Assembly: GCA_029392055.1 (NCBI GenBank)
Contig: CP113928.1
Span: 1,238,501 to 1,302,500 of the forward strand
Length of the DNA: 64,000 bases
Source of the DNA: Leuconostocaceae bacterium ESL0723
GTDB lineage: Bacteria > Bacillota > Bacilli > Lactobacillales > Lactobacillaceae
Direction of reading: 5' to 3'
The position numbers and the translations under genes were made by a program. This document shows, piece by piece, positions 1 through 64,000 of the stretch. Within the stretch, counting starts at the first letter, position 1. Each line of letters begins with the position of its first letter. Under the pieces are notes generated by a model, which was not told the DNA's origin, ran no database searches, and was given only the letters and a program-made list of their open reading frames with translations.

Positions 1-584
1 AGGAGGTAGGTCAACAGCCAGCGGTAACCAACTAGCTGTTGGGCTACTTTAAAGTAGAGCTGGTTTTCCGCGGCCGCCCGGGTAGGCAGGTCCCGGTTTT
101 CTTGGAACCAGTCCAAAAAATCCGTGTCAAAGGAAAAATTGACATGAATCCCAGTCATAATGTGCTGGAAATAGCCATAGCGCCGGGCCAGGGTATCGCG
201 GTAATCCTGGTACCAGTAGCGCTCAAAGTGGGTCTCCAAGAACTTCAAATCATCGGGCGCTAGGTGGGGCGGCATCGATAAGGGCCAAATAATCTCATCC
301 GGCTGCAATTCGTGGGCCAAGATAGCCTGCAACTCATGCAGGTGGTCGAGGACCGCCTTAGTGGAAGGCTTGGGCGCTGTAACCAATTCCTCCATACTCT
401 CTGAAAAGTCAGTCTGAAAATAGGGCTGATCAATCCGATCGCCCAAACTAGCTGGATGAGGGTGCTGGGAAAGACTTTTGCGGCCGGTTTGAACCCGGTG
501 CTCCTCAATTTCAATCCCGAAATGACCCTGGTACAGCCAGGCCAAATGCTTTTGATTGACTAACTCATTAACGATAGTGGACAT
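1..584 (-). CDS. gshA: Glutamate-cysteine ligase, N-terminal part (cut by window edge)
   Basis: The frame opens at an ATG preceded by a GGAGAGGTGG-type ribosome binding site and runs off the left edge with about 194 residues visible. The visible part carries the family segments HRVQTGRKSLSQHPHP near the start and GIHVNFSF near residue 155, as in the glutamate-cysteine ligase domain that makes gamma-glutamylcysteine from glutamate and cysteine with ATP. Only the N-terminus is present, so a stand-alone GshA cannot be told from the bifunctional GshAB fusion common in Gram-positives. It lies on the same strand after proA, 119 bp downstream, with a dyad in the gap, so it probably has its own promoter. 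Confidence 0.85.
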   Translation of the reverse strand, partial: MSTIVNELVNQKHLAWLYQGHFGIEIEEHRVQTGRKSLSQHPHPASLGDRIDQPYFQTDFSESMEELVTAPKPSTKAVLDHLHELQAILAHELQPDEIIWPLSMPPHLAPDDLKFLETHFERYWYQDYRDTLARRYGYFQHIMTGIHVNFSFDTDFLDWFQENRDLPTRAAAENQLYFKVAQQLVGYRWLLTYL

Positions 585-609
585 AGTACCACCTCTCCAC
601 TCTTTTCGG

Positions 610-629
610 GCTGGTCAGCTTTGACCAGC
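610..629. promoter_or_regulatory. Inverted repeat in the gshA leader
   Basis: GCTGGTCA and TGACCAGC form a perfect 8-bp dyad with a 4-bp centre, 26 bp upstream of the gshA start. It has no T-run, so an operator or leader hairpin is more likely than a terminator. The binding protein is unknown. Confidence 0.35.
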
Positions 630-703
630 TGCTCTCAAAAAGGATAAATGAAATTGGCCTAATATTAACATTAAAAAGTGATTAGTTGAAGAGCCGATTA
701 GGC

Positions 704-1960
704 CTAAGAAAGCCGCACCTGCCCATCCCCGTCAATCAAATATTTATAAGTCGTTAGGGCTGGTAGGCCCATTGGTCCGCGGGCGTGTAATTTCTGGGTA
801 GAAATCCCAATCTCAGCACCAAAGCCAAACTCGAAGCCGTCAGTAAAACGGGAAGAGGCGTTGACGTAGACACAGGCCGCATCAACCGTTTGTTGGAAGC
901 GGCGAGCGGCTGGATAATCATCGGTCACAATCACTTCGGAATGGCGGGTCCCGTGCTGGTTAATCCAGTCAATCGCCGCCGTTTCGTCGGGCACAACTTT
1001 AATGGCAATCACCAGGTCGTTGTACTCGGTATCCCAGTCAGCGGCTGTGGCTGGTACCACGTCTGGTACCAGTTCTTGGACGACTTCATCACCGCGGACC
1101 TCGACCTGATTTTGCCGAAGGGCGGCGACTAGGTCAGGGATAAATTCCGCGGCAACCTGTTCATGGACCAGGACCTTTTCGGTCGCATTGCAGACCGATG
1201 GCCGCTGGACCTTACCGTTGAGAATAATTTCTTGGGCCATATCGAGTTCGGCCACGTTATCCACGTAAACGTGGCAGTTCCCTGCCCCGGTTTCAATCAC
1301 CGGCACTGTGGCGTGCTGGACCACGCTCTGAATTAGCCGGGCACTCCCCCGGGGAATCAGCACGTCGACGTAGTCGGTTAGGTTCATAAACTGCTGGGCG
1401 TATTCGTGGTCGGTCTTTTCAATTAGTTGGACCAGGTTGGGGTTGAGGTCATATTCGGTTAGAACCTGGCGCAAAATCTTAACCAGGCTTTGATTGGTCT
1501 GCAAGGCTTCGCGGCCACCGCGTAAAATCACGGCATTGCCGGCCTTAAAACAGAGGCCAGCCGCATCAACCGTGACATTTGGTCGGGCTTCATAAATCAT
1601 GCCGACTACACCCAAGGGCACGCGCACCCGGGTGATGTTGAGTCCCTGGGGCGTCCGCCAGCCCTGGTCCACAATGCCAATCGGATCACTGAGCTGGGCT
1701 AGGGCCCTAAGACCGGCCGCCATGTCCTGGATTCGCTCGGGCGTGAGCTTGAGACGGTCGACAAAGCGGCTGCTGATTTCAGCGGTCGTTAAATCCTGCT
1801 GGTTGGCAGCCAAGACAGTATTGGTCTGTTCAACCAAGGCAGTGGCCAGAGCCTCTAAAACCTGGTTTTTAGTGACCGTAGGCAGCTGAGCGGCCTGCCG
1901 GCTGGCCTGCTGGGCCTGTTGTCCCAGGGTCACCAAACTTGCATCAATCTTTGCAGTCAT
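704..1960 (-). CDS. proA: Gamma-glutamyl phosphate reductase
   Basis: This 418-residue protein has the normal length and architecture of ProA, the NADPH-dependent cytosolic enzyme that reduces gamma-glutamyl phosphate to glutamate semialdehyde in proline synthesis. The aldehyde-dehydrogenase-type catalytic cysteine is in the segment QRPSVCNATEK at about residue 257. Further family segments are NVTVDAAGLCFKAGNAVILRGG and IPRGSARLI. An AGAAGG ribosome site precedes the ATG. It starts 12 bp after proB stops, so the two form one operon and act in sequence. Confidence 0.95.
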   Translation of the reverse strand: MTAKIDASLVTLGQQAQQASRQAAQLPTVTKNQVLEALATALVEQTNTVLAANQQDLTTAEISSRFVDRLKLTPERIQDMAAGLRALAQLSDPIGIVDQGWRTPQGLNITRVRVPLGVVGMIYEARPNVTVDAAGLCFKAGNAVILRGGREALQTNQSLVKILRQVLTEYDLNPNLVQLIEKTDHEYAQQFMNLTDYVDVLIPRGSARLIQSVVQHATVPVIETGAGNCHVYVDNVAELDMAQEIILNGKVQRPSVCNATEKVLVHEQVAAEFIPDLVAALRQNQVEVRGDEVVQELVPDVVPATAADWDTEYNDLVIAIKVVPDETAAIDWINQHGTRHSEVIVTDDYPAARRFQQTVDAACVYVNASSRFTDGFEFGFGAEIGISTQKLHARGPMGLPALTTYKYLIDGDGQVRLS

Positions 1961-1972
1961 TTTTTCACCTTC

Positions 1973-2797
1973 TTATAAGTACTTAGGCTTTTGGGCCGAA
2001 AACCGGGTCCCGACCGGCTGGTCATTTAAGGCCCGGACCACATTTTGCGGGTCGTCCCCGTTAACCAGGGCCATCTGGCCACCGTGCTTTAAGACCAGAT
2101 CCGCGGCGCGGAGCTTGGTAGCCATGCCGCCGGAACCAAACTGGGAACCAGGACCCTCAGCGGAACCCAACAAGTGGTCATCAACCTGGGCCACCCAGGG
2201 AATCAAATGGGCATCGGGATGGTGCTTAGGGTTCGCGTCATAAAGCCCATCAATATCGGACATAATAATCAGCAAGTCGGCATCAACCAGGTGGCTGACT
2301 ACGGCGGCCAGCTGGTCGTTTTCACCAAAGGTCGTCTGATGATCAAATTCATCAACTGAAACCGCATCGTTTTCATTAATGATGGGCAGGACACCGTTCG
2401 TTAGCAAGGCGCCCAGGGTCTGCCAGACATTTTGCCGGCTGTGGGGGTAGTCAACTACGTCCCGGGTTAAGAGCACCTGGGCGACTTGCTGGTGGAAGGC
2501 GCCAAAAATCCGGTCATATAAGGCCATCAGATGCACCTGGCCAATCGCCGATAAGGCCTGTAATTCGGCGATTTCATCCGGTCGTTCCCGGATACCGAGT
2601 TGGTTCATGCCCGCGCCAACCGCGCCAGAAGAAACCAGGAGAATTTGATACCCCTCCTTGCGCAGCTGGCTTAGCACCTCGGCCAGGGCGGTAATTTCGG
2701 TAATTTTCAGTTCACCATTTTCATGAATTAAGGAACTGGTCCCAATCTTAACGACGACCTTCTTCCCCTGCTGGCTGGCACTTTCACTTTCTGGCAT
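1973..2797 (-). CDS. proB: Glutamate 5-kinase, short form without PUA domain
   Basis: ProB phosphorylates glutamate with ATP as the first step of proline synthesis. The amino-acid kinase motifs are VVVKIGTSSL near the start, LVSSGAVGAG, INENDAVSVDE and SDIDGLYDANP. The chosen ATG follows AGAGG with six bases between; an in-frame ATG 21 bases upstream has no ribosome site. The resulting 274 residues hold only the kinase domain, whereas the E. coli enzyme has about 367 residues with a C-terminal PUA domain. proA follows directly, so the product can pass to its partner. Proline feedback normally acts on this enzyme, but whether the short form is fully feedback-sensitive cannot be read from the sequence. 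Confidence 0.94.
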   Translation of the reverse strand: MPESESASQQGKKVVVKIGTSSLIHENGELKITEITALAEVLSQLRKEGYQILLVSSGAVGAGMNQLGIRERPDEIAELQALSAIGQVHLMALYDRIFGAFHQQVAQVLLTRDVVDYPHSRQNVWQTLGALLTNGVLPIINENDAVSVDEFDHQTTFGENDQLAAVVSHLVDADLLIIMSDIDGLYDANPKHHPDAHLIPWVAQVDDHLLGSAEGPGSQFGSGGMATKLRAADLVLKHGGQMALVNGDDPQNVVRALNDQPVGTRFSAQKPKYL

Positions 2798-2853
2798 AAT
2801 TGACCTCTTTTTTGGCATTTTTCACTAATTTAATTTTTCACTTAATCAAGTTA

Positions 2854-2882
2854 ATAGTACGGTCACCCCCGTTTAAAAGCAA
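2854..2882 (-). promoter_or_regulatory. Predicted proBA promoter
   Basis: On the minus strand TTGCTT (2877-2882) and TACTAT (2854-2859) are separated by 17 bases, giving a leader of about 50 bases before proB. Both boxes deviate from consensus, so this is a reading by spacing and position. Confidence 0.45.
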
Positions 2883-2926
2883 GCAAAAAGCGCAGCCTGT
2901 TAGGCTTTTTAGCACTTGGTTTGCTC

Positions 2927-2950
2927 AATATTTATCAATTGATAAATATT
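2927..2950. promoter_or_regulatory. Perfect 24-bp palindrome between proB and Mn catalase
   Basis: AATATTTATCAA is followed at once by its exact reverse complement, giving 24 bp without mismatch. It lies between the predicted proB -35 box (2877-2882) and the Mn catalase -35 box (2990-2995), so one dimeric regulator could reach both promoters. It does not match CIRCE, PerR/Fur or GlnR consensus that I can recall. Confidence 0.5.
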
Positions 2951-2989
2951 TCATTTATTTTACAACTGGTATATTTGTCTATTTTTACC

Positions 2990-3018
2990 TAGACAGCCCA
3001 AATTTTCCATGCTATATT
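2990..3018 (+). promoter_or_regulatory. Predicted Mn catalase promoter
   Basis: TAGACA (2990-2995) and TATATT (3013-3018) are spaced by 17 bases, with TG just upstream of the -10. It implies an AT-rich leader of about 145 bases in which I see no recognisable riboswitch core. The whole gap between proB and this gene holds no further gene. Confidence 0.5.
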
Positions 3019-3169
3019 ATTGCCCATACGATACATAAGCCTTTATATAACTATGTTTCGTGGTTTTCTCTCCGTCAATCACTTTATCTTTTAAAATATA
3101 TTAAATTTAATTAAATAAATTGGTATATTTGTGAAATATAAAGTGCGCATGTATAGAAAGAGGTTTTCT

Positions 3170-3967
3170 ATGTTTACACACACACGCAAGTTACAGTTCA
3201 ACGCTAAGCCGGACCGTCCCGATCCTTTGATGGCCCGCCGCTTCCAAGAAGCCTTGGGCGGTCAGTGGGGTGAAACGACTGGCATGATGTCATACCTGTC
3301 ACAGGGTTGGTCATCAACCGGTGACCCTAAGTACAAGGACCTCCTCTTGGATACTGGGACGGAAGAGATTGGCCACGTGGAAATGATTTCAACCATGATT
3401 GGCTACCTGTTGGAAGACGCACCCTTCGCTGGTGACGACCAAAAGGATCCTGAAAAGGAGCGCATCATGGCCGGCATGGACCCTGAGCATTCCCTCGTTC
3501 ACGGTTTGAACGCCAGCTTGAACAACCCTAACGGGTCCGCTTGGAACGCCGGTTACGTAACTTCAAGTGGTAACTTAGTTGCGGACATGCGCTTTAACGT
3601 GGTTCGTGAATCTGAAGCCCGCCTGCAGGTTTCCCGTCTCTACTACATGACCGAAGATGAAGGCGTGCGCGACATGCTTAAGTTCCTCCTGGCCCGTGAA
3701 ACCCAGCACCAGCTGCAGTTCATGAAGGCCCAGGAAGAACTGGAAGAGAAGTACGGCCTGATTGTCCCTGGTGACATGGGCGACATCGAGCACAAGGAAT
3801 TCACCCACGTGCTGATGAGCTTCTCTGATGGTGAAGGTTCAAAGGCCTTTGAAGGTCAGACTGCCAAGGATGGTCAGAAATTTACTTACGAAGAGCACCC
3901 TGAAGCCATGGGCGGTATACCTGACGTTAAGCCAGGTGACCCTCGTCTGAAGAACAACCAGGGCTAA
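3170..3967 (+). CDS. Manganese-containing (non-haem) catalase
   Basis: The 265-residue product closely resembles the dimanganese catalase of Lactiplantibacillus plantarum (266 residues), which dismutates hydrogen peroxide without haem. Metal-ligand positions known from that enzyme are present: Glu35 in GQWGETTG, then Glu66 and His69 in TEEIGHVEM; later segments such as VRESEARLQVSRLYYMTEDEGVR and ARETQHQLQFMKAQEE carry the second ligand pair. An in-frame ATG-less extension to 3131 exists, but the ATG at 3170 has AAGAGG upstream and gives the family start MFTHTRKLQ. It is a single-gene unit with its own promoter and terminator. The role is peroxide defence in an organism that probably does not make haem. 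Confidence 0.96.
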   Translation: MFTHTRKLQFNAKPDRPDPLMARRFQEALGGQWGETTGMMSYLSQGWSSTGDPKYKDLLLDTGTEEIGHVEMISTMIGYLLEDAPFAGDDQKDPEKERIMAGMDPEHSLVHGLNASLNNPNGSAWNAGYVTSSGNLVADMRFNVVRESEARLQVSRLYYMTEDEGVRDMLKFLLARETQHQLQFMKAQEELEEKYGLIVPGDMGDIEHKEFTHVLMSFSDGEGSKAFEGQTAKDGQKFTYEEHPEAMGGIPDVKPGDPRLKNNQG

Positions 3968-3987
3968 AACTTAATATTAGCCAAAAC

Positions 3988-4020
3988 AAAGACCGGTTAG
4001 CGCTGCTAGCCGGTCTTTTT
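3988..4020 (+). terminator. Terminator of Mn catalase
   Basis: A 12-bp stem AGACCGGTTAGC/GCTAGCCGGTCT with one G-U pair is followed by TTTTTGTT. Confidence 0.85.
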
Positions 4021-4053
4021 GTTACAATCAGGGTAATTTAGGGAGGGCTTTTG

Positions 4054-4875
4054 ATGCAGTTAAAAGCTAAAACAATTGAGGTCAACAGGCACCGGTTAAA
4101 TATCTTTGAAAATGAGATTGGGGCTGGAAAGCCTACCTTCGTCTTCCTAAGTGGAATGGGCATTGGCGCGGCCTACTATGATTTCTACCGTCTGACTGAG
4201 GAACTGAGTGATTATCACCTAGTCTTGGTCGACCTGCTGGGTCACGGTCTTAACATCCAGGGCCAAGCTTTCACAGAGCGGAATGCCACCAATATCCAGG
4301 CAGAGTTGGCTGAAGTCCTGAAAAATTACGCCGGTGAAAATACCGCGGTCGTGGCCCACAGCTTCATGGGGGTCTACCTAAATCTCCTCCTGCAAAACAA
4401 CCGGCCCAAATTAGGCGGTCTAGTCTTCATCGACCCGACGGTTCCAGCCGCCCTACTCAACCAACCGGCTGCTATCCAGTCTGGCCTGACCGAGGCCCAA
4501 GCTGCACAAAAATTACACCGCCAGGGACAGCCCCTGCCCCGGCCGGATGCTGACCTTGATCCGGCCCTGCCCGAAGGCCTCGCCCAGGCTGCCCAAGAAC
4601 TTTACCTGAGTACTTCTGGCAGTGCCCTGGAAATTAACGAACTCGAAAATGCGCTGGCCACGGCGCGGCTGGCACAGGATTTGACCATCCCCGCTAACTA
4701 TCCGACCCTGAACTTTATGTCCAGCCTTAACCACCGGGACTATCTTAACTTTGGCAACCCTTACTTTAATGAACAGGAGCGGTCAGCCGCAGTGTTGCTA
4801 AACGGCCACCACTTTCTCCACTGGCTCCACCCCCGCTTCATGGCCGCCAGCATCACTAATTTTTTGGCACATTAA
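4054..4875 (+). CDS. Alpha/beta hydrolase
   Basis: This 273-residue protein has the alpha/beta-hydrolase fold signatures: the oxyanion segment FLSGMGIGAAYYD near residue 31, VDLLGHG near 59 and the nucleophile elbow AHSFMG with Ser103. The C-terminal catalytic histidine is probably in NGHHFLHWLHP near residue 250. No signal peptide is seen, so it is cytosolic. The ATG at 4054 is chosen over an adjacent upstream TTG because GGGAGG lies seven bases before it. It stands alone between terminators and the substrate cannot be inferred. Confidence 0.85.
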   Translation: MQLKAKTIEVNRHRLNIFENEIGAGKPTFVFLSGMGIGAAYYDFYRLTEELSDYHLVLVDLLGHGLNIQGQAFTERNATNIQAELAEVLKNYAGENTAVVAHSFMGVYLNLLLQNNRPKLGGLVFIDPTVPAALLNQPAAIQSGLTEAQAAQKLHRQGQPLPRPDADLDPALPEGLAQAAQELYLSTSGSALEINELENALATARLAQDLTIPANYPTLNFMSSLNHRDYLNFGNPYFNEQERSAAVLLNGHHFLHWLHPRFMAASITNFLAH

Positions 4876-4877
4876 AA

Positions 4878-4911
4878 AAAGGCCGGCTGAATAATCAGCC
4901 GGCCTTTTATT
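4878..4911. terminator. Bidirectional terminator between convergent genes
   Basis: A GC-rich 10-bp stem GGCCGGCTGA/TCAGCCGGCC with an ATAA loop has A-runs on the left and T-runs on the right, so it can stop both the hydrolase and the convergent membrane-protein gene. Confidence 0.85.
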
Positions 4912-5214
4912 TTACTTGGAATCGTTGTGATTCAGGGCAAATTGTAAGTTTTTAACCCGAGACCAGTCCCGGAAAGTGTGATAAACACCGATGGCCAATA
5001 AGGCCAGGATGAAAATGAGGGGTGCGCCGCCGGCCGTGCCAGCGCCAGGCTGAACCAGCAGCCAGGTGAGCATGGCCGCCGTCACCACGACCGTAATCGG
5101 CCCACGGTAAACCCGGAAGACCTTTATCACCGGTAGGCGGTGATACCAACGACGGGAAGTGACCGAAACCACGACCACGTACAGTGCGATAAAAATGGCA
5201 ATCTTCGTATCCAT
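4912..5214 (-). CDS. Small membrane protein, function unknown
   Basis: This 100-residue protein has about three hydrophobic segments (residues 4-20, 37-55 and 65-80) separated by basic loops (SRRWYHRLP), and a polar C-terminus. The start is supported by GGAGAGGGGG upstream of the ATG. I do not recognise the family. An overlapping frame opening at 5263 is rejected because its translation has no membrane or domain character. It is convergent with the hydrolase gene and has an open gap to the reductase gene upstream. Confidence 0.7.
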   Translation of the reverse strand: MDTKIAIFIALYVVVVSVTSRRWYHRLPVIKVFRVYRGPITVVVTAAMLTWLLVQPGAGTAGGAPLIFILALLAIGVYHTFRDWSRVKNLQFALNHNDSK

Positions 5215-5287
5215 AACGGCGCCCCCTCTCCTGTGTTTTTAGGATAACAGAAAAAGATGGCAAAATTCTAACAAAATGACGACAAAG

Positions 5288-5324
5288 TAAAAAAAGCAGC
5301 CGGGACGTTTAATCCTAGCTGCTT
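5288..5324 (-). terminator. Terminator of the NmrA-like reductase gene
   Basis: On the minus strand AAGCAGC and GCTGCTT pair around a 17-base interior and are followed by a T-run. The stem is short at seven pairs, so strength is uncertain. Confidence 0.5.
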
Positions 5325-5351
5325 AAATCATGTTTATTTTAAGTTAACTAC

Positions 5352-6212
5352 TTACTTCAAGTCCAAGAGCGCCTTCAAAGAAGCGACTGTGGATAAGAGT
5401 GGCCGGCCCAGATACTTTTCCATATCATCGGCTGGCACCGCCAAATCACCGGAAGCCACAATCCCTTGTGAAGCGGCAATGAAACCGGCCACTTCAGCAG
5501 GCAGGCCGAGATTCTTTTCCAAGAAAGCCGCGGATTCAGCTTGATCAACAGCCTTGACCTCTAAGTCTTCACCCGCAGCTTCTTGAAGGGCTTGAGCTAA
5601 TTGCTGATAGGTCTGCAAGGGTCCACCCAATTCCGCAATGGCGGGGAAATCAAAGCGGCCAGAAACTGCCCGACCGGCAATCTCAGCATATTCAGAACGG
5701 AGCATCCAGCCAGCCTGGCCATTACCACCGGCTTCAACAAATTCACCAGTCTTCAGTGCAGCCTGCAACACCGGCACCTCATTGTCCAGGTACCAGTTAT
5801 TGCGTAGGAAGGTGTGGTCAATGCCAGCATCTTCGATCAGCTTCTCCGTGTACTTGTGGTCGTCAGCCAGGGGTGAGTCAGCCTGCTGGGCATTAGCAAA
5901 GCTGGTGTAGGCAATGTAGCTAACCCCGGCCTCTTTGGCAGCGGTCACGATGTTTTCGTGCTGAGCCCGGCGGTGGTTGACATCTGAACCGGAGACAAAG
6001 AGCAGGCGGTCAATGCCATCAAAGGCAGCCGCCAGGGTCTGCTCATCATCGTAATCACTGACCCGAATCTGGTAGCCCTCTTCTTCCAAACGGCTACCCT
6101 TTTCAGCCGTCCGTACCAGGGCAAACAAATCTTCCTGGGGTACCAGGTCACGCAAAGTTTCTAAGGCAGTGTGGCCCAAGTGGCCAGTTGCACCAGTAAC
6201 TAAAATCTTCAT
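5352..6212 (-). CDS. NmrA-like / QOR2-type NAD(P)H-dependent reductase
   Basis: The 286-residue product starts with a dinucleotide-binding Rossmann motif (ILVTGATGHLG, residues 3-13). It continues with family segments DRLLFVSGSD, AYTSFANA and TFLRNNWYLDNE, as in the atypical short-chain dehydrogenases of the NmrA/QOR2 group, some of which reduce quinones with NADPH. The ATG at 6212 is chosen because AAGGA lies six bases upstream; an in-frame extension to 6251 has no ribosome site and begins in low-quality sequence. It is cytosolic and monocistronic. The real substrate is unknown. Confidence 0.85.
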   Translation of the reverse strand: MKILVTGATGHLGHTALETLRDLVPQEDLFALVRTAEKGSRLEEEGYQIRVSDYDDEQTLAAAFDGIDRLLFVSGSDVNHRRAQHENIVTAAKEAGVSYIAYTSFANAQQADSPLADDHKYTEKLIEDAGIDHTFLRNNWYLDNEVPVLQAALKTGEFVEAGGNGQAGWMLRSEYAEIAGRAVSGRFDFPAIAELGGPLQTYQQLAQALQEAAGEDLEVKAVDQAESAAFLEKNLGLPAEVAGFIAASQGIVASGDLAVPADDMEKYLGRPLLSTVASLKALLDLK

Positions 6213-6290
6213 CTTCGTCCTTCTTCCTAAACTTGTTCTTTTATTAAACACAACTATATTCTAGCGCATCAACCGGCTGGACGTCAAACA

Positions 6291-6326
6291 AAAAGCAGGC
6301 CGAAACCTCGGTCTGCTCGTTTTTTA
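6291..6326. terminator. Terminator after hxlB
   Basis: GCAGGCCGA and TCGGTCTGC form a 9-bp stem with one G-U or A-C position and an AACC loop. T-runs occur on both strands, the minus-strand one serving hxlB. Confidence 0.75.
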
Positions 6327-6857
6327 TTCTAAGTTAGCGTGGCGGGCTTTTAGGTCCGCTTCATCAATCTGATAACGGTGCATGTAAGCCACGGTTAGCA
6401 AGTCGCCAAGAAGCCAGGCGGACTGTTCAAACAAGGTACCCAGGGGCTGTCTAGTGCCAGTCGTTTGACCGGCAAACTTACCCTTACCAGCTAAGAGGGT
6501 GACCTGCGTAGCCGACCTAGCCAAAGTATTGTCCTGACTGGTTGACCAGAGCCAGACCGAAGCACCCACCCGACCAGCAGTCTCAGCCATCCTAACCAAG
6601 CTGCTGGTTTCACCGGATGAGGAGACTAGAATTAGGATATCACCGTCTGCCAGGGCTGGCGTCGTAGTTTCACCCGCCACAAAGGCGGTCTTACCTAACT
6701 GCATCAACCGCATGGCAAAGGCCTTGGCTGCCAAGCCAGAACGCCCGGCACCGGCCACAAAAATTCGTGGAGCGGCCTTAATCCGTTCCAGGTCAGCCTC
6801 GGTAACCGCCTGGTCTGAGTTCTCAGCCAGTTCCTTTAAAATATCCTGCCAGGTCAT
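6324..6857 (-). CDS. hxlB: 6-phospho-3-hexuloisomerase (SIS domain)
   Basis: The 177-residue SIS-domain protein has the isomerase segments VAGAGRSGLAAKAFAMRL (residues 34-51) and LVSSSGETSSL, and the length usual for phosphohexuloisomerases. It converts arabino-3-hexulose 6-phosphate to fructose 6-phosphate, the second RuMP step. A GGGAGG site precedes the ATG. It lies 24 bp after hxlA, which makes its substrate, so the two are one operon. In bacteria the pair either detoxifies formaldehyde or, run in reverse, supplies ribulose 5-phosphate; the direction used here is not shown by the sequence. Confidence 0.92.
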   Translation of the reverse strand: MTWQDILKELAENSDQAVTEADLERIKAAPRIFVAGAGRSGLAAKAFAMRLMQLGKTAFVAGETTTPALADGDILILVSSSGETSSLVRMAETAGRVGASVWLWSTSQDNTLARSATQVTLLAGKGKFAGQTTGTRQPLGTLFEQSAWLLGDLLTVAYMHRYQIDEADLKARHANLE

Positions 6858-6881
6858 GAGGCCTCCCTTGTGTTTACAAAA

Positions 6882-7508
6882 TTAAGCCAACTCTTCCTTA
6901 AATTCCTTAGCAGCCTGGCCAGGGTTATCAGTGGTGGCAATGCCCCCACCAACAATCAGCAGGTCCGGGTTAGCGGCCTTAATTTCATCCATGGCTGATA
7001 ACTTAATCCCACCGGCAATCGCCGTCTTGGTCTTGGTTACGTTTTCCTTAATGGTGTTGAAGGTCTCAAAGGGTTGCTCCCCCTTGGCCTGCAAATCGTA
7101 GCCGGTGTGGGTGCCGATGTAGTCAGCCCCCATGGCATCGATTTCACGGGCCCGCTTAGCCACGTCATGGACCGCAATCATGTCCACCAGGATTTCCTTA
7201 CCAGCCTTGTGAGCAGCAGCCACGGCATCCTTAATCGACTGATCTTCAGCCACCCCTAGGATAGTGGTGATGTCAGCACCGTACTTGAAGGCCTGGTCAA
7301 CCTCGTAACTGGCCACATCCATAATCTTCAAATCAGCCAGCAAGGTGATATCTGGGAACTTATCGCGGATCTTCTGCAGCCCTTCCAAGCCAAAGTTAAT
7401 CACCAAAGGCGTGCCGTATTCGAAGATATCCACGCTGTCCTTGGTCTGTTCAATCAGATCAATGGCACCATCTACGTCAACTAAGTCAATTGCGAGTTGT
7501 AATTTCAA
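6882..7508 (-). CDS. hxlA: 3-hexulose-6-phosphate synthase
   Basis: This 208-residue TIM-barrel protein belongs to the orotidine-decarboxylase superfamily. Diagnostic segments are LQLAIDLVD at the N-terminus, LADLKIMDVASYE near residue 58 (metal and phosphate site), DMIAVHD and the phosphate-binding AGGIK and VGGGIA near the end. It joins formaldehyde to ribulose 5-phosphate, or the reverse. The start is a TTG with AGTAGG upstream; no ATG is suitably placed. It is the first gene of the hxlA-hxlB unit. Confidence 0.93.
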   Translation of the reverse strand: MKLQLAIDLVDVDGAIDLIEQTKDSVDIFEYGTPLVINFGLEGLQKIRDKFPDITLLADLKIMDVASYEVDQAFKYGADITTILGVAEDQSIKDAVAAAHKAGKEILVDMIAVHDVAKRAREIDAMGADYIGTHTGYDLQAKGEQPFETFNTIKENVTKTKTAIAGGIKLSAMDEIKAANPDLLIVGGGIATTDNPGQAAKEFKEELA

Positions 7509-7640
7509 GAAATAACCTACTTTCTACTAGATTCTGATAAATTTGTTGATAACCATTTTATCAAGGGAAGGCGTCTTTTTCAAGGATGGTCCGGGTAGAC
7601 CAACCGTTAAACGACAGCCCACCAGGGAAAAATTTGTACG

Positions 7641-7667
7641 AAAAAAGCCCACGCAAACGCGTGGACA
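7641..7667 (-). terminator. Terminator of the LEA-like gene
   Basis: GTCCACGC and GCGTGGGC (minus strand, one G-U) pair around a GTTT loop, followed by TTTTTT. It separates the 49-residue gene from the hxlA leader. Confidence 0.8.
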
Positions 7668-7674
7668 TTCTAGT

Positions 7675-7824
7675 TTACTTTGAAAACTTATCCTTAGCCT
7701 TGTCAGCCAAATCTTCTGAAGCCTTCTTAGCGTCAGAACCGGCCTTTTCAGCTTCGTCCTTAGCCTTCTCAGCAGCATCCTTGGCCTTGTCGCCAAAGTC
7801 CTTGAACTTATCTTCTAGTGACAT
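7675..7824 (-). CDS. 49-residue LEA-like amphipathic helical protein
   Basis: The reading frame begins MSLEDKFKDF and continues with imperfect 7- to 11-residue units of the type KAKDAAEKAKDEAEKAG, almost entirely Ala, Lys, Asp and Glu, predicted to form one long charged amphipathic helix. The ATG at 7824 is eight bases after GGAGG; a second in-frame ATG at 7830 is too close to it. It has no signal peptide. The composition is like group-3 LEA or CsbD-type stress proteins, but no specific family can be named. It has its own terminator, so it is a separate transcription unit. Confidence 0.75.
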   Translation of the reverse strand: MSLEDKFKDFGDKAKDAAEKAKDEAEKAGSDAKKASEDLADKAKDKFSK

Positions 7825-7892
7825 TCTCATGTCCTCCTTCGTAGTTGTTAACCTAATTATACAACCATACCAACCCCAGGTAAAGCGGCGCC

Positions 7893-8060
7893 TTAGCGCT
7901 CTTTGACTAAGAGCAGAGGTAGGAAAGAAATCAAGTAGAGCATGACAAAATTATCGGGTGTATCCATAACGCCCACTAGCATTAGCAGGCCTAGCAGGGT
8001 CATTAAAATCGGGAGCGCAATGGCTACCCATTGAAAAACTTTTTCACCGGTAATTAGCAT
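7893..8060 (-). CDS. 55-residue membrane protein
   Basis: From the ATG at 8060, which follows AGGAGA by five to six bases, the product has two hydrophobic segments (about residues 9-28 and 36-52) separated by a short DTPDN loop, and ends in KER. An in-frame extension upstream to 8105 is polar and lacks a ribosome site. I do not recognise a family. Confidence 0.6.
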   Translation of the reverse strand: MLITGEKVFQWVAIALPILMTLLGLLMLVGVMDTPDNFVMLYLISFLPLLLVKER

Positions 8061-8201
8061 CTGTATCTCCTGGGCACGTCGGCCATGTCCGGGTTCGCAA
8101 AACACAACATTTGTTGCTTATTATTCTACCTGAATTCTAAATTAACCGCCATTACCGGACCCTAATCTCGGCATAACTGGTCGGTAGAATGGCACTATAG
8201 C

Positions 8202-8375
8202 CTAGCGCCGCCGACCCTCGGTTAGGGTTTGCATGATCCGCAAAAAGATACGAAATGGCAGGGTCAGCACCCAAAAAATCGCGTAAGAAACCATCAGCGG
8301 TCCGCAAATCATAATCGAAAAGAAACCAATGATAGTGACTGGTACCAGTACAAAGGTGACAAAAAATTCCCACAT
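8202..8375 (-). CDS. 57-residue membrane protein
   Basis: The frame from the ATG at 8375, after AGGAGAAGGAAAT, encodes MWEFFVTFVL followed by a largely hydrophobic chain with two likely membrane passes (residues 3-25 and 28-47). It ends with a basic tail, TEGRRR. A longer frame overlaps it on the same strand in another phase but has no coherent composition and starts inside the leader. Function is unknown; it may be co-transcribed with the next small membrane gene, 141 bp downstream. Confidence 0.6.
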   Translation of the reverse strand: MWEFFVTFVLVPVTIIGFFSIMICGPLMVSYAIFWVLTLPFRIFLRIMQTLTEGRRR

Positions 8376-8466
8376 ATTTCCTTCTCCTGGATGTTAGGCA
8401 ACCCAACATCCGCACAATTTCCCACATTGTACCAGATAATCACCTACCAGCAACTTGATAAAGCAC

Positions 8467-8505
8467 ACAAAAAAAGCCGGTCCAAAATCGGATCGGCTTT
8501 CGTTT
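8467..8505 (-). terminator. Terminator of the 430-residue surface protein gene
   Basis: AGCCGATCC and GGACCGGCT (minus strand, one mismatch) pair around GATTTT and are followed by a seven-base T-run. Confidence 0.7.
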
Positions 8506-8520
8506 TGAACATTTAAATGA

Positions 8521-9813
8521 TTAAACGTCCTTACGCTTCTTAGTGAAGAAGGCATAAGTTGCAGCTGAGGCACCAAGACCAAGCAAAGCCGCAGCTTCGG
8601 CAGCTTGGTTGTTGTTGGCAGTCTTAGCCGTGTCAGGCAGGGCTGAGGCTGACTTAGGGGCCTTGTGACCGTGGTGGTGACGGTCGAACTTGGCTGGTTC
8701 AGGCTTACCCTCACCAGGCTTGTGGTCGTGGTGCTTACCTGGCTTTTCGCCTGGCTTGTGATGGTCCTTGGCAGGCTTACCAGCATCAGCCGCACTTTGT
8801 GAGGCTGAAGTTGAAGCAGCCAGTGAACCGCTAGTTGATGCTGACGTTGAGGCAGCAGTTGAGCCGGCAACAGAGCCACTAGTAGAAGCAGCCGTTGAGC
8901 CAGCCAGTGAACCACTAGCACTCAAAATGTTAGTGTTGGCCTGGCTCTTAGCAGTTGAAGCAGCAGCGCTGGCTGAGGTAGAAGTAGATGCCGCAGCACT
9001 CTTAGCAGCTGAAGTTGAGGCTGCCTGAGAAGCAGTCGTTGAAGTAGCCGTGCTGGATGCAATCGTTGCGGGGTTGTCATCAGGGGTACCAATGGCAAGG
9101 GCAGCATTAGTAGTCGTAAGAGGCAGGCTCTTACCATCAGCAACGCTGGTGTAAGTAGCGTTAAGGTGGATAGCTTCGTCATAGTAAGAACCAGGCTTAA
9201 CCGTGATTAAAGTCTGGACAGCCAAAGGATCAGTTGCCGTAGTATCCTGGTTGAAAGTGTAAGTGAAGCCAGAGCTATCAGGCAAGACTGCGAATGAGCC
9301 AGTGCTTGGTGCGTTCAAAACCGCTGAATCACCACCAACAAAGGTTGCGGCCTGGTTGTTTTGGTTATCAAACCAAACCTTGATTTGGTCACCCTTTTGG
9401 TAAGTCTGACCCTTACCATCAATGGCAACCGTCACAGGGATTGAAGTGTCCTTGCTGTAAGGCTGGTTGTTGGTATCAGTGTTGCCAACCGTAATGTCAG
9501 CGGCCTTGGCCTTTGACGAGTTATCAGGCGTGGTAGCAGCATTAGTCGTCGTAGGCGTAGTTGATGGTGCCGTTGAAGTAGGCGTGGTGTTGTTGCTAGT
9601 TGGCAACGTTGCCGTCTTACTGTCCTGGTTGTATGTGTTTAAGATGTCTTTCTGAGCTGATGAAATGGTATCATCGTCGTTAGACTGGTTGGTAGTATCC
9701 GCGTTGGCACCAGTGGTAGTTGCCAAACCAACCGTCAATCCCAGCGCACTTACGCCGGCAGTCAACCAAAACTTACCTGCTTTGTAAGACTTGTAATTTT
9801 GTGTGTTCTTCAT
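8521..9813 (-). CDS. LPDTA-anchored surface protein with serine/alanine repeats and a His-rich stalk
   Basis: The 430-residue product has four parts. Residues 1-39 are a KxYKxGKxW-type signal peptide ([19 protein letters not shown]) ending near ANA-DTT. Residues about 100-245 form a non-repetitive domain rich in beta-prone sequence. A Ser/Ala/Thr-rich low-complexity region follows to about 340. A His/Lys/Pro/Gly-rich stretch of about 38 residues (with HHDHKPGEGK and HHHGHK) leads into the sorting signal LPDTA at 392-396, a hydrophobic stretch and a KKRK tail. This predicts covalent cell-wall attachment by sortase. It lies 203 bp downstream of a second protein with a related N-terminal domain. 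Ligand unknown; adhesin is an inference from architecture. Confidence 0.85.
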   Translation of the reverse strand: MKNTQNYKSYKAGKFWLTAGVSALGLTVGLATTTGANADTTNQSNDDDTISSAQKDILNTYNQDSKTATLPTSNNTTPTSTAPSTTPTTTNAATTPDNSSKAKAADITVGNTDTNNQPYSKDTSIPVTVAIDGKGQTYQKGDQIKVWFDNQNNQAATFVGGDSAVLNAPSTGSFAVLPDSSGFTYTFNQDTTATDPLAVQTLITVKPGSYYDEAIHLNATYTSVADGKSLPLTTTNAALAIGTPDDNPATIASSTATSTTASQAASTSAAKSAAASTSTSASAAASTAKSQANTNILSASGSLAGSTAASTSGSVAGSTAASTSASTSGSLAASTSASQSAADAGKPAKDHHKPGEKPGKHHDHKPGEGKPEPAKFDRHHHGHKAPKSASALPDTAKTANNNQAAEAAALLGLGASAATYAFFTKKRKDV

Positions 9814-9915
9814 AGTCTTCCCTCTTCTCTATTCTAGTTTCTAAAGATTTAATAAAGTTATTTTACCATTTCTTAATTATTTTTTGATAGTAATTGTGAA
9901 AAAATTATAAATAAG

Positions 9916-9938
9916 ATACAAATGTGCCATATTTGTAT
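9916..9938. promoter_or_regulatory. Inverted repeat upstream of the 430-residue surface protein gene
   Basis: ATACAAAT and ATTTGTAT pair perfectly across seven bases, about 100 bp upstream of the start codon and next to a TATAAT-like sequence on the minus strand. There is no adjoining T-run in the right place, so an operator is the likeliest reading. Confidence 0.4.
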
Positions 9939-9973
9939 TATAATTCCGCCATTTAACCTAGCTGAAGGCAAAT

Positions 9974-10007
9974 AAAAAGGGCGACCCCATTAGGGTCGTC
10001 CTTTTTT
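9974..10007 (-). terminator. Terminator of the 1044-residue serine-rich protein gene
   Basis: AAAAAGGACGACCC pairs with GGGTCGCCCTTTTT (minus strand, one mismatch) around a short loop, just after the stop codon of the serine-rich gene. Confidence 0.8.
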
Positions 10008-10016
10008 ATTTAAAAC

Positions 10017-13000
10017 TTAGTCACTCAGGGCGCTACTTGAAGCAGATTCACTGCTGTAGGTTGATTCAGCGGTTGAATCAGTGTAGCTGTTAGAAGCTGA
10101 ACGACTTTCGTCATCTGAAGTCGAAGCGCTCGAGCTCGTTGAGTTACTTACTGAAAGTGAGTAAGCCAGGCTAGCTGAGTTAGCAGCTGACTGGTTGTAT
10201 GAAGTTGAGGCGCTGCTTGAAGCAGAGGCAGAAGTGCTTGCTGAAGTTGAGCGTGAACTTGAACCAGAAGCGCTGGTTGAAGCTGACGTGGAAGCCTGCT
10301 GTGAAGCTGAGTTAGAACTGTCAGTTGAAGCACTCGTTGAGGTACTTGCTGATGCAGCAGTCGAAGCTGACTGAGAATCAGAAGTCGAGGCACTCGTTGA
10401 TGCCGATTCGGATCCAGCCTTCGAGGCAGAAGTAGAAGCTTCATCGGAAGCTGAAGCCGACGTCGAATCTGAGGCAGAGGTTGACGTTGATTCCGAAGCA
10501 GCCTTGGAAGCGCTCGTGGATGCATCAGTTGAAGCTGAGATTGAGGCACTGTCTGAAGCAGCAGTTGAAGTGCTTGCTGAAGTTGAGGCCGTCTTGGAAG
10601 CGGCTTCAGAAATTGAAGCGCTGGTTGAAGCAGCCTTTGACTGACTAGCAGCCTGAGAGGCACTCCGAGTAGCTGACTTTGAGCCACTTACTGAGGCAGA
10701 AGTGCTTTGAGCCTGTGAAAGGGAAGTGCTTGCTGAAGTTGATTCGCTGACTGACTGAGATTCAACGATGCTTTCAGAAACGGAATCGCTCAGGTCAGAT
10801 GACTCTGAAGTACTATCTGAGAGGGAGTCAGAAGCACTAGTGGAAGCATCTTCGGATGCTGATTCTGAGGCTGAAGTTGAAGTAGATGCGCTCGTTGATG
10901 AAGACTCTGAAGCAGCAGTTGAGGCACTTGCTGAAGCGGCATCTGAAGCAGACGTAGAAGCCGAAGCAGAAGTTGATTCAGAAGCGCTAGTTGAAGCTGA
11001 TTCTGAGGCAGCCGTTGATGCGCTGGTTGAAGCTGAAGTTGATGCGTCGGTCGATGCAGATTCTGAAGCAGCCTTGGATGCACTCGTGGAGGCATCGTTA
11101 GAAGCCGCAGTTGATGCTGATTCGGATGCGCTCGTTGAAGCATCGGTGGAGACTGATTCGGAGCCGGCCTTTGAGGCACTCGTGGAGGCATCGTTTGATG
11201 CAGCTGTTGAAGCCGAAGTAGAAGCATCGGTTGATGCGGATTCGGAAGCAGCCTTGGATGCACTCGTTGAAGCATCGTTAGAAGCCGCAGTTGATGCTGA
11301 AGTTGATGCGTCAGTTGAAGCCGATTCAGATGCTGCCTTGGATGCGCTCGTTGAAGCATCGTCAGAAGCTGCGGTCGATGCTGAAGTTGATGCGTCAGTT
11401 GAAGCCGATTCAGATGCTGCCTTGGATGCGCTCGTTGAAGCATCGTCAGAAGCTGCGGTCGATGCTGAAGTTGATGCATCAGTTGAAGCTGATTCGGAAC
11501 CAGCCTTGGATGCACTGGTTGAAGCGTCATCAGATGCGGCAGTTGAGGCTGAATTCGAGGCAGCGGTTGAAGCTGATTCGGAACCAGCCTTGGATGCACT
11601 GGTTGAAGCATCATCGGATGCTGCGGTTGAAGCTGAAGTTGAAGCATCAGTGGATGCAGATTCTGAACCAGCCTTTGATGCACTCGTTGAAGCATCATCA
11701 GAAGCTGCGGTTGATGCTGAAGTCGAAGCATCAGTGGATGCAGATTCTGAACCAGCCTTTGATGCACTCGTTGAAGCATCATCAGAAGCTGCGGTTGATG
11801 CTGAATTTGAAGCATCAGTTGAAGCAGACTCTGAACCGGCCTTTGATGCACTCGTTGAAGCATCGTTAGAGGCACCCGCTGAGACTGATGTAGATACATC
11901 GTTAGAAGCTGAGGTCGAAGCCGAAGTAGATGCATCAGTTGAAGCTGACTCTGAGCCGGCCTTGGATGCACTGGTTGAAGCATCATCAGATGCTGCCGTT
12001 GATGCTGATGAAGATGCATCGTTAGATGCGGCAGTCGATGCTGAAGTAGACGCATCAGTTGAGCCTGATTCAGAGGCAGCCTTGGATGCGCTCGTTGAGG
12101 CATCGTCAGAGGCGGCGTTTGAAGCCGACGCTGACGCAGCATTTGAAGCTGCGGTCGAGTCAGAACTTGAATTTGCCTGTGAGGCTGACTGGGAAGCGCT
12201 GGTTGAGGCCGACTGTGAGTCAGAATCAGAACTAGTGTTAGAAGTTGGCTCGGAACCGTCAGGGTTACCGCCAACTGAGAAAGTACTGTTACCAGTGTTA
12301 ATCAGGTGGGCCGTCTTACCAACGAAATCACTGGTAATGAAGAGACCATACTGGGAAGTAGCATCCCCAGCAACCTGAGCATTAAAGGCCACCGTGTAGC
12401 CATTGCCAGTTGATCCATCATTAAAGGTGTAATAAATCTGGGAACGGCTGGCATCATAGCTCAACTGGCCACCGGTAGTGCTCGTTGGCGTAACGCCACT
12501 CAAGAACGGTGAAGGCGTACTACCATTTGATTTAAATGAAATTGTCACCCGGTCGCCAGCGTTATAAGTCTGACCACCTGGAACCTGGATTTCAAACGGA
12601 ATCGTTTGACCAGCGTAGAAAGTGTTGTTAACCGGATCAACTTCGTTAACGTTGATGCCTGCACCGTTGTTGGTGTTGGCAGAAGTGCTGTCGCCATCGC
12701 GATTGGTGATGCCTTGACTGTCCGCAGTGGAGTCTGCGGTCGTGTTAGCCGTGGTATTCGCCTGGCTATCAGAAGTTGAATCAGACAAGCCAGTCGTGTC
12801 AGCTTGACTGTTAGCAGTGCTATCAGCCTGACTGTCGGCAGTGGAATCGGCAGTTGTATTAGCGGTTGAATCTGCGGTGCTATCCGCAGTTGTGTTCGCA
12901 GCACTACTAGTGCTGTCAGCCGTTGAGTCCTGACCAGACGTCAAATCAGCCGAATCCACCTGGGTGGTTTCACTGGCCTGGGTGCTGCTCTGCGTAGGGG

Positions 13001-13151
13001 CTGTCGTGGTGTCGTCGGCATGGGCATCATTGTTCGCCCCGGCCGTCAAACCAACGCCCAGACCCAGCGCGCTAACGCCGGCAGTCAACCAAAATTTACC
13101 TGCTTTGTAAGATTTAAAGTGTTTTTTATTATCATTGTTATTACTATTCAT
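10017..13151 (-). CDS. Serine-rich repeat surface protein without cell-wall sorting signal
   Basis: The 1044-residue product has a KxYKxGKxW signal peptide (residues 1-45) and a Thr/Ser/Asp/Ala-rich linker to about 160. A domain of about 130 residues (165-295) resembles that of the next gene: [20 protein letters not shown] aligns with ITVGNTDTNNQPYSKDTSI. About 740 residues of Ser-rich repeats run to the end. The middle holds near-identical 28-residue units with [11 protein letters not shown]. The chain ends SASSSALSD directly before the stop and terminator, with no LPxTG, hydrophobic segment or basic tail. Such signal peptides usually mark substrates of the SecA2/SecY2 pathway that are O-glycosylated on Ser. 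Without an anchor it may be released or held non-covalently. Confidence 0.85.
11050..12110 (-). repeat. 84-bp tandem repeats coding for 28-residue Ser/Ala units
   Basis: Within the serine-rich gene the segment coding for [17 protein letters not shown] and following residues recurs at an 84-bp period. For example, the same 29-base stretch starts at 11673 and again at 11757. Neighbouring units differ by a few synonymous or conservative changes. Arrays like this expand and contract by recombination. Confidence 0.8.
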
Positions 13152-13233
13152 AAACTATCCTCCCTTTCCAAAGGCAATTCATTGGCAAATCTGTTCAAAT
13201 ATTCCTGCCAATTCAAGGCAAGTTTAACAGCTC

Positions 13234-13266
13234 TATCTTTATACTTTCTTTACACTTTCTTTACAC
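13234..13266 (-). promoter_or_regulatory. Three 11-bp direct repeats upstream of the serine-rich gene
   Basis: Read on the plus strand, TATCTTTATAC, TTTCTTTACAC and TTTCTTTACAC follow each other without gap (13234, 13245, 13256); the last two are identical. The period equals one helical turn, as in tandem sites of OmpR-type response regulators. A separate dyad AAGACA-N5-TGTCTT lies next to it at 13271-13287. Confidence 0.5.
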
Positions 13267-13373
13267 TTCCAAGACACGTTTTGTCTTTGTATAATATCTC
13301 TGATTTTTAGAGATTGTCCTTATCAAGCGCTAAACAAATATTTTATAAAAAAATACTCATATTTAATATTGGA

Positions 13374-13417
13374 AGAAAAAAGGCTCAGAACCTTAACATT
13401 CGTTAAAGCTCTGAGCC
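13374..13417 (-). terminator. Terminator of the LytTR-DUF3021 operon
   Basis: GGCTCAGA pairs with TCTGAGCC, and inside it TTAAC pairs with GTTAA, giving a long two-part hairpin followed by TTTTTT on the minus strand. Confidence 0.8.
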
Positions 13418-13423
13418 AGTTAG

Positions 13424-13879
13424 TTAACGGCGAATTTGTTGTAATTTTTGGTTGAGCTGGTCGACATTTTGCCGGGCCCAACGCTTGTAAATGGCCCCTG
13501 CTAGCAAGTAATAACCGACGTAAATTAGCGAAAAGACCAGAAAATTCACAGTGTTTAAATTAAACCAGTCAGCCAGGAAGGCTAAAATACTGAAGCCAAC
13601 ATATGTCACCAGGAAGTGAACAATCCTTTGCCGGTCAATACTCCAACGCTCAATGTTGAAAATGTAATTTGCCGCACCAAAGACTAAGCCCATCCCCATC
13701 CACAAAAAAGTGGACACCAGCGTTGCCATCAAGGGGCTACTAAAGCGGTTCACAAATTCTGGGGAACTGGGCATCCAGTAATGGGTCCCATTGATTAGTG
13801 AAAAGAACATGGCAAAGCCGTAGCCAACGCACAATCCCCGCAGGGCCATGCGCCACAAATATTTCAAAACTGCCTTCAT
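13424..13879 (-). CDS. DUF3021 family membrane protein
   Basis: The 151-residue protein has four hydrophobic segments (about 9-30, 45-70, 85-105 and 110-128) and a short cytosolic tail with KRWARQNVDQLNQKLQQIRR. This matches DUF3021 proteins, which are encoded directly after LytTR regulators in many Firmicutes. The ATG at 13879 overlaps the last codon of the regulator (ATGA) and has AGGAG eight bases upstream; a longer upstream frame has no ribosome site. By analogy to LytTR regulatory systems, it may hold its regulator inactive at the membrane until a signal arrives; the signal is unknown. Confidence 0.85.
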   Translation of the reverse strand: MKAVLKYLWRMALRGLCVGYGFAMFFSLINGTHYWMPSSPEFVNRFSSPLMATLVSTFLWMGMGLVFGAANYIFNIERWSIDRQRIVHFLVTYVGFSILAFLADWFNLNTVNFLVFSLIYVGYYLLAGAIYKRWARQNVDQLNQKLQQIRR

Positions 13880-14319
13880 GATAAGTACTCCTTTCGAATT
13901 TGCTGCATGTAACGTCGGGAAGCAAAGCAAACCTGCCCATTGGTTAAAATCACCTGATAAAGACCCGATTGGGTCAGGGCAAAGCGTTCAATCATTGCCC
14001 GGTTGACAATCTCCCCGCTTGATATCTGAATAAAGCGGTGCCGGGACAACTCATCCCGCAACTGATAAATCCGGGCCGCCACCCGGTAAACACCGGACTG
14101 GGTTTGACAGTAGACCGCTTTTTTCTCGGTATAGACCCGTTCAATTTGGTAAACCGGGATGTAACGGTAGCCGTCCTCATCACTGACTTGGAGTTGCTGC
14201 CGGTCGACCAAATCCCTGAGATCATCGAACAGATCCAGCATCCCCCGGTTTTCCTGCCGGACATTTAAACTCAAATTATTTTCGGGTAAGTCCGGATTCA
14301 CATTAAAAGAAACTTCCAT
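13876..14319 (-). CDS. LytTR-domain transcription regulator
   Basis: This 147-residue protein lacks a receiver domain. Residues 1-45 are a short N-terminal extension and 46-145 are a LytTR DNA-binding domain, with characteristic segments YIPVYQIERVYTEKKAVYCQT, RFIQISSGEIVNRAMI and FASRRYMQQIRK. It overlaps the DUF3021 gene by four bases and is divergent from an ABC transporter. Two 9-bp direct repeats matching the LytTR consensus lie 70-100 bp upstream of its start, so it probably regulates its own operon and the transporter. Confidence 0.9.
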   Translation of the reverse strand: MEVSFNVNPDLPENNLSLNVRQENRGMLDLFDDLRDLVDRQQLQVSDEDGYRYIPVYQIERVYTEKKAVYCQTQSGVYRVAARIYQLRDELSRHRFIQISSGEIVNRAMIERFALTQSGLYQVILTNGQVCFASRRYMQQIRKEYLS

Positions 14320-14388
14320 CTCCAGGGCTCCTTTCTCCTGATGCCCTTAGTTATACCGGACAAAAAGTTCAGAAACCAGGGTTTAACG

Positions 14389-14418
14389 ATAAACGGTCCC
14401 TCAACCAAACTAAACGGT
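14389..14418 (-). promoter_or_regulatory. LytTR-type operator (two 9-bp direct repeats)
   Basis: On the minus strand ACCGTTTAG (14410-14418) and ACCGTTTAT (14389-14397) both fit the published LytTR consensus [TA][AC][CA]GTTN[AG][TG]. They are separated by exactly 12 bases, so they repeat at 21 bp, two helical turns. They lie between the LytTR gene and the ABC transporter it faces. Confidence 0.75.
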
Positions 14419-14444
14419 TTACCCTCACCATTTATCCCTGGCTA

Positions 14445-14473
14445 ACGACCACTTAGTTAGAATGATTGGTCGT
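14445..14473. promoter_or_regulatory. Inverted repeat before the ABC transporter genes
   Basis: ACGACCA and TGGTCGT form a perfect 7-bp dyad 15 bases apart, about 47 bp before the transporter start. It could be a second operator or overlap the transporter promoter. Confidence 0.35.
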
Positions 14474-14519
14474 CGGCATTTCGTGGGCGTAAGATTATTC
14501 ATTGAAAGGGGCCAATACT

Positions 14520-15482
14520 ATGACCATTCAAATTCAAGACATTAAAAAATCATTTGGCAACCAACCAGTGCTGCGCGGCGTTTCCCTATCCCTGGCGGAC
14601 GACCAGTTCATCGGTATTTTAGGACCCAACGGCGCTGGTAAATCTACTTTAGTTAAAATCATGACCGGCCAGCTAACACCCAGTGCCGGGCAGGTCCGGT
14701 GGTACGGTCAGAGTAATCAGCCACTCACTGCGGCCCAACGGGCCCAGCGGATGGGGATTGTTCATCAAAACAGTGTCCTAGACGGTTTCTTAACGGTCGA
14801 AGAAAACCTAATTACTCGGGGTGCTATTAAAAACCTGTCCCCTGCCATTACGCGGCAACGCATTCAGGACTTAAATGGCACGATTGAACTAAATTCCTTA
14901 TTAAAGCAGCGCTACCAAAATTTGTCCGGTGGTCAAAAACGCCGGGTCGATATTGCGGCGGCCCTCCTCCATAATCCCCAGGTCCTGATTTTAGATGAAC
15001 CCACCACTGGGATTGATCCGGAAATCCGGGCCGAGCTGTGGACCGCCATTCACCAGCTGCGCCAGGAACGCCACCTTGGTGTCATCCTGATTACCCATTA
15101 CTTGGAAGAAATGCAAGATGTCGATAGCTTAGTCGTTTTACTGGCGGGACAGGTCCGCTACCAGGGTAACCTGGCTAATTTTATTCAGGACCATGCCCAC
15201 AGTCAGTTGGAGCTGGTGGTTAAGACGCCTGATGGTGGTGAGCACACCATTACCAAGCCCTATGCCGACCTAGCCGAAAAAATGCAGGTTTTAAATGATA
15301 GTTATAGCAGCGGCAGCCTAATTGATTTTCACGACGAACCGGTCAGCTTGGAACAGGCTTACTTGAACATGCTACGTGCAGTGCAGCGTCAATCAAAAGA
15401 AGCTGGACCGGGCAGCCCCGAACCAAAAGCAGTAAAGCCGGATGACACCGCCACCACCCGCCTTAAAAAGTTTAACCACTAA
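14520..15482 (+). CDS. ABC transporter ATP-binding protein
   Basis: The 320-residue ATPase has Walker A GPNGAGKST (35-43), signature LSGGQKRR near 139, Walker B VLILDEPTTGID and the switch histidine in LITHYLEE. The C-terminal 90 residues form the extension typical of DrrA/NatA-like drug or lipid exporters. The ATG at 14520 follows AAAGGGG; an upstream in-frame ATG at 14502 is less well placed. It is 16 bp ahead of its permease and shares the LytTR-controlled intergenic region. Confidence 0.92.
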   Translation: MTIQIQDIKKSFGNQPVLRGVSLSLADDQFIGILGPNGAGKSTLVKIMTGQLTPSAGQVRWYGQSNQPLTAAQRAQRMGIVHQNSVLDGFLTVEENLITRGAIKNLSPAITRQRIQDLNGTIELNSLLKQRYQNLSGGQKRRVDIAAALLHNPQVLILDEPTTGIDPEIRAELWTAIHQLRQERHLGVILITHYLEEMQDVDSLVVLLAGQVRYQGNLANFIQDHAHSQLELVVKTPDGGEHTITKPYADLAEKMQVLNDSYSSGSLIDFHDEPVSLEQAYLNMLRAVQRQSKEAGPGSPEPKAVKPDDTATTRLKKFNH

Positions 15483-15498
15483 TTGAAAGGAATTAATA

Positions 15499-16407
15499 AT
15501 GTGGACATTAACCAAACGTAACCTACTCTACACCGTCCGGGACCGGACCGCCTTTGCTCTATCCTTTCTGTCAGTGGCCATCCTTATCCTGGTCTATAAG
15601 GCTTTTCTTGGTAATTTTCAAAGCGAGGCTCTCCAGGATGCTGCCCACTTAAACACCCTTTCAACTGCTGGTAACAACCTGGTCAACTTCTGGCTGGTGG
15701 CGGGTCTAATTATCGTTACTTCGGTCACCAGCTCCCTCTACGGCTTGAACGTGGTGGTCGATGACCGCGTGAGTGGGAAGATGGCTGACTTTCGGATTGC
15801 CGGGGCCTCAGCCCGTAAAATTTTTACCAGTTACTACTTGGCTGCTTTGATTCTTGGTTTTGCTGTGACTGTGTTTAGTGCAGTGGTTGGGATTGCCATC
15901 TTTGTCAGTCCCAGCGCGTTAACCAACTTGTCGGGCACGGCCTGGTTAAAACTACTGGCCTACATTCTCCTTGGCAATGTCTTGGCCATTTTAATCAGCA
16001 TGCCAATTATTTTATTTCTAAAATCGCGGAGTGGCTTTAGCTCCCTCAGTGCCCTGGTCAGCACACTGATTGGTTTTGTCGGTGGCATTTATATTACGGT
16101 CGGCCAGGTTAGTCAACCCATCCAACGCGTGCTCCTGACAACCCCCTTCGTCCATCTCAACGCCCTGATTAAAAACGTCCTGATGACCCAGGCCGAAACC
16201 GATTTTTTTAGTCAGTTCCCAGAGGGTATTGGTGCCAAGGCGCAGCGGAGTTATGACCGGATTTATGGCAACCAGCTTTATTTCCCAGGTACCGAACACA
16301 TCATCACTGCAACCCAGTCTTTGCAGTGGATTGGCGTTTGGATTTTAGTACTGGCACTGGTGAACTACCTAATATTCAAAATCATCACCAAGGATCACGC
16401 CCAATAA
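15499..16407 (+). CDS. ABC-2 type transporter permease
   Basis: The 302-residue membrane protein has six predicted membrane segments and the ABC-2 permease layout: a first helix after MWTLTKRNLLYTVRDRTAFA, a large extracytoplasmic loop, then closely packed helices. AAAGGAAT precedes the ATG. With the ATPase it forms a half-size exporter of unknown substrate. The pairing with LytTR and DUF3021 suggests export of an envelope-active compound or resistance to one. Confidence 0.88.
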   Translation: MWTLTKRNLLYTVRDRTAFALSFLSVAILILVYKAFLGNFQSEALQDAAHLNTLSTAGNNLVNFWLVAGLIIVTSVTSSLYGLNVVVDDRVSGKMADFRIAGASARKIFTSYYLAALILGFAVTVFSAVVGIAIFVSPSALTNLSGTAWLKLLAYILLGNVLAILISMPIILFLKSRSGFSSLSALVSTLIGFVGGIYITVGQVSQPIQRVLLTTPFVHLNALIKNVLMTQAETDFFSQFPEGIGAKAQRSYDRIYGNQLYFPGTEHIITATQSLQWIGVWILVLALVNYLIFKIITKDHAQ

Positions 16408-16440
16408 AAAACCGCCTGACTTCCGTCAGGCGGTTTTATT
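16406..16440. terminator. Bidirectional terminator between ABC permease and amt
   Basis: AAAACCGCCTGAC pairs perfectly with GTCAGGCGGTTTT around a TTCC loop, with U-tracts on either strand. Confidence 0.9.
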
Positions 16441-16444
16441 TTTA

Positions 16445-17644
16445 CTAATCTTCAATAATTAACAAGTGCATAATCTTGTCGTAACCACTGCGCTCGTCCG
16501 CATCGGAAACCCGGAGTGGACCAGCAATCAAACGGGTTACGCCGGCCAAAATCAAAGTTCCGATAACTACCAGGGCAATCGTTACCAGGACGGCAATCAA
16601 CTGGTCACCAACCAGGGCCCAGTGTCCTTCGATACCACCGCTAACACCGGCCAAGCCCTTGTCAGCGAAGATACCAGTCAAGATGGCACCAACGGTACCA
16701 CCGATACCGTGAATACCAAAGGCGTCCAAGGTGTCATCATAACCAAAGAGGTTCTTGATGGTGGTGACACTGTAGTAGCCCAGCACACCGGCCAGCAGGC
16801 CGATAATCAAAGCGGCCCAAGGTTGTACGAAACCAGCCGCTGGAGTAATGGCCACCAGTCCTGACAGGGCGCCAGTAACCAAACCGTCAACCAGAATCTT
16901 CTTTTGCATCAGGTAGCTGACCAAGCCCCAGGTTAAAACTGCCGCTGATGATGCTAACCAGGAGTTAATCAAAGCGACAATCGCCTGGTTGTTGGTTGCC
17001 AGAGCGGAGCCGGCGTTAAAGCCGAACCAGCCAACCCAGAGCAGGAAGCCACCGATTAGAACGTAGAGTGGACTAATCTTATGAGGCCCTTGATCCTTAC
17101 GGGGGCCAAGCAACAGGGCGAGGACTAGGCCAGTCACCCCGGAAGAAATGTGAACAACAGTACCACCGGCGAAATCGATGGCGCCCAGCTTAGCCAGGAA
17201 GCCGTTGTCCCAGACCATGTGGGCCAGAGGAGCGTAGATGAAAATCAACCAGAGGGTCATAAAGATCAAAACGGCCTTAAGCTTCATCCGACCAACAAAG
17301 GATCCGGTAATAATGGCGACGGTGATGATTGGGAACATGCCCTGGAAGAGGGCAAAGGCGCCGTCAGGAATCGTTAGTCCCCGGCTTGAACTAGTCAGTG
17401 AAACATGGTTAAATCCCCAAAAATGGAAGTTACCAATGAAATCACCCTTACCACCAAAGGCTAAGGTGTAACCAACCAAGACCCAAACCACAGTTGCTAG
17501 ACCAATCAGCAGGACTGACAAGCCAACCGTGTGTAATAGGTTGCGCCGGTCACCTAGACCAGCGTAGAACAATCCCAGGCCCGGGGTCATAATCCAAACC
17601 AAAACGGCTGCGGTTAAGACCCAGGCAATACTGCCACTATCCAT
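16445..17644 (-). CDS. amtB: Ammonium transporter (Amt family)
   Basis: The 399-residue, 11-helix protein carries the Amt motifs: MTPGLGLFYAGL at the N-terminus, the first pore histidine in GGTVVHISSG near residue 160 and the second in AFGIHGIGG near 307. The ATG at 17644 follows GGAGGGG; a longer frame to 17668 has no such site. No glnK/glnB lies beside it, unlike the usual amtB-glnK pair. A perfect GlnR box 80-96 bp upstream points to nitrogen control. Confidence 0.95.
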   Translation of the reverse strand: MDSGSIAWVLTAAVLVWIMTPGLGLFYAGLGDRRNLLHTVGLSVLLIGLATVVWVLVGYTLAFGGKGDFIGNFHFWGFNHVSLTSSSRGLTIPDGAFALFQGMFPIITVAIITGSFVGRMKLKAVLIFMTLWLIFIYAPLAHMVWDNGFLAKLGAIDFAGGTVVHISSGVTGLVLALLLGPRKDQGPHKISPLYVLIGGFLLWVGWFGFNAGSALATNNQAIVALINSWLASSAAVLTWGLVSYLMQKKILVDGLVTGALSGLVAITPAAGFVQPWAALIIGLLAGVLGYYSVTTIKNLFGYDDTLDAFGIHGIGGTVGAILTGIFADKGLAGVSGGIEGHWALVGDQLIAVLVTIALVVIGTLILAGVTRLIAGPLRVSDADERSGYDKIMHLLIIED

Positions 17645-17688
17645 GAAAATCCCCTCCGAACTTATCACTTGTAATTGCTAACAAGTCA

Positions 17689-17697
17689 ATCATAGCA
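17689..17697 (-). promoter_or_regulatory. Predicted amt promoter, extended -10
   Basis: TGCTATGAT on the minus strand is a good extended -10 without a convincing -35, which fits an activator-dependent or repressible promoter. A 6-bp dyad ACTTGT-N8-ACAAGT (17667-17686) overlaps the expected start point. Confidence 0.45.
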
Positions 17698-17723
17698 GTC
17701 TTAAAAATGGCCGCCAGTAAGCA

Positions 17724-17740
17724 TGTCAGTTTTACTGACA
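17724..17740. promoter_or_regulatory. GlnR/TnrA box
   Basis: TGTCAGTTTTACTGACA matches TGTNA-N7-TNACA exactly and sits in a 19-bp perfect dyad. Its centre is about 50 bp upstream of the predicted amt start point, a distance typical of activator sites of this family, though GlnR often represses. Confidence 0.75.
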
Positions 17741-17767
17741 TTTGTAGCCTTTCCTAACTAGACCACT

Positions 17768-17812
17768 TATTTTGCAAAATAGGTCATCAAGGCCGGGTCC
17801 TGGTGCTATAAT
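17768..17812 (+). promoter_or_regulatory. Predicted FMN-reductase promoter with 14-bp palindrome
   Basis: TGCTATAAT (17804-17812) is an extended -10 box about 35 bp before the coding start. Upstream, TATTTTGCAAAATA (17768-17781) is a perfect palindrome that may be an operator for this gene or for amt. Confidence 0.4.
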
Positions 17813-17847
17813 AAGCGCCTGACAGATTGATTCAGGAGATGATAAAC

Positions 17848-18399
17848 GTGAAAAAAATTGGCATCATTGTCGGCAGTAATCGTACCAATAACCGCAGCCA
17901 CCAAATCGCGGCCTGGCTAGCCCAGCAACTTAAGGGCTTTCCCTTTGCAACCGAGGTGATTGATTTAGCTCAGGTCGACCTACCCTGGCTGGACGAGCCC
18001 AAGGTCCCGGCCGAGGGCGACTACCAGTTGCCAAGCACCCTGGCCTGGAAAAAGGTAATCGATGGACTGGATGGCATTATTATCGTCTTTCCTCAGTATA
18101 ACTGGGGTTACCCGGCCGTTTTGAAGAACGCAATCGATACCTTGTACGCCGAATGGCGCGATAAGTCCATGGCCACGGTGGTCTTTGGCAGTCACGGTGG
18201 TGACAAGGCCGCCAAGGCCTTTGACTTAGTCCTGACCGGGATTCACGCTCAGATTATGCCGATTAATCTCAGCCTGAATGTTACAAATGACATGGTCGAC
18301 GATCAGAATCACTTTAAAGACATCGACCAGGCCTTGGCCCCCTACCAGGCTGACGCTCAGGCCCTAGGACAGGAATTTGAAAAAGTATTTGGTCAGTGA
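17848..18399 (+). CDS. NAD(P)H-dependent FMN reductase (flavodoxin fold)
   Basis: The 183-residue protein has the flavodoxin-like reductase segments IGIIVGSNRTNNRSHQ at the N-terminus (phosphate-binding loop) and FPQYNWGYPAVLKNAIDTLY near residue 83 (flavin contact), as in the NADPH-dependent FMN/azoreductase family. The start is taken as GTG at 17848 because AGGAG lies ten bases upstream; in-frame codons further upstream overlap that site. It is cytosolic, and its probable role is reduction of quinones or flavins. Confidence 0.85.
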   Translation: MKKIGIIVGSNRTNNRSHQIAAWLAQQLKGFPFATEVIDLAQVDLPWLDEPKVPAEGDYQLPSTLAWKKVIDGLDGIIIVFPQYNWGYPAVLKNAIDTLYAEWRDKSMATVVFGSHGGDKAAKAFDLVLTGIHAQIMPINLSLNVTNDMVDDQNHFKDIDQALAPYQADAQALGQEFEKVFGQ

Positions 18400-18437
18400 A
18401 AATTTTTCCAATAAAGCCGTCATTTTTTGCAATTTTA

Positions 18438-18467
18438 TTACACAAATGTGACAAAACGTGCTATGAT
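18438..18467 (+). promoter_or_regulatory. Predicted promoter of the 23-codon gene
   Basis: TTACAC (18438-18443) and an extended -10 TGCTATGAT (box 18462-18467) are 18 bases apart. The leader contains two further TTACAAA words (18481 and 18492) and a CACAAATGTG dyad within the spacer, which may be regulatory. Confidence 0.5.
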
Positions 18468-18529
18468 AAGACCATTGTTGTTACAAAAAGATTACAAATA
18501 ATACTAAATGATGACTGGAGGTTATCACA

Positions 18530-18601
18530 ATGACTAAGCTCTACTATACTTTTATTGATGCCGTCTACAAGGTAATGATGCAGACTAGCAAGCAAAACTA
18601 A
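18530..18601 (+). CDS. Free-standing 23-residue peptide gene
   Basis: An ATG placed eight bases after TGGAGG opens a 23-codon frame beginning MTKLYYTFID and ending QTSKQN. It is preceded by a plausible promoter and followed within three bases by a strong terminator, so the transcript would encode only this peptide. The peptide has four aromatic and several aliphatic residues with three lysines and one aspartate, compatible with a short amphipathic helix. It is too short for a cleavable signal peptide. I do not recognise it; a membrane-active, signalling or regulatory peptide are all possible. It could also be a small RNA that happens to contain a frame. Confidence 0.55.
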   Translation: MTKLYYTFIDAVYKVMMQTSKQN

Positions 18602-18602
18602 T

Positions 18603-18635
18603 AAAAAACCTAGCTCAATGAGCTAGGTTTTTTAT
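18603..18635. terminator. Terminator between the small peptide gene and the MFS gene
   Basis: AAAAAACCTAGCT pairs with AGCTAGGTTTTTT around CAATG. T-tracts occur on both strands, serving both convergent units. Confidence 0.9.
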
Positions 18636-19973
18636 TTATCCTTCTTCTGGGCGGATTAAGAGGGTTGCAAGGGCCGCGATGACCATGGCCACGGCGGCCA
18701 CGGCAATCATAGCTGGCATGCTTTGCTTAAATAATGGCAAAATTACCACAGAGGCCACTGATCCCAGAATCTGAGGAATACAGATTTGGGCATTAAAGAG
18801 ACCGAGGTAAGTCCCCATGTACTGGCTATCAACCGCATCAGTCACGTAGGTCAGCGGATAAACAGAGAGGGCGGACCAGCCGACACCGACCAGGATAAAG
18901 GCCAAGAACATCATGGCCTGGTTATGCACTAAGGCGACCAGGGCCAGCCCCCCGCCGCCAACCATCAAGGTCAGGCCTAGGGCGGTGGCGTAGAGTTTCT
19001 TGGGTAGGCGGGCGAGCACAAAGGAGAGGCCCACGGCGGTCAGGGCATACAGTCCTGACAAAATACCAAAGAGATTACCACCCATTTGATAACCGGCACT
19101 GTCGGGATTATCCGAGCCAAACACGTTGTGGGCCACGGTGCCAGCACCATAAACCCAGAGATAGCCAAAGGCCAGGTAGGCAAAGAACTGAACCAGGGCC
19201 ATCACCCAAAAGATGCGGGGTGCCCGCTTAAGCAGCGTGACCATTGACACCTGGCGTGGGGTCCGGCTCAGACCATGGTAACGGTCATAGGTCGTGGGGT
19301 CGTATTCCCGCACATGGCTGACCGTCACCAAGCTGAAAATGCCAATGGCAGCGGCGGCGATGTAAAAGGCCCAAGCCACCGTCGGTGGCACCTGTCCCTT
19401 GGGCGCCGTGTTGGGTACACCCACTAGGGTCAGGGCGAAGGGGGCAACCGTAGCCACCACCGTACCGGCGTTGGCTAGGAAACTTTGAACCGAGTAGGCC
19501 TGGCCCCGCTGCTGCTCATTGACCATGTCACCGGCCAGCATTTTATAGGGCTGAATGCAGACATTGGAGGCAATCATGAAAACCCCCAGGATTACAGTGG
19601 CAACCGCCACGGCCGTCCCAGTCGTCCAACCAAAGGAACCGACATTTGGCAGCAAAATTAAGGTCAGCATGGTAAAAATTGACCCGATGATGAGGTAAGG
19701 CAGACGCCGCCCACCTAACTTGGGCAACCAGGTCAAATCTGAATACTTCCCTACTAAGGGTTGGACCAGAAGACCGGCCAGGGGTGGAATCACAAAGATA
19801 ATGCCCAGCAATTCACTGCTGGCGCCAATTGTTTGCAGGAGCCTGCCCAACTGGGCACTTTCCAGGGCGAAGGCCATCTGAGTCCCAAAGATGCCGGCAC
19901 TCATATACATTAGAAATTTAAATGATTGCTGGGGCAGGGTTGCCCCAGCATTTTTGGATGCATCTTGGGCCAT
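18636..19973 (-). CDS. MFS transporter, SLC45/GPH-like sugar permease
   Basis: This 445-residue protein has 12 predicted membrane helices. The segment ELLGIIFVIPPLAGLLVQPLVGKYSD (residues 54-79) is the sugar-transporter-like motif seen in SLC45-type sucrose/maltose proton symporters and plant sucrose carriers. GGRRLPYLIIG follows as the MFS loop motif. It lies upstream of a 132-residue membrane protein gene on the other side (31 bp) and downstream has only the shared terminator. Substrate is inferred from family only; no glycosidase gene is adjacent. Confidence 0.8.
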   Translation of the reverse strand: MAQDASKNAGATLPQQSFKFLMYMSAGIFGTQMAFALESAQLGRLLQTIGASSELLGIIFVIPPLAGLLVQPLVGKYSDLTWLPKLGGRRLPYLIIGSIFTMLTLILLPNVGSFGWTTGTAVAVATVILGVFMIASNVCIQPYKMLAGDMVNEQQRGQAYSVQSFLANAGTVVATVAPFALTLVGVPNTAPKGQVPPTVAWAFYIAAAAIGIFSLVTVSHVREYDPTTYDRYHGLSRTPRQVSMVTLLKRAPRIFWVMALVQFFAYLAFGYLWVYGAGTVAHNVFGSDNPDSAGYQMGGNLFGILSGLYALTAVGLSFVLARLPKKLYATALGLTLMVGGGGLALVALVHNQAMMFLAFILVGVGWSALSVYPLTYVTDAVDSQYMGTYLGLFNAQICIPQILGSVASVVILPLFKQSMPAMIAVAAVAMVIAALATLLIRPEEG

Positions 19974-20004
19974 ACCAAAATCCTCCTGTTAATTGCGAGT
20001 TAGC

Positions 20005-20403
20005 TTAGCCCTGCCGCTGCCGGAACCAGATGTAAAAACCAGCTAACACCATAAAGATTGGGGTCACGTACTGGGAAATGTTACCCGGTACAATCCAGAT
20101 TGAATAGGCCAAGGTTGCCAAGCCAGTTAGGACGAAGAACCAGGGCAGATAGGGCAGGAACTTTTGTCGGACGGCACCGGGCAAACCGGTGAAAGACAGA
20201 AAAATGACCAAAAGGGCATAAATGATGATGGTGCTGTTCAAGCGCAGCACCAGGTCGACCACAATAAAGACCAGAGCCAGGATAATGTAGATTTGGGCCT
20301 GCCGGCCACCCAGGCGCAGCCACTGCTGGCGCCCCCGGTAAAAACTAGTAATCAGTACCCAAACTAAGAAACCAAACTGGATACCACTTAAAATTACTTG
20401 CAA
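20005..20403 (-). CDS. 132-residue membrane protein, function unknown
   Basis: Four hydrophobic segments (about 4-20, 36-52, 60-76 and 86-125, the last a pair) alternate with short basic loops, ending in FRQRQG. The start is a TTG eight bases after GGGAG. It lies 31 bp ahead of the MFS permease gene and is probably co-transcribed with it, which suggests, but does not show, a joint role. Confidence 0.65.
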   Translation of the reverse strand: MQVILSGIQFGFLVWVLITSFYRGRQQWLRLGGRQAQIYIILALVFIVVDLVLRLNSTIIIYALLVIFLSFTGLPGAVRQKFLPYLPWFFVLTGLATLAYSIWIVPGNISQYVTPIFMVLAGFYIWFRQRQG

Positions 20404-20499
20404 GATAAAAACTCCCTTAAATCGTTAAAATTAGTGTAGCACAGGTGCTGAGATAGCCGGCAAACTGCCAATGATTATGCCCACCGAGGGGGCAAAAAG

Positions 20500-20528
20500 T
20501 TGTTAAAGTCACCGGGCTTCGCTATGAT
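20500..20528 (+). promoter_or_regulatory. Promoter of the 68-residue membrane protein gene
   Basis: TTGTTA and TATGAT are separated by 17 bases and lie 28 bp before the coding start. Confidence 0.65.
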
Positions 20529-20556
20529 TAAAAGAAAATTCTTGGGAGAGAGAACC

Positions 20557-20763
20557 ATGAAAAAAAGCACCTTTTGGCTACTGGCCGCCCTAATCTTTGC
20601 GGCGTTAACCATCTATACCGGTTATGCCAACCACTTTGATATCTTCTTTACCTTCACCTTTACCAAGGAAAACTTGTCGGTAAAAGGATCCTTTTCCTTT
20701 ATTTTTGCCGTCTTGACCGTAATCAGTCTCTTTAACTGGTTACTGGACTTGTTGACAAAGTGA
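20557..20763 (+). CDS. 68-residue membrane protein
   Basis: The product starts MKKSTFWLLAAL and has two hydrophobic segments (5-23 and 45-66) around a short aromatic/charged middle (FTFTFTKENLSVKGS). GGGAGAGAG lies upstream of the ATG at 20557; an upstream in-frame start at 20500 would lie inside the promoter. It has its own promoter and terminator. No family is recognised. Confidence 0.7.
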   Translation: MKKSTFWLLAALIFAALTIYTGYANHFDIFFTFTFTKENLSVKGSFSFIFAVLTVISLFNWLLDLLTK

Positions 20764-20776
20764 GCACAGCATAGCA

Positions 20777-20803
20777 CCCCGACGTTATCGTCGGGGCTTT
20801 TTA
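20777..20803 (+). terminator. Terminator of the 68-residue gene
   Basis: CCCCGACG pairs with CGTCGGGG around TTAT and is followed by CTTTTT. It overlaps the stop codon of the convergent pnuC gene. Confidence 0.85.
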
Positions 20804-21565
20804 ACGCCTTCTAACCAGACGACGCCACTGGACAATGCCGTAAATAGCGTTGACGGTCAGGGCGATGTTCATCCCCAACATAGCAAAAGCACTTGGGTCG
20901 GCGTGGCCAGTCCAGGCCCGGGTCCAAAGAACAATTTCAACCAGGTCGACTAGTAGCCAGGCGTACCAGGCTTCAGCGTACTTAGTTGTCTGTAAAATTT
21001 GAGCCCCCATGGAAATCGCAGTGGTGGCGCCATCCAAATAAGGCTGGCGGGAACCGGCCTGGGTCAAGATCCAACCGGCAATCGCCAAGAGGAGCAAAAA
21101 GACTGGCAACACCCAAAGCCACTGGCGGGGTGTTAAGTATTTAGTAATGATAACGGCCTGCTGGTCGGCCCGGTCAGTCTTGTCCGGCTGCATGAAACCT
21201 AGCCAAGCAGCCACCCCGATAATCTGCATCACAATCCAGAAGCAGGCCAGGGTAACTTCCCCAAACAGGTGGGATTGCAGGGCCAAAGGCAGATACATGG
21301 CCGCGTAAATCAGGCCCCAGAAATAGTTGGTGATCCGACCCTTGGCAACCAAGACCACGGTAATGATATTTAAAATCCCAGTGGTTAAACCAAACCAGTC
21401 CGGACTCACCCCGCTTTTCAGGCCGAGGGCCCAAACCAAGAGCTGGAGACCAATTAACACTAAAAACAGGGTCAACTCCGACCGTGTCCAACCTAAAACC
21501 AATTCCCGGCCGATGTTCACCGGATTAAAGTACCGCCACCAGCGACGCCAAACACTTCCTTGCAT
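20801..21565 (-). CDS. pnuC: Nicotinamide riboside/mononucleotide transporter PnuC
   Basis: The 254-residue, roughly seven-helix protein has PnuC segments such as GLTTGILNIITVVLVAKG, NYFWGLIYAAMYL and TTKYAEAWYAWLLVDLVEI, the last containing aromatic residues typical of the substrate site. PnuC proteins facilitate uptake of vitamin B3 forms for NAD synthesis. The ATG at 21565 follows AGGGGA; a start eight codons upstream has no ribosome site. No NadR or riboswitch is visible beside it. Some PnuC-fold proteins carry thiamine or riboflavin instead, so the exact vitamin is uncertain. Confidence 0.85.
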   Translation of the reverse strand: MQGSVWRRWWRYFNPVNIGRELVLGWTRSELTLFLVLIGLQLLVWALGLKSGVSPDWFGLTTGILNIITVVLVAKGRITNYFWGLIYAAMYLPLALQSHLFGEVTLACFWIVMQIIGVAAWLGFMQPDKTDRADQQAVIITKYLTPRQWLWVLPVFLLLLAIAGWILTQAGSRQPYLDGATTAISMGAQILQTTKYAEAWYAWLLVDLVEIVLWTRAWTGHADPSAFAMLGMNIALTVNAIYGIVQWRRLVRRR

Positions 21566-21683
21566 GGTATTTTCCCCTTGCTTTTCCACTAACCCTTGCT
21601 ATGCTATCAGTACTGCTATTTTATAGAAGGCGGCCGTCGGGGTCAATCTGTGACCATGGCAGCCAATCCCGTGGAGGTTAGCA

Positions 21684-21866
21684 ATGGGTATAATTGGACT
21701 TATTTTAGTCATAATTGGCATATTAATTGTCATTCTGGGTAGCACCTTTCCCTTACTGCGGCTGTATTTCGCGGACCGTTCCGTCATCAGCCAGCTGTTC
21801 TGGGGTGGCGTAATATTCTTAGCCGGCGCTGCCCTACTGATTTACAACGCTGCCACGATGCACTAA
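21684..21866 (+). CDS. 60-residue membrane protein
   Basis: A GGAGG site six bases before the ATG supports the start. Two hydrophobic helices (1-26 and 36-56) are joined by RLYFADRSVI. It is a stand-alone unit ending in a terminator. Function unknown. Confidence 0.65.
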   Translation: MGIIGLILVIIGILIVILGSTFPLLRLYFADRSVISQLFWGGVIFLAGAALLIYNAATMH

Positions 21867-21897
21867 AAAAGAACCCGATTGGGTTCTTTTTTTAGTG
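21867..21897. terminator. Bidirectional terminator
   Basis: AAAAAAGAACCC pairs with GGGTTCTTTTTTT around GATT; it serves the 60-residue gene and the convergent transporter gene. Confidence 0.9.
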
Positions 21898-22989
21898 CTG
21901 GAAAAGGACAATCAAACCACCAAAGGCCAAGAGAAAGACCAGGTTGGCATAGGTGAAAACCCGGATAAAGGATCCTGTGGCTGAGCGGTGCCAGCCATAG
22001 TACTGCCGCACGGCTAGTAGGTTGGCCAGCGAAGCAACCACCGTTCCAAAACTACCGACCGTCGCCCCAAGATAAATCGGCTGAACTAGGGACGTGAAAC
22101 GCGACATCAAGACCGCCCCGGGCACGTTACTAATCACCTGGCTAATCCCGACCGTGGTCAGGAAGGTGCCCCAAATCGTCTTGCTGCTAGCTTCCAGATT
22201 AGTCACCACCCAGCCCCAGCGACTAAGGGCACCAACGATAATAAAGAAATTTAGTAACACTAAGATAACCGAATAATCAGTATGCTCGAGAGACTGTGAC
22301 CGGCTAATTAAGGCCAGGCCAACTGCCACGGCAACGCCGACTGGCAAGGGCAAAATTTTCAAGACTGCCAACAAGACAATCGCCGTTCCCAGCAGCAAGA
22401 TCCAGAGATGACGAAAATCAATGACGACCGGCAGTAAATTAATCCTGCCAATTTTAGCCGAAGGCGTTACCAGGGCGACCACAACAAAACTCAATGCGCT
22501 TAAGACCCAAATGGGACCGGTCATCTGCATGAAGGAGGCAAAGTTAAGGTGGTAGTAGGACAACAGGTAGAGATTTTGCGGGTTACCAATTGGCGTCAGG
22601 GCACCGCCTAAGTTGGCATAAATGGTAATTAGACTGGTGGGCAATGCCGGCTTTAACTTGAGCGTTGTGCTGATTTGGAAGAAAATTGGCAGCAGGGTCA
22701 AAATGGCAATGTCATTGGTGACCAGCATGGAACCGGCGAAGGCCAGTAAGTAGAAAAAGAGCAGGAGCTGGCGCCGATTGTGGCTGATTTTTAGGAGTTG
22801 TTGGGCCAAGTATTCAAAGACATGGAGACGCTCATAAACGGTTACCAAAATAATCAGGGCCAGCAGGGACCAGAGCGTCCGCCAGTTCACATCCCCCGGT
22901 GTCACCGAACCCAGCTGCATGGCAGCTACCGCTAATACCAGGGTCACTAAGAATGTCTTATCTGTAAAAATATGGCGAATGGCGAGCAT
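21892..22989 (-). CDS. ArsB/SLC13-like ion transporter
   Basis: This 365-residue protein of the ion-transporter superfamily has about ten helices and two family signatures: MLVTNDIAILTLLPI near residue 88 and ANLGGALTPIGNPQNLYLL near 127, the latter matching the TPxGNPQN motif of ArsB/NhaD/YbiR-type carriers. A second, related half occurs around VISNVPGAVLM. The substrate (anion, citrate-like acid or arsenite) cannot be told. It ends at the bidirectional terminator. Confidence 0.82.
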   Translation of the reverse strand: MLAIRHIFTDKTFLVTLVLAVAAMQLGSVTPGDVNWRTLWSLLALIILVTVYERLHVFEYLAQQLLKISHNRRQLLLFFYLLAFAGSMLVTNDIAILTLLPIFFQISTTLKLKPALPTSLITIYANLGGALTPIGNPQNLYLLSYYHLNFASFMQMTGPIWVLSALSFVVVALVTPSAKIGRINLLPVVIDFRHLWILLLGTAIVLLAVLKILPLPVGVAVAVGLALISRSQSLEHTDYSVILVLLNFFIIVGALSRWGWVVTNLEASSKTIWGTFLTTVGISQVISNVPGAVLMSRFTSLVQPIYLGATVGSFGTVVASLANLLAVRQYYGWHRSATGSFIRVFTYANLVFLLAFGGLIVLFQH

Positions 22990-23107
22990 GACGCTGCTTC
23001 CCTCCCAGAGTTTATGGAACTATTGTAACAAAGCCCGGGCCCATAGGGCGTATGGCTTTAACCGAACCCTTTCCCTCAGTAATTTCTCATCTTTTCCAAA
23101 TCTATTA

Positions 23108-23135
23108 TTGACAAAGACTTAAATCATGCTATTCT
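23108..23135 (+). promoter_or_regulatory. Promoter of the first T-box leader
   Basis: A consensus TTGACA and TATTCT are 16 bases apart, about ten bases before the start of the structured leader. Upstream, 22990-23107 holds nothing else recognisable. Confidence 0.7.
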
Positions 23136-23144
23136 TATGGCAAC

Positions 23145-23431
23145 GAAATATAAATGGTTACTACGTTGAACAGATGAGTAAGTGATTTAGCCGGCTAAGA
23201 GAGCTGCAGGTGGTGCAAGGCAGCCCGGTGCGATTGCTGAAGATGGTCTGGGAGTGGACCGGTGTTGGCGAGTTTGGAATAAGCTGACCCCGTTTAACAC
23301 GCGCTACTGTGTTCAGGCATAGCTTACATTTAGTGTGCTGGATAAGATTTGGCCTTTTCGGTCAAAAGATGGGTGGTACCGCGCTATCAGCGCCCCTAGT
23401 TAGTCAAATTGACTAATTAGGGGCTTTTTTA
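23145..23431 (+). promoter_or_regulatory. T-box leader, probably methionine-specific
   Basis: The element has the AGTA region (GATGAGTAAGTG), a distal stem-loop with GGTGGTGCAAG, the core GGGTGGTACCGCG (23371-23383) and a terminator of CCCCTAGTTAGTCAA paired with its complement followed by a T-run. A candidate specifier ATG is at 23243-23245 in GAAGATGGTCTGGGAGT, a context repeated almost exactly in the second T-box of the window. The UGGU of the core pairs with an ACCA tRNA end, as expected for tRNA-Met. Uncharged tRNA would stabilise the antiterminator and switch on the downstream gene. Confidence 0.85.
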
Positions 23432-23479
23432 GTGCTTATATTTCAAAGAACCAAGTGGTAAACCAGAGGAGGACAACCA

Positions 23480-24619
23480 ATGCCAAAGTTTAAAGATGAG
23501 TGGATTCACTACGATATTGTTGGGAGCTTTTTGCGGCCCAAGGCCCTTAAAGAAGCCGTTGCAGCCCACGACCAGGGCAAAATCAGTGATGCAGCGCTAA
23601 CCGAAGTCCAAGACCGGGAAATCAAGGACCTGGTCAATAAGGAAGTTGACGCGGGCTTAAAGTTTGTGACCGACGGTGAATTCCGGCGGCGTCTCTGGCA
23701 CTTAGACACCTTCTGGGGCTTTGGCGGCGTGAAGAAAATTTATGCCGACCAGGGCTACCTTTTCCACGACCTGGAAACCCGTAAGGATTCAGCCATTGCT
23801 GACGGCAAGATTCGCTTCACCGGTGACCACCCTGACCTGCGGGCCTTTAAATATCTCTACAAAATCACCCGCGACTTAGACGTCGTTCCCCGGCAAAGCA
23901 TCCCCTCACCGGCCCAGTTCTACCTGGAACTAATCCGTGATGAGGAACACTTACAAGCCCTAAACCAGTACTATGATAACCACGCGGACCTGCAAGCTGA
24001 TATTGCTCAGGCCTACCACGAACTGATCTTGGCCCTCTATGATGCGGGCTGCCGCGATTTGAAGTTTGATGACTGTACCTGGGGTATGCTCGTTGATAAG
24101 TCGGCCTGGCCCAAGCTGGGTCTGAGTGCCGAAAACATCGGCGCTGTCCAAGAAAACTACCTCAACCTCAACAACCGCGCCCTAGCCGACCTGCCGGCTG
24201 ACTTACGGACTTCAACCCACGTCTGCCGCGGCAACTACGCCTCCAACTGGGCCAGTTCGGGTGGCTACGAACCCGTGGCCAAGACCCTGTTTGCCCAAGA
24301 AAACGTGGATGCCTTCTACCTAGAATTCGACGATACCCGCTCTGGTGATTTTAGTCCCCTGGCTGAAGTTCCTGAACAAAAGGAAATTGTCTTGGGACTG
24401 GTAACTTCGAAGTCCCCTCGCCTCGAGGACTCGAAGCAACTGATTAAGCGGGTCCACGAGGCCAGCCAGTACCATAATCTGGACAAGCTGTCGCTTAGTA
24501 CTCAGTGTGGCTTTGCTTCAACTGATGAGGGTAACCACCTCACCGAGGCGGAGCAGTGGGCGAAGATTAAGTTAGTGGTCGACACCGCCCGGGAAATCTG
24601 GCAACCGGTCACCGTCTAA
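23480..24619 (+). CDS. MetE-like methyltransferase, single-domain form (YxjG/YxjH type)
   Basis: The 379-residue protein corresponds to one TIM barrel of cobalamin-independent methionine synthase. It shows DIVGSFLRP at the N-terminus, VTDGEFRRRLWHLDTFWGF, the zinc-ligand segment HVCRGNY near residue 244 and STQCGFASTDEGN with a further cysteine near 346. Members such as B. subtilis YxjG/YxjH act in methionine supply. GAGGAGG precedes the ATG. Its own T-box makes it respond to methionine starvation. The methyl donor may differ from that of the full-length MetE at 39.4 kb, because the N-terminal folate-binding half is missing. Confidence 0.88.
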   Translation: MPKFKDEWIHYDIVGSFLRPKALKEAVAAHDQGKISDAALTEVQDREIKDLVNKEVDAGLKFVTDGEFRRRLWHLDTFWGFGGVKKIYADQGYLFHDLETRKDSAIADGKIRFTGDHPDLRAFKYLYKITRDLDVVPRQSIPSPAQFYLELIRDEEHLQALNQYYDNHADLQADIAQAYHELILALYDAGCRDLKFDDCTWGMLVDKSAWPKLGLSAENIGAVQENYLNLNNRALADLPADLRTSTHVCRGNYASNWASSGGYEPVAKTLFAQENVDAFYLEFDDTRSGDFSPLAEVPEQKEIVLGLVTSKSPRLEDSKQLIKRVHEASQYHNLDKLSLSTQCGFASTDEGNHLTEAEQWAKIKLVVDTAREIWQPVTV

Positions 24620-24627
24620 TCGATGAT

Positions 24628-24666
24628 ACGAAAAAAGACTGTCAAAACTTTGACAGTCTTTTTTAT
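24628..24666. terminator. Bidirectional terminator after the MetE paralogue
   Basis: AAAAAAGACTGTCAAA pairs with TTTGACAGTCTTTTTT around a short loop. Confidence 0.9.
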
Positions 24667-25197
24667 TTATTGTGAAACTACCCGCCAAGTGGCAGGAATT
24701 TCAACCACGTGTGACACGTGAATCGTGTTATCCTGCCCCTCTTCATGGAAGAGATCCTTGAGCAGCTGGGACTTGTAGACCCACTTGGTCGTAGTCGTCT
24801 TAACGACCGCCTGGTCACCGTTAGTCTGCTGATAATCAGAAGTCTGCTTAGTAGCGGCAACAATATCGCTGGTGTCAGGAACAAAGTGCGCCGTAGCTTT
24901 CTCATCACTAGCATGATCCTTATAAACCACTACCAGGTTATTAGGGCCAACCTTCTTAGTGGCAATCATGCCAATTGGCATGTTACTTGGTGCCATGGAG
25001 TAGACTGGCTTGGTGGTCACTGTGGTTTGCTGTTCCATGCCATAATGGTTATCCATGTTGGCCGATAAGAGACCAACCGCGGCTACGAGCGCAAGTCCAG
25101 TCAGACCACCTAGTGCTAAACGCAGCGGACGGTTACTGATTAGGAACCAGCACAGTGCCGAGATGACGGTTAAGGCGGCAATAATCCAAACTATCAT
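24667..25197 (-). CDS. DUF4811 family membrane-anchored protein
   Basis: The 176-residue protein has two N-terminal membrane helices (2-20 and 25-45) and an extracytoplasmic domain beginning with NMDNHYGMEQQT and containing SNMPIGMIATKKVGPNNLVVVYKD. DUF4811 proteins are encoded next to DHA2 efflux pumps in lactobacilli. It overlaps the pump gene by four bases (ATGA), so the two are translationally coupled and likely work together. Its biochemical role is unknown. Confidence 0.8.
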   Translation of the reverse strand: MIVWIIAALTVISALCWFLISNRPLRLALGGLTGLALVAAVGLLSANMDNHYGMEQQTTVTTKPVYSMAPSNMPIGMIATKKVGPNNLVVVYKDHASDEKATAHFVPDTSDIVAATKQTSDYQQTNGDQAVVKTTTTKWVYKSQLLKDLFHEEGQDNTIHVSHVVEIPATWRVVSQ

Positions 25198-26681
25198 TGT
25201 TCACCCTCCTTTTCATTCTTCAGGAAGAATACGAAGACCAGGCCAATGGCGGCAAAAATCAAACTAATCAAGAAGGCAACCTTGAAACCATCCATGGAGG
25301 CACTGATTGCCTGTGATGCGTATTGCAGTGAATCAGTGGCTTTCAGACTCTTGGCTGGGGTCTGATTGTTGATGATGTTTTGAACCACCGAAGTCAGCAG
25401 GGCAACGACGACCGAACTGGCAACCTGCCGCAGGGTGTTGTTAGCAGCCGTACCATCAGGTGCCTTTTCATCGGGCAGAGCAGCCATGGCAGCGGTAGTC
25501 AAAGGCATCAACACTAAGGCAATCCCGGCCATCCGCAGGGCGTACATCACCGTGATAATTACCGTAGAAGTGGTTGGGGTCAAGAAGACATAAGGGACCG
25601 TTCCCAAAGTCAGGATGGCAAAACCAACAAAGGCCAGGCGCTTAACGCCAACCTTGTTATACAGCACCCCGGCAACCGGACTCATGAAGCCCATGAAAAG
25701 AGCCCCCCACATCAGGGTCAGACCAGAATTAAAGGGTGACAGGCCGCGGACGTTTTGCAGGTAGACTGGCAGCATCATTTCCACACCGTACATGGCCATA
25801 GTTGCCAGCAGGAGGGCCACCGTGGGGATAGTAAAGTTCTTCTTAGTAAAGACCTTAACGTCCAGAAAGGGTACGGGTAGCTTAAGCTGACGCCAAACGA
25901 AGGCTAGCAGTAGGACAACCCCACCGGCAATTGGCAAGATCACCTCGCCCCAGTCGCCCCAACCCTGGGAGCTGACGTTGGTGAATCCCCAGAGGAAGAA
26001 GCCAAAACCGACCGTGGACAGCACCAATGAAGGGATATCCAACTTAATCTTACGGGTCTTAACCACGTTCTTCATAAAGAATGGGGTCAGCGCTGTGGCC
26101 ACAATGATAAAGAAGAGCGGAATCACGAAGATGGACTGCCACTGATCAGACAGGGTGAAGCCCAGAATCGTGTGGTTGTTTTGCAAAATCCAACCGGTCA
26201 GGGTCGGACCAAAGGCTGGCGCCATACCGACCACCAGACCCATTACGCCAAGGGCGGCGCCCCGCTCCTTCGGTGCATACATGTTAATGATTACGATTTG
26301 TAAGAGCGGCAGGATAATGCCGACCGCAATGGCGGCCACAATGCGACCGAGGACAAAAATCCACCAGGAACCACTATTTTCTGGGGTTAACATGCTAATG
26401 ACAATCCCGGCCAAGAGCAGGATATAGGCGGCTAAATGCAGGGTCCGCGTTGAAACCCGGTTAGCCAGGTAGGCTGACAGCGGTACCATCACCCCGTTAA
26501 AGAGTAAGAACCAGGTGGTGGCCTGCTGAGCCGTCGCGAGGTCAATGTTGAAGGCCTTCATCAGGGTTGGCAGGGCCGTTCCCAGTGAAGTCTGCATCAG
26601 CGCACCGGAAATGGCAGCGGTAATCATCACTACCATGACCAAAGTGCGGTTGTATTTTGGCTTTGAAGCTACTTCCGACAT
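25194..26681 (-). CDS. DHA2-family multidrug efflux MFS transporter (EmrB/QacA type)
   Basis: This 495-residue protein has 14 predicted helices. LGRIVAAIAVGIILPLLQ holds the motif-B arginine and GLVVGMAPAFGPTLTGWI is motif C, both marks of drug:proton antiporters. It is first in a two-gene operon and divergent from a TetR regulator, with two matching operators in the gap, the usual layout of inducible efflux. Substrates are not predictable. Confidence 0.92.
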   Translation of the reverse strand: MSEVASKPKYNRTLVMVVMITAAISGALMQTSLGTALPTLMKAFNIDLATAQQATTWFLLFNGVMVPLSAYLANRVSTRTLHLAAYILLLAGIVISMLTPENSGSWWIFVLGRIVAAIAVGIILPLLQIVIINMYAPKERGAALGVMGLVVGMAPAFGPTLTGWILQNNHTILGFTLSDQWQSIFVIPLFFIIVATALTPFFMKNVVKTRKIKLDIPSLVLSTVGFGFFLWGFTNVSSQGWGDWGEVILPIAGGVVLLLAFVWRQLKLPVPFLDVKVFTKKNFTIPTVALLLATMAMYGVEMMLPVYLQNVRGLSPFNSGLTLMWGALFMGFMSPVAGVLYNKVGVKRLAFVGFAILTLGTVPYVFLTPTTSTVIITVMYALRMAGIALVLMPLTTAAMAALPDEKAPDGTAANNTLRQVASSVVVALLTSVVQNIINNQTPAKSLKATDSLQYASQAISASMDGFKVAFLISLIFAAIGLVFVFFLKNEKEGEQ

Positions 26682-26698
26682 AATACTTTTCCTTTCAA

Positions 26699-26715
26699 TG
26701 ATACATTTTGTATCA
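26699..26715. promoter_or_regulatory. TetR-type operator 1
   Basis: TGATACATTTTGTATCA is a perfect 7-3-7 dyad located 18 bp upstream of the efflux start codon. Confidence 0.7.
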
Positions 26716-26752
26716 CTTAATTACTGCAGTAATAATAGCAGGTTCATTTAAG

Positions 26753-26769
26753 TGAGTCAATATGTATCA
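26753..26769. promoter_or_regulatory. TetR-type operator 2
   Basis: TGAGTCAATATGTATCA has the same 7-3-7 layout as operator 1, with two changed bases in the left half, 57 bp before the regulator start. The centres are 54 bp apart. Confidence 0.6.
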
Positions 26770-26825
26770 TTAAAATTATTTTGGCGGTATAATCTTCCTA
26801 GAATAATGCTAGGAGCCATAGCACG

Positions 26826-27374
26826 ATGAAACACAGTCAAAAAGAAAATGCCCGGGTCAAGGACCAGATTGTGGCCGGCCTCTTCAGTGAGCTGACCGAG
26901 CGCCCCTTCTCAGAAATCACCGTTTCCCAGCTGATTAAGGCCGCCGGGGTAGCCCGGGCCAGCTACTACCGTAACTTCGAAAGTAAGGAAGAAATCCTAG
27001 ATTACTACTTAGGTCAGTTGGTTGAGCAGCATCGACAAGACACCGAAGCTACTGGTACACCGGTCGGCTGGACATCGGACACGGTTCGTTTCCATATCAC
27101 CCAGTCCTTTGCCCTTTTTAAACGCGAAAAAGACCGTTTTACTCTTTTACTAGATAACGGCCTGTCGAGTTACATTCTCGACTTTCTCAAAAACATGGCC
27201 CAAGACCCGCAGCGGCAGCAACGCATGGCTCTGCGCAACCACTATGAACAGTCCTTCTTTATGGGGGCGACCTTTAACGTTTTGATGGACTGGCTCCAAA
27301 ACGGCGCCGTCGAAAGTCCCGAGGAGATGACCGACATTATTTTACGGTATACGCCCGCTGATCTCTTCCGATAA
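26826..27374 (+). CDS. TetR/AcrR family regulator
   Basis: The 182-residue protein has an N-terminal TetR helix-turn-helix: FSEITVSQLIKAAGVARASYYRNFESKEEIL at residues 29-59. A C-terminal ligand/dimer domain of the type often found beside lactobacillal efflux genes completes it. AGGAG lies ten bases before the ATG. It should repress the divergent efflux operon and probably itself through the two dyads in the intergenic region. Confidence 0.9.
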   Translation: MKHSQKENARVKDQIVAGLFSELTERPFSEITVSQLIKAAGVARASYYRNFESKEEILDYYLGQLVEQHRQDTEATGTPVGWTSDTVRFHITQSFALFKREKDRFTLLLDNGLSSYILDFLKNMAQDPQRQQRMALRNHYEQSFFMGATFNVLMDWLQNGAVESPEEMTDIILRYTPADLFR

Positions 27375-27435
27375 AATCTCTGGAGCCGCCAAACTGTGCT
27401 ATCCTACTGTTAACAACGGTTTAGGGAGCATGTAC

Positions 27436-28164
27436 ATGTTTAAAAAGTTAAAGAACCAGGGGCTGGATGCACCTTGGACACCAATTTATCTGATAATCGT
27501 TGGCATTTTACTGGCGATTTTAAACGGAATAAGCCTAAAAAGTTTTTGGAACTGGCTGGGCCTGATTGTTGGCCTGCTGATGATTGTAAGCGGAGTAATT
27601 TTTATCCACACTTCAATCTGGGGTAAGCGGACTATTTGGCAAAACATTGTTGATGATCTGAGCATCCCCAGTGATAGTCAGGTGCTGGACCTGGGAACTG
27701 GTCACGGCCTGGTCCTGATGGACTTTGCTCGGCAATTAAAGGCACCCGGTCAAGCCACTGGGATTGATCTTTGGCGCAACCGGGACCAGTCAGCTAACAG
27801 TCAAGCCACCACTGAAAACCTCATTAAAGAGGCTGGTTTACAGGACGTGGCGCACGTGACAACTGGTGATATGCGTGACCTCCCCTTTGATGATGGCCAG
27901 TTCGACTTTGTGACCGCTAGCCTATCGATTCACAACGTCAAGCCGGCTGCTGACCGGGAGAAATGTTTGCAAGAAGCTGTTCGGGTCTTAAAGCCCGGTG
28001 GCCGACTGATTATTGCGGATTTAATTTTCGTGCCAACCGAATACGTTAAGGCTCTAAAAGATTTGAACGTCACCCTGAGCCCAGTTAAAAACACCGGCTT
28101 TAACGGTTGGTGGGGCGGTCCCTGGATGTCGACCTTCGAATTAACCGCAACGAAGGACAAATAA
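27436..28164 (+). CDS. Membrane-anchored class I SAM-dependent methyltransferase
   Basis: The 242-residue protein begins with two hydrophobic segments (17-31 and 41-59), followed by a class I methyltransferase domain with the SAM motif VLDLGTGHG (83-91) and the post-motif segments MRDLPFDDGQFDFVTASLSIHN and AVRVLKPGGRLIIADL. The ATG at 27436 is seven bases after GGGAG; an ATG two codons earlier is too close. The fused membrane anchor suggests a lipid or membrane substrate. It is a single-gene unit. Confidence 0.85.
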   Translation: MFKKLKNQGLDAPWTPIYLIIVGILLAILNGISLKSFWNWLGLIVGLLMIVSGVIFIHTSIWGKRTIWQNIVDDLSIPSDSQVLDLGTGHGLVLMDFARQLKAPGQATGIDLWRNRDQSANSQATTENLIKEAGLQDVAHVTTGDMRDLPFDDGQFDFVTASLSIHNVKPAADREKCLQEAVRVLKPGGRLIIADLIFVPTEYVKALKDLNVTLSPVKNTGFNGWWGGPWMSTFELTATKDK

Positions 28165-28165
28165 A

Positions 28166-28196
28166 AAAAGCAGCTACCTCAGTAGCTGCTTTTTCT
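28166..28196. terminator. Bidirectional terminator after the methyltransferase
   Basis: AAAAAGCAGCTAC pairs with GTAGCTGCTTTTT around CTCA. Confidence 0.9.
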
Positions 28197-28336
28197 TATT
28201 TAAATAGCTGAAATAATCCGGCTACCACCAGCACCACCGCAATGGCTGAAAGGATTTGAATCCGCTCATCCAAGGTGGTCCGACGTAGCACAATTTTTAC
28301 ATTTACGCCCTTTTTAGTCGTGAACTTCTTTTCCAT
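28196..28336 (-). CDS. 46-residue single-pass membrane protein
   Basis: The frame encodes MEKKFTTKKGVNVKIVLRRT, then a polar linker and one hydrophobic helix (28-45) ending LFQLFK. AGGGAGAA precedes the ATG at 28336. It overlaps the end of the preceding gene by 23 bases, so it is probably the last gene of a three-gene unit. Function unknown. Confidence 0.6.
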   Translation of the reverse strand: MEKKFTTKKGVNVKIVLRRTTLDERIQILSAIAVVLVVAGLFQLFK

Positions 28337-28679
28337 GCTGCTTCTCCCTTTGGTCGATCACCCGGTTATTATGCCAATAAAACAAGACCATGTAAAGACC
28401 CATTAATAGAGCAACAACTAAGGCCCAGACCCAGCTGCGGGTTCCAAAGCCGGTTATGGCTGTGAAAAACGCGACCAAGATGGCCATGAAGATAGCGGTC
28501 CCACGGCCGACTTTCTTGGCCCCTTTCTGGTAAGGGTTAATGTAGGCTGTGATGACAGCTGCCAGCGCCAGCACGCCGGTTCCCACGATTTGACTCCAGG
28601 ACTTATTTGCCACTAGAAGGACAAAGGCCACAATGATTAGGGCTGTGTTAGCTAGGGCCCAGCGACGTGGATTTTTCAT
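28314..28679 (-). CDS. 121-residue membrane protein
   Basis: Four hydrophobic segments (about 9-25, 31-47, 62-80 and 84-101) are followed by a polar tail NNRVIDQREKQHGKEVHD. Its start overlaps the stop of the upstream gene by four bases, which indicates coupled translation. No family recognised. Confidence 0.7.
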   Translation of the reverse strand: MKNPRRWALANTALIIVAFVLLVANKSWSQIVGTGVLALAAVITAYINPYQKGAKKVGRGTAIFMAILVAFFTAITGFGTRSWVWALVVALLMGLYMVLFYWHNNRVIDQREKQHGKEVHD

Positions 28680-29020
28680 GACTCTTGGTCCTTCTCGTCT
28701 TGCTCGGCCTGGCCAACCAGGCTATCACCCTCATCGTGTTTAGCGTCGATTTCTTCATCAGGGCCAGCCGATGACCGGAACTTTTTATTCAGGTCATTAG
28801 GCTTAAAGAAGAAGCTGATGGCACCTAGACTGGCAATGAAAACACCAGGATAAGGGCTTGGGAAGCACAGGGTTACAAAGAGGCCGACGAAAATCGCCAG
28901 CATCCCCAGATTCAACCGGTTGGGACGGCTAATCGTGACCCGGTAAAAGGTCACCACGGCCCCGCTAATGGACAGGATACCGATGGCTGTCCTAAAAATA
29001 TCATCAAAAATCTCTTGCAA
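28676..29020 (-). CDS. 114-residue membrane protein
   Basis: From a TTG seven bases after GGGAGG the product begins (M)QEIFDDIFRT and has about three hydrophobic segments up to residue 76. A long acidic tail rich in Asp, Glu and Gln follows (GPDEEIDAKHDEGDS and onward). The frame could extend to 29065 but without a ribosome site and into the ppx terminator. It heads the small membrane-protein unit. Function unknown. Confidence 0.65.
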   Translation of the reverse strand: MQEIFDDIFRTAIGILSISGAVVTFYRVTISRPNRLNLGMLAIFVGLFVTLCFPSPYPGVFIASLGAISFFFKPNDLNKKFRSSAGPDEEIDAKHDEGDSLVGQAEQDEKDQES

Positions 29021-29053
29021 AACAGTACCTCCCGTATCATTCCCATTATAAAC

Positions 29054-29095
29054 AAAAAAGCGCACCTATCCAAAAAATCGGTGTGCTTTTCGTAT
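29054..29095 (-). terminator. Terminator of ppk-ppx
   Basis: AAAAGCACACC and GGTGCGCTTTTTT (minus strand) pair around a 13-base loop with one mismatch, ending in a T-run. Confidence 0.65.
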
Positions 29096-29133
29096 TATCC
29101 AGTACCGGCACTTAAAACCGGCCTCGGAATGGC

Positions 29134-30072
29134 TTAGTTTTGGGCATTGCGGAGCTGCTCAATCCGCTCGTGCAGGATACCGTAACGGACACCCCGCTTA
29201 GAGAAAATCATCCGGTCGGAGTTCAGGCGCCGCAACAGGGTCATGGCTGGCGAAAGGCCACCAACGATGATATCGACCCGTTCCTTAGAAAGACCAGGAA
29301 TGTTACCCCGCTCTTCCAGGTCCGAGTCCAGAATTTTCACAAAAATGCGTTTCACTTCTTCGGTCGACATGTGAAAACCGTGAATGTCCTCCCAATTCAT
29401 CCGGTCTGGGTCGGTCCGCCGCTTAATTTTAGCCAGGGTCCGGTTCGAACCACCCAGGGCAATGATGGGCAAGTTCATGGCCCGGTCCAACCACCAAATG
29501 TCATTATAGATGGCATTCAAGTGATCAAAGAGCTGGAAAAGCTGGCTGGCCGTTGGCTCATCCGTGTCCAAGTGGGCCTCCGACAGGGTTACGGCACCCA
29601 GGGGAATACTAATGGAATTAATTTGTTCCCGGTTCTGGACCAGGACAAGTTCCGTACTGGCCCCGCCTGTATCCATGATAATGCCATTCACAATCGGCAG
29701 GGAGTTAATCACGCCCAAGTAGTCATAATGGGCCTCTTCCTGACCGGAAAGCACCTGGATTTCAATCCCGGTTTTCTCCCGGACCTCATCCAGGAACTCG
29801 GCCTGGTTGACCGCATTCCGCGTTGCCGCAGTTGCAATCGCCCGGACTTCTAGGTTGGGCAGGTCTTGGTACTGCTCCTTAAAGGACGCCAAAGTGTCCA
29901 GGGCTCGGTTAATAGCTGGCCGTTTTAAGACATTGTCCGGACCCATGTTCTCAGATAGGCGGACGGCCTCCTTGGCTTCCAAGACCGTTTCGTAGGAAGC
30001 ATCATCATTAATCTGATCCACTTCAAGTCGGACGGAATTGGACCCAAGGTCAATAATTACAAAATTTTCCAT
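29134..30072 (-). CDS. ppx: Exopolyphosphatase, Ppx/GppA family
   Basis: The 312-residue protein has the actin-like ATPase fold signatures of the family: VIIDLGSNSVRLEV (phosphate 1, residues 5-18) and IIMDTGGASTELVLV near 130 (phosphate 2). It hydrolyses terminal phosphates from polyphosphate, or pppGpp in relatives. It matches the short, two-domain form. It starts 15 bp after ppk, so synthesis and degradation of polyphosphate are co-expressed. Confidence 0.9.
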   Translation of the reverse strand: MENFVIIDLGSNSVRLEVDQINDDASYETVLEAKEAVRLSENMGPDNVLKRPAINRALDTLASFKEQYQDLPNLEVRAIATAATRNAVNQAEFLDEVREKTGIEIQVLSGQEEAHYDYLGVINSLPIVNGIIMDTGGASTELVLVQNREQINSISIPLGAVTLSEAHLDTDEPTASQLFQLFDHLNAIYNDIWWLDRAMNLPIIALGGSNRTLAKIKRRTDPDRMNWEDIHGFHMSTEEVKRIFVKILDSDLEERGNIPGLSKERVDIIVGGLSPAMTLLRRLNSDRMIFSKRGVRYGILHERIEQLRNAQN

Positions 30073-30087
30073 GAATGGGTCCTTTCG

Positions 30088-32199
30088 TTACTGTGCTGGT
30101 TTAGACTTCTGCTTGTTCTTGGCTGGCTTCTCAAAGCCGGTTTCAATCAAGCGGGCATCCGCAATCTCCTGATTGTGGTCAATCAGATACTGCTGGGCGT
30201 TAAAGCCCTTGATGCCCCGGTGGGAAATATGATGCCACTCGTTGTTATGGTGCAGTTGCCGGGTCTTCAAATTATCACGCCATAAGTCGCCCACAATTTG
30301 ACGGACCGACCGACTCAAAACCTCATTTTCGACCGGGAAGAGCAACTCTACCCGCCGGCTAAGATTACGTTCCATCAGGTCGGCGCTAGACATATAGACC
30401 TCTGGTTGACCACCGTTTTCAAAGATATAAATCCGGCTGTGCTCTAACAGGCGGCCAACAATCGAGTGAACAGTGACGTTATCACTGACACCCTTGATGC
30501 CTACCCGCAGGTCACAAATGCCACGGACCAAGATATCGACCTTCACGCCGGCATGACTGGCGTGATAAATCTTTTTAATCATCTTCGCGTCGGAGAATGA
30601 ATTCATCTTGAGTGTGACATGGCTGGGTTTACCAGCCTTGGCGTTCTCAATTTCTTGATCGATTTTCTCAATCAGGAAATCGCGGATATGGTGGGGTGAC
30701 ATCACCAGCTTCTTTAGCTCAGGGGCATCATCGGCGCCCGATAACATGTTCAAGAACTTGGTGGCATCCTCGCCAATCACTGGGTCGGCCGTAAAGAGGC
30801 CCATGTCAGTGTAGAGGCGGGCCGTCTTATCATTGTAGTTACCGGTGCCTAGGTGGGCATAGCGCTTAATCTCTTGTCCTTCTTTGCGGACCACCATGGT
30901 CAGCTTGCAGTGGACTTTCAGCCCTTGAAGGCCGTAAACCACGTGGCAGCCCACTGATTCTAAGACATTCGTCCAGTGCAGGTTGTTGCCCTCGTCGCCA
31001 CGGGCCTTGAGCTCGACCATGACGGTCACCTCTTTGCCGTTTTCAGCGGCCTGTTTGAGGGCCTTAATCACGGGTGAGTGCTTGGAGACCCGGTAAAGGG
31101 TCATCTTCACTGATAAGACATCAGGATCAACCGCGGCCTCCTGGAGGAAACGGAGAACCGGGTTAAAGGAATCATAAGGATGGTGAACCAGGATGTCATT
31201 TTGACTAATTTTGTCAAACATTGAATCATCCCTGAGCGCCTTTGGATCATAGGGCGTAAAGGGCTTAAACAGCAGTTCCTTGTGCCCCGTCACCTGCTTA
31301 ATCAGCTGGTTAACAAAGGTCAAATCCACCGGCGCTTCCGTTAGAAAGAGTGACTCGCGGTCAACGTGGTAGTGGTCCAGAAGCCAGTCGACCATCTGCT
31401 CGTTGGCCTGGGCCGACATCTCAATGCCCATTACCGGGCCGGACTTACGCTCCTGCAGGGTTTTAACGACCTCATCTTTGAGATCACTCGTGTCATCATC
31501 GATGTCAATGTCGCGGTCACGGGCAATGCGGAAAATGGCACTGTTAACAATGTTTTCCTTAGGGAACCAGGCATTAAGTTGATGGGTCATCAGCTCATCT
31601 AGCAAAATGAATTGATTATCCGTACCGGCAATCTTAATCACCCGGGGAATAGCCGTCGGCACTGGTAGGACAGTGTAGGCCGGCTCCGGTTCCCCGACGT
31701 TCTTTTTGAGTTGCACTAGGACATTTAGCGTTCCATTGGCAACAAAGGGAAAAGGACGAGATGTATCGATGGCCAGTGGGGTTACGAGTGGAAAAATTGT
31801 TTCCTCAAAGGTCGCTTTCAGGTCTTTTTTCTGCTGGCGGTTAAGCTGGTGCCATTTCCGGAGCATAATCTGGTGGCGGTGCAGTTGCGGCATCAGACTG
31901 CGGTTAACAATCCAGTCCTGAAGGGCATAAAGCTTCTTAATCTTTTTCAAGACAGTGTGAAGCTGCTGGGCCGGCTTACGGCCAGCCAAATCGGCATGGT
32001 CTCCCTCAGCAATTTTATTATGCAAGGAAGCAATGCGAATGTTAAAGAATTCGTCCAAGTTACTCTGAGTAATCCCTACAAATCGCAGGCGTTCTAATAG
32101 CGGGTTCTTTTTATCTCGGGCCTCATCTAAAACTCGAAAATTAAAATCCACCCAACTAATTTCACGACTGTTGTAGTAATCAGGGTTATTCAACTTCAT
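30088..32199 (-). CDS. ppk: Polyphosphate kinase 1
   Basis: The 703-residue protein has the PPK1 layout: the N-terminal segment YYNSREISWVDFNFRVL, then MTLYRVSKHSPVIKALKQAAENGKEVTVMVELKARGDE, and the autophosphorylated histidine in YAHLGTGNYN near residue 440. It polymerises phosphate from ATP. The ATG at 32199 is chosen because it gives the conserved start and has GGCAGG seven bases upstream; 14 further residues upstream look unconserved. In lactic acid bacteria polyphosphate is linked to stress tolerance and Mn storage, which fits the Mn catalase in the same window only as an inference. Confidence 0.94.
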   Translation of the reverse strand: MKLNNPDYYNSREISWVDFNFRVLDEARDKKNPLLERLRFVGITQSNLDEFFNIRIASLHNKIAEGDHADLAGRKPAQQLHTVLKKIKKLYALQDWIVNRSLMPQLHRHQIMLRKWHQLNRQQKKDLKATFEETIFPLVTPLAIDTSRPFPFVANGTLNVLVQLKKNVGEPEPAYTVLPVPTAIPRVIKIAGTDNQFILLDELMTHQLNAWFPKENIVNSAIFRIARDRDIDIDDDTSDLKDEVVKTLQERKSGPVMGIEMSAQANEQMVDWLLDHYHVDRESLFLTEAPVDLTFVNQLIKQVTGHKELLFKPFTPYDPKALRDDSMFDKISQNDILVHHPYDSFNPVLRFLQEAAVDPDVLSVKMTLYRVSKHSPVIKALKQAAENGKEVTVMVELKARGDEGNNLHWTNVLESVGCHVVYGLQGLKVHCKLTMVVRKEGQEIKRYAHLGTGNYNDKTARLYTDMGLFTADPVIGEDATKFLNMLSGADDAPELKKLVMSPHHIRDFLIEKIDQEIENAKAGKPSHVTLKMNSFSDAKMIKKIYHASHAGVKVDILVRGICDLRVGIKGVSDNVTVHSIVGRLLEHSRIYIFENGGQPEVYMSSADLMERNLSRRVELLFPVENEVLSRSVRQIVGDLWRDNLKTRQLHHNNEWHHISHRGIKGFNAQQYLIDHNQEIADARLIETGFEKPAKNKQKSKPAQ

Positions 32200-32325
32200 C
32201 ACTTGGCCTGCCTTCCAGTCCGGTACTGCAGCAAAATTCACTTATAGTATAAACTGCGCGCCCTGCTAACTCAATAAATTAGGCCTAATTTACCCGATTT
32301 ACTCATCACCCTGAGTAATGAAATT

Positions 32326-32361
32326 AAAAAAGGCTCCTATCTAAGAGATAGGAACCTTTTT
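32326..32361 (-). terminator. Terminator of the 2110-residue adhesin gene
   Basis: AAAGGTTCCTATCT pairs with AGATAGGAGCCTTT (minus strand, one G-U) and is followed by a T-run. Confidence 0.85.
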
Positions 32362-32379
32362 CGTAGAATGAATTAGGTG

Positions 32380-35300
32380 CTAATCATCTACTTTTTTATG
32401 ATGGCGTAGTAAGCGTGAAATCATAGCGACCGAAGCTGCTACCGTGGCGGCACCAGTGGCCTGGGCGCTTGGCCCGAAGTTAGCCCGCTGGGCAGTGTCT
32501 GGTAACCGGCCTGATTGCTTATGATTTGTTGCTGTGGTAACTAATCGAGCCCGGTTTTGGGCTTGGGTGGCTGGATCCACATCGTAGTTAACAGCATCGT
32601 CTGAATTATCGCCTGGTTGAGTGGGCTTGTGAATAGCCGGATCGACTAGGTTAGTGGAATTATCATTGGTGCTATTAGCATGCGACTGACTACTTGATAG
32701 TGACTCGCCGGCAGATGCATGCGTCGTCGATTGGCTATCCCAGGCATTATCCTGGGACGTCGTTAAAGACGCCTCACCCGAACTGGCAATACTTTGAGAA
32801 GTGCTGCTACTTGTACTGGTACTCGTAGAAGCGGCACTTTCAGATTGGATGACATCCGAACTGTTAGAGATAGAAGCCTGATCCGAATCCTGGGCCGCAG
32901 TACTAGTGCTATTTACAGTACTTTGAGAAGTGCTGGTCGAAGTTGACTCAGAGTTCTGGTCGCTTTCGGTCTCAGAGTTAAACTCGGAATCTGCTTGAGA
33001 ATCAACAGCTGACTGAGAACCACTTACTGAATCAACGATGGATTCAGAAGTCGACTGGGACAGGCTGTTAGATACTGAGGCTGAATTTGCCTGGCTAGCA
33101 GACGTTGAGATTGAAGCTGACCGTGAACTACTGATTGAGCTTGACAGTGAATTGCGAGCTGACCGTGAGCTAGAAGTAGAAGCTGAAGCGCTAGCCACTG
33201 TTGACTTAGAAACGCTGGTAGAACCACTTGCAGATGCTGAGGTCGATGCTGACTGAGATGAACTCGTTGAGGCAACCACTGAAGCAGAATCTGAACTTAC
33301 CTTCGAAGCACTGGTTGAGGCTGACTCAGAGGCAGCAGTTGATGCTGACTGAGAAGCTGAGGTCGAAGCCACCGTTGACGTTGACTTAGAAGCACTCGTG
33401 GAAGCCTTCCGTGAAGCACTCTCAGATTGAACCGTGCTACGAGCAGTCGACTTAGAAGCACTGGTCGAGGCTGAAGTACTACGTGCTTCAGAAACAGAAG
33501 TGCTTGCAGAAGTTGATTCGCTCACTGACTGAGATTCGACGATACTTTCAGAAACAGAATCGCTTTGATCTGAAGACTCTGAAGTACTATCAGATGCTGA
33601 AGCTGAGGTACTATCAGATGCATCTTCTGAAGCAGACGTTGAAGCATCAGTTGATGCGGAAGTGCTTGCGCTTTCTGACTGGGATGCAGCCGAAGTGCTG
33701 GTTGAAGCAGATTGTTCTTCACTAGCTGAAGTTGAAGCACTGCCGCTAGCTGATTCTGAAGAACTCGTCGAAGCTGATGTTGATTCAGATTCGGACGCAG
33801 CTGTAGAAGCTGATTCAAAAGTTGAAGTACTCTCAGAAGCGCTCGTTGAGTTAGCAGCTGACTGTGACTCAGTTGAGGCACTTACCGAAGCAGACGTTGA
33901 AGCTGATTCTGAGGCAGCAGTTGAAGCCGAAGTAGATTCGGACTCAGAAGCTGAGGTCGATGCTGAAGTTGATCCTGATACAGAATCAGAAGCAACAGTC
34001 GATGCGCTTTCTGAAGTACTCGTTGAGCTAGATTCTGAACCGGCAGTTGAACCTGATGTTGATGCAGATTCGGAGGCTGACTTTGAGCTTGAAGCTGAAC
34101 TTTCTGAAGTTGAGTCAGAAGCTGAAGTGCTTTCTGAAGTGCTCGTTGAGCTAGATTCTGAACCGGCAGTTGAACCTGATGTTGATGCGGATTCGGATGC
34201 TGACTTTGAGCTTGAAGCTGAACTTTCTGAAGTTGAATCAGATGCTGAAGTTGAAGCACTTTCTGAAGAGCTCTTCGAATCTGACTCTGAAGCTACAGTC
34301 GAAGCTGAAGTTGACTCAGATTCTGATGCCGACTTTGAGCTTGAAGCTGAACTTTCTGAAGTTGAGTCAGAAGCCGAAGTGCTTTCTGAAACGCTTGTCG
34401 AAGCTGAAGTGCTTTCTGAGGCGCTCTTTGAACTTGATTCAGATGCAGCTGTTGATGCTGAAGTTGAATCAGATTCGGATGCTGACTTCGAACTTGATGC
34501 CGAACTTTCTGACGTTGAGTCAGAAGCGGCAGTCGAAGCACTGTCAGACGTGCTCTTTGAGCTTGATTCAGATGCAGCTGTTGATGCTGAGGCCGATTCC
34601 GATTCTGAGGCGCTCTTCGAACTTGATGCCGAACTTTCTGAAGTTGAGTCAGAAGTTGAAGTACTTTCGGAAACGCTCGTCGAAGCTGAAGTGCTTTCTG
34701 ATGAACTCTTTGAATCTGATTCTGAAGTTGAATCGGAAGCTACGGTTGAAGCGCTCTTTGAGCTAGATTCAGATGCAGCAGTTGAAGCAGAGGTTGACTC
34801 AGATTCTGATGCTGACTTTGAGCTTGAAGCTGAACTCTCTGACGTTGAGTCAGAAGCTACGGCTGAAGTACTTTCTGAAGCGCTCTTTGAGCTTGATTCA
34901 GATGCAGCAGTTGACGCTGAGGTTGACTCAGATTCGGACGCTGACTTTGAGCTTGAAGCTGAACTTTCTGACGTTGAGTCAGAAGCGGCAGTTGAAGCAC
35001 TGTCAGACGTGCTCTTTGAAGCGGACTCAGATGCTGCAGTTGAAGCTGAGGTTGACTCAGACTCTGAGGCTGACTTCGAGCTTGAAGCTGAGCTTTCTGA
35101 CGTTGAGTCAGAAGCCGAAGTGCTTTCTGATGAACTCTTCGAGTCAGAATCAGAAGCCGCAGTTGAAGCTGAGGTTGATTCAGATTCTGATGCTGACTTC
35201 GAACTTGAAGCTGAACTTTCAGAAGTTGAATCAGAAGCCGAAGTGCTCTCACTAGATGCCTTTGAACCAGATTCTGAACCTGAAGTAGATTCTGATTCTG

Positions 35301-38300
35301 AAGTTGACTCAGAAGTCGAGGCACTTGCTGAAGTACTCTCGGATGATGAAACGGAAGCGCTCTCTGAAGTGCTCTTCGAATCTGATTCTGAAGTTGAGTT
35401 AGATGCAACCGTTGAGGCACTTTCGGAAGTGCTCTTTGAACTTGATTCAGATGCTGCAGTCGATGCTGAAGTTGACTCAGATTCTGAGGCCGACTTTGAG
35501 CTTGAAGCTGAGCTTTCTGAAGTTGAATCAGAAGCTACGGCTGACGTACTTTCTGAAGTGCTCTTTGAGCTTGATTCAGATGCAGCAGTTGAAGCTGAGG
35601 TTGACTCAGATTCGGACGCTGACTTTGAACTTGATGCTGAGCTTTCGGATGTTGAGTCAGATGCGGCAGTTGAGGCACTTTCGGATGCCGACTTTGAGCT
35701 TGAGGCTGAACTCTCTGAGGTTGACTCAGATTCGGACGCTGACTTTGAACTTGATGCTGAGCTTTCGGATGTTGAGTCAGATGCGGCAGTTGAGGCACTT
35801 TCTGAAGTGCTCTTTGAAGCGGACTCAGATGCAGCAGTTGAAGCTGAGGTTGACTCAGACTCTGAGGCTGACTTCGAGCTTGAAGCCGAACTTTCGGAAG
35901 TTGAATCAGAAGCTACGGATGAAGTACTTTCTGAGGCGCTCTTTGAGCTTGATTCAGATGCATCAGTTGATGCTGAAGTTGACTCAGACTCTGAGGCTGA
36001 CTTCGAGCTTGAAGCTGAGCTTTCGGATGTTGAGTCAGATGCCGTAGTTGAGGCACTTTCTGAAGTGCTCTTTGAAGCAGACTCAGATGCAGCGGTTGAA
36101 GTAGATGCTGATTCTGAAGCCGCCTTCGAGTTGGATTCAGAAGTTGAAGCACTCTCACTCGTTGACTTTGATTCTGAAGCAGCAGTGGAGTCAGACTGAC
36201 TTGTTGAAGTCGAGGCTGAGGTTGAAGAACCTGCTGAAGCGGATTCACTGCCAGCCTTACTGGTTGAAGTTGAGTTTGAAGCAACTTCGGAAGCAGACTT
36301 ACTTACAGACTCGCTCACTGACTGGCTAGCTGACTGAGAATCCTTGGTACTCTGTGACTCAGATTCAGACTGATCGGCAGCCGACTTACTAGTTGAAGCT
36401 GAGGCACTCTGACTAGTTGACTGAGAAACAGAAGTTGAAGTTGATTCAGAAGCGGCCTGTGACGTTGAAGTAGAAGCCTGGTCCGACTCAGCCGTACTTT
36501 GTGAAGTTGACTGGGACTGGCTGCTACTGTGAGAGGCAGTTTCAGATTCGCTAGCACTAGTTGACAGGCTCTGTGAAGTTGAGACAACTTCACTGCCTGA
36601 GTTACTGATGCTGTTTGAACCACTTTGAGAAGTCGAAATCTGACTGTTAATTGAGTTAGATGATGACGTGCTCGTTGAAGCTGATCCAGAAGTTGAGTTA
36701 TAGGCATCCGTGTGCTTATAAACATAGGTATAACTCAGGTCGTGGTCAGTTGGGTAGGTGTCAGTGATGCTATAAGTACCATCACTGTTCTGCTGAGCAG
36801 TTGCGCCAGTAGCAGCATCCTTAGGTAGCTGTGAAGTAACCAGCTCGTAATCAGGGAAATTGATGCTCTGAGCGTTATACGTAGCAGTCCGGTCATTAAC
36901 GTTACTGTAAAGCAGCGTTGGAATCTTGATTTGCTGACCGTTTTCATCAACGTAGTTAACCGTAACGATGGTCTGACCGGTTACCCGGTTAACCAGCTTT
37001 TGACCGTTAGTGTAACCAGTCGTGGTCGTGCTGGTGTTGTCCCGGTCACTGGTGGTCGTAACCGTGTACTTAACCACGTGGTTGGTATCGTTAGGGTTAG
37101 TGAAGCTCAAGTTAGTGTTGATGGCATAAGGAACCGTTACCGTACCGTCTGGGTTGGTATAACGGGCCAAATCCTCGTCAATCACTGACTGAGAAACGTT
37201 GGCGTACTGGGACTTAATCGTGTTGATAAAGTCAGCCTTAGAAAGGGTAACGCCCTGGTTCTTACCATAGTTAATGGTGTAAGTGTACTTGTTATCAGCT
37301 AAGCGCTGAAGGGTGTACTGGCCGGGCTGTGGAATACCATCGGTATAGGTAAACCAAGTAGCATTGGAGCTCGTTCCGTTGGACATGTTACCCCAGTTAT
37401 TGGCCGCCTGAGAAGACCAACCAGCCGCTTCAGTGGCAGGACCGTAAGCCACTGGAATAGCCAGGCGAGGCCAGAATGAAGCCGTGTTAGGCGTGATGTA
37501 TACTGGCGTACCATTACTATCAGCAACCGTGGCTTCAATTACCCGGGTTTCAACATAGTCCTGGCCATTGTTGAGCATGCTCTTTTGAGTGAATGGACCA
37601 CCATCCGTGTTCCGGATTGATGAACGCACATCCACGCCAGTTGGGCCACCAGGCACAACCGTATCAACCGTCTTGCCGACCGTGTTGTTTTCCTGGTAAT
37701 CCGGCGTCGTTGGCGTTGGATTCCATGAGTAGTGGTGCGTCTGATCACCAATCGTCTCGGTGTAATCCAGCACAGAACCATTTCCGGCTTCCCGAGGGAA
37801 TACCTGACCTTGGCTGATATTAAAGTTCAGCTCAATGTTATATTCGCGACCGGCTTCATAAGTGCTGTCATCGATTGGAATAACAATACTTTGACCAGTC
37901 AAAGTAGCGCTCTTACTGATGCCCTTAACGATTGGGTTCAAGCCGCTGAGGGCCCACTGCAATTGACCAGGTTGGTTGTAGAGGTTAGTCGTAACTGGAA
38001 TAACAATCGTGTCACCCTCTTGGATGCTGTTGTTGTGATTCAAGTTAAAGCTAAACTGGGTCGTACCATTCGGTCCGGCACTGGCCGTATCAATGGTTCC
38101 GGCTGGCAAAGTGCTGTTATCAGCGTTATTCCAGCTCACGCTTTGAGTCGTAACCTGCTTGTCCTTAGCCAGGTCGCCATAGTTCAAAGTTTGGGCTTCA
38201 GTGGCATCACGAAGACTCAAACCATCACTGGTTGAATCAGCCGCAGCCCCTTTAGTAACGCCGTTAGTGTTGCTCTTGCTACCCTGACTATCACTAGCCG

Positions 38301-38712
38301 CGCTCGTACTAGCAGTGCTAGTACTGTTTTGGCTGTCACTACTTTGACTAGTTGAGGCCGTACTCTGACTGGCCTGGCTAGTACTGGTCTGACTGTCACT
38401 GCCAGATGCGCTAGGCGCAATCCCTGCAGTCTGGTCAGTACTGGTGCTGCTGGCCGTCGTAGTAGCGGTAGTCGTCGCCGTGGTTGTGCTAGTTGACGCT
38501 GCCGTAGTAGTCTGATTTAAAGTCGTGGAGCTTTGATTATTAGTTAATGACTGGGTTGCATTAGAACCCAGGGTTGACCCGGTGTCTCCAGTAGTATCGG
38601 CAGATGCCTGCTGGTTAGCGGCAAATCCTGCGAACAGGGCAATACCACTGACCATCCAGAGCTTACCTGCCTTATACTGCTTGAAGTGGGTCTTGGTTTC
38701 TTTAAAATTCAT
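32380..38712 (-). CDS. Giant serine-rich repeat adhesin with MucBP domain and LPDTA anchor
   Basis: The 2110-residue product has a KxYKxGKxW signal peptide ([20 protein letters not shown]). A Ser/Thr-rich stretch runs to about 165, then a non-repetitive region of about 400 residues. Next is a MucBP domain (about 577-668; [13 protein letters not shown] to YTYVYKHTD). More than 1300 residues of Ser-rich repeats built on [20 protein letters not shown] follow, then a short non-repeat spacer. It ends in a sorting signal LPDTA at 2071 with hydrophobic stretch and a basic tail. GAGGGGAG precedes the ATG. This predicts a sortase-anchored, probably glycosylated stalk presenting N-terminal binding domains; mucin binding is an inference from MucBP. 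Confidence 0.9.
33050..36690 (-). repeat. Serine-rich repeat-coding region of the adhesin
   Basis: Imperfect tandem units coding for motifs such as [18 protein letters not shown] recur many times, with alternating Ser-Xaa codons. The opposite strand stays open over long stretches only because of this codon pattern. Confidence 0.8.
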
Positions 38713-38759
38713 TAAGACTCTCCCCTCGTTTTAGAAAAACTTAAATTACAGGTACCTAT

Positions 38760-38788
38760 ATTGTACTTCTTTAGACCAGTATTAACAA
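38760..38788 (-). promoter_or_regulatory. Predicted promoter of the adhesin gene
   Basis: On the minus strand TTGTTA (38783-38788) and TACAAT (38760-38765) are 17 bases apart, about 48 bp before the start codon. The AT-rich stretch 38790-39005 up to the next promoter contains nothing else I recognise. Confidence 0.55.
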
Positions 38789-39008
38789 TGCGCTTGATCG
38801 AACTATTTATGCCAAAATTACTGCTTGTTATGCATTCTCGGCAGAAAAATATGTACTTTTAATTTTTCATCCAGTTTCTCTTATATCTCCCTACCAACCC
38901 CGCTCTGCAATGAACGCAGGTCAAAATAATTTCTTGAATCTCGCTAATCTATATAAGGAAGCAACTTGTTTTATCACCACGAATAAATCAAATAATTAAA
39001 AAATAATG

Positions 39009-39037
39009 TTGACAAAGTTAAATATATGCCATAAACT
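39009..39037 (+). promoter_or_regulatory. Promoter of the met operon T-box
   Basis: Consensus TTGACA and TAAACT are separated by 17 bases, just before the T-box leader. Confidence 0.75.
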
Positions 39038-39049
39038 TTGGTAAAAATT

Positions 39050-39322
39050 AGACGTTGATGAGATAAGTACACTTCAGCGACAACCAGCAGAGAGCTGACA
39101 TTTGGTGAGAGTCGGTGTTGTTTAGAAGGGGAAAATGGTCTTGGAGTCGTGTAACCAGGTGAGTCCACGTGATGAGCCGAGTTCGGGTGCGCCCGTTATC
39201 GCGTTAGAGTATCTCAAGCTTTTTGACGTACTTGTTGAGTGGCCGGTAGTGATCCCGGTCAGAATCAGGGTGGTAACACGATGAAATTCGTCCCGTAGTC
39301 TTTTGACTACGGGACTTTTTTA
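39050..39322 (+). promoter_or_regulatory. T-box leader of the metE operon, probably methionine-specific
   Basis: It shows an AGTA region (GAGATAAGTACAC), a distal loop with TTTGGTGAGAG, the core AGGGTGGTAACACG (39267-39280) and a terminator GTCCCGTAGTC/GACTACGGGAC with T-run. The candidate specifier ATG is at 39135-39137 in GAAAATGGTCTTGGAGT. UGGU in the core fits an ACCA tRNA end. It should open the six-gene operon when tRNA-Met is uncharged. Confidence 0.88.
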
Positions 39323-39379
39323 TTGCCCCCAAGTCGTCAAAACAGCCTTACCAGCTAGTCACCAGGAGGATTAAACATT

Positions 39380-41674
39380 ATGAGTACAAGTATTATTGGA
39401 TTCCCACGTATCGGCGAAAACCGCGAACTCAAGCGGGCCACTGAAAAATATTGGAAGAAAGAAATCGACCAAAAGGAACTTAAGGAAACGGCCGACCAGC
39501 TCAAACTCAAGAACTGGCAGAAGCAGGCCGATGCCGGCCTGAGCTGGATTAGCGTTGGTGACTTCTCCTTCTTTGACAACTTGCTTGACTTGGCTAACCT
39601 GCTCAACATCATCCCCAAGCGTTACCAGGACTTGAACCAGGATGCCTTGGACACCTACTTCGCCCAGGCCCGTGGTTACCAGGATGAACAAGCTTCGGTC
39701 AAGGCCCTGCCATTGAAGAAGTGGTTTAACACCAACTACCACTACTTGGTACCTGAAATTGATGACCAAACCGATATCAAGGTCGTCGGTCAGCAACTCT
39801 TTGATGACTTGGGCCTCGCCTTCCAGCATCATGACCAGGTTAAGGCCAGCTTGATTGGTCCATACACCTTGTTGAAGTTAGCCCACTTTACCGGTCAAAA
39901 GCAGGCGGCCGACTTTATCCAACCAGTAGTGGCGGCCTACCAGGATATCTTCAAGCGTCTGAACCAGTACGACCTGGCCTGGTTACAAATCGACGAACCA
40001 GCCTTGGTCTTTGACCTCAGCTCAGCCGACCGCGAGCGTTTCATCGGGTTGTATAAGGATATCTTAGACCAGGACCACGAGTTCAAGGTTAACCTGCAGA
40101 CCTACTTCGGCGATGTGCGTGACATTTACAGCGAACTGCTCGACCTGCCCTTTGATGGGATTGGCCTAGATTTCATCGAAGGTAAGGAAACCAAGCGCCT
40201 GGTCAGTGAAATCGGCTTTCCCGACAACAAGGTCCTCTTTGCCGGCGTGGTTAACGGCAAGAACATCTGGCGCAACCACTACCAGAGCACGTTAGACCTG
40301 CTCAAAGATCTGCCAGTCAAGGATAACCTGGTGATTTCAACCTCAGCCTCACTGCTGCACGTACCTTATAACGTCGACAACGAGGTTGACCTGGACCCAA
40401 CGGTTAAGCAACACCTGTCCTTTGCCTACCAGAAGCTCGCTGAGCTCAAGGACCTTGATTCGCTTTACCATGGTCAGCAGTCCGAACTAGCCCAGGCCAA
40501 CCAGGACCTCTTTGAAAACATCCAACACCCAGCTGACCCAGCCGTAACCAAGCGGGTCGCTGACCTAACTGACCAGGACTTCATCCGCCTGCCCGACCGG
40601 GCTGAGCGTGAAGTTGTCCAAAAGCAGCACTTCCAGCTGCCAGAACTACCAACCACGACGATTGGTTCCTTCCCACAAACCAAGGACGTCCGGCAAAACC
40701 GGTCCCGTTACCGTAAGGGCGAAATCAGCAAGGCTGAATACGACCAGTTCATCAAGGACAAGATTAAGCGCATCATCCGCTGGCAGGAAGAGGCCGGCTT
40801 TGATGTCTTAGTCCACGGCGAGTATGAGCGTAACGACATGGTCGAGTACTTCGGTGAAAACCTAGAAGGCTTTGTCTTTACCAAGAAGGCCTGGGTTCAG
40901 TCCTACGGTAGCCGGGCGGTTAAGCCCCCAATCATCTGGGGCGATGTCAGTCGCAAGCACCCCATCTCAGTGGCCGCTTCGACTTATGCCCAAAGCCTGA
41001 CCGACAAGCCGGTCAAGGGCATGCTTACTGGACCGGTGACCATCTTCAACTGGTCCTTCCCCCGGGAAGATATTTCCCCTAAGCAGTCGGTCACCCAGAT
41101 TGCCCTAGCCATCCAAGATGAAGTCTTGGACCTAGAAAAGCACGGCATCCATATCATCCAAATCGATGAAGCCGCTCTGCGGGAAAAGTTGCCACTGCGC
41201 AAGACCGACTGGTTCAGCGACTATCTTGACTGGGCCGTGCCAGCCTTCAAGCTGGTCCACAGTCAGGTCCAACCAACCACCCAAATCCATACCCACATGT
41301 GCTATAGCGAATTTAACGATATCATCCCCGCCATTGACGGCCTGGATGCTGACGTGATTTCCTTTGAGGCTTCGCGTTCCGACCTGTCCATCATTGATGA
41401 ACTCAAGGCCAACAACTTCCAAACCGAAGTCGGCCCCGGTGTTTACGATATTCACTCACCCCGCATCCCAACCCAGGCTGAAATCCACGGCATCATTGGC
41501 AAGATTTTGGCCAAGTTGCCAGTCGACAAGGTCTGGGTCAACCCCGATTGCGGTTTGAAGACCCGGGCCGAAGATGAAGTCTTTACTAGTTTGGAAAACC
41601 TGGTGGCAGCCGCGCGGCAAACGCGGGCGGAATTACCAAGGAGTAAAAACTATGACCCTGTCAGCGCTCTTTAA
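39380..41674 (+). CDS. metE: Cobalamin-independent methionine synthase
   Basis: The 764-residue, two-barrel enzyme transfers the methyl group from 5-methyltetrahydrofolate polyglutamate to homocysteine. The N-terminal folate-side segment is STSIIGFPRIGENRELK. The C-terminal barrel has TTIGSFPQTKDVR, HGEYERNDMVEYFGE, the zinc ligands in THMCYSEF and a final Cys in VNPDCGLKTR. CAGGAGG precedes the ATG. It is the first gene after the T-box and overlaps metF, which makes its methyl donor. Confidence 0.97.
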   Translation: MSTSIIGFPRIGENRELKRATEKYWKKEIDQKELKETADQLKLKNWQKQADAGLSWISVGDFSFFDNLLDLANLLNIIPKRYQDLNQDALDTYFAQARGYQDEQASVKALPLKKWFNTNYHYLVPEIDDQTDIKVVGQQLFDDLGLAFQHHDQVKASLIGPYTLLKLAHFTGQKQAADFIQPVVAAYQDIFKRLNQYDLAWLQIDEPALVFDLSSADRERFIGLYKDILDQDHEFKVNLQTYFGDVRDIYSELLDLPFDGIGLDFIEGKETKRLVSEIGFPDNKVLFAGVVNGKNIWRNHYQSTLDLLKDLPVKDNLVISTSASLLHVPYNVDNEVDLDPTVKQHLSFAYQKLAELKDLDSLYHGQQSELAQANQDLFENIQHPADPAVTKRVADLTDQDFIRLPDRAEREVVQKQHFQLPELPTTTIGSFPQTKDVRQNRSRYRKGEISKAEYDQFIKDKIKRIIRWQEEAGFDVLVHGEYERNDMVEYFGENLEGFVFTKKAWVQSYGSRAVKPPIIWGDVSRKHPISVAASTYAQSLTDKPVKGMLTGPVTIFNWSFPREDISPKQSVTQIALAIQDEVLDLEKHGIHIIQIDEAALREKLPLRKTDWFSDYLDWAVPAFKLVHSQVQPTTQIHTHMCYSEFNDIIPAIDGLDADVISFEASRSDLSIIDELKANNFQTEVGPGVYDIHSPRIPTQAEIHGIIGKILAKLPVDKVWVNPDCGLKTRAEDEVFTSLENLVAAARQTRAELPRSKNYDPVSAL

Positions 41675-42545
41675 ACAAAAAACCGTCTTTTCATTAGAAG
41701 TCTTTCCACCAAAGACTCCCCAAGGAACCGATAAGTTAATCGGTTCCTTGTCGGGTATTCAAAGTATCCGGCCCGACTTTATTTCCATTACCCAGTCGGC
41801 CAGCCGGTCTAACCAGGGACAAAGTACCCTGACCCTGGCCAGCAGGATTCAAGACGAACTTGATATTCCGGCGGTCGCCCATATCCCCAGCCTGTACCGG
41901 TCCAAGGACGAGGTGAAAGCCTACCTTGACCAGCTCAAGCAGCTGGGCATTGAAAATATCTTGGCCCTGCGCGGTGATCCCGCCCAAGCTGAAGAACCAG
42001 TTGGGGATTTCCGCTATGCCTCGGACCTAGTGGCCTATATTCAGGAACACGGCGACTTTGACATCGCCGGGGCGGCCTATCCCCAAAAGCATCCGGAAGC
42101 GGAAAGCGTGGTGGCCGACACCTTGCACCTCAAAGAAAAGGTCAACAACGGTGCCAGCCACCTGATTACCCAGATGATTTTTGATAACCAGGATTACTGG
42201 GACTTTGAAGAACGGCTGGCCCTAGCTGGCATCGATGTACCCGTCGAGGTCGGCATCATGCCCTGCACCAACCAGCGCCAAATCAAGCGCATCACTGAAC
42301 TGTCGGGTATCAAGCTGCCGCGCAAGTTCCTGGCCATCATGGACCGCTACGCCGATAACCCAGTGGCCATGCGTGACGCTGGCATTGCTTATGCCGTTGA
42401 CCAAATCGTTGACCTGGTGGCCAACGGGGTTAGCGGGATTCATCTTTATATGATGAACAACGCCGAAAATGCCCAGCGCATTTGGGAAGCGACCCACTCC
42501 CTCTTTGAAGCCGAAGCGGCACATCTGGTTAGTTCCCCGGCATAA
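41652..42545 (+). CDS. metF: 5,10-methylenetetrahydrofolate reductase
   Basis: The 297-residue TIM-barrel flavoprotein has the MetF segments FSLEVFPPKT (12-21), ALRGDPAQ and SHLITQMIFDN, and the length usual for the bacterial enzyme. It makes 5-methyltetrahydrofolate with NAD(P)H. The ATG at 41652 lies seven bases after AAGGAG and inside the 3' end of metE (23-base overlap); an earlier in-frame start would only extend into metE sequence. Coupled translation with metE fits their consecutive reactions. Confidence 0.96.
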   Translation: MTLSALFKQKTVFSLEVFPPKTPQGTDKLIGSLSGIQSIRPDFISITQSASRSNQGQSTLTLASRIQDELDIPAVAHIPSLYRSKDEVKAYLDQLKQLGIENILALRGDPAQAEEPVGDFRYASDLVAYIQEHGDFDIAGAAYPQKHPEAESVVADTLHLKEKVNNGASHLITQMIFDNQDYWDFEERLALAGIDVPVEVGIMPCTNQRQIKRITELSGIKLPRKFLAIMDRYADNPVAMRDAGIAYAVDQIVDLVANGVSGIHLYMMNNAENAQRIWEATHSLFEAEAAHLVSSPA

Positions 42546-42601
42546 CTAACACTTATTTACCGATTTATACACAGCATTAATTGATTAAAGGAGAAACACC
42601 C

Positions 42602-43093
42602 ATGGCTGAAGTAGAAAGTTTTGCACTCGATCACACTAAGGTAAAGGCCCCCTACGTGCGCCTAATTGCCCAGGAAGAAGGCCCAAAGGGCGATGTCATT
42701 TCCAACTTTGACCTCCGCCTGGTTCAGCCCAACCAAAACGCCATCCCAACGGCGGGGCTGCACACGATTGAGCACCTGCTGGCCGGCCTCCTCCGTGACC
42801 GTTTAGACGGCGTGATTGACTGCTCGCCATTTGGCTGCCGGACCGGCTTTCACCTAATTGTCTGGGGTGCCCCTGGCACCGAAAAGGTTGCTCAGGCCTT
42901 GGCCAGCTCACTGACTGAAATCCGCGATCAGACCAAGTGGGAAGACGTCCCCGGCACTGACAAGTACAGCTGCGGTAACTTTAAGGACCACTCGCTGACT
43001 TCGGCCAAGCAGTGGTCAGCTGAAATCCTCGAACAGGGTATCAGTTCTGATCCGGACGTGCGCAAGGTCGTCTCTGCTGAACCAGCTTACTAA
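42602..43093 (+). CDS. luxS: S-ribosylhomocysteine lyase
   Basis: The 163-residue LuxS has the metal-binding HTIEH at residues 54-58 and the cysteine in KYSCGNF near 124. It splits S-ribosylhomocysteine into homocysteine, which MetE uses, and the AI-2 precursor DPD. AAAGGAGAA precedes the ATG at 42602. Its place inside the methionine operon ties it to homocysteine recycling more than to signalling; no pfs gene is in the window. Confidence 0.97.
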
Positions 43094-43128
43094 TTCATTT
43101 CACTTCACCATGGAAAGGAGCCACAAAC

Positions 43129-43905
43129 ATGGCTAGAAAAGTAGCAATTATTACCGGTGCCGGTCAGGGAATCGGCGCCGCCATCGCCAAGCGCCTCGCT
43201 GATGAGGATTACGATGTCGCGGTTGCGGACATTGACCCTAAAACTGCCAAGGCAGTCACCGACGAAATCAACGCAAAGCACCCCGACCAGGCCCGGGCTT
43301 ATGTCTTAGATGTTGCCGACCGCGACCAGGTCTTTGAACTCGTCGACCAGGCTGTCAAAGACTTTGGTCACCTTGATGTCTTTGTGAACAACGCCGGTAT
43401 CGCCTATATCGACAGCATTGTTGACAGCGACCCCGAAACCGTTTCCCGCCTCTTTGATATCAACATCAAGGGCACCTTCTGGGGCATCCAGGCTGCAGCC
43501 ACCCAATTTAAAAAACAGGGCGACGGCGGCAAGATTATCAATGCCTCTTCCCTGGCCGGTGTCCAGGGTTCAGCCCTCCAAGGCGCTTACTCAGCCTCGA
43601 AGTTTGCCATCCGCGGCTTGGGCCAGTCAGCCGCTAAGGAACTGGCACCGGATAATATCACCGTCAACGCCTACGATCCCGGCATCGTTTTGACCCCACT
43701 GCGGGACTACGTTGACGGCCGGACCGCTGAAATTAAGGGCACGACCCCGGAAAAGCAGCGCCAGAGCGTGGTTGACGAAATCGCCCTAGGCCGGGCTGCT
43801 ACTTCAGAAGACGTGGCCGACGTGGTTTCCTTCTTTGTTTCCGATAATGCCAACTATGTGACCGGCCAGTCCATTCTGGTTGACGGCGGCATGAGCTACC
43901 ACTAA
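43129..43905 (+). CDS. SDR oxidoreductase, acetoin/2,3-butanediol dehydrogenase-like
   Basis: The 258-residue classical SDR has TGAGQGIG (cofactor, 10-17), NNAG near 89, catalytic Ser in INASSLAG and YSASK near residue 152. The overall sequence (DIDPKTAKAV near 36, DPGIVLTPL) is closest in type to meso-2,3-butanediol dehydrogenase/diacetyl reductase. AAAGGAG precedes the ATG. No terminator separates it from luxS or the next gene, so it is read with the sulfur operon, which is unexpected for acetoin metabolism. It may act on another carbonyl, such as one derived from DPD; that is speculation. Confidence 0.85.
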   Translation: MARKVAIITGAGQGIGAAIAKRLADEDYDVAVADIDPKTAKAVTDEINAKHPDQARAYVLDVADRDQVFELVDQAVKDFGHLDVFVNNAGIAYIDSIVDSDPETVSRLFDINIKGTFWGIQAAATQFKKQGDGGKIINASSLAGVQGSALQGAYSASKFAIRGLGQSAAKELAPDNITVNAYDPGIVLTPLRDYVDGRTAEIKGTTPEKQRQSVVDEIALGRAATSEDVADVVSFFVSDNANYVTGQSILVDGGMSYH

Positions 43906-43947
43906 TAAAATGAGAGAACCTAGCTGCATTTAATTTGGGAGATTTAA

Positions 43948-44814
43948 ATGAGTAAAAAATCAAAAATTACGGTCTCAATCGTCGCCGTGGTGATCATTAT
44001 CATTGGCCTGGCCACCTGGTTCTTCAACCGGCCCAGCCAAAACCAGGATACGGTTACCCTAGGCACGATCGGCTCCGATGCTAAAATCTGGCAGTACATT
44101 GCCAAGCAACCTGAAACTAAAAAAGACGGGATTGATCTGAAGGTCAAGTCCTTCACCGATGGCGTGGCCTTAAACCAGGCGACCGCCGAAGGGACCGTCG
44201 ATGTCAACGCCTTCCAGTCCTATGCCTACCTGGTGGCCTACAACCAGAAAAACAAGAATGCCAAATTGGACGTCTTGGGCACGACTTACTTAGAACCGAT
44301 GGGTATTTATTCCGACAAGTACCACAAGCTCAGTGAAATTCCGGATGGCTCAACGATTGCCATCGCTAATAACCCGGCCAACACCTCTCGGGGACTCCAG
44401 CTGCTAGCCAAGGCCGGTTTGATTACCTTAAAGCCTGACTTTGGCAGCCTCTCTGGTCCCAGTGATATCAAGGACAACCCTCACAACTTCAAGTTTGAAG
44501 AAATTGACGATACGACCGGCCCCCGGGTTATCAAGGATAACAGCATCGCCGCCGTCCTTATTGGGAACACGATTGCCCTGGAAGGTAAGCTGAACGTCTT
44601 GAAGGACTCGCTTTACCATGAACAGGTCGACCAGTCGACTAAGGACAACGTCAACGTGATTGTCACTGCGGCTGACAGCAAGCACAAGGACAAGTATGCT
44701 AAGCTGGTGAAGTTGTACCACAGTAAGGATGTCCAGGACTACATTAAGAAGGAGTTTGGTGGCACCAAGGTCGAGGTTGATAAGCCCGTCAGCTACCTAA
44801 CCCAGTCCAACTAA
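43948..44814 (+). CDS. metQ: MetQ/NlpA-family substrate-binding protein with uncleaved membrane anchor
   Basis: The 288-residue protein has the NlpA fold segments VTLGTIGSDAKIWQYIA, VDVNAFQSYAYL, IAIANNPANTSRGLQLL and a C-terminal IKKEFGGTKV. It would bind methionine or a related amino acid outside the membrane. Unlike usual MetQ lipoproteins it has no cysteine after the hydrophobic segment (ITVSIVAVVIIIIGLATWFF), so it should stay as a signal anchor. GGGAG precedes the ATG. No metN/metI genes are beside it; instead a cystine symporter follows 12 bp later. Confidence 0.85.
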   Translation: MSKKSKITVSIVAVVIIIIGLATWFFNRPSQNQDTVTLGTIGSDAKIWQYIAKQPETKKDGIDLKVKSFTDGVALNQATAEGTVDVNAFQSYAYLVAYNQKNKNAKLDVLGTTYLEPMGIYSDKYHKLSEIPDGSTIAIANNPANTSRGLQLLAKAGLITLKPDFGSLSGPSDIKDNPHNFKFEEIDDTTGPRVIKDNSIAAVLIGNTIALEGKLNVLKDSLYHEQVDQSTKDNVNVIVTAADSKHKDKYAKLVKLYHSKDVQDYIKKEFGGTKVEVDKPVSYLTQSN

Positions 44815-44826
44815 AGGAGGACGCAC

Positions 44827-46221
44827 ATGAATAGTAATCTCACCACCACCCTAATCGTCCTGGTGGCCGCCCTCATTTTGCTGGGCATTGCCCTACTGCA
44901 GCGCCGCAAGGTCAGCTTTAACAAGTTGGTTGTGCTGGGCCTGGTCGCTGGACTGATTTTTGGAGTAGTCACCCAGGCCGTCTGGGGCACAACCAGCAAG
45001 GTCGCCGTGAATGCCATTGACTGGATTTCCATCGTTGGTAACGGCTACCTGGCCCTGCTGCAAACCCTGATTATTCCGCTGATTTTAATCTCGCTGATTA
45101 GCGCCTTTACCAAGTTAGATGCCAGCAAGAACTTTGCCAAAATTACCGGGAACGTACTGACGGTTCTCCTGGGCACGACCGCCGTGGCGGCCCTCATCGG
45201 TGTCCTGTCAGTGATTACCTTCCACTTGCAAGGTGCCAACTTTGTGAACGGTAAGGCTACCAAGGACAGCCTGGCCTTCTTGCAGCAGCACCAAGATACC
45301 CTGGGTCAGCTCACGCTGCCGCAAAAGATTGTCAGCTTCTTACCTAAGAATATCTTCGCCGACCTGGCCGGTACCCGGGCAACTAGTACGATTGCCGTGG
45401 TGATTTTCTCCTTCCTGGTTGGAATTGCCTACCTCTGGCTGCGCCGGTCTGAACCCGGCATTGCCCAGTCCTTTGCCAAGGGGGTCAATGTCTTGGATGC
45501 CCTACTGGCCAAGCTGGTTCGGCTGATTATTCAGCTGACCCCTTACGGTATCTTCGCCCTGCTGACCAAGACCGTGGCCACTAACAGTGCTAAAACGATT
45601 GCCAGTCTCGGCATCTTTATCATCGCCGTTTACGTAGCCCTGGCCCTCGTGCTGGTGGTCCATACCCTGATTTTGCTGGCCAACAAGGTTAATCCGATTA
45701 CCTATTATAAGAAGGTTTGGCCAGTATTAATCTTCGCCTTCACTTCGCGGAGCAGTGCCGGCTCACTACCATTAAACGTTGATATCCAGAAAAACCGGCT
45801 GGGTATTAACCAGGGAATTGCCGACTTCGCAGCCAGCTTTGGCCTGAGCATTGGTCAAAACGGCTGCGCCGGGGTTTACCCCGCCATGGTAGCGGCCGTA
45901 ACCGCACCCCTGGCCGGCGTGAACATCACTTCCTGGCAGTTCATCCTGACCCTGGTTGTGATTGTGACGGTTTCATCCTTTGGGGTGGCCGGTTCCGGTG
46001 GTGGCGCCACCTTCTCTGCCCTGATTGTGCTAGGAACTTTGAACCTGCCTCTGAGCGTAATGGCGATTGTCCTGGCCATCGACCCAATCATTGACATGGG
46101 CCGGACCCTGGTCAACGTTAATGATAGTATCTTGGCCGGTCTGCTGACCGCCAAGCATAACGACCTGCTCGACACCGATACGCTGAATAGTACCGGTGAA
46201 GGGGTTGGACAGCGAGCCTAA
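44827..46221 (+). CDS. tcyP: L-cystine symporter, TcyP family
   Basis: The 464-residue membrane protein belongs to the dicarboxylate/amino acid:cation symporter family. It shows AFTSRSSAGSLPLNVD near residue 304 (the serine-rich reentrant loop) and GVAGSGGGATFSALIVLG near 380, the second loop. The pattern fits TcyP-type cystine carriers. AAAGGAGG precedes the ATG. It is the last gene before a terminator and completes the operon with uptake of oxidised cysteine. Confidence 0.9.
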   Translation: MNSNLTTTLIVLVAALILLGIALLQRRKVSFNKLVVLGLVAGLIFGVVTQAVWGTTSKVAVNAIDWISIVGNGYLALLQTLIIPLILISLISAFTKLDASKNFAKITGNVLTVLLGTTAVAALIGVLSVITFHLQGANFVNGKATKDSLAFLQQHQDTLGQLTLPQKIVSFLPKNIFADLAGTRATSTIAVVIFSFLVGIAYLWLRRSEPGIAQSFAKGVNVLDALLAKLVRLIIQLTPYGIFALLTKTVATNSAKTIASLGIFIIAVYVALALVLVVHTLILLANKVNPITYYKKVWPVLIFAFTSRSSAGSLPLNVDIQKNRLGINQGIADFAASFGLSIGQNGCAGVYPAMVAAVTAPLAGVNITSWQFILTLVVIVTVSSFGVAGSGGGATFSALIVLGTLNLPLSVMAIVLAIDPIIDMGRTLVNVNDSILAGLLTAKHNDLLDTDTLNSTGEGVGQRA

Positions 46222-46242
46222 CCTTTAAGTAAATTCTGTTTC

Positions 46243-46274
46243 AAGAGTGATTCAAATGAATCGCTCTTTTATTT
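46243..46274 (+). terminator. Terminator of the met operon
   Basis: AAGAGTGATTCA pairs with TGAATCGCTCTT (one G-U) around AA and is followed by TTATTTTG. Confidence 0.85.
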
Positions 46275-46447
46275 TGTTCCCGAAGTACATCAATCTATGC
46301 CAAATCCGCCTTCAAAATTTGCATTCACCCCCGCTTAGGTACTACCATATATGTGAAGTAGGCCAAAGCGATATTTGGTGTTCGCATGGACATCCGCTGC
46401 GGTATCGAACGAAGCAAGAATAAGATTATTTGGAGGTATTGTTTTTC

Positions 46448-47290
46448 ATGGCTAAGACATGGTTAATCACTGGTACGTCAACTGGTTTTGGTAATTATTT
46501 AGCACGCCACCTCGCACAGCAAGATGACGTGAACTTGGTAGCAACAGCCCGCCACACCGAGGCCTTGGACTACCTGGACCAATATGATCATGGTCAGATT
46601 TTGAAGCTGGCCTTGGATGTCACTAACGAGGACCAAATTAAGGACGTCGTCGCTAAGACGGTTGATAAGTTTGGCACCATTGATGTCCTGGACAACAACG
46701 CTGGTTTGGGTTACTTCTCAACCTTTGAAGAAGCCGATGACCACGACGCCCGCTACATGTTTGACGTTAACGTCTGGGGTCTGATTCACATGACCCAGGC
46801 CGTTCTGCCCGTCATGCGTAAGCAAAAGAGTGGCCTAGTTATCAGCCTTTCTTCAGTTGCCGGCCTGGTCGGTGTCCCAAGCTTGAGCATGTACAACGGT
46901 ACTAAGTTTGCCGTCGAAGGTATGATGGAAGCCATGGCCCAGGAAGTTGCCGAAGATGGCATCAAGGTTATGCTGGTTGAGCCAAGTGCCTTCCGGACTG
47001 ACTGGTCTGGTCGTTCTTCTAACAAGAAGGAAACGGCCTTCCCTGATGACTACAAGCTCTTCGTTAAGACCCTACAAGCTACTGAAGCTGGTGAGGGTAA
47101 GGAGCCTGGTGATCCTAAGAAGGCTGCTGAAATCATCTACGACCAGGTTGAGAACCACTACGACGAATTGCCAACCCACCTGCCATTGGGTGCCGCAGCT
47201 GCCGAAGGTGGCGAGCAACAGTTCACTAGCCTAGCAGCTGACATGAAGAAGTACAGCGACTTGGCTAAGTCAGCTGACTTCCCTAACTAA
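46448..47290 (+). CDS. Short-chain dehydrogenase/reductase
   Basis: The 280-residue classical SDR has TGTSTGFG (residues 7-14), DNNAGLG near 83, catalytic Ser in ISLSSVAG and YNGTK near 150. Proteins of this type are NADP-linked oxidoreductases of unknown physiological substrate. The ATG at 46448 is 11 bases after GGAGG; an in-frame TTG three codons earlier is an alternative start. The 226-bp gap upstream holds the previous terminator and a GTTCG/CGAAC dyad, with no clear promoter. It has its own terminator. Confidence 0.85.
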   Translation: MAKTWLITGTSTGFGNYLARHLAQQDDVNLVATARHTEALDYLDQYDHGQILKLALDVTNEDQIKDVVAKTVDKFGTIDVLDNNAGLGYFSTFEEADDHDARYMFDVNVWGLIHMTQAVLPVMRKQKSGLVISLSSVAGLVGVPSLSMYNGTKFAVEGMMEAMAQEVAEDGIKVMLVEPSAFRTDWSGRSSNKKETAFPDDYKLFVKTLQATEAGEGKEPGDPKKAAEIIYDQVENHYDELPTHLPLGAAAAEGGEQQFTSLAADMKKYSDLAKSADFPN

Positions 47291-47303
47291 TTGAGATTGA
47301 AAG

Positions 47304-47330
47304 AAAAGCGACCGTAGGGTCGCTTTTTTA
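47304..47330 (+). terminator. Terminator of the SDR gene
   Basis: AAAAGCGACC pairs with GGTCGCTTTT around GTAG, followed by a T-run. Confidence 0.88.
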
Positions 47331-47438
47331 TTTTCACAATAACCAACAGCTATCGTGCGTGGGACTATGCTAATATTGGCACTGTAATTTATTTATACAG
47401 TCAGGCATCTATCTGAATGAGAATATGGGTTGAAAAAT

Positions 47439-48056
47439 ATGAAAAATAAAAAGTCTAAACGAAGCTACATTCGTCTACTTGCCATCTTTCTTATTGTCGC
47501 AGTAGTAATATTCGCTGTCTCTGCCAGCCTGTACAATCGTTCCCACAGTCAACAAAACAACGACTCAACTAAAAGTAGTTCTATTGAAAGTTCCAAGGAA
47601 ACCTCGAGTAGTGGTGGAAACAGTTCTAGTCTGGAAAATGCACAATCATCCCAGAGTGAACAGAAATATGCTCCGGCCAATTTATTAATTGGGCAAGGCT
47701 TCAGATCCAGTCTGAAAAGTGTCGATGGCTTAAGTCCTGAGGAAGCCATCAGCAAATTCCATCTTCCACCGGCTATTGTTCATGATGGCACTTCCTTTTA
47801 TTATTTCGCTGATTCCGATACTGTACTCCACACCAGCCTCGGCGCTTATGGTGCTAAAGGGCACTACACCATGGATGGTCAAAACGTCATGATTACTTAT
47901 GAAGGTGGTAACACTCTACCATTGCAATACCAAGTTATCGATGGCAAAGTGGTTTTCAATGACTTCACCCGTAGTGTAGGCGGACATACCTATGACTACA
48001 ACATCGCTTCTGACCCTGGGGCCAAATTTTACATTGAAAATAAAGAGCAACGTTAG
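47439..48056 (+). CDS. Membrane-anchored extracytoplasmic protein, function unknown
   Basis: The 205-residue product has a basic start (MKNKKSKRSYIR), one hydrophobic helix (about 12-33), a Ser/Asn/Glu-rich linker to about 77 and a C-terminal domain of about 125 residues with HYTMDGQNVMITYEGG and VNDGT-like loops. No lipobox cysteine follows the helix. A TTG three codons upstream is an alternative start; neither has a strong ribosome site. The domain resembles the small beta-rich domains of lactobacillal surface lipoproteins, but I cannot name it. Confidence 0.65.
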   Translation: MKNKKSKRSYIRLLAIFLIVAVVIFAVSASLYNRSHSQQNNDSTKSSSIESSKETSSSGGNSSSLENAQSSQSEQKYAPANLLIGQGFRSSLKSVDGLSPEEAISKFHLPPAIVHDGTSFYYFADSDTVLHTSLGAYGAKGHYTMDGQNVMITYEGGNTLPLQYQVIDGKVVFNDFTRSVGGHTYDYNIASDPGAKFYIENKEQR

Positions 48057-48091
48057 CGGGTTCCCAAAATTCATATATTGTAAACCTGATA

Positions 48092-48121
48092 AAAAAAGCG
48101 ACCACATGGTCGCTTTTTTTA
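48092..48121. terminator. Bidirectional terminator
   Basis: AAAAAAGCGACC pairs with GGTCGCTTTTTTT around ACAT, between two convergent genes. Confidence 0.9.
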
Positions 48122-48125
48122 TTGC

Positions 48126-48908
48126 TTAAATTTTGATTTCACCTTCGGCATAAAGGACCGCCTGGCCGGCGAGCTTGGTAGTATCACCGTCGTACTCACA
48201 ATAAAGCACACCAGTTCGATCCGATGCCTGAAAGGCCTTGATGTCGTTTTTACCCAGGCGCTTAGCCCAGTAAGGAACAATGTGGCAGTGACCACTGCCA
48301 CAGACCGGGTCTTCATCAACCGCCAGCTTGGGGGCAAAGGAACGTGAAACGGCATCAAAATCCTCATCCCCAGGAGCAGTGACGTTTTGCAATAAGCCTT
48401 CCAATCCAGCCATTTTCTCCTGGTCGGGTTCCATCTGACGCACTGTTTTGGGGTCATCAAAGACTGCCAGTAAGTCCCGCCCGAGATAGGCCTCAACTGG
48501 CTGAGCACCAAAAGCAGCGGTCATTTCATCAGTAACTGGTACCGGTTTAAGGTCATAGGACAGAAAGGCCATTTCGTACAAATCACCCTTTTGGGTCACT
48601 CGGAGCTCACCACTTTGGGTGGCAAAACCAAGAGTGTCAGTGTCTTGAGGCGGATCCTGCCGAAAAATAATAAAGGCGGCCGCCAAGGTTGCATGGCCAC
48701 AGAGGTCGATTTCGCCCCCGGGGGTAAACCAGCGCAACTGGTAATGACTATCATCATTCTTAATGGCAAAGGCTGTTTCGGAAAAGCGGTTTTCCTTGGC
48801 AATGTTTAACATCAGTTCGTCACTAGGCCAGGTGTCTACCAGACAGACCCCGGCTGGATTACCGTGAAAAAGCTGGTCGGTAAAAGCATCAACTACGTAA
48901 TATTGCAT
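48126..48908 (-). CDS. PhzF-family isomerase/epimerase-like protein
   Basis: The 260-residue protein has the PhzF pattern: VVDAFTDQLFHGNPAGV at the start, Glu44 in FSETAFA (the catalytic position in the family), GGEIDLCGHATLAAA near 64 and DEDPVCGSGHCH near 199. The two halves mirror each other as in diaminopimelate epimerase. GGGAGA precedes the ATG. No phenazine genes are present, so it is one of the many stand-alone PhzF homologues of unknown substrate. Confidence 0.88.
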   Translation of the reverse strand: MQYYVVDAFTDQLFHGNPAGVCLVDTWPSDELMLNIAKENRFSETAFAIKNDDSHYQLRWFTPGGEIDLCGHATLAAAFIIFRQDPPQDTDTLGFATQSGELRVTQKGDLYEMAFLSYDLKPVPVTDEMTAAFGAQPVEAYLGRDLLAVFDDPKTVRQMEPDQEKMAGLEGLLQNVTAPGDEDFDAVSRSFAPKLAVDEDPVCGSGHCHIVPYWAKRLGKNDIKAFQASDRTGVLYCEYDGDTTKLAGQAVLYAEGEIKI

Positions 48909-48961
48909 GTATCTCTCCCATCAGCATCATTCAGCATTCTATGTTGGTACAATCCTACTAT

Positions 48962-48988
48962 AAAAGCACCCCAGATGGGGTGCTTTTA
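48962..48988 (-). terminator. Terminator of kup
   Basis: AAAAGCACCCC pairs with GGGGTGCTTTT around a four-base loop, adjoining the kup stop codon. Confidence 0.85.
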
Positions 48989-48989
48989 G

Positions 48990-51110
48990 TTAATCATGTT
49001 TTTCATCACGACGGTCGTCGTGGTGGCCGTGGCCCTTACGCTTATCCTGTTCATCGCGATGACTACGTTCTTCACGTTGTTCAGGTTTAGCTGGCTTTGG
49101 CGGAAGTGGCACTTCGTTCTTAATAAAGAGCTGACGCAACTTAGGCGCCTTCTTGTGCTCAATAAAGAGTGGCACAATTTCTTCGATGGTGTCCGAAAGA
49201 CGGAGCCGGTAGAAATAACGCAGGTGGACTGAGTGCGACTGCAACCAAATCCGACCACCAATCAGGAGCCGGTCCCAAGATGAAATCGTTGAAACCGTCT
49301 TCAAATCGGTGTAGTAGTTATTGGTCAAAACGTACTTAAAGTCACCGATGCTCCGGTTCTTATCCAGGCCGTAGCGAATCTTTTGAGGCTCCAGGGCACC
49401 TTGTTTAACCAAGTTCTTAGCAATCTGATAAACAAAGTACTCAACCTGTGGATCAACCTTGAAGCCAAGGTTTAAGACCACGCGGACCATGTTCTGACTG
49501 CCCATCAGGTCAACTGAATACGATTTCTCATAAGGGTCAATCGATTCCTTAATGGTGACAAACCAGTAAACCTTGGCCCGCTTTGGCCGGGCACCCAGCA
49601 GTGAATAAATCACCGACTTTTTAATCTGATAGTCGTCATGGACATTAACGATATAAACCAGGTTGGTAGCCATCATGAAGACGCTGGAATCCTGGGACAG
49701 CTGCATGAGCTGCTTACGGTACTTCTTCAGGGACAGGTAATCGTTGTTAAAGGACAGGGCTTCACGCCGCTTATTACCGTAGTACCAGAAGACCATGACT
49801 GACAGAATCATCAGCATCAACAGCAGAGTGAAGTATCCACCATGGATGAACTTGCCCAGGCTGGCAATCAGGAAGAGGGTCTCGATGGAGCCAAAAACGG
49901 TAGCGAAGAGGGCCGCCAGGAAGAGGCCGACCTTGGACCGGATAAACTCAAAGAGCAAGATGGTGGTCATCAGCATAGTAATCGTAATGGCCAAACCATA
50001 AGCAGATTCCATGTTGGCGGAGGTCTGGAAAAAGAGCACCACAATCACGCCGGCCAGGAACAGGAGCCAGTTCACAAAGGAAATGTACATCTGACCCCGG
50101 AATTCGTTAGGATAGGTAATCCGCAGCCGTGGCATGATTTTCAAAGAAATGGCCTCTGAAACCAGGGTGAAGGCCCCGGTAATCAAAGCCTGGGAGGCAA
50201 TCACGGCCGCAACCGTACTCAAAATGACCCCAACCAGACGCCACTGATTAGGCAAGATGTCGAAGAAAAGGTTCAGGTTGGTACCACGGGCGTTGTTCAT
50301 AATCGCCCAGGCCCCCTGGCCCATGTAGTTGAGCATCAGGGCCGTGTAGACAAAGGGCCAGCTCAGGTAAATGTTCTTCTTCCCGACGTGCCCCATGTCT
50401 GAATACAGCGCTTCGGCACCGGTCGTCGCTAGGAATATATTACCCAAAATAAAGATGCCAAGCTCGTTATCTGGACTAAATAACGTTTGAATGGCATAAA
50501 CCGGCGAAATGGCCTTTAAAATTTCGGGATAATGGAAAACCTGCAACAAGCCAAAGAAGCCGATAAAGGTAAACCAGAGCAGCATCAGCGGGCCGAACAT
50601 CTTACCGATTTTCGTAGTCCCCTGCCGTTGGAAGGCAAAGACGGCTAGCAAAATGACGAGGACCACCGGCACCACAAAATCAATCCCCGACGGGAAGGCC
50701 ACCCAACCAAAGTGCTGCCCTTCCAGTCCTTCAACGGCTGAAGTGACCGTCACAGCTGGTGTCAGGGCACCGTCGGCCAGCAGGGCCGAGCCACCAATCA
50801 TGGCCGGTAGGATCAGCCATTTCATCTTACTATTGCGGACCTTGCTGTAGAGTGAGAAGATTCCACCTTCACCGTGGTTATCGGCTTGCAGGGCAATCAA
50901 AACGTACTTAACCGTGGTGATTAGCATCAGGGTCCAAAAGACCAGCGAAACCGCACCAATGACCAGGTTTTTCAGGTTGTCGGTATGAATATTACCGGCA
51001 ATGATGGCGTTCATCGTATACAGTGGTGATGTTCCGATGTCACCGTAGACAATGCCTAAGGCAATTAGAAATCCTGCATACTTGAGCTTTGACTTCCGTG
51101 AAGTAGTCAT
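48990..51110 (-). CDS. kup: Potassium uptake protein Kup
   Basis: The 706-residue protein has 12 predicted helices followed by a cytosolic C-terminal domain of about 250 residues. Family signatures are ALGIVYGDIGTSPLYT (residues 17-32), ADNHGEGGIFSLYS and LLADGALTPAVTVTSAVEGLE. It mediates potassium uptake with protons. GGGAGGG precedes the ATG. The last 30 residues are an unusual tail of His, Asp, Arg and Lys (GHGHHDDRRDEKHD) beyond the usual end. Some lactic acid bacterial Kup proteins are inhibited by c-di-AMP; a site cannot be read here. Confidence 0.95.
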   Translation of the reverse strand: MTTSRKSKLKYAGFLIALGIVYGDIGTSPLYTMNAIIAGNIHTDNLKNLVIGAVSLVFWTLMLITTVKYVLIALQADNHGEGGIFSLYSKVRNSKMKWLILPAMIGGSALLADGALTPAVTVTSAVEGLEGQHFGWVAFPSGIDFVVPVVLVILLAVFAFQRQGTTKIGKMFGPLMLLWFTFIGFFGLLQVFHYPEILKAISPVYAIQTLFSPDNELGIFILGNIFLATTGAEALYSDMGHVGKKNIYLSWPFVYTALMLNYMGQGAWAIMNNARGTNLNLFFDILPNQWRLVGVILSTVAAVIASQALITGAFTLVSEAISLKIMPRLRITYPNEFRGQMYISFVNWLLFLAGVIVVLFFQTSANMESAYGLAITITMLMTTILLFEFIRSKVGLFLAALFATVFGSIETLFLIASLGKFIHGGYFTLLLMLMILSVMVFWYYGNKRREALSFNNDYLSLKKYRKQLMQLSQDSSVFMMATNLVYIVNVHDDYQIKKSVIYSLLGARPKRAKVYWFVTIKESIDPYEKSYSVDLMGSQNMVRVVLNLGFKVDPQVEYFVYQIAKNLVKQGALEPQKIRYGLDKNRSIGDFKYVLTNNYYTDLKTVSTISSWDRLLIGGRIWLQSHSVHLRYFYRLRLSDTIEEIVPLFIEHKKAPKLRQLFIKNEVPLPPKPAKPEQREERSHRDEQDKRKGHGHHDDRRDEKHD

Positions 51111-51158
51111 TTTTTCGCCCTCCCTCAGTTAGAGCAAAGTTTAACGCTCAGAGGGGGA

Positions 51159-51197
51159 ATATACAAGGAAATTGTATATATACTCGCGTTCCGAGTA
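51159..51197. promoter_or_regulatory. Two adjacent dyads upstream of kup
   Basis: ATATACAA-N5-TTGTATAT (51159-51179) is a perfect 8-bp dyad, and TACTCG-N5-CGAGTA follows at once (51181-51197). They lie 49-87 bp before the kup start and may be operators or leader hairpins. The rest of 51111-51336 is AT-rich and holds no gene. Confidence 0.4.
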
Positions 51198-51336
51198 CTC
51201 AAATATGGTCCTGGACACACCATCTACCTTGAATTAGTGAAAATTCATATGCACGCAATATTTCAATCATATAGAAACCATAAGAATCCAAAAATCACTT
51301 ACCTGATTTAAAACCATACTTTCAAGTGCAGTAGCC

Positions 51337-52797
51337 TCAATCCACATAATCCTGCTGAATGTATGCCAACCTGTCAACAAAATCTGGAAACAAATCTTTG
51401 CGATAATAATGATACTCACCTAATTTTGATGATAATTGAAATTCAATTTCGTCCATGATGCGAGAAGTAACTGCTCCCCCATCATGAATCTGTTCTAAAA
51501 ATTTCTCTAGGTTTTTGATTTCCTGCTGAATCAAATGTTCCAAATTTTCGATTAGATCTTGATTTCTAGCAAATTCTCCCTGACTTTCACGAATTAATTC
51601 CTTACTTTTATCAATCAAATCAGCACTTTTTGAAATTAATTTTTTTCGCTCCTTTGCCAACGAACGAATTCTCGGGTCTTTTTTACCCAAATCCGAATTT
51701 TCAATGTTACTATCTTCAGATATTCTTTTTTCCAAGGCTTCTTTAGCTTCCGCCGTTTGTAAAATTGACTTTTTAGTCCTTTCTGCTGATTTTTGATATG
51801 GTAGAATCGCTGCCTTTAATTTAACGAGATCTCTCTCTCGCTCACTAATTCTGTCCTCTATTACTGATTTCGAATATTCATAATCATACTTCAGTTCGAT
51901 AGTTATTCTCGGAATCTTCTCTATATTTCTTTTTTTCAAATCAAATAATTTATCGTAAAAGAAAAAAGATCCTTTTTGAGCGGCAATGCGCTTATTTATT
52001 TCAGTATGAAAAACTTTAGTAAATATATTGCATGTAGCGTCTTTATCTTCGTCTATAGCAAACATGTCCAGAGTCTTGGATCCGAACACACTAATTTCCA
52101 AGTCACTGTTGTCAGCAGAATTTTTTTTACCGATGACGTATCTTTTTTTATTGTCTAGCATAAAGAGCATTGCCACGAAAGGATTTTCCGTAATATCAAC
52201 CAAACTCGTTTTGAAACCGTAATGTTGTAAAACCCCTAATGCTGTAGCCCTTTTCTCTTTGTTTTCAAAATAAGAAAAGTACTTAATCTTTTCCGGATAA
52301 TCCTCAGCTAAAGATTTATAAAGATTCTCAAATTCATTGATAAATCGTGTGCCTGGAACTCTGAAAATGCCCGGTTTTAGAATCCAATTATTCTCCTGGC
52401 CCCTATAATAATTAAAACTTCTGGGTAATCGTCCCGATTCATCATTTTCTTGAAGGATAAAACGTTGAATCAACTCTTTGTATAAATAAAAAAGACTCCA
52501 ATCAAGCGTATTAGCCCGGTCTTTTATACCATTATTTATTTCGCGAATCACCTGTTCGGTGTATAAGTAATACGGATTGTCAACATCGCCATCACACTTC
52601 TCACATTCGAGTGGCCGTATGCGATAGTGTTCAGCATAATGATAAAAATCGTCCTCAACTGAGTTGTCAAACGGAAAAACAGCACGAATTGGAATAATAA
52701 TTTTAGTTTGATTAAACAATTTCGTGGAATTAAATTTTTTCTGAAGACTGGCATATTCAAATCGGTTGAAAATAAACTTGTCGAACATTTCACACAC
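51337..52797 (-). CDS. FRG-domain protein with long coiled coil
   Basis: The 486-residue protein carries an FRG domain: the signature YRGQENNWILKPGIFR at 131-146 and LQHYGFKTSLVDITENPFVAMLF at 190-212. It is followed by a long Lys/Glu-rich coiled coil (about 310-470). FRG domains have no settled activity. The start is either the GTG at 52797 or the ATG three codons later; neither has a strong ribosome site. It follows the ImmA-like gene by 17 bp, and both are visibly more AT-rich than the surrounding genes and use AT-rich codons, a sign of transfer. The pair sits against ssrA, a common integration site. A defence or toxin function is inference. Confidence 0.8.
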   Translation of the reverse strand: MCEMFDKFIFNRFEYASLQKKFNSTKLFNQTKIIIPIRAVFPFDNSVEDDFYHYAEHYRIRPLECEKCDGDVDNPYYLYTEQVIREINNGIKDRANTLDWSLFYLYKELIQRFILQENDESGRLPRSFNYYRGQENNWILKPGIFRVPGTRFINEFENLYKSLAEDYPEKIKYFSYFENKEKRATALGVLQHYGFKTSLVDITENPFVAMLFMLDNKKRYVIGKKNSADNSDLEISVFGSKTLDMFAIDEDKDATCNIFTKVFHTEINKRIAAQKGSFFFYDKLFDLKKRNIEKIPRITIELKYDYEYSKSVIEDRISERERDLVKLKAAILPYQKSAERTKKSILQTAEAKEALEKRISEDSNIENSDLGKKDPRIRSLAKERKKLISKSADLIDKSKELIRESQGEFARNQDLIENLEHLIQQEIKNLEKFLEQIHDGGAVTSRIMDEIEFQLSSKLGEYHYYRKDLFPDFVDRLAYIQQDYVD

Positions 52798-52814
52798 CCA
52801 CGCCGCTTAATGTA

Positions 52815-53396
52815 CTAATACCCTATGTTTTGTAATCTGAAGCGCATCGATTGAGCCGAGACGTTCATCAACATTGCAGTACCCATTACAAGTTCATCAG
52901 ACTGTCTCCAATCCACATTATTAACGTCCCAATTCTTCTGTTTTGCAATTGAATGAAGTGCGTCGTCCACAACTTTTTTAGGCATCAAAATCTCGGCAGC
53001 AAAATTATTAGCATCAACTTCATTTCTATCATTAAAAATTTTTTTAACGATTTCCTGAGTTTCCTGCCCGTACGGACTTAGTAACCTATTACTTATTCCA
53101 CTGCTATCGCCTTTGTGCTGCAGTAACGCGTGTCCCAATTCGTGTGCAATCGTAAACCGTTCTCTGAACACCGGCTCATTTTGATTAACCGTTATAGTTT
53201 TAGTACTCGAATTATATTCCCCGGACTTGTTGAAACCCTCCTCGGAAATCTGGATTCGAAGATTAGCAAATTCTACAAATTTATAGATGTCAACTTCATA
53301 TTGCTTTATCCAATGCTTTAAGTTGTAAATGCTGTCATCATGAAAGTACTTATCCAAAAATCCCCTAGAATACACTTCTCCAATTTTATAAGACAT
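52815..53396 (-). CDS. ImmA/IrrE-family metallopeptidase
   Basis: The 193-residue protein contains the zinc-protease motif AHELGH (His85, Glu86, His89) in RERFTIAHELGHALLQH and the downstream NEVDANNFAAEILMP segment with the likely third ligand, as in ImmA/IrrE (DUF955) proteases. Such enzymes usually cleave a partner repressor or regulator. No helix-turn-helix gene is adjacent; the downstream partner is the FRG protein. The ATG at 53396 has AGAAGGG upstream. It begins only 41 bp after the 3' end of tmRNA, with no terminator between, so it may be expressed by read-through from ssrA. Confidence 0.85.
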   Translation of the reverse strand: MSYKIGEVYSRGFLDKYFHDDSIYNLKHWIKQYEVDIYKFVEFANLRIQISEEGFNKSGEYNSSTKTITVNQNEPVFRERFTIAHELGHALLQHKGDSSGISNRLLSPYGQETQEIVKKIFNDRNEVDANNFAAEILMPKKVVDDALHSIAKQKNWDVNNVDWRQSDELVMGTAMLMNVSAQSMRFRLQNIGY

Positions 53397-53436
53397 CAGC
53401 AAAACCCTTCTCAAATTCATCATTTATCGCAACAAA

Positions 53437-53791
53437 TGGATCTGAGGGGAGTCGAACCCCTGTCCAGACCGTCCGCTACATCAGCGTCTACATTCATAGA
53501 ACTATCATTTAAAATTCATGATATTGTCCGCCATAGTCCCAGGCTTTCCAATACCACTAACCTGGTTAATTTGACCGTTCCCTAACAGGTGGATAGGGAA
53601 ACGGCGAGCTGGCTAATTATGGCCTAGCTCCAGCCGCCAGCTGCCGGAGTTAAGCTACGTATCACTGGTTTTTAGGCAGCGATTGCGTAAGAGTTATTGT
53701 TTTTTGCAGTTAAATGTCTGCCCGTTTAACGTCCGGACGACGGAATGCAGCCAATGCGCTAAACAGCCTGTCGAATTCCATAAACAGACCC
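53437..53791 (-). ncRNA. ssrA: Transfer-messenger RNA
   Basis: The 5' end GGGTCTG pairs with 3' CAGATCC (one G-U) as a seven-pair acceptor stem. The tRNA-like part has GGAATTCGACAGG and GGGGTTCGACTCCCC. The tag frame (53672-53707) reads GCA AAA AAC AAT AAC TCT TAC GCA ATC GCT GCC TAA, giving AKNNNSYAIAA. The CCA end is not encoded beyond the discriminator A. It rescues stalled ribosomes with SmpB, whose gene is not in the window. Confidence 0.95.
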
Positions 53792-53823
53792 GTACGGTTT
53801 ACCACTGGTAAACTTGTGCATCT

Positions 53824-53832
53824 ATTATAACA
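53824..53832 (-). promoter_or_regulatory. ssrA promoter, extended -10
   Basis: TGTTATAAT on the minus strand lies about 33 bp before the mature tmRNA 5' end; a matching -35 is not evident. Confidence 0.6.
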
Positions 53833-53908
53833 GCAAAACTTGGCCATTGGGCAGTCCTCTGGCACGAATCCTACAATAATTGGCAAATTCAGCCGACACT
53901 AACCCGTC

Positions 53909-53937
53909 AAAAAAGACCTGCACCGCAGGTCTTTTTC
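53909..53937 (-). terminator. Terminator of yisL
   Basis: AAAAAGACCTGC pairs with GCAGGTCTTTTT around ACC. Confidence 0.88.
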
Positions 53938-53940
53938 CTA

Positions 53941-54297
53941 TTAAAACAAATGAATCCAAGGCCGGAAGCCGGCGGTGAAGAGTCCCAAGATAATCAGCAG
54001 GACCAGTTCCACGGCAATCCGGTAAAAGTCAGACTTGGTCACCTGGTTACGGGCCCGCTTAGCCATCAGCACTTCAATAAAGCCGATGACCGCCAATGAA
54101 AACAGAACCTTGGCTGAAGCCAGGACTGGACTGCGATGCCAGGCCTTACCTAGCAGGATAATCCCATCAATAATCATGACGACGTAAATTCCGCGAATAG
54201 TCATCGCGATTGGTAGGGAACCGTTGGTCTTACGCAGGTCGAGGACCAGCAGTACGATCAGGGCTACCGCTAAAATAATGTGAAGCCATAAGTACAT
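53941..54297 (-). CDS. yisL: YisL family membrane protein (DUF1516)
   Basis: The 118-residue protein equals B. subtilis YisL in length and has four helices, starting MYLWLHIILAVALIVLL and ending TAGFRPWIHLF, typical of DUF1516. The ATG at 54297 lies nine bases after AGAGAGG; the longer upstream frame runs into the accA terminator. Function is unknown. Confidence 0.82.
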   Translation of the reverse strand: MYLWLHIILAVALIVLLVLDLRKTNGSLPIAMTIRGIYVVMIIDGIILLGKAWHRSPVLASAKVLFSLAVIGFIEVLMAKRARNQVTKSDFYRIAVELVLLIILGLFTAGFRPWIHLF

Positions 54298-54386
54298 AAA
54301 ACGATACCTCTCTTTCCAAAATATTATAGCAAAGCCAAGCAGCTTTGAACGTAAAAATTTATCACTTGATAAGTAACCGACCAAAT

Positions 54387-54410
54387 AAAAAACGACGAAT
54401 GTCGTTTTAT
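54387..54410 (-). terminator. Terminator of the fatty-acid operon
   Basis: AAAACGAC pairs with GTCGTTTT around a four-base loop, 14 bp after the accA stop. Confidence 0.75.
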
Positions 54411-54423
54411 TTCGTATGATGCT

Positions 54424-55221
54424 TTAGAAGGCCCGGAAACGGTTGCGGCGCGCCCGCAGGAGGTCGTCTGGACCCATCTGCTGGAGCTGGCCGATTTCCT
54501 TGCCCAACTTCTCTTTGAGGTGGGCATAGACCTTAGCATGGTTGCGGGATTCTGGGATGACATAGTCGATGACCTGGTTGGCCATTAAGTCACCGGGTGT
54601 GAGGCCCATCAGCTCCGCGGCTTCATCACTGCGCTTGCTGTCCTTCCACAAGATTGAGGCAAAGCCTTCTGGTGACAGGATCGAATAAGTTGCATTCTCA
54701 AACATCCAGACCTGGTCGGCGGTGGCCAGGGCCAAAGCGCCACCAGAACCACCTTCCCCATAGACAATGGCAATCATTGGCACAGTCAACTTCATCGAGG
54801 TCAGGATGGCATTGGCAATCGCCTCCCCTTGGCCCTGCGCTTCGGCTTCCTTACCAGGGAAAGCCCCTGGCGTATTGATGAAGGTAATAATGGGCCGGTG
54901 GAAGCGTTCAGCGGCCTTCATCAGGCGGATGGCCTTGCGGTATCCCCATGGTTGAGGAGAACCGTTGCGCTTAGAGAGCTTATCATGAATGTCGGTACCC
55001 TTATCAATGACAATCACCGTTACTGGTTGGTCATTTAAGCGGGCAATCCCACCAATGACAGAGTTATCGTCAGCACCAAGGCGGTCCCCGTGAAGCTCAA
55101 CGAAGTCATCAAAGAGCCCGTTAATCAGGTCCCGGGCCATAAAGCGGTCTTCCCGGGCTTTTTTAACAATGTCGGCCGGCTTGGCGTCGTGTTTAAAAAG
55201 TGATTTTAAAATATCAGCCAT
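54424..55221 (-). CDS. accA: Acetyl-CoA carboxylase carboxyltransferase subunit alpha
   Basis: The 265-residue subunit transfers the carboxyl group from biotin to acetyl-CoA together with AccD. The crotonase-type segments INTPGAFPGKEAEAQGQGEAIA and YGEGGSGGALALATAD form oxyanion-hole loops. It is the last gene of the operon and starts directly at the stop of accD. The protein is shorter than the E. coli form (about 319 residues), as is usual in Lactobacillales. Confidence 0.96.
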   Translation of the reverse strand: MADILKSLFKHDAKPADIVKKAREDRFMARDLINGLFDDFVELHGDRLGADDNSVIGGIARLNDQPVTVIVIDKGTDIHDKLSKRNGSPQPWGYRKAIRLMKAAERFHRPIITFINTPGAFPGKEAEAQGQGEAIANAILTSMKLTVPMIAIVYGEGGSGGALALATADQVWMFENATYSILSPEGFASILWKDSKRSDEAAELMGLTPGDLMANQVIDYVIPESRNHAKVYAHLKEKLGKEIGQLQQMGPDDLLRARRNRFRAF

Positions 55222-56064
55222 TTACGCCTCCTGGGGTTGGTGCAAGCGCACAATCTTACCAATCAGCTGGGCCAGCTTAGGACGCGGCACCACCTGGTCA
55301 ACAAAGCCATTTTCCAGCAGGGTTTCAACCCGTTGGAAGTCCTTGGGCAGCTTTTCATGGATAGTCGATTCAATCACCCGGGCACCGGCAAAGCCGACCA
55401 GGGCATGGGGTTCGGCCAAGGTAATATCACCCTGCATGGCGAAGCTAGCCGTCACGCCACCAGTGGTTGGATCAGTCAAAACGACCAAGTACAACAAACC
55501 AGCTTCCTGGTGTTCAGCTACCGCCGCCGAAATCTTAGCCATCTGCATCAGGGAGTTAATCCCCTCCTGCATCCGGGCCCCACCCGAAGCGGTGAACATC
55601 ACCACTGGCAGGCGGTTTTGAGTGGCATACTCAAAGAGACGGGTAATCTTTTCCCCAGTCTTTGCGCCCATTGAACCCATCATGAAGTAGGAGTCCATGA
55701 TGCCCAGGGCAACCGGTTCTCCTTCAATCTTGGCCGTCCCAGTCAGCACTGATTCCTGGAGGTCGGTCTGGCTCTTAGCTCGGTCCAACTTATCAGCATA
55801 TCCCGGAAAGTCTGGGTCAGTCTGGGTCAGGTCAGCGTCCAACTCATGGAAGTCGGTCGTCATCAGGGCTGCTCGTTCACGAGCTTGTAAGCGGAAGCCG
55901 TAGCCACAGTTAGCACAAACCCGGTATGGGCCGAGCTCCTTGTTGTACATTTCCTTGCCACAGTATGGGCAGGCCAAAAAAAGGCCATCCGGAATCCGGT
56001 TTTTCACCGTTTCGTCGACCTTGATTTTGGCAGTATCATCTTCGTGTGAATTAAAAAGGGTCAT
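55222..56064 (-). CDS. accD: Acetyl-CoA carboxylase carboxyltransferase subunit beta
   Basis: The 280-residue protein has the N-terminal four-cysteine zinc ribbon (Cys32, Cys35, Cys50, Cys53) typical of bacterial AccD, then the crotonase-like domain with FTASGGARMQEG and LVVLTDPTTGGVTASFAM. It pairs with AccA and abuts it on the DNA, so equal synthesis is likely. Confidence 0.96.
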   Translation of the reverse strand: MTLFNSHEDDTAKIKVDETVKNRIPDGLFLACPYCGKEMYNKELGPYRVCANCGYGFRLQARERAALMTTDFHELDADLTQTDPDFPGYADKLDRAKSQTDLQESVLTGTAKIEGEPVALGIMDSYFMMGSMGAKTGEKITRLFEYATQNRLPVVMFTASGGARMQEGINSLMQMAKISAAVAEHQEAGLLYLVVLTDPTTGGVTASFAMQGDITLAEPHALVGFAGARVIESTIHEKLPKDFQRVETLLENGFVDQVVPRPKLAQLIGKIVRLHQPQEA

Positions 56065-56087
56065 AGCAATTCGGACGTAACGTCCCC

Positions 56088-57482
56088 TTACTCCTCTTCT
56101 TGACTAGCTTTACCGTCGGCCAGGATTTCATCCCAGCGAGGCAAAAATTCATCTTCTAAGTACTTGGTATCAAAGTTATCGCTCTGAACATTGGGGTCCA
56201 ACAAGAGCGCTTCCTGGAAGGAACGGCTGGTTGAAATCCCCTCAATCGTGGTTTCGTCGAGCATCCGTTCCAACTTAGCCAGGGCCTCTGAACGGGTTTC
56301 GTCATGGGCAATCAGCTTGGCAATCATGGAATCGTAGAAGGGCTGGATGACGTCTCCAGAATAAAGGGCGGAATCAATCCGGACTCCGGGACCACCAGTT
56401 GGCAGGAAGACAAAGTCGACCTTGCCAGCACTAGGGGCAAAGTTGGCCTCGGGCCGTTCGGCCGTTAGCCGCATTTCCACGGCGTGACCCTTCATTTCCA
56501 CCTGGTCCTGGGTCAAAGGCAGGTCTTCACCAGCGGCAACTAGGACCTGGAGCCGGACCAAGTCCAATCCAGTCACCATTTCAGTGACCGGGTGCTCGAC
56601 CTGGAGCCGGGTGTTCATTTCCATGAAATAGAAGTTCCCCTCCTGGTCCTGGAGGAATTCAATCGTCCCGGTGTTTTCGTAGTCAATGGCGTTAACGGCC
56701 TTGGTGACAATGTCACTCAGGTTGGCCCGCATAGCTGGCGTCACGCCGGCAGCGGGAGACTCTTCCATCACCTTCTGGTTGCGGCGTTGCAGGGAGCAGT
56801 TTCGCTCTGGCAGGGTCACCACGTGCCCCTGCTGATCCCGGAGGACCTGCATTTCGATGTGGCGGACGTGGGTCATGACCTTTTCGATGTACATGTGATC
56901 ATCACCAAAGGACAGGCGGGCCTCGCTTTGGGCGTTATCAAACTTTTCAGCGAGCTCATTTTCCTCGTAGACAAAGCGCATCCCCTTACCGCCACCACCG
57001 GCAGCGGCCTTCAAGAGCAAGGGATAGCCAATCCGATCGGCAACTTCCTTGGCCTCGTCAAAGTTATGGATAAAGCCTTCGGAACCAGGAATGACCGGTA
57101 CACCAGCCTGGCGCATCTCTTCCCGGGCGTTGGCCTTGTTTCCCATCAGGTCAATGGTAGCGGGCTTAGGACCAATCCACTTGATACCAACTTCGCCAAC
57201 CATCTCGGCAAAGAGGCTGTTTTCAGACAGGAAACCATAGCCCGGGTGAATGGCCTCGGCCCCAGTCAGGGTTGCCGCACTGACAATGTTTTTCATATTT
57301 AAATAAGAATCGGCTGGCTTGGGGCCGCCCACGCAAATCGCCTCGTCGGAAATGTGGACGTGGAGACTTTCACGGTCAGCCGTGGAATAGATGGCCACGG
57401 TCTTAATGCCCATTTCCTTGAGAGTCCGAATAATACGGACCGCAATCTCACCCCGGTTTGCCACCAGTACTTTTTTAAACAT
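56088..57482 (-). CDS. accC: Biotin carboxylase
   Basis: The 464-residue ATP-grasp enzyme carboxylates the biotin on AccB. It shows KVLVANRGEIAVRIIRTLKE at the start, the ATP loop AAAGGGGKGMRFV near 160, EKVMTHVRHIEMQVLRD, and MEMNTRLQVEHPVTEMVTG near 290. GGGAG precedes the ATG, one base after the fabZ stop. It is slightly longer than the E. coli enzyme because of an acidic C-terminal tail. Confidence 0.97.
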   Translation of the reverse strand: MFKKVLVANRGEIAVRIIRTLKEMGIKTVAIYSTADRESLHVHISDEAICVGGPKPADSYLNMKNIVSAATLTGAEAIHPGYGFLSENSLFAEMVGEVGIKWIGPKPATIDLMGNKANAREEMRQAGVPVIPGSEGFIHNFDEAKEVADRIGYPLLLKAAAGGGGKGMRFVYEENELAEKFDNAQSEARLSFGDDHMYIEKVMTHVRHIEMQVLRDQQGHVVTLPERNCSLQRRNQKVMEESPAAGVTPAMRANLSDIVTKAVNAIDYENTGTIEFLQDQEGNFYFMEMNTRLQVEHPVTEMVTGLDLVRLQVLVAAGEDLPLTQDQVEMKGHAVEMRLTAERPEANFAPSAGKVDFVFLPTGGPGVRIDSALYSGDVIQPFYDSMIAKLIAHDETRSEALAKLERMLDETTIEGISTSRSFQEALLLDPNVQSDNFDTKYLEDEFLPRWDEILADGKASQEEE

Positions 57483-57483
57483 C

Positions 57484-57915
57484 TTAATCTCCCACGATAA
57501 AGGTTAGCTCAGCGGTCGTGGCCTTCTTGTCACCAACCCAGACGATACCTTTACCAGTACCGATTGGTCCGCGCAGGCGGTCCAAGGTCACTTCAAAGCG
57601 CAGTTGGTCACCAGGACGGATCATCTTGCGGTAACGGGCCTTTTTAATCCCACCAAAATAAGCAGTCTTACCCTTATATTCAGGCATGGACAGCAGGGCA
57701 ACCGCCCCAGTCTGGGCCAGGGCTTCGACCGTCAAAACACCGGGAAAGGTTGGGTTGCCAGGAAAGTGGCCCTGGAAGATTTCTTCGTCAATGGTTATGT
57801 TCTTAGTGGCCACGCAACGCTGGCCGGGCTCGAGTTCTTCAACCGTGTCCAACATCAACATTGGATAGCGGTGGGGTAAGATTTCTTGAATCTGCTGGGT
57901 ATTTAGAACCGTCAT
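57484..57915 (-). CDS. fabZ: 3-hydroxyacyl-ACP dehydratase
   Basis: The 143-residue hot-dog protein has the catalytic His50 in GHFPGNPTFPG and Glu64 in EALAQ. It dehydrates 3-hydroxyacyl-ACP in each elongation round. No separate FabA-type isomerase is visible in the cluster; if unsaturated fatty acids are made, a second FabZ copy elsewhere may do it. Confidence 0.95.
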   Translation of the reverse strand: MTVLNTQQIQEILPHRYPMLMLDTVEELEPGQRCVATKNITIDEEIFQGHFPGNPTFPGVLTVEALAQTGAVALLSMPEYKGKTAYFGGIKKARYRKMIRPGDQLRFEVTLDRLRGPIGTGKGIVWVGDKKATTAELTFIVGD

Positions 57916-57963
57916 GTCCTTCTCCTTTAGTTATGTACGTTTGGCGCAGGGCCAAACTTCAAT

Positions 57964-58440
57964 TTAGTTGGGCGTAACCCGGAAAAGCGGCTTGTCAAAG
58001 TCAACCACTTCTTCGTTGCTGACGAGGATTTCAGCCAAGGTACCAGTAACCTCTGAATGAATCTCAGTCATTAGCTTCATGGCTTCAATCACGGCCACAA
58101 CATCACCCTTATTAATTTGGTCGCCGACCTTCTTAAAGGCTGGGGCATCGGGCTTAGGCTGGAGGTAAACCGTTCCAACCATTGGTGCCAGGATTTCCTC
58201 GCTAGCTGGCGCTGGAGCTGCCGGCTGACTAGCCGGAGCAGGGGCAGCGGCTGAATCAGCGGGCGCAGCAGCCGTTGCCGGTGCTGGCGCAGCTGGGGCC
58301 GGATTAGCGGCTGGGCCAGCGCTGTTTTCATTTTTAGAAAGGTGCAGGGAAAAATCACCGGCCTGCAGGTCTAAGTCACGCAGGGAGCTCTTTTCCAAGT
58401 CGGCCATCAAGGCCCGAATTTCATTAATATCTAAATCCAT
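57964..58440 (-). CDS. accB: Biotin carboxyl carrier protein
   Basis: The 158-residue carrier has an N-terminal helix, an Ala/Pro-rich linker (about 43-80) and a biotinyl domain with the biotinylated Lys122 in EAMKLMTE. The ATG at 58440 follows GGGGGA; a GTG directly before it is a weaker choice. It sits between fabF and fabZ, as in other Lactobacillales clusters. Confidence 0.95.
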   Translation of the reverse strand: MDLDINEIRALMADLEKSSLRDLDLQAGDFSLHLSKNENSAGPAANPAPAAPAPATAAAPADSAAAPAPASQPAAPAPASEEILAPMVGTVYLQPKPDAPAFKKVGDQINKGDVVAVIEAMKLMTEIHSEVTGTLAEILVSNEEVVDFDKPLFRVTPN

Positions 58441-58452
58441 CACGCTTCCCCC

Positions 58453-59703
58453 TTACCACTTCTTGAAGATCACGGCGGCGTTGTGCCCACCGAAACCATA
58501 GTTGGCACTCAAAACGTATTCTGGTGCCGTGTGCTTGTTATCCTCGTTGACCAGGTTAACCAGCTTCGTGTGCTCATCGGGTTCGTCAAAGCCAACGTTA
58601 ACTGGCAGCTCACCGCGGTCAATGGCACCAACTGAGGCCACGGCTTCGACCGCACCAGCGGCACCAAGCAAGTGACCAGTCATACCCTTAGTTGATGAAA
58701 CTAGGACTGAGTTAGGACCAAAGACACTAGCAATCGCCTCGGCTTCACCAGAATCGTTGGCACCGGTAGCAGTACCGTGGGCGTTGATGTAGCTGATGTC
58801 TTCTGGCTTCAGGTTGGCGTCGGCCAAAGCGTCCTTCATGGCGCGGGCAGCACCCTCACCATCAGGAGCTGGTGAAGTCATGTGGTAGGCATCTGAAGAA
58901 ACGCCGTAACCAACCACTTCACCGAGAATGTTGGCACCGCGGGCCTGGGCGTGTTCCAGACTCTCTAAGACCAAGATGCCGGAACCTTCACCAAGGACAA
59001 AGCCGTGACGGTTCTTATCGAAAGGCTTGGAAGCCTGCTTAGGATCAGTTTCCTTTGACAGGGCCGTCAAGGCCGCGAAACCAGCAATTCCAATTTCGTT
59101 GACCGTGGCTTCTGAACCACCGGTCAGCATTACGTCAGCCTTACCAGACTGAATGCGCCAGAAGGCTTCGCCGACGGCGTTAGTGGCTGAGGCACAGGCC
59201 GTTACCACCGTAAAGTTGACGCCCTTGGCACCGAAACGTAGAGAAACGTTACCGGAAACCATGTTAGGAATTGACTCAGGCACGAACAGTGGGCTAACCC
59301 GCTGTGGGCCCTTGTCATGCATCTTAATGACTTGTTCTTGGATGGTCGTCAAACCACCGATTCCATTCCCGAGGATCACGCCAAAACGGGTTGGGTCTTC
59401 AACCTTGGTTTCCTGGGGGTTATCGGTGTCACTTTTCAAACCAGCCTGTTCCATGGCCTGGTCCGCCGCGTCAATCGCATACTGGGAGAAAAGATCCAGC
59501 TTACGGGACTCACGCTTACCAACCCGCTTGGCTGGGTCGAAACCATCGACCTGACCAGCTACGGTGATGCCGGTTTCACTGGCATCAAACTTGGTAATGG
59601 GCTTAATGCCCAGTTTTTCATCAAAAATCCCATCAAGGTAAGTTTGGGTGTCATTTCCCAAGGGCGTTACCGCCCCCATTCCTGTAATTACAACGCGTGT
59701 CAT
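58453..59703 (-). CDS. fabF: 3-oxoacyl-ACP synthase II
   Basis: The 416-residue condensing enzyme has Cys170 in VVTACASATNA, the histidines in INAHGTATGANDSGEAEA and GMTGHLLGAAG, and the glycine-rich NYGFGGHNA end. It elongates acyl-ACP with malonyl-ACP. The ATG at 59703 follows GGAAGG; a start nine codons upstream is not conserved. Confidence 0.96.
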   Translation of the reverse strand: MTRVVITGMGAVTPLGNDTQTYLDGIFDEKLGIKPITKFDASETGITVAGQVDGFDPAKRVGKRESRKLDLFSQYAIDAADQAMEQAGLKSDTDNPQETKVEDPTRFGVILGNGIGGLTTIQEQVIKMHDKGPQRVSPLFVPESIPNMVSGNVSLRFGAKGVNFTVVTACASATNAVGEAFWRIQSGKADVMLTGGSEATVNEIGIAGFAALTALSKETDPKQASKPFDKNRHGFVLGEGSGILVLESLEHAQARGANILGEVVGYGVSSDAYHMTSPAPDGEGAARAMKDALADANLKPEDISYINAHGTATGANDSGEAEAIASVFGPNSVLVSSTKGMTGHLLGAAGAVEAVASVGAIDRGELPVNVGFDEPDEHTKLVNLVNEDNKHTAPEYVLSANYGFGGHNAAVIFKKW

Positions 59704-59741
59704 GTTGACTTCCTTCCTAAGCAAGTGCACGGAACCATTTA

Positions 59742-60479
59742 TTAGATATAAAGTCCGCCGTCGACCACAATGGTCTGTCCAGTAATGTATTCGTTTGAGG
59801 CCAAGAAAACAGCCGTTTCGGCCACTTCTTCCGCCAGTCCAAAGCGGGCCAGGGGTACGTTGCCCAAGACATTGGCCTTGGCATCCTCGGAGAGGGCATC
59901 GGTCATGTCAGAAACAATCATCCCTGGTGCGATGGCATTAACCCGGATATTCCGGCGGGCGCCTTCCTTGGCCAGGGTCTTGGTCATCCCAATCAGACCG
60001 GCCTTTGCGGCGGCATAGTTAACCTGACCGATGTTGCCCATCAGGCCAACCACTGAACTCATGTTGATGATATCGCCGTGCTTTTGGCGGACCATCTTCT
60101 TAAAAATCGGCTGGGTCACGTTAAAGGCGCCAGTCAGATTGGTGTTAATCACGGCAGCAAAGTCTGCCGGTGACATCCCAATTGCAATCTGGTCCTTGGT
60201 AATCCCAGCGTTGTTAACCAGGATATCGATCCCTGGAAAATCAGGGCGCTTGTACAGGTCCTTAATTTGTTCTTCAGTTTCCTCGGTGTTGGCCACGTCA
60301 AATTCGACGGTCATCGGTTTTTGGTGGAAACTATCGAGCACTTCAGCTGGGATGGCTGAACGGCCGTGCAAAATCAGCTGGGCACCCAGGTCGTCAAAGG
60401 CATGGGCTACGGCCAAACCAATCCCCCGGGATGAGCCGGTCACCAGGACGGTTTGATTCTTGAAATCTTTCTTAAACAT
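59742..60479 (-). CDS. fabG: 3-oxoacyl-ACP reductase
   Basis: The 245-residue SDR has TGSSRGIG (14-21), NNAG near 90, the catalytic Ser in MSSVVG and YAAAK near 152, and VDGG near the end. It reduces 3-oxoacyl-ACP with NADPH. Its position between fabD and fabF in the operon fixes the assignment among SDRs. Confidence 0.95.
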   Translation of the reverse strand: MFKKDFKNQTVLVTGSSRGIGLAVAHAFDDLGAQLILHGRSAIPAEVLDSFHQKPMTVEFDVANTEETEEQIKDLYKRPDFPGIDILVNNAGITKDQIAIGMSPADFAAVINTNLTGAFNVTQPIFKKMVRQKHGDIINMSSVVGLMGNIGQVNYAAAKAGLIGMTKTLAKEGARRNIRVNAIAPGMIVSDMTDALSEDAKANVLGNVPLARFGLAEEVAETAVFLASNEYITGQTIVVDGGLYI

Positions 60480-60480
60480 C

Positions 60481-61419
60481 TTAATCCTCTGGGTTTGTCA
60501 GGGCAGCCTGAACTTCTTGGAAACTCGTTAAATCAGTAATAGCGTAGCGCTTAACCGTTTTAGGGGCGATCTTTTTAGCGAACTTAGTTAACGTCGCGGC
60601 CGGACCAACCTCAACTAAGGTATCCACCCCGGCATCGAGCATCCGCTGTAGGGCTTGGGCAAAGTAGGTTGGTGAAACAATCTGCTTAACCAGCACATCC
60701 TTGAGTTGATCGACCTGGAAGACATCCCCAGTCGTGTTCGAGTAAACGGGGTACTTCAAAGGCTGGAAGCTTTCCTTTTCCAGGCGGTGCTCCAATTCCT
60801 TAGCCGCCTTCTTCAACAAAGGCGTGTGGAAGGCACCGGAAACCGGCAGTTCCACCATCCGCTTGACACCAGCATCAGTCAACACCGCTTGGGCCTGGTC
60901 AACATCGGCTTCGATGCCACCAATGACCAACTGGCCAAAGGTGTTGAAGTTGGCTGGATAAACTTGGAGCCCCTCGGCTTCCAGCTTGCGCAGCTCTTCT
61001 ACGACCATGTCCTGGTCGTCGCTCATTACCGCCACCATCTTACCGGGATTCTTTTCCCCGGCGGCCTGCATGTAGCGTCCGCGGTCTTGGATAATGGCAA
61101 TCGCCTGGTCAAAACTCATGGCACCGGCAGCGGTCAAAGCTGAATACTCGCCCAGGCTAAGGCCCAGGCCAGCCGCAGGTGTCGGCAGGTCAGCACCAAT
61201 CGCTTTTAAAATCCCAATGCTCATGGCCAAAATGGCTGGTTGGGCATACTGGGTTTGCTTAATCTTATCTTCATCAGCTACCAATTCAGCTAGGTCATAA
61301 CCCAGCACGGCGGAAGCCTGGTCAATAGTGCTCTGATAGGCGGGCAGATTTTCATACAAATCCAAGCCCATGCCGGCCTGTTGGGCACCTTGGCCACTAA
61401 AGAGTAATCCTAATTTCAT
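60481..61419 (-). CDS. fabD: Malonyl-CoA:ACP transacylase
   Basis: The 312-residue protein has LFSGQGAQQAGMG (7-19), the nucleophile Ser88 in GLSLGEYSAL and the histidine in VSGAFHTPLL near residue 198. It loads malonyl groups onto ACP. It ends one base before fabG. Confidence 0.96.
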   Translation of the reverse strand: MKLGLLFSGQGAQQAGMGLDLYENLPAYQSTIDQASAVLGYDLAELVADEDKIKQTQYAQPAILAMSIGILKAIGADLPTPAAGLGLSLGEYSALTAAGAMSFDQAIAIIQDRGRYMQAAGEKNPGKMVAVMSDDQDMVVEELRKLEAEGLQVYPANFNTFGQLVIGGIEADVDQAQAVLTDAGVKRMVELPVSGAFHTPLLKKAAKELEHRLEKESFQPLKYPVYSNTTGDVFQVDQLKDVLVKQIVSPTYFAQALQRMLDAGVDTLVEVGPAATLTKFAKKIAPKTVKRYAITDLTSFQEVQAALTNPED

Positions 61420-61444
61420 GCTTTTCCTCTTCTATCCAACCAAC

Positions 61445-62410
61445 TTACTTGGTGGTGTTTGGAATGCCCATCAACTCAGTGGCTTGGCTCCAAATATCAT
61501 CCAAAATCTCAGCAACTGGCTTTTCATCGTTGACCAAACCAGAAATCTGACCAGCCATGAAGGCGCCGCCGTCCTTGTCACCTTCGACCACGGCGGCCTT
61601 TAAGGTACCAGACTCCAGCTTTTCCATCTGTTCGTAGTTGGGCTTTGGCTTTTGCAGTTCGTTGACTTCGTTTTTAACGAAGTTCTTAGACATCTTGTTT
61701 TTCAAGACGCGGGCCCGGTTACCCAGAACATTTCCAGTCACAATCGTGTCGATGTCCTTGGCCTTTAAGACCTTCTTTTTGAAGTTGGGGTGGATTTCAG
61801 ATTCAGCGGCCGTTAAGAAACGGGTACCCATCTGAATGCCAGAAGCACCGAGCATAAAGGCTGCCGCAGCGCCACGGCCATCGGCGATACCACCAGCCGC
61901 AATGACCGGGATATCAACGGCATCGACCACCTGGGGAATCAGGGCCATGGTCGTCATGTGGCCAATATGACCACCGGACTCCATCCCTTCAGCCACCACG
62001 GCATCAACACCCTTACGTTCCATCATCCGAGCCATTGAAGAAGAAGGCACAACTGGCATCACAACAATCCCAGCCGCATGCAGTTCATCCAAGAAAGGTG
62101 AAGGATCACCGGCACCAGTGGCCACGACCTTAACGCCTTCTTCTAAAATCACGTCAAAGACTTCGCGGATGTGACGGCTCATCAGCATCACGTTCACACC
62201 GAAAGGCTTGTCAGTTAATTCCTTGGCCCGGCGGACTTCACGACGAACTTCATCACCGTGCCAGTAACCGGTTCCAATAATGCCCAGACCACCGGCTTCG
62301 GAAACGGCAGCAGCCAGTGCTCCGCTACCTGCCCAGGTCATGCCACCTTCGACAATTGGGTATTTCATGCCTAATTTTTCAAAAATGGGGTTACTAATGT
62401 TTACAGTCAT
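61445..62410 (-). CDS. fabK: Enoyl-ACP reductase II (FMN-dependent)
   Basis: The 321-residue flavoprotein has the nitronate-monooxygenase/FabK fold: YPIVEGGMTWAGSGALAAAVSEAGGLGIIG, VAEGMESGGHIG near 143, VIAAGGIADGRG and LGASGIQMGTRF. FabK replaces the NADH-only FabI in streptococci and several other Lactobacillales and is insensitive to triclosan. Its place between acpP and fabD is typical of such clusters. Confidence 0.94.
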   Translation of the reverse strand: MTVNISNPIFEKLGMKYPIVEGGMTWAGSGALAAAVSEAGGLGIIGTGYWHGDEVRREVRRAKELTDKPFGVNVMLMSRHIREVFDVILEEGVKVVATGAGDPSPFLDELHAAGIVVMPVVPSSSMARMMERKGVDAVVAEGMESGGHIGHMTTMALIPQVVDAVDIPVIAAGGIADGRGAAAAFMLGASGIQMGTRFLTAAESEIHPNFKKKVLKAKDIDTIVTGNVLGNRARVLKNKMSKNFVKNEVNELQKPKPNYEQMEKLESGTLKAAVVEGDKDGGAFMAGQISGLVNDEKPVAEILDDIWSQATELMGIPNTTK

Positions 62411-62464
62411 GTGTTCATCCTTTTTAATCTCTATGTACGCGGCCTAAGCCGCTTAGCTGTCGGC

Positions 62465-62707
62465 TTACTTCTTAGCTTCTTGCTCTTTAATAGCATTAAC
62501 CAAGTCTTGGACAGTCTTGATGTTTTCAGCAACTTCCAACTTAATGTCAAAGTCATCTTCAACCCGGTTCAAAACTTCAAACAAGTCCAATGAATCGGCA
62601 TCGATGTCATCAGTCAAGTTAGTCGTCAAAGTCACTTCGTCATCGTCCAAGTCGAACTGGTCAACCAAGATTTCCTGTACCTTGTTAAAAATTTCTTCGT
62701 CAGTCAT
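62465..62707 (-). CDS. acpP: Acyl carrier protein
   Basis: The 80-residue acidic protein has the phosphopantetheine attachment Ser39 in DDIDADSLDLFEV. It carries the growing acyl chain. A small hairpin (GCGGC-CTAA-GCCGC, 62439-62452) lies between it and fabK, and a GGTGTAG/CTGCACC dyad (62756-62775) lies in its leader; either could tune the high ACP expression. Confidence 0.96.
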   Translation of the reverse strand: MTDEEIFNKVQEILVDQFDLDDDEVTLTTNLTDDIDADSLDLFEVLNRVEDDFDIKLEVAENIKTVQDLVNAIKEQEAKK

Positions 62708-62794
62708 GCGTAATTCTCCTCGCGCTTTTTCGTGGTAAGATCGTTAGATTTATAGGGTGCAGCCGTCTCTACACCGCGGTTTAACAATAATTTA

Positions 62795-63769
62795 TTAGAG
62801 TTGCCAGATTTGAGCTCCGATGGCCAGACCGCCACCAAAGCCAACAAAGGCAACCTTCATGCCCGGCTTAACCTGGCCGCTTTGGCGCAGTTCGTCCAGC
62901 AAAATGGCGGTTGAACCCGCCGAAGTATTACCATACTCGGCCATGTTGGTCGGGAACTTGTCCATCGACTGGCCAAAGTTCTTGGCAATCGACTCAATAA
63001 TCCGGTGGTTGGCCTGGTGGGCCAGGTACAAGTCGATATCATCGGCTTGCAGGCTAGCCTTCTGGAGGGCCCGGTCCAGAACCTTGGGCACCTCGCGGGT
63101 CGCAAAGCCATAAACGCTGCGGCCGTCCTGGTGGAAGTAAGGATCTAGTGGTGAAATCTCACCGGCAAAGGCATTTTGATTAGCAAAACGCCCGGTCAAG
63201 ATGGCCTCGCCACGGTCACCATAGGCCTGCAATTCTTCGGCAATTAGCCCAACCGGCTCATCAGTCCGTTCCAGCAGGAGACCGCCAGCCCCATCTCCAA
63301 AGAGAACCGAGACCGTCCGGTCCTTCCAGTCGACTAACTTGGAAAGGACCTCAGCCCCGATAAACATCCCCCGCTGGTAACGACCAGATGAGAGGAAGGC
63401 TGAAGCCGCCGACAAACCATAAACAAAGCCTGAGCAAGCCGCGTTTAGGTCAAAGGCAAAGGCATTTGCCGCCTCGATATTGCCTTGAACGATGGCTGCC
63501 GTATGCGGTGACAGAGCATCGGGGGACATGGTCCCCACGATAATGAAGTCCAAGTCATCGGCAGACCAGCCTGATTCGGCTAGGAGCTTTTTGGCAACTG
63601 CCGTGGCCAGGTCGGAAGTGTTTTCGTCCGTGACCACGTGGCGGTTGTGAATCCCAGTGCGGGGGTAAATCCACTCGTCACTGGTGTCCATCAACTCACT
63701 TAATTCATCATTGGTCACCACCCGTTCCGGTACTTGGTGGGCGGTGGCCACTATTTTTAACTGTTCCAT
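62795..63769 (-). CDS. fabH: 3-oxoacyl-ACP synthase III
   Basis: The 324-residue initiating condensing enzyme has Cys112 in NAACSGFVYG, a histidine in AHQANHRI and an asparagine in EYGNTSAGSTA. It condenses acetyl-CoA with malonyl-ACP. The ATG at 63769 gives the family's usual length; a GTG at 63802, overlapping the fabT end, would add 11 residues. No strong ribosome site is close to the ATG, so the start is not certain. Confidence 0.93.
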   Translation of the reverse strand: MEQLKIVATAHQVPERVVTNDELSELMDTSDEWIYPRTGIHNRHVVTDENTSDLATAVAKKLLAESGWSADDLDFIIVGTMSPDALSPHTAAIVQGNIEAANAFAFDLNAACSGFVYGLSAASAFLSSGRYQRGMFIGAEVLSKLVDWKDRTVSVLFGDGAGGLLLERTDEPVGLIAEELQAYGDRGEAILTGRFANQNAFAGEISPLDPYFHQDGRSVYGFATREVPKVLDRALQKASLQADDIDLYLAHQANHRIIESIAKNFGQSMDKFPTNMAEYGNTSAGSTAILLDELRQSGQVKPGMKVAFVGFGGGLAIGAQIWQL

Positions 63770-63791
63770 ACCGTCATCGACGTCCTTGCTC

Positions 63792-64000
63792 TTATAGTTC
63801 ACTCATCAAGCGGTTAAGGTACCGCTTCAAGTTGGCAATGCCCCGTTCAATGGTGGCACATTCGACTGGGTTCATATCCTCAAAGAGGCTGTGGGTCAGC
63901 CCGCGGTGAAAACCTTGGTGGACCCGGTAAACCACCCGACCCGCTCGGGTCAGGCCGAGATGAACCACCCGGCGGTCCTTAGAAGAACGCCGCCGCTCCA
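63792..64000 (-). CDS. fabT: MarR-family regulator FabT, C-terminal part (cut by window edge)
   Basis: The last 69 codons are visible. They begin in the winged-helix wing (RRRSSKDRRVVHLGLTRAGR) and end in a dimerisation helix with LKRYLNRLMSEL. Location directly ahead of fabH matches FabT, which represses the fatty-acid genes with acyl-ACP as co-repressor. The gene stops 22 bp before the fabH ATG. Confidence 0.85.
   Translation of the reverse strand, partial: ERRRSSKDRRVVHLGLTRAGRVVYRVHQGFHRGLTHSLFEDMNPVECATIERGIANLKRYLNRLMSEL

Follow-up and report, generated by a model that had tools for sequence, protein, structure and literature searches.

The two-component system WalRK (VicRK/YycFG), a drug target, is widely conserved and is essential in several Gram-positive bacteria; most of the outputs known for it are enzymes of the wall or proteins of the surface. 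Genes of the WalR/VicR regulon in Gram-positive bacteria carry the box TGTWAH-N5-TGTWAH (PMC4168254), and the same box recurs at the locus described here, which appears to encode a peptide of 23 residues and which, like those genes, would be regulated together with genes for the surface and the wall. In Bacillus subtilis, a drop in WalR activity is the signal of excess wall hydrolysis and lifts WalR repression of iseA, whose product inhibits the hydrolase LytE (PMC7299342). The peptide gene resembles iseA in its predicted control by WalR and its predicted derepression when WalRK signalling falls; it differs in that IseA is a secreted, hydrolase-inhibiting protein with no known sequence relation to the peptide. 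Likewise, MgrB of Escherichia coli, a feedback inhibitor of PhoQ, is a small membrane-associated product within a two-component regulon (PMC8404706), and membrane association is predicted for the peptide as well, but MgrB, at 47 residues, combines a transmembrane helix with a periplasmic part, whereas the 23-residue peptide has no evident transmembrane helix. The phenol-soluble modulins and LspU of staphylococci share with it the short amphipathic helix (predicted in our case) and the lack of a signal peptide; in Staphylococcus aureus, LspU is exported by the modulin transporters and holds lipases at the surface, whereas the gene described here has no neighbouring exporter (PMC12607899). No 23-residue member of the WalR regulon was found in the literature searched, most subscription papers lying outside the reach of that search.

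The locus lies in a 64,000-nucleotide stretch of the genome of Leuconostocaceae bacterium ESL0723 (contig CP113928.1), which we call the window and in whose coordinates positions are given. We see about an even chance that it is a monocistronic, genus-restricted peptide gene that belongs to the WalRK regulon, is probably repressed by WalR and acts at the membrane or envelope. The comparison genome is G001, “Lactobacillaceae bacterium L1_55_11”, the sole other species of the genus in the comparison, at about 94% DNA identity. The features of the locus are as follows:

18426–18453, + strand: three TTACA-type half-sites in 11-bp phase (TTTGCA at 18426, ATTACA at 18437, GTGACA at 18448), overlapping the −35 hexamer; identical in the sister species
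18439–18444, + strand: weak −35 hexamer TACACA, with a spacer of 17 to the −10
18459–18467, + strand: extended −10 TGC-TATGAT; identical in the sister species
18480–18496, + strand: perfect WalR/VicR box GTTACA-N5-ATTACA (reverse complement TGTAAT-N5-TGTAAC), just 3′ of the −10; kept in the sister species
18516–18521, + strand: ribosome site TGGAGG, 8 nt before the ATG; TGGGGG in the sister species
18530–18601, + strand: 23-codon frame MTKLYYTFIDAVYKVMMQTSKQN, from ATG at 18530 to the TAA stop at 18599–18601, marked out by its codon use and by an identical peptide in the sister species
18600–18636, both directions: bidirectional intrinsic terminator with a 17-pair hairpin, common to the peptide gene and the convergent MFS gene

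The preliminary description had read promoter, ribosome site, 23-codon frame and terminator as a complete unit, and all of these elements are indeed present in the sequence; they make up a transcription unit whose predicted transcript of about 160 nt includes a leader of about 56 nt, and the stop codon of the frame is followed directly by a second TAA. The promoter and terminator named there come with qualifications: shuffled sequence yields promoter matches about as often (2 found, 1.6 expected), so that the match alone does not exceed chance, and the terminator, which does (3 found, 0.3 expected; hairpin core −18.8 kcal/mol, z −7.9), is shared, since the convergent gene for a sugar-type MFS transporter (18636–19973, − strand) ends at it as well. 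Upstream of the peptide gene lies an FMN reductase gene (17851–18399).

Absent from that description were five TTACA-type half-sites in the promoter region, three at 18426–18453 and two within the 18480–18496 box. Shuffling the local sequence produces a triple half-site with at most two mismatches in 1.4% of cases and a perfect WalR/VicR box in about 1%; the sequence GTTACA-AAAAG-ATTACA matches TGTWAH-N5-TGTWAH exactly when read on the − strand. Counted genome-wide in its DTTACA form, with the reversed pattern as control, the perfect box occurs 11 times in the genome itself (1 for the control) and 10 times in G001 (2 for the control), eight boxes having the same sequence in both genomes. All 11 are intergenic, and their neighbours mostly encode secreted or wall proteins, including an Amidase_5/LysM hydrolase, a D-Ala-D-Ala carboxypeptidase, an aggregation-promoting factor and three KxYKxGKxW surface proteins, one with NEAT domains; beside others there are small frames, 40 and 50 residues long. 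One of the five OmpR-type regulators that the genome encodes is WalR (NF040534, 399.8 bits against a cut-off of 340), and a WalK-like kinase comes after it. PhoP or PhoB was considered as the regulator and rejected, as none of the five passes the cut-off of the PhoB or PhoP model and one passes that of YycF/WalR. We infer from the consensus match and the neighbours that the motif belongs to WalR, an assignment that we regard as well founded; the four other OmpR-type regulators could bind similar repeats.

Codon use is the best evidence that the frame is translated. Its log-likelihood ratio is +3.9, compared with a mean of −7.9 ± 4.1 (s.d.) for shuffles that keep its bases and contain no stop (p 0.0004), and the other five reading frames score lower. 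In a second run the frame reached z 2.97, which can be judged against all ATG frames of 15–100 codons that follow a ribosome site in the part of the window not covered by long frames (10.8 kb): of these nine, seven score z 2.4 to 7.2, including acyl-carrier-like and CsbD-like proteins, and two are chance-like (z < 0), so that the peptide frame groups with the evident small genes. The earlier proposal of a free-standing peptide gene is supported by the codon use, by an intact frame with a silent change only, by the ribosome site and by the terminator, and we conclude that the frame is probably a translated small protein gene.

The peptide is identical in G001, with one silent change in its frame and none at the 48 first and second codon positions, while 11–22% of third positions differ in the flanking genes. 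Across the 172 nt at 18430–18601 there are 2 differences where 9.7 are expected (Poisson 0.004), and the block has no more differences than any of the 68 non-overlapping blocks, although 5% of sliding windows equal it. Because the untranslated leader is conserved to the same degree as the frame and 5% of windows match the block, this conservation backs a function of the unit more than it does selection on the amino acids, which, with two close species only, is inseparable from conservation of the whole block.

It is worth considering, in this light, that the product may instead be a WalR-controlled small regulatory RNA that base-pairs with targets, the frame being incidental and not, or not importantly, translated. 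Such an RNA would suit a transcript of about 160 nt with its own promoter and strong terminator, the equal conservation of leader and frame, and the matches in Rfam, all of which are sub-threshold and include the terminator. However, the gene-like codon use, the good ribosome site and the silent-only change in the frame count against it, and the folding of leader and frame does not surpass that of shuffles (z +0.4 to +0.6), so we consider an RNA of this kind rather improbable. The pattern that the preliminary description had set against a peptide gene, an RNA conserved as structure with the frame lost, is accordingly absent here.

By sequence the peptide is a genus-restricted orphan, outside every known peptide family. 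No relative was found in a protein search of 398 genomes of the family or a DNA search of 60 relatives, nor in plasmids, phages, Pfam, NCBIfam, PHROGs, PADLOC or the PDB. An exact degenerate pattern run against genome and viral collections returned a sole lactobacillus record, the sister species (contig JAQYTT010000002.1), and the gene is single copy in its own genome. Among FMN reductase homologues in 19 other genomes, none has the peptide or a perfect box alongside. Two partial resemblances were set aside as chance. In another genus (L027), a segment of RodA/FtsW type matches at 45%; this match came from a very large search and is discounted because, of the genome's own two SEDS proteins, one aligns with the peptide at the shuffled mean (p 0.49) and the other weakly at an unrelated place. 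In L026, the string LYGFFIDAIYK falls in a frame that lacks a ribosome site and continues into the apparent antisense of a gene.

The preliminary description had called the peptide weakly basic and possibly amphipathic, and both hold up: the net charge of the 23 residues is +2, and the hydrophobic moment is in the top 1–2% of shuffles on two scales (p about 0.01, a modest value). In the predicted amphipathic helix, L4, Y5, F8, I9, V12, V15 and M16 would form a mainly apolar face and K3, T7, D10, K14, Q18 and K21 a mainly polar one. Because charged residues interrupt the apolar stretch, the peptide is expected to be embedded in the membrane surface and not to cross the membrane.

Taken with the promoter, these properties suggest how a WalR-controlled peptide might act. 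WalR would bind the direct repeats over the −35 and just 3′ of the −10. In S. aureus, repression is associated with WalR sites that lie between the −35 and −10 or downstream of them (PMC10746227), and because the perfect box lies downstream of the −10, repression of the peptide gene by phosphorylated WalR is predicted; in Streptococcus mutans, box position is no reliable predictor of the mode of control (PMC4168254), and the direction proposed here is argued by analogy. Falling WalK signalling, which marks high wall hydrolysis, would then turn on production of the peptide, which, by analogy with iseA, would appear at excess hydrolysis and act at the membrane, where an amphipathic, tyrosine-rich helix in the surface might damp activities of the envelope. 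Its target may be a wall hydrolase, WalK itself or the membrane, all of them speculative candidates; the gene adjoins no target gene. One can imagine that the peptide closes a feedback loop in wall homeostasis, being derepressed at excess hydrolysis, binding the membrane and restraining WalK or a hydrolase, and thereby forming a very short analogue of IseA or MgrB with its origin inside a single genus; we hold this fuller scheme to be doubtful.

A peptide of this kind might also work outside the cell. Read as a secreted amphipathic peptide similar to a phenol-soluble modulin or leaderless bacteriocin, it would be exported without a signal peptide and act on membranes or surface proteins. Its size, the lack of a signal peptide and the amphipathic helix fit, LspU of S. 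aureus provides a precedent (PMC12607899), and another WalR-box locus in the genome has three tandem small frames of 40 residues. Yet no exporter or immunity gene stands alongside, the neighbours being the FMN reductase and the sugar-type MFS transporter, and the weak charge and single copy are further points against, so that we find secretion unlikely. The type I toxin with an antisense RNA antitoxin that was suggested previously draws on the length of the peptide and the strong terminator, and transcripts of the convergent MFS gene could run antisense. Toxins of the Fst, Ldr and TxpA types are transmembrane, however, and the charged residues within the hydrophobic stretch set the peptide apart from them; moreover, the gene is single copy, no Rfam antitoxin match exceeds threshold, and a consensus scan of 18300–18800 finds no antisense promoter, in agreement with the earlier remark that none was obvious. 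The suggestion thus fares poorly, and we consider a toxin very improbable. The same applies to a pre-peptide for quorum sensing, of Rgg/SHP or RRNPP type: a length of about 23 residues and an N-terminus that is positively charged and leads into hydrophobic residues would be appropriate, but no rgg-type regulator gene adjoins, and the C-terminus (TSKQN) is polar and not that of a hydrophobic mature pheromone. Both of these are weak readings, and a pheromone, too, would be a considerable surprise.

If the peptide is indeed a WalR-controlled gene product, a genus-restricted output of 23 residues would show that young micropeptides can be wired into WalRK, and the box gives an otherwise anonymous small frame a testable regulatory prediction. 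The genome offers further candidates in the frames of 40 and 50 residues behind the same box. Three tandem 40-residue frames, for example MFSIDFWHILPGSSNTTHVSNSNNAPLANVGAFILRLFGK, lie in this genome at about 61456, 61718 and 61991 of G000:C1 (+ strand; also about 1593 and 1855 of L053 and 1580 of L042), with a WalR-type box before the first (one mismatch) and the third (perfect); downstream of them is a gene for an ABC transporter. Their codon use scores z 3.5–4.0 and they weakly match phrog_32203, of unknown function; they are possible small secreted or surface-active peptides. Behind another perfect WalR-type box, L050 (1583–1735, + strand) encodes a 50-residue protein, MQRPLLSGSL..., with one likely transmembrane helix. 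Within the window, three WalR-type half-sites in 11-bp phase (13238–13265) precede the gene of a KxYKxGKxW secreted protein on the − strand.

Elsewhere in the window, the content and order of 8378–16399 differ from those of the sister species, and G001 lacks the ABC transporter pair of 14502–16407 at the equivalent position. A T-box leader (Rfam RF00230, 94.7 bits) lies at 23157–23400 on the + strand, and a long, internally repetitive stretch at 33800–36100, with many repeat matches of 74–90% between the two species, is possibly a repeat-rich surface protein gene.

Follow-up and report, generated by a model that had tools for sequence, protein, structure and literature searches.

The genome of Leuconostocaceae bacterium ESL0723 (1.43 Mb, one contig) carries a gene for an M78 (ImmA/IrrE-type) zinc protease next to an FRG-domain gene, and the two lie between ssrA and kup. 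What do these genes do together, and how did they come to be there? We analysed a 64,000-nucleotide stretch around them, here called the window, in which all the genes concerned are on the minus strand: ssrA (tmRNA) at 53437..53791, the protease gene at 52815..53396 (193 aa), the FRG-domain gene at 51337..52788, and at 48990..51110 a gene that we take to be the potassium transporter gene kup. The FRG protein has 483 aa when read from ATG 52788 and 486 aa from GTG 52797 (ORF 51337-52797). The mechanical ORF of the protease reaches 53423, but its start is most likely ATG 53396, because an SD-like GAGAAGG (recognised by eye) precedes this codon and the N-terminus then fits those of the homologues.

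The original prediction described an AT-rich pair distinct in composition from its surroundings, and the numbers agree. The pair has a GC content of 35.2%, its 6-kb flanks one of 50.7%. When the whole 64-kb stretch was scanned in 2060-bp windows (100-bp steps), those with the lowest GC all fell over the pair. Lower GC in the pair than in its flanks recurred at all 10 loci measured out of the 14 pair loci described below, by only 1–3 points in two genomes (G313 and G043).

The 100 relatives searched included a single genome of the same genus (G001), and a comparison with it defined the borders of the insert. The flanks were 93–96% identical by blastn, with a kup protein 98% identical, and homology broke off at 53436, a single nucleotide beyond ssrA, and on the other side at 51174, which is 64 nt short of kup. 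Between these breakpoints lies a variable interval of 2261 bp (51175..53435, no strand). The relative has 3614 bp of other DNA in this place (L082:2585-6198; 38.9% GC), encoding an ABC-type ATPase (assigned by eye), a DUF1430 protein and, on the other strand, lactococcin 972. Since different DNA lies between shared flanks in the two genomes, the ssrA–kup interval is a cargo-swapping site; neither of the two genomes showed an empty one. The proposed foreign composition and mobility of the pair are supported.

The narrower proposal, that ssrA served as the integration site, found no support. The junction does adjoin the ssrA 3′ end, yet we rejected site-specific integration: the insert consists of two genes only and has no integrase, a search of the window and the rest of its genome for a duplicate ssrA 3′ end (att copy; up to 3 mismatches) came up empty, and at the 13 other pair loci no tmRNA gene was found within stretches of 4 to 20 kb. 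Among the repeats sought around the insert, none fitted. On the strand of the pair, the stretch from ssrA to the protease gene showed no promoter-like or terminator-like site, and transcription may therefore run on from ssrA into the pair. The relative has a hairpin resembling an intrinsic terminator directly after ssrA (L082:2592-2611). Rfam searches around the pair matched tmRNA models only.

Two further features of this region were seen in passing. Another indel lies beside ssrA, where the relative has about 0.5 kb extra (L082:1569-2082) with a 161-aa ORF, between the upstream ORF and ssrA; this DNA is absent from the window at ~53937-53940. Directly upstream of kup, a minus-strand hairpin at 51108-51175 falls within DNA that the relative shares (z-score −2.2; no Rfam match).

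Both proteins retain the hallmarks of their families. The protease matched Pfam Peptidase_M78 (PF06114) with 64.8 bits (cut-off 22), and its HELGH zinc-binding motif (residues 85–89; 53130..53144, minus strand) includes H85, E86 and H89, which together with E126, further along the chain, were invariant in an alignment of nine M78 rows. No HTH family was among the Pfam matches of the 193-aa protein, and no HTH gene adjoins the pair, whose neighbours are ssrA and kup; the protease is therefore, as first described, one that keeps HELGH and has no HTH partner. Its structure model had a pLDDT of 77.5, and Foldseek returned PprI/IrrE (8sln and 3dti) as the best fold matches, with CapP (7t5t) at rank 5. 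The FRG protein matched Pfam FRG (PF08867) with 57.5 bits (cut-off 25). It carries the family motifs [FY]RG and QHYG, and R129, G130, Q131 and Q188–G191 were invariant across seven aligned FRG rows. Its structure model reached a pLDDT of 56 with fold matches driven mostly by the coiled coil, and an FRG profile gave only chance-level matches to the sequences of solved structures. Because the fold model is poor, assignment to the ADP-ribosyltransferase (ART) superfamily rests on Pfam and the literature.

The long coiled coil ascribed to the FRG protein is present in the window copy, but it is peculiar to that copy. We placed a helical coiled-coil linker at about residues 303–435 (51484..51882, minus strand) from an AlphaFold2 model of low overall confidence, the alignment and linker lengths. 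Measured from the core to a C-terminal LFPDF block, the linker spans 179 residues here versus 47–95 in 11 homologues. The linker is a candidate cut site, but 6 of 25 distant FRG proteins have a C-terminal block of this kind as well, so it may be just part of the fold.

Conserved pairing of the two genes elsewhere, the absence of which the original prediction had named as grounds against it, proved to be the rule among close relatives of the FRG protein. A profile of three FRG sequences matched 37 of 301 genomes of the family, nine of them above 100 bits, and an M78 gene lay upstream of FRG in all nine. Searching 295 genomes of the order with a seven-row profile gave seven matches at an E-value of 1e-10; four were new, and each again had an M78 gene upstream. 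The same profile matched five of 398 genomes of the phylum, namely the window's own and four with short, distant FRG proteins. A viral contig from an FRG scan of viral sequences (L083) also carries the pair, and further viral FRG scans returned that contig only; a profile scan of genome contigs gave two loci. Thus an HTH-less M78 gene stood immediately upstream, on the same strand, at 14 of 14 close-FRG loci (nine genomes of the family, four more of the order Lactobacillales, hence 13 of the order, and the viral contig). The gaps between the genes are short, or the reading frames overlap, and the M78 proteins of the pairs are ~183–193 aa long.

Outside this clade the association was not seen. 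The pair's HMM recognised no M78 at any of 25 distant FRG loci, within flanks that were mostly 1.5 kb. These loci came from 21 of the 28 family genomes with only distant matches and from the four phylum genomes; two of them look like near-copies (L027 and L028) and three end at contig ends (L025, L030 and L036). From the other direction, neither HMM nor motif detected an FRG gene at any of 80 viral M78 loci fetched from at least 349 confirmed M78 matches; the viral matches listed do not include L083. FRG is therefore no usual neighbour of M78. The pair is also rare. By tblastn, the window FRG had no match in plasmid and phage collections and the L083 FRG none in plasmids, and the FRG of another genome (G463) gave one weak phage match at 23% coverage. 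Besides its pair, genome G239 holds a second FRG copy (L072, 113 bits), a 5′-truncated fragment without an M78 gene, preceded by an IS30-type transposase (assigned by eye); a third, weak match in that genome was left out of the counts. As a separate observation, one of the 25 distant FRG genes (L016:2396-3298) has a different M78-like protein ~0.5 kb upstream; this protein carries the motif HEYAH, scores 21.8 bits against M78 (cut-off 22) and gave, in addition, a sub-threshold match to the effector-associated domain EAD9.

The two genes appear to have travelled together. Across the 12 intact pairs, pairwise distances of M78 and FRG correlated with r=0.90, and with r=0.54 once one near-duplicate was removed (permutation p=2e-4 both ways; rank correlation 0.47 for all 12); in a few of the rows compared, the first residue is shifted by one from the start codon. 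In a quick tree, a branch with SH-aLRT 98 separated the M78 proteins of the 12 pairs from 60 viral M78 proteins, picked by score from the 80 after removal of duplicates. Between two genomes (G344 and G384), dN/dS was 0.23 for M78 and 0.16 for FRG, calculated from 8 and 15 changes only. Between two others (G239 and G272), dN was 0.23 for M78 and 0.17 for FRG, with synonymous sites saturated or nearly so. Both of the latter genomes, which are related, have a broken FRG frame, each at another position (L010 and L014), and an open M78 frame.

Genomic company differed among the 14 pair loci. Defence or phage neighbours were recognised at seven (two Abi islands, four lysins and one prohead protease), suspected at two and not seen at five. 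Genes of known defence families accompany the pair in two genomes: AIPR/AbiU and AbiO/Nhi genes lie upstream of it in the same-genus relative, whose FRG is 37% identical to that of the window over the matched part, and in G313 the pair adjoins AbiH with AbiJ nearby. A GH25 lysin precedes the pair on the viral contig, amidase or CHAP lysins lie beside it at three loci (L167, L168 and L170), and a prohead protease is encoded in the DNA around it in G319 (L077). Elsewhere the pair sits inside an apparent ICE, recognised by eye (G152; TraG at 19.3 bits, below the cut-off of 25.8, and another protein tried without a Pfam match), or next to small genes of satellite-like appearance, again judged by eye (G151; one confirmed HTH gene and two others without a Pfam match). 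At the loci of the window, G043, G239, G272 and G421, where few neighbours were run against libraries, none was recognised as a defence or phage gene; the one run in G043 was a CYTH domain, and in G239 and G272 the pair lies between ordinary chromosomal genes. The suggested role in phage defence thus has some support from Abi company at 2 of 14 loci and from lysins or a prohead protease at 5 of 14, and no such company was recognised at 5 of 14, the window included.

The separate parts are known to defence-gene catalogues. In PADLOC, the window FRG matched PDC-S15 (64.3 bits), and the M78 matched CapP as its best model (65.4 bits) and RmrA with 34.3 bits. RmrA, of the RosmerTA system, combines an HTH and an ImmA-like peptidase in one protein; the window protease shares the M78 domain but lacks the HTH, and RmrA profiles, which are 357–400 positions long, matched it only over an inner stretch at about positions 177–275. 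ImmA–ImmR and PprI(IrrE)–DdrO likewise have the M78 catalytic domain in common with it, PprI/IrrE being the best fold matches. As in CapH–CapP, a stand-alone M78 protease adjoins a candidate immune gene, but here there is no CapH or other HTH gene, the gene beside the protease encodes the candidate effector itself, and the protease has 193 aa rather than the 278–291 of the CapP chain. The FRG domain is shared with PDC-S15 candidates; what sets this FRG clade apart is the M78 partner present at all 14 of its loci. The window pair differs from PprI(IrrE)–DdrO in having no repressor partner. Its M78, like those of the other pairs, is also too short for the C-terminal GAF-like domain, which PprI requires for stimulation by ssDNA and not for cutting, according to the accessible text of PMC10904395.

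Published work on the families, in the portions available, provides a frame for the pair. Once activated by ssDNA, the proteases CapP and PprI cleave CapH and DdrO, respectively (PMC13373217, PMC10904395). Frg domains have been placed in the ART superfamily, as a potential antiviral effector and possible NADase (PMC9503650). For Streptococcus mutans, the interactome of MecA, an adaptor of ClpCP, lists an FRG-domain protein (SMU_RS03730) enriched 10-fold (PMC10845952), possibly a hint of proteolytic control of FRG proteins. In the portion of that paper seen, 'ImmA' is the start of 'immature', and we discarded it as a paper on an FRG domain with ImmA. No description of FRG paired with ImmA, IrrE or M78 was found in the open-licence PMC literature, a body that leaves out preprints and most subscription journals, and the pair may be described elsewhere. 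The main text of the PADLOC server paper mentions neither FRG nor PDC-S15, and an eLife 2020 paper mentions neither Frg, M78 nor IrrE. With its parts already known to PADLOC as PDC-S15 and CapP, the pair as such looks undescribed.

We consider the pair to be a mobile two-gene conflict module, most likely for abortive infection or superinfection exclusion, with the FRG protein as effector and the M78 as its dedicated post-translational controller (probability roughly 0.55). Behind this stand the conserved adjacency of the two genes and their joint inheritance, catalytic motifs that are intact, the mobility of the pair, and neighbours from defence systems or prophages at roughly half of the loci; because a conserved, mobile pair recurs beside prophage lysins and in defence islands, it looks like an undescribed two-part antiviral system. 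Cells under infection would be harmed by the FRG protein, whose domain published work places in the ART superfamily, probably through NAD+ consumption or ADP-ribosylation of a target. Encoded just before it, the M78 would control it post-translationally, most likely by cutting it as a specific partner, by analogy with CapP and PprI, and infection may be the trigger. Within this explanation we find it slightly more likely that the M78 activates the FRG protein upon infection than that it restrains it while the cell is healthy. Points against the explanation are the rarity of the system, the five loci where no defence or phage neighbour was recognised, and M78 proteins too short for the domain through which ssDNA stimulates PprI. 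Since Frg is also listed among signal-generating enzymes in the available text of PMC9503650, the FRG protein might act through a messenger that it synthesises instead of killing directly. That the M78 acts directly on an ART-superfamily FRG effector, a single proteolytic cut turning infection sensing into NAD+ consumption or ADP-ribosylation, is a proposal we make tentatively. If true, it would widen the role of the M78 family, whose members CapP and PprI act on DNA-binding repressors in the accounts seen, beyond the control of transcription to that of a killer protein itself, and FRG proteins, at present defence candidates in PADLOC, would gain a genetic partner and a testable switch.

Several of the same observations could be read in other ways. 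A gene order in which the regulator comes first, with the two genes close together or overlapping, and the position beside lysins would also suit a toxin–antitoxin pair, in which the M78 binds or degrades an FRG toxin and the module mainly stabilises mobile DNA, with phage defence secondary. The broken FRG frames beside open M78 frames at 2 of 14 loci (G239 and G272) and the 5′-truncated second copy in G239 would fit it too, but three lesions all falling in FRG are not significant, as FRG has about twice the length of M78; we regard this reading as unlikely.

Less likely still, the M78 might regulate an unlinked repressor in an ImmA-like role, with FRG as a separate passenger. The precedent is that CapP and PprI, in the sources as available, cut DNA-binding repressors; adjacency at 14 of 14 loci, correlated distances and the lack of an HTH gene next to the window pair make it improbable here. 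The copies between ordinary chromosomal genes in G239 and G272, and the five loci where no defence or phage neighbour was recognised, could point to horizontally acquired housekeeping or stress genes rather than defence, a view made very doubtful by 7 of the 14 loci, where the pair recurs beside lysins, with a prohead protease or in Abi islands. The place that the pair occupies in the same-genus relative is itself a defence hot spot, with side DNA 95% and 90% identical between the two genomes. In the window's genome, outside the window (L182:1747-7599), this site holds AbiJ, a D12 methyltransferase, a type II REase and Mrr instead.
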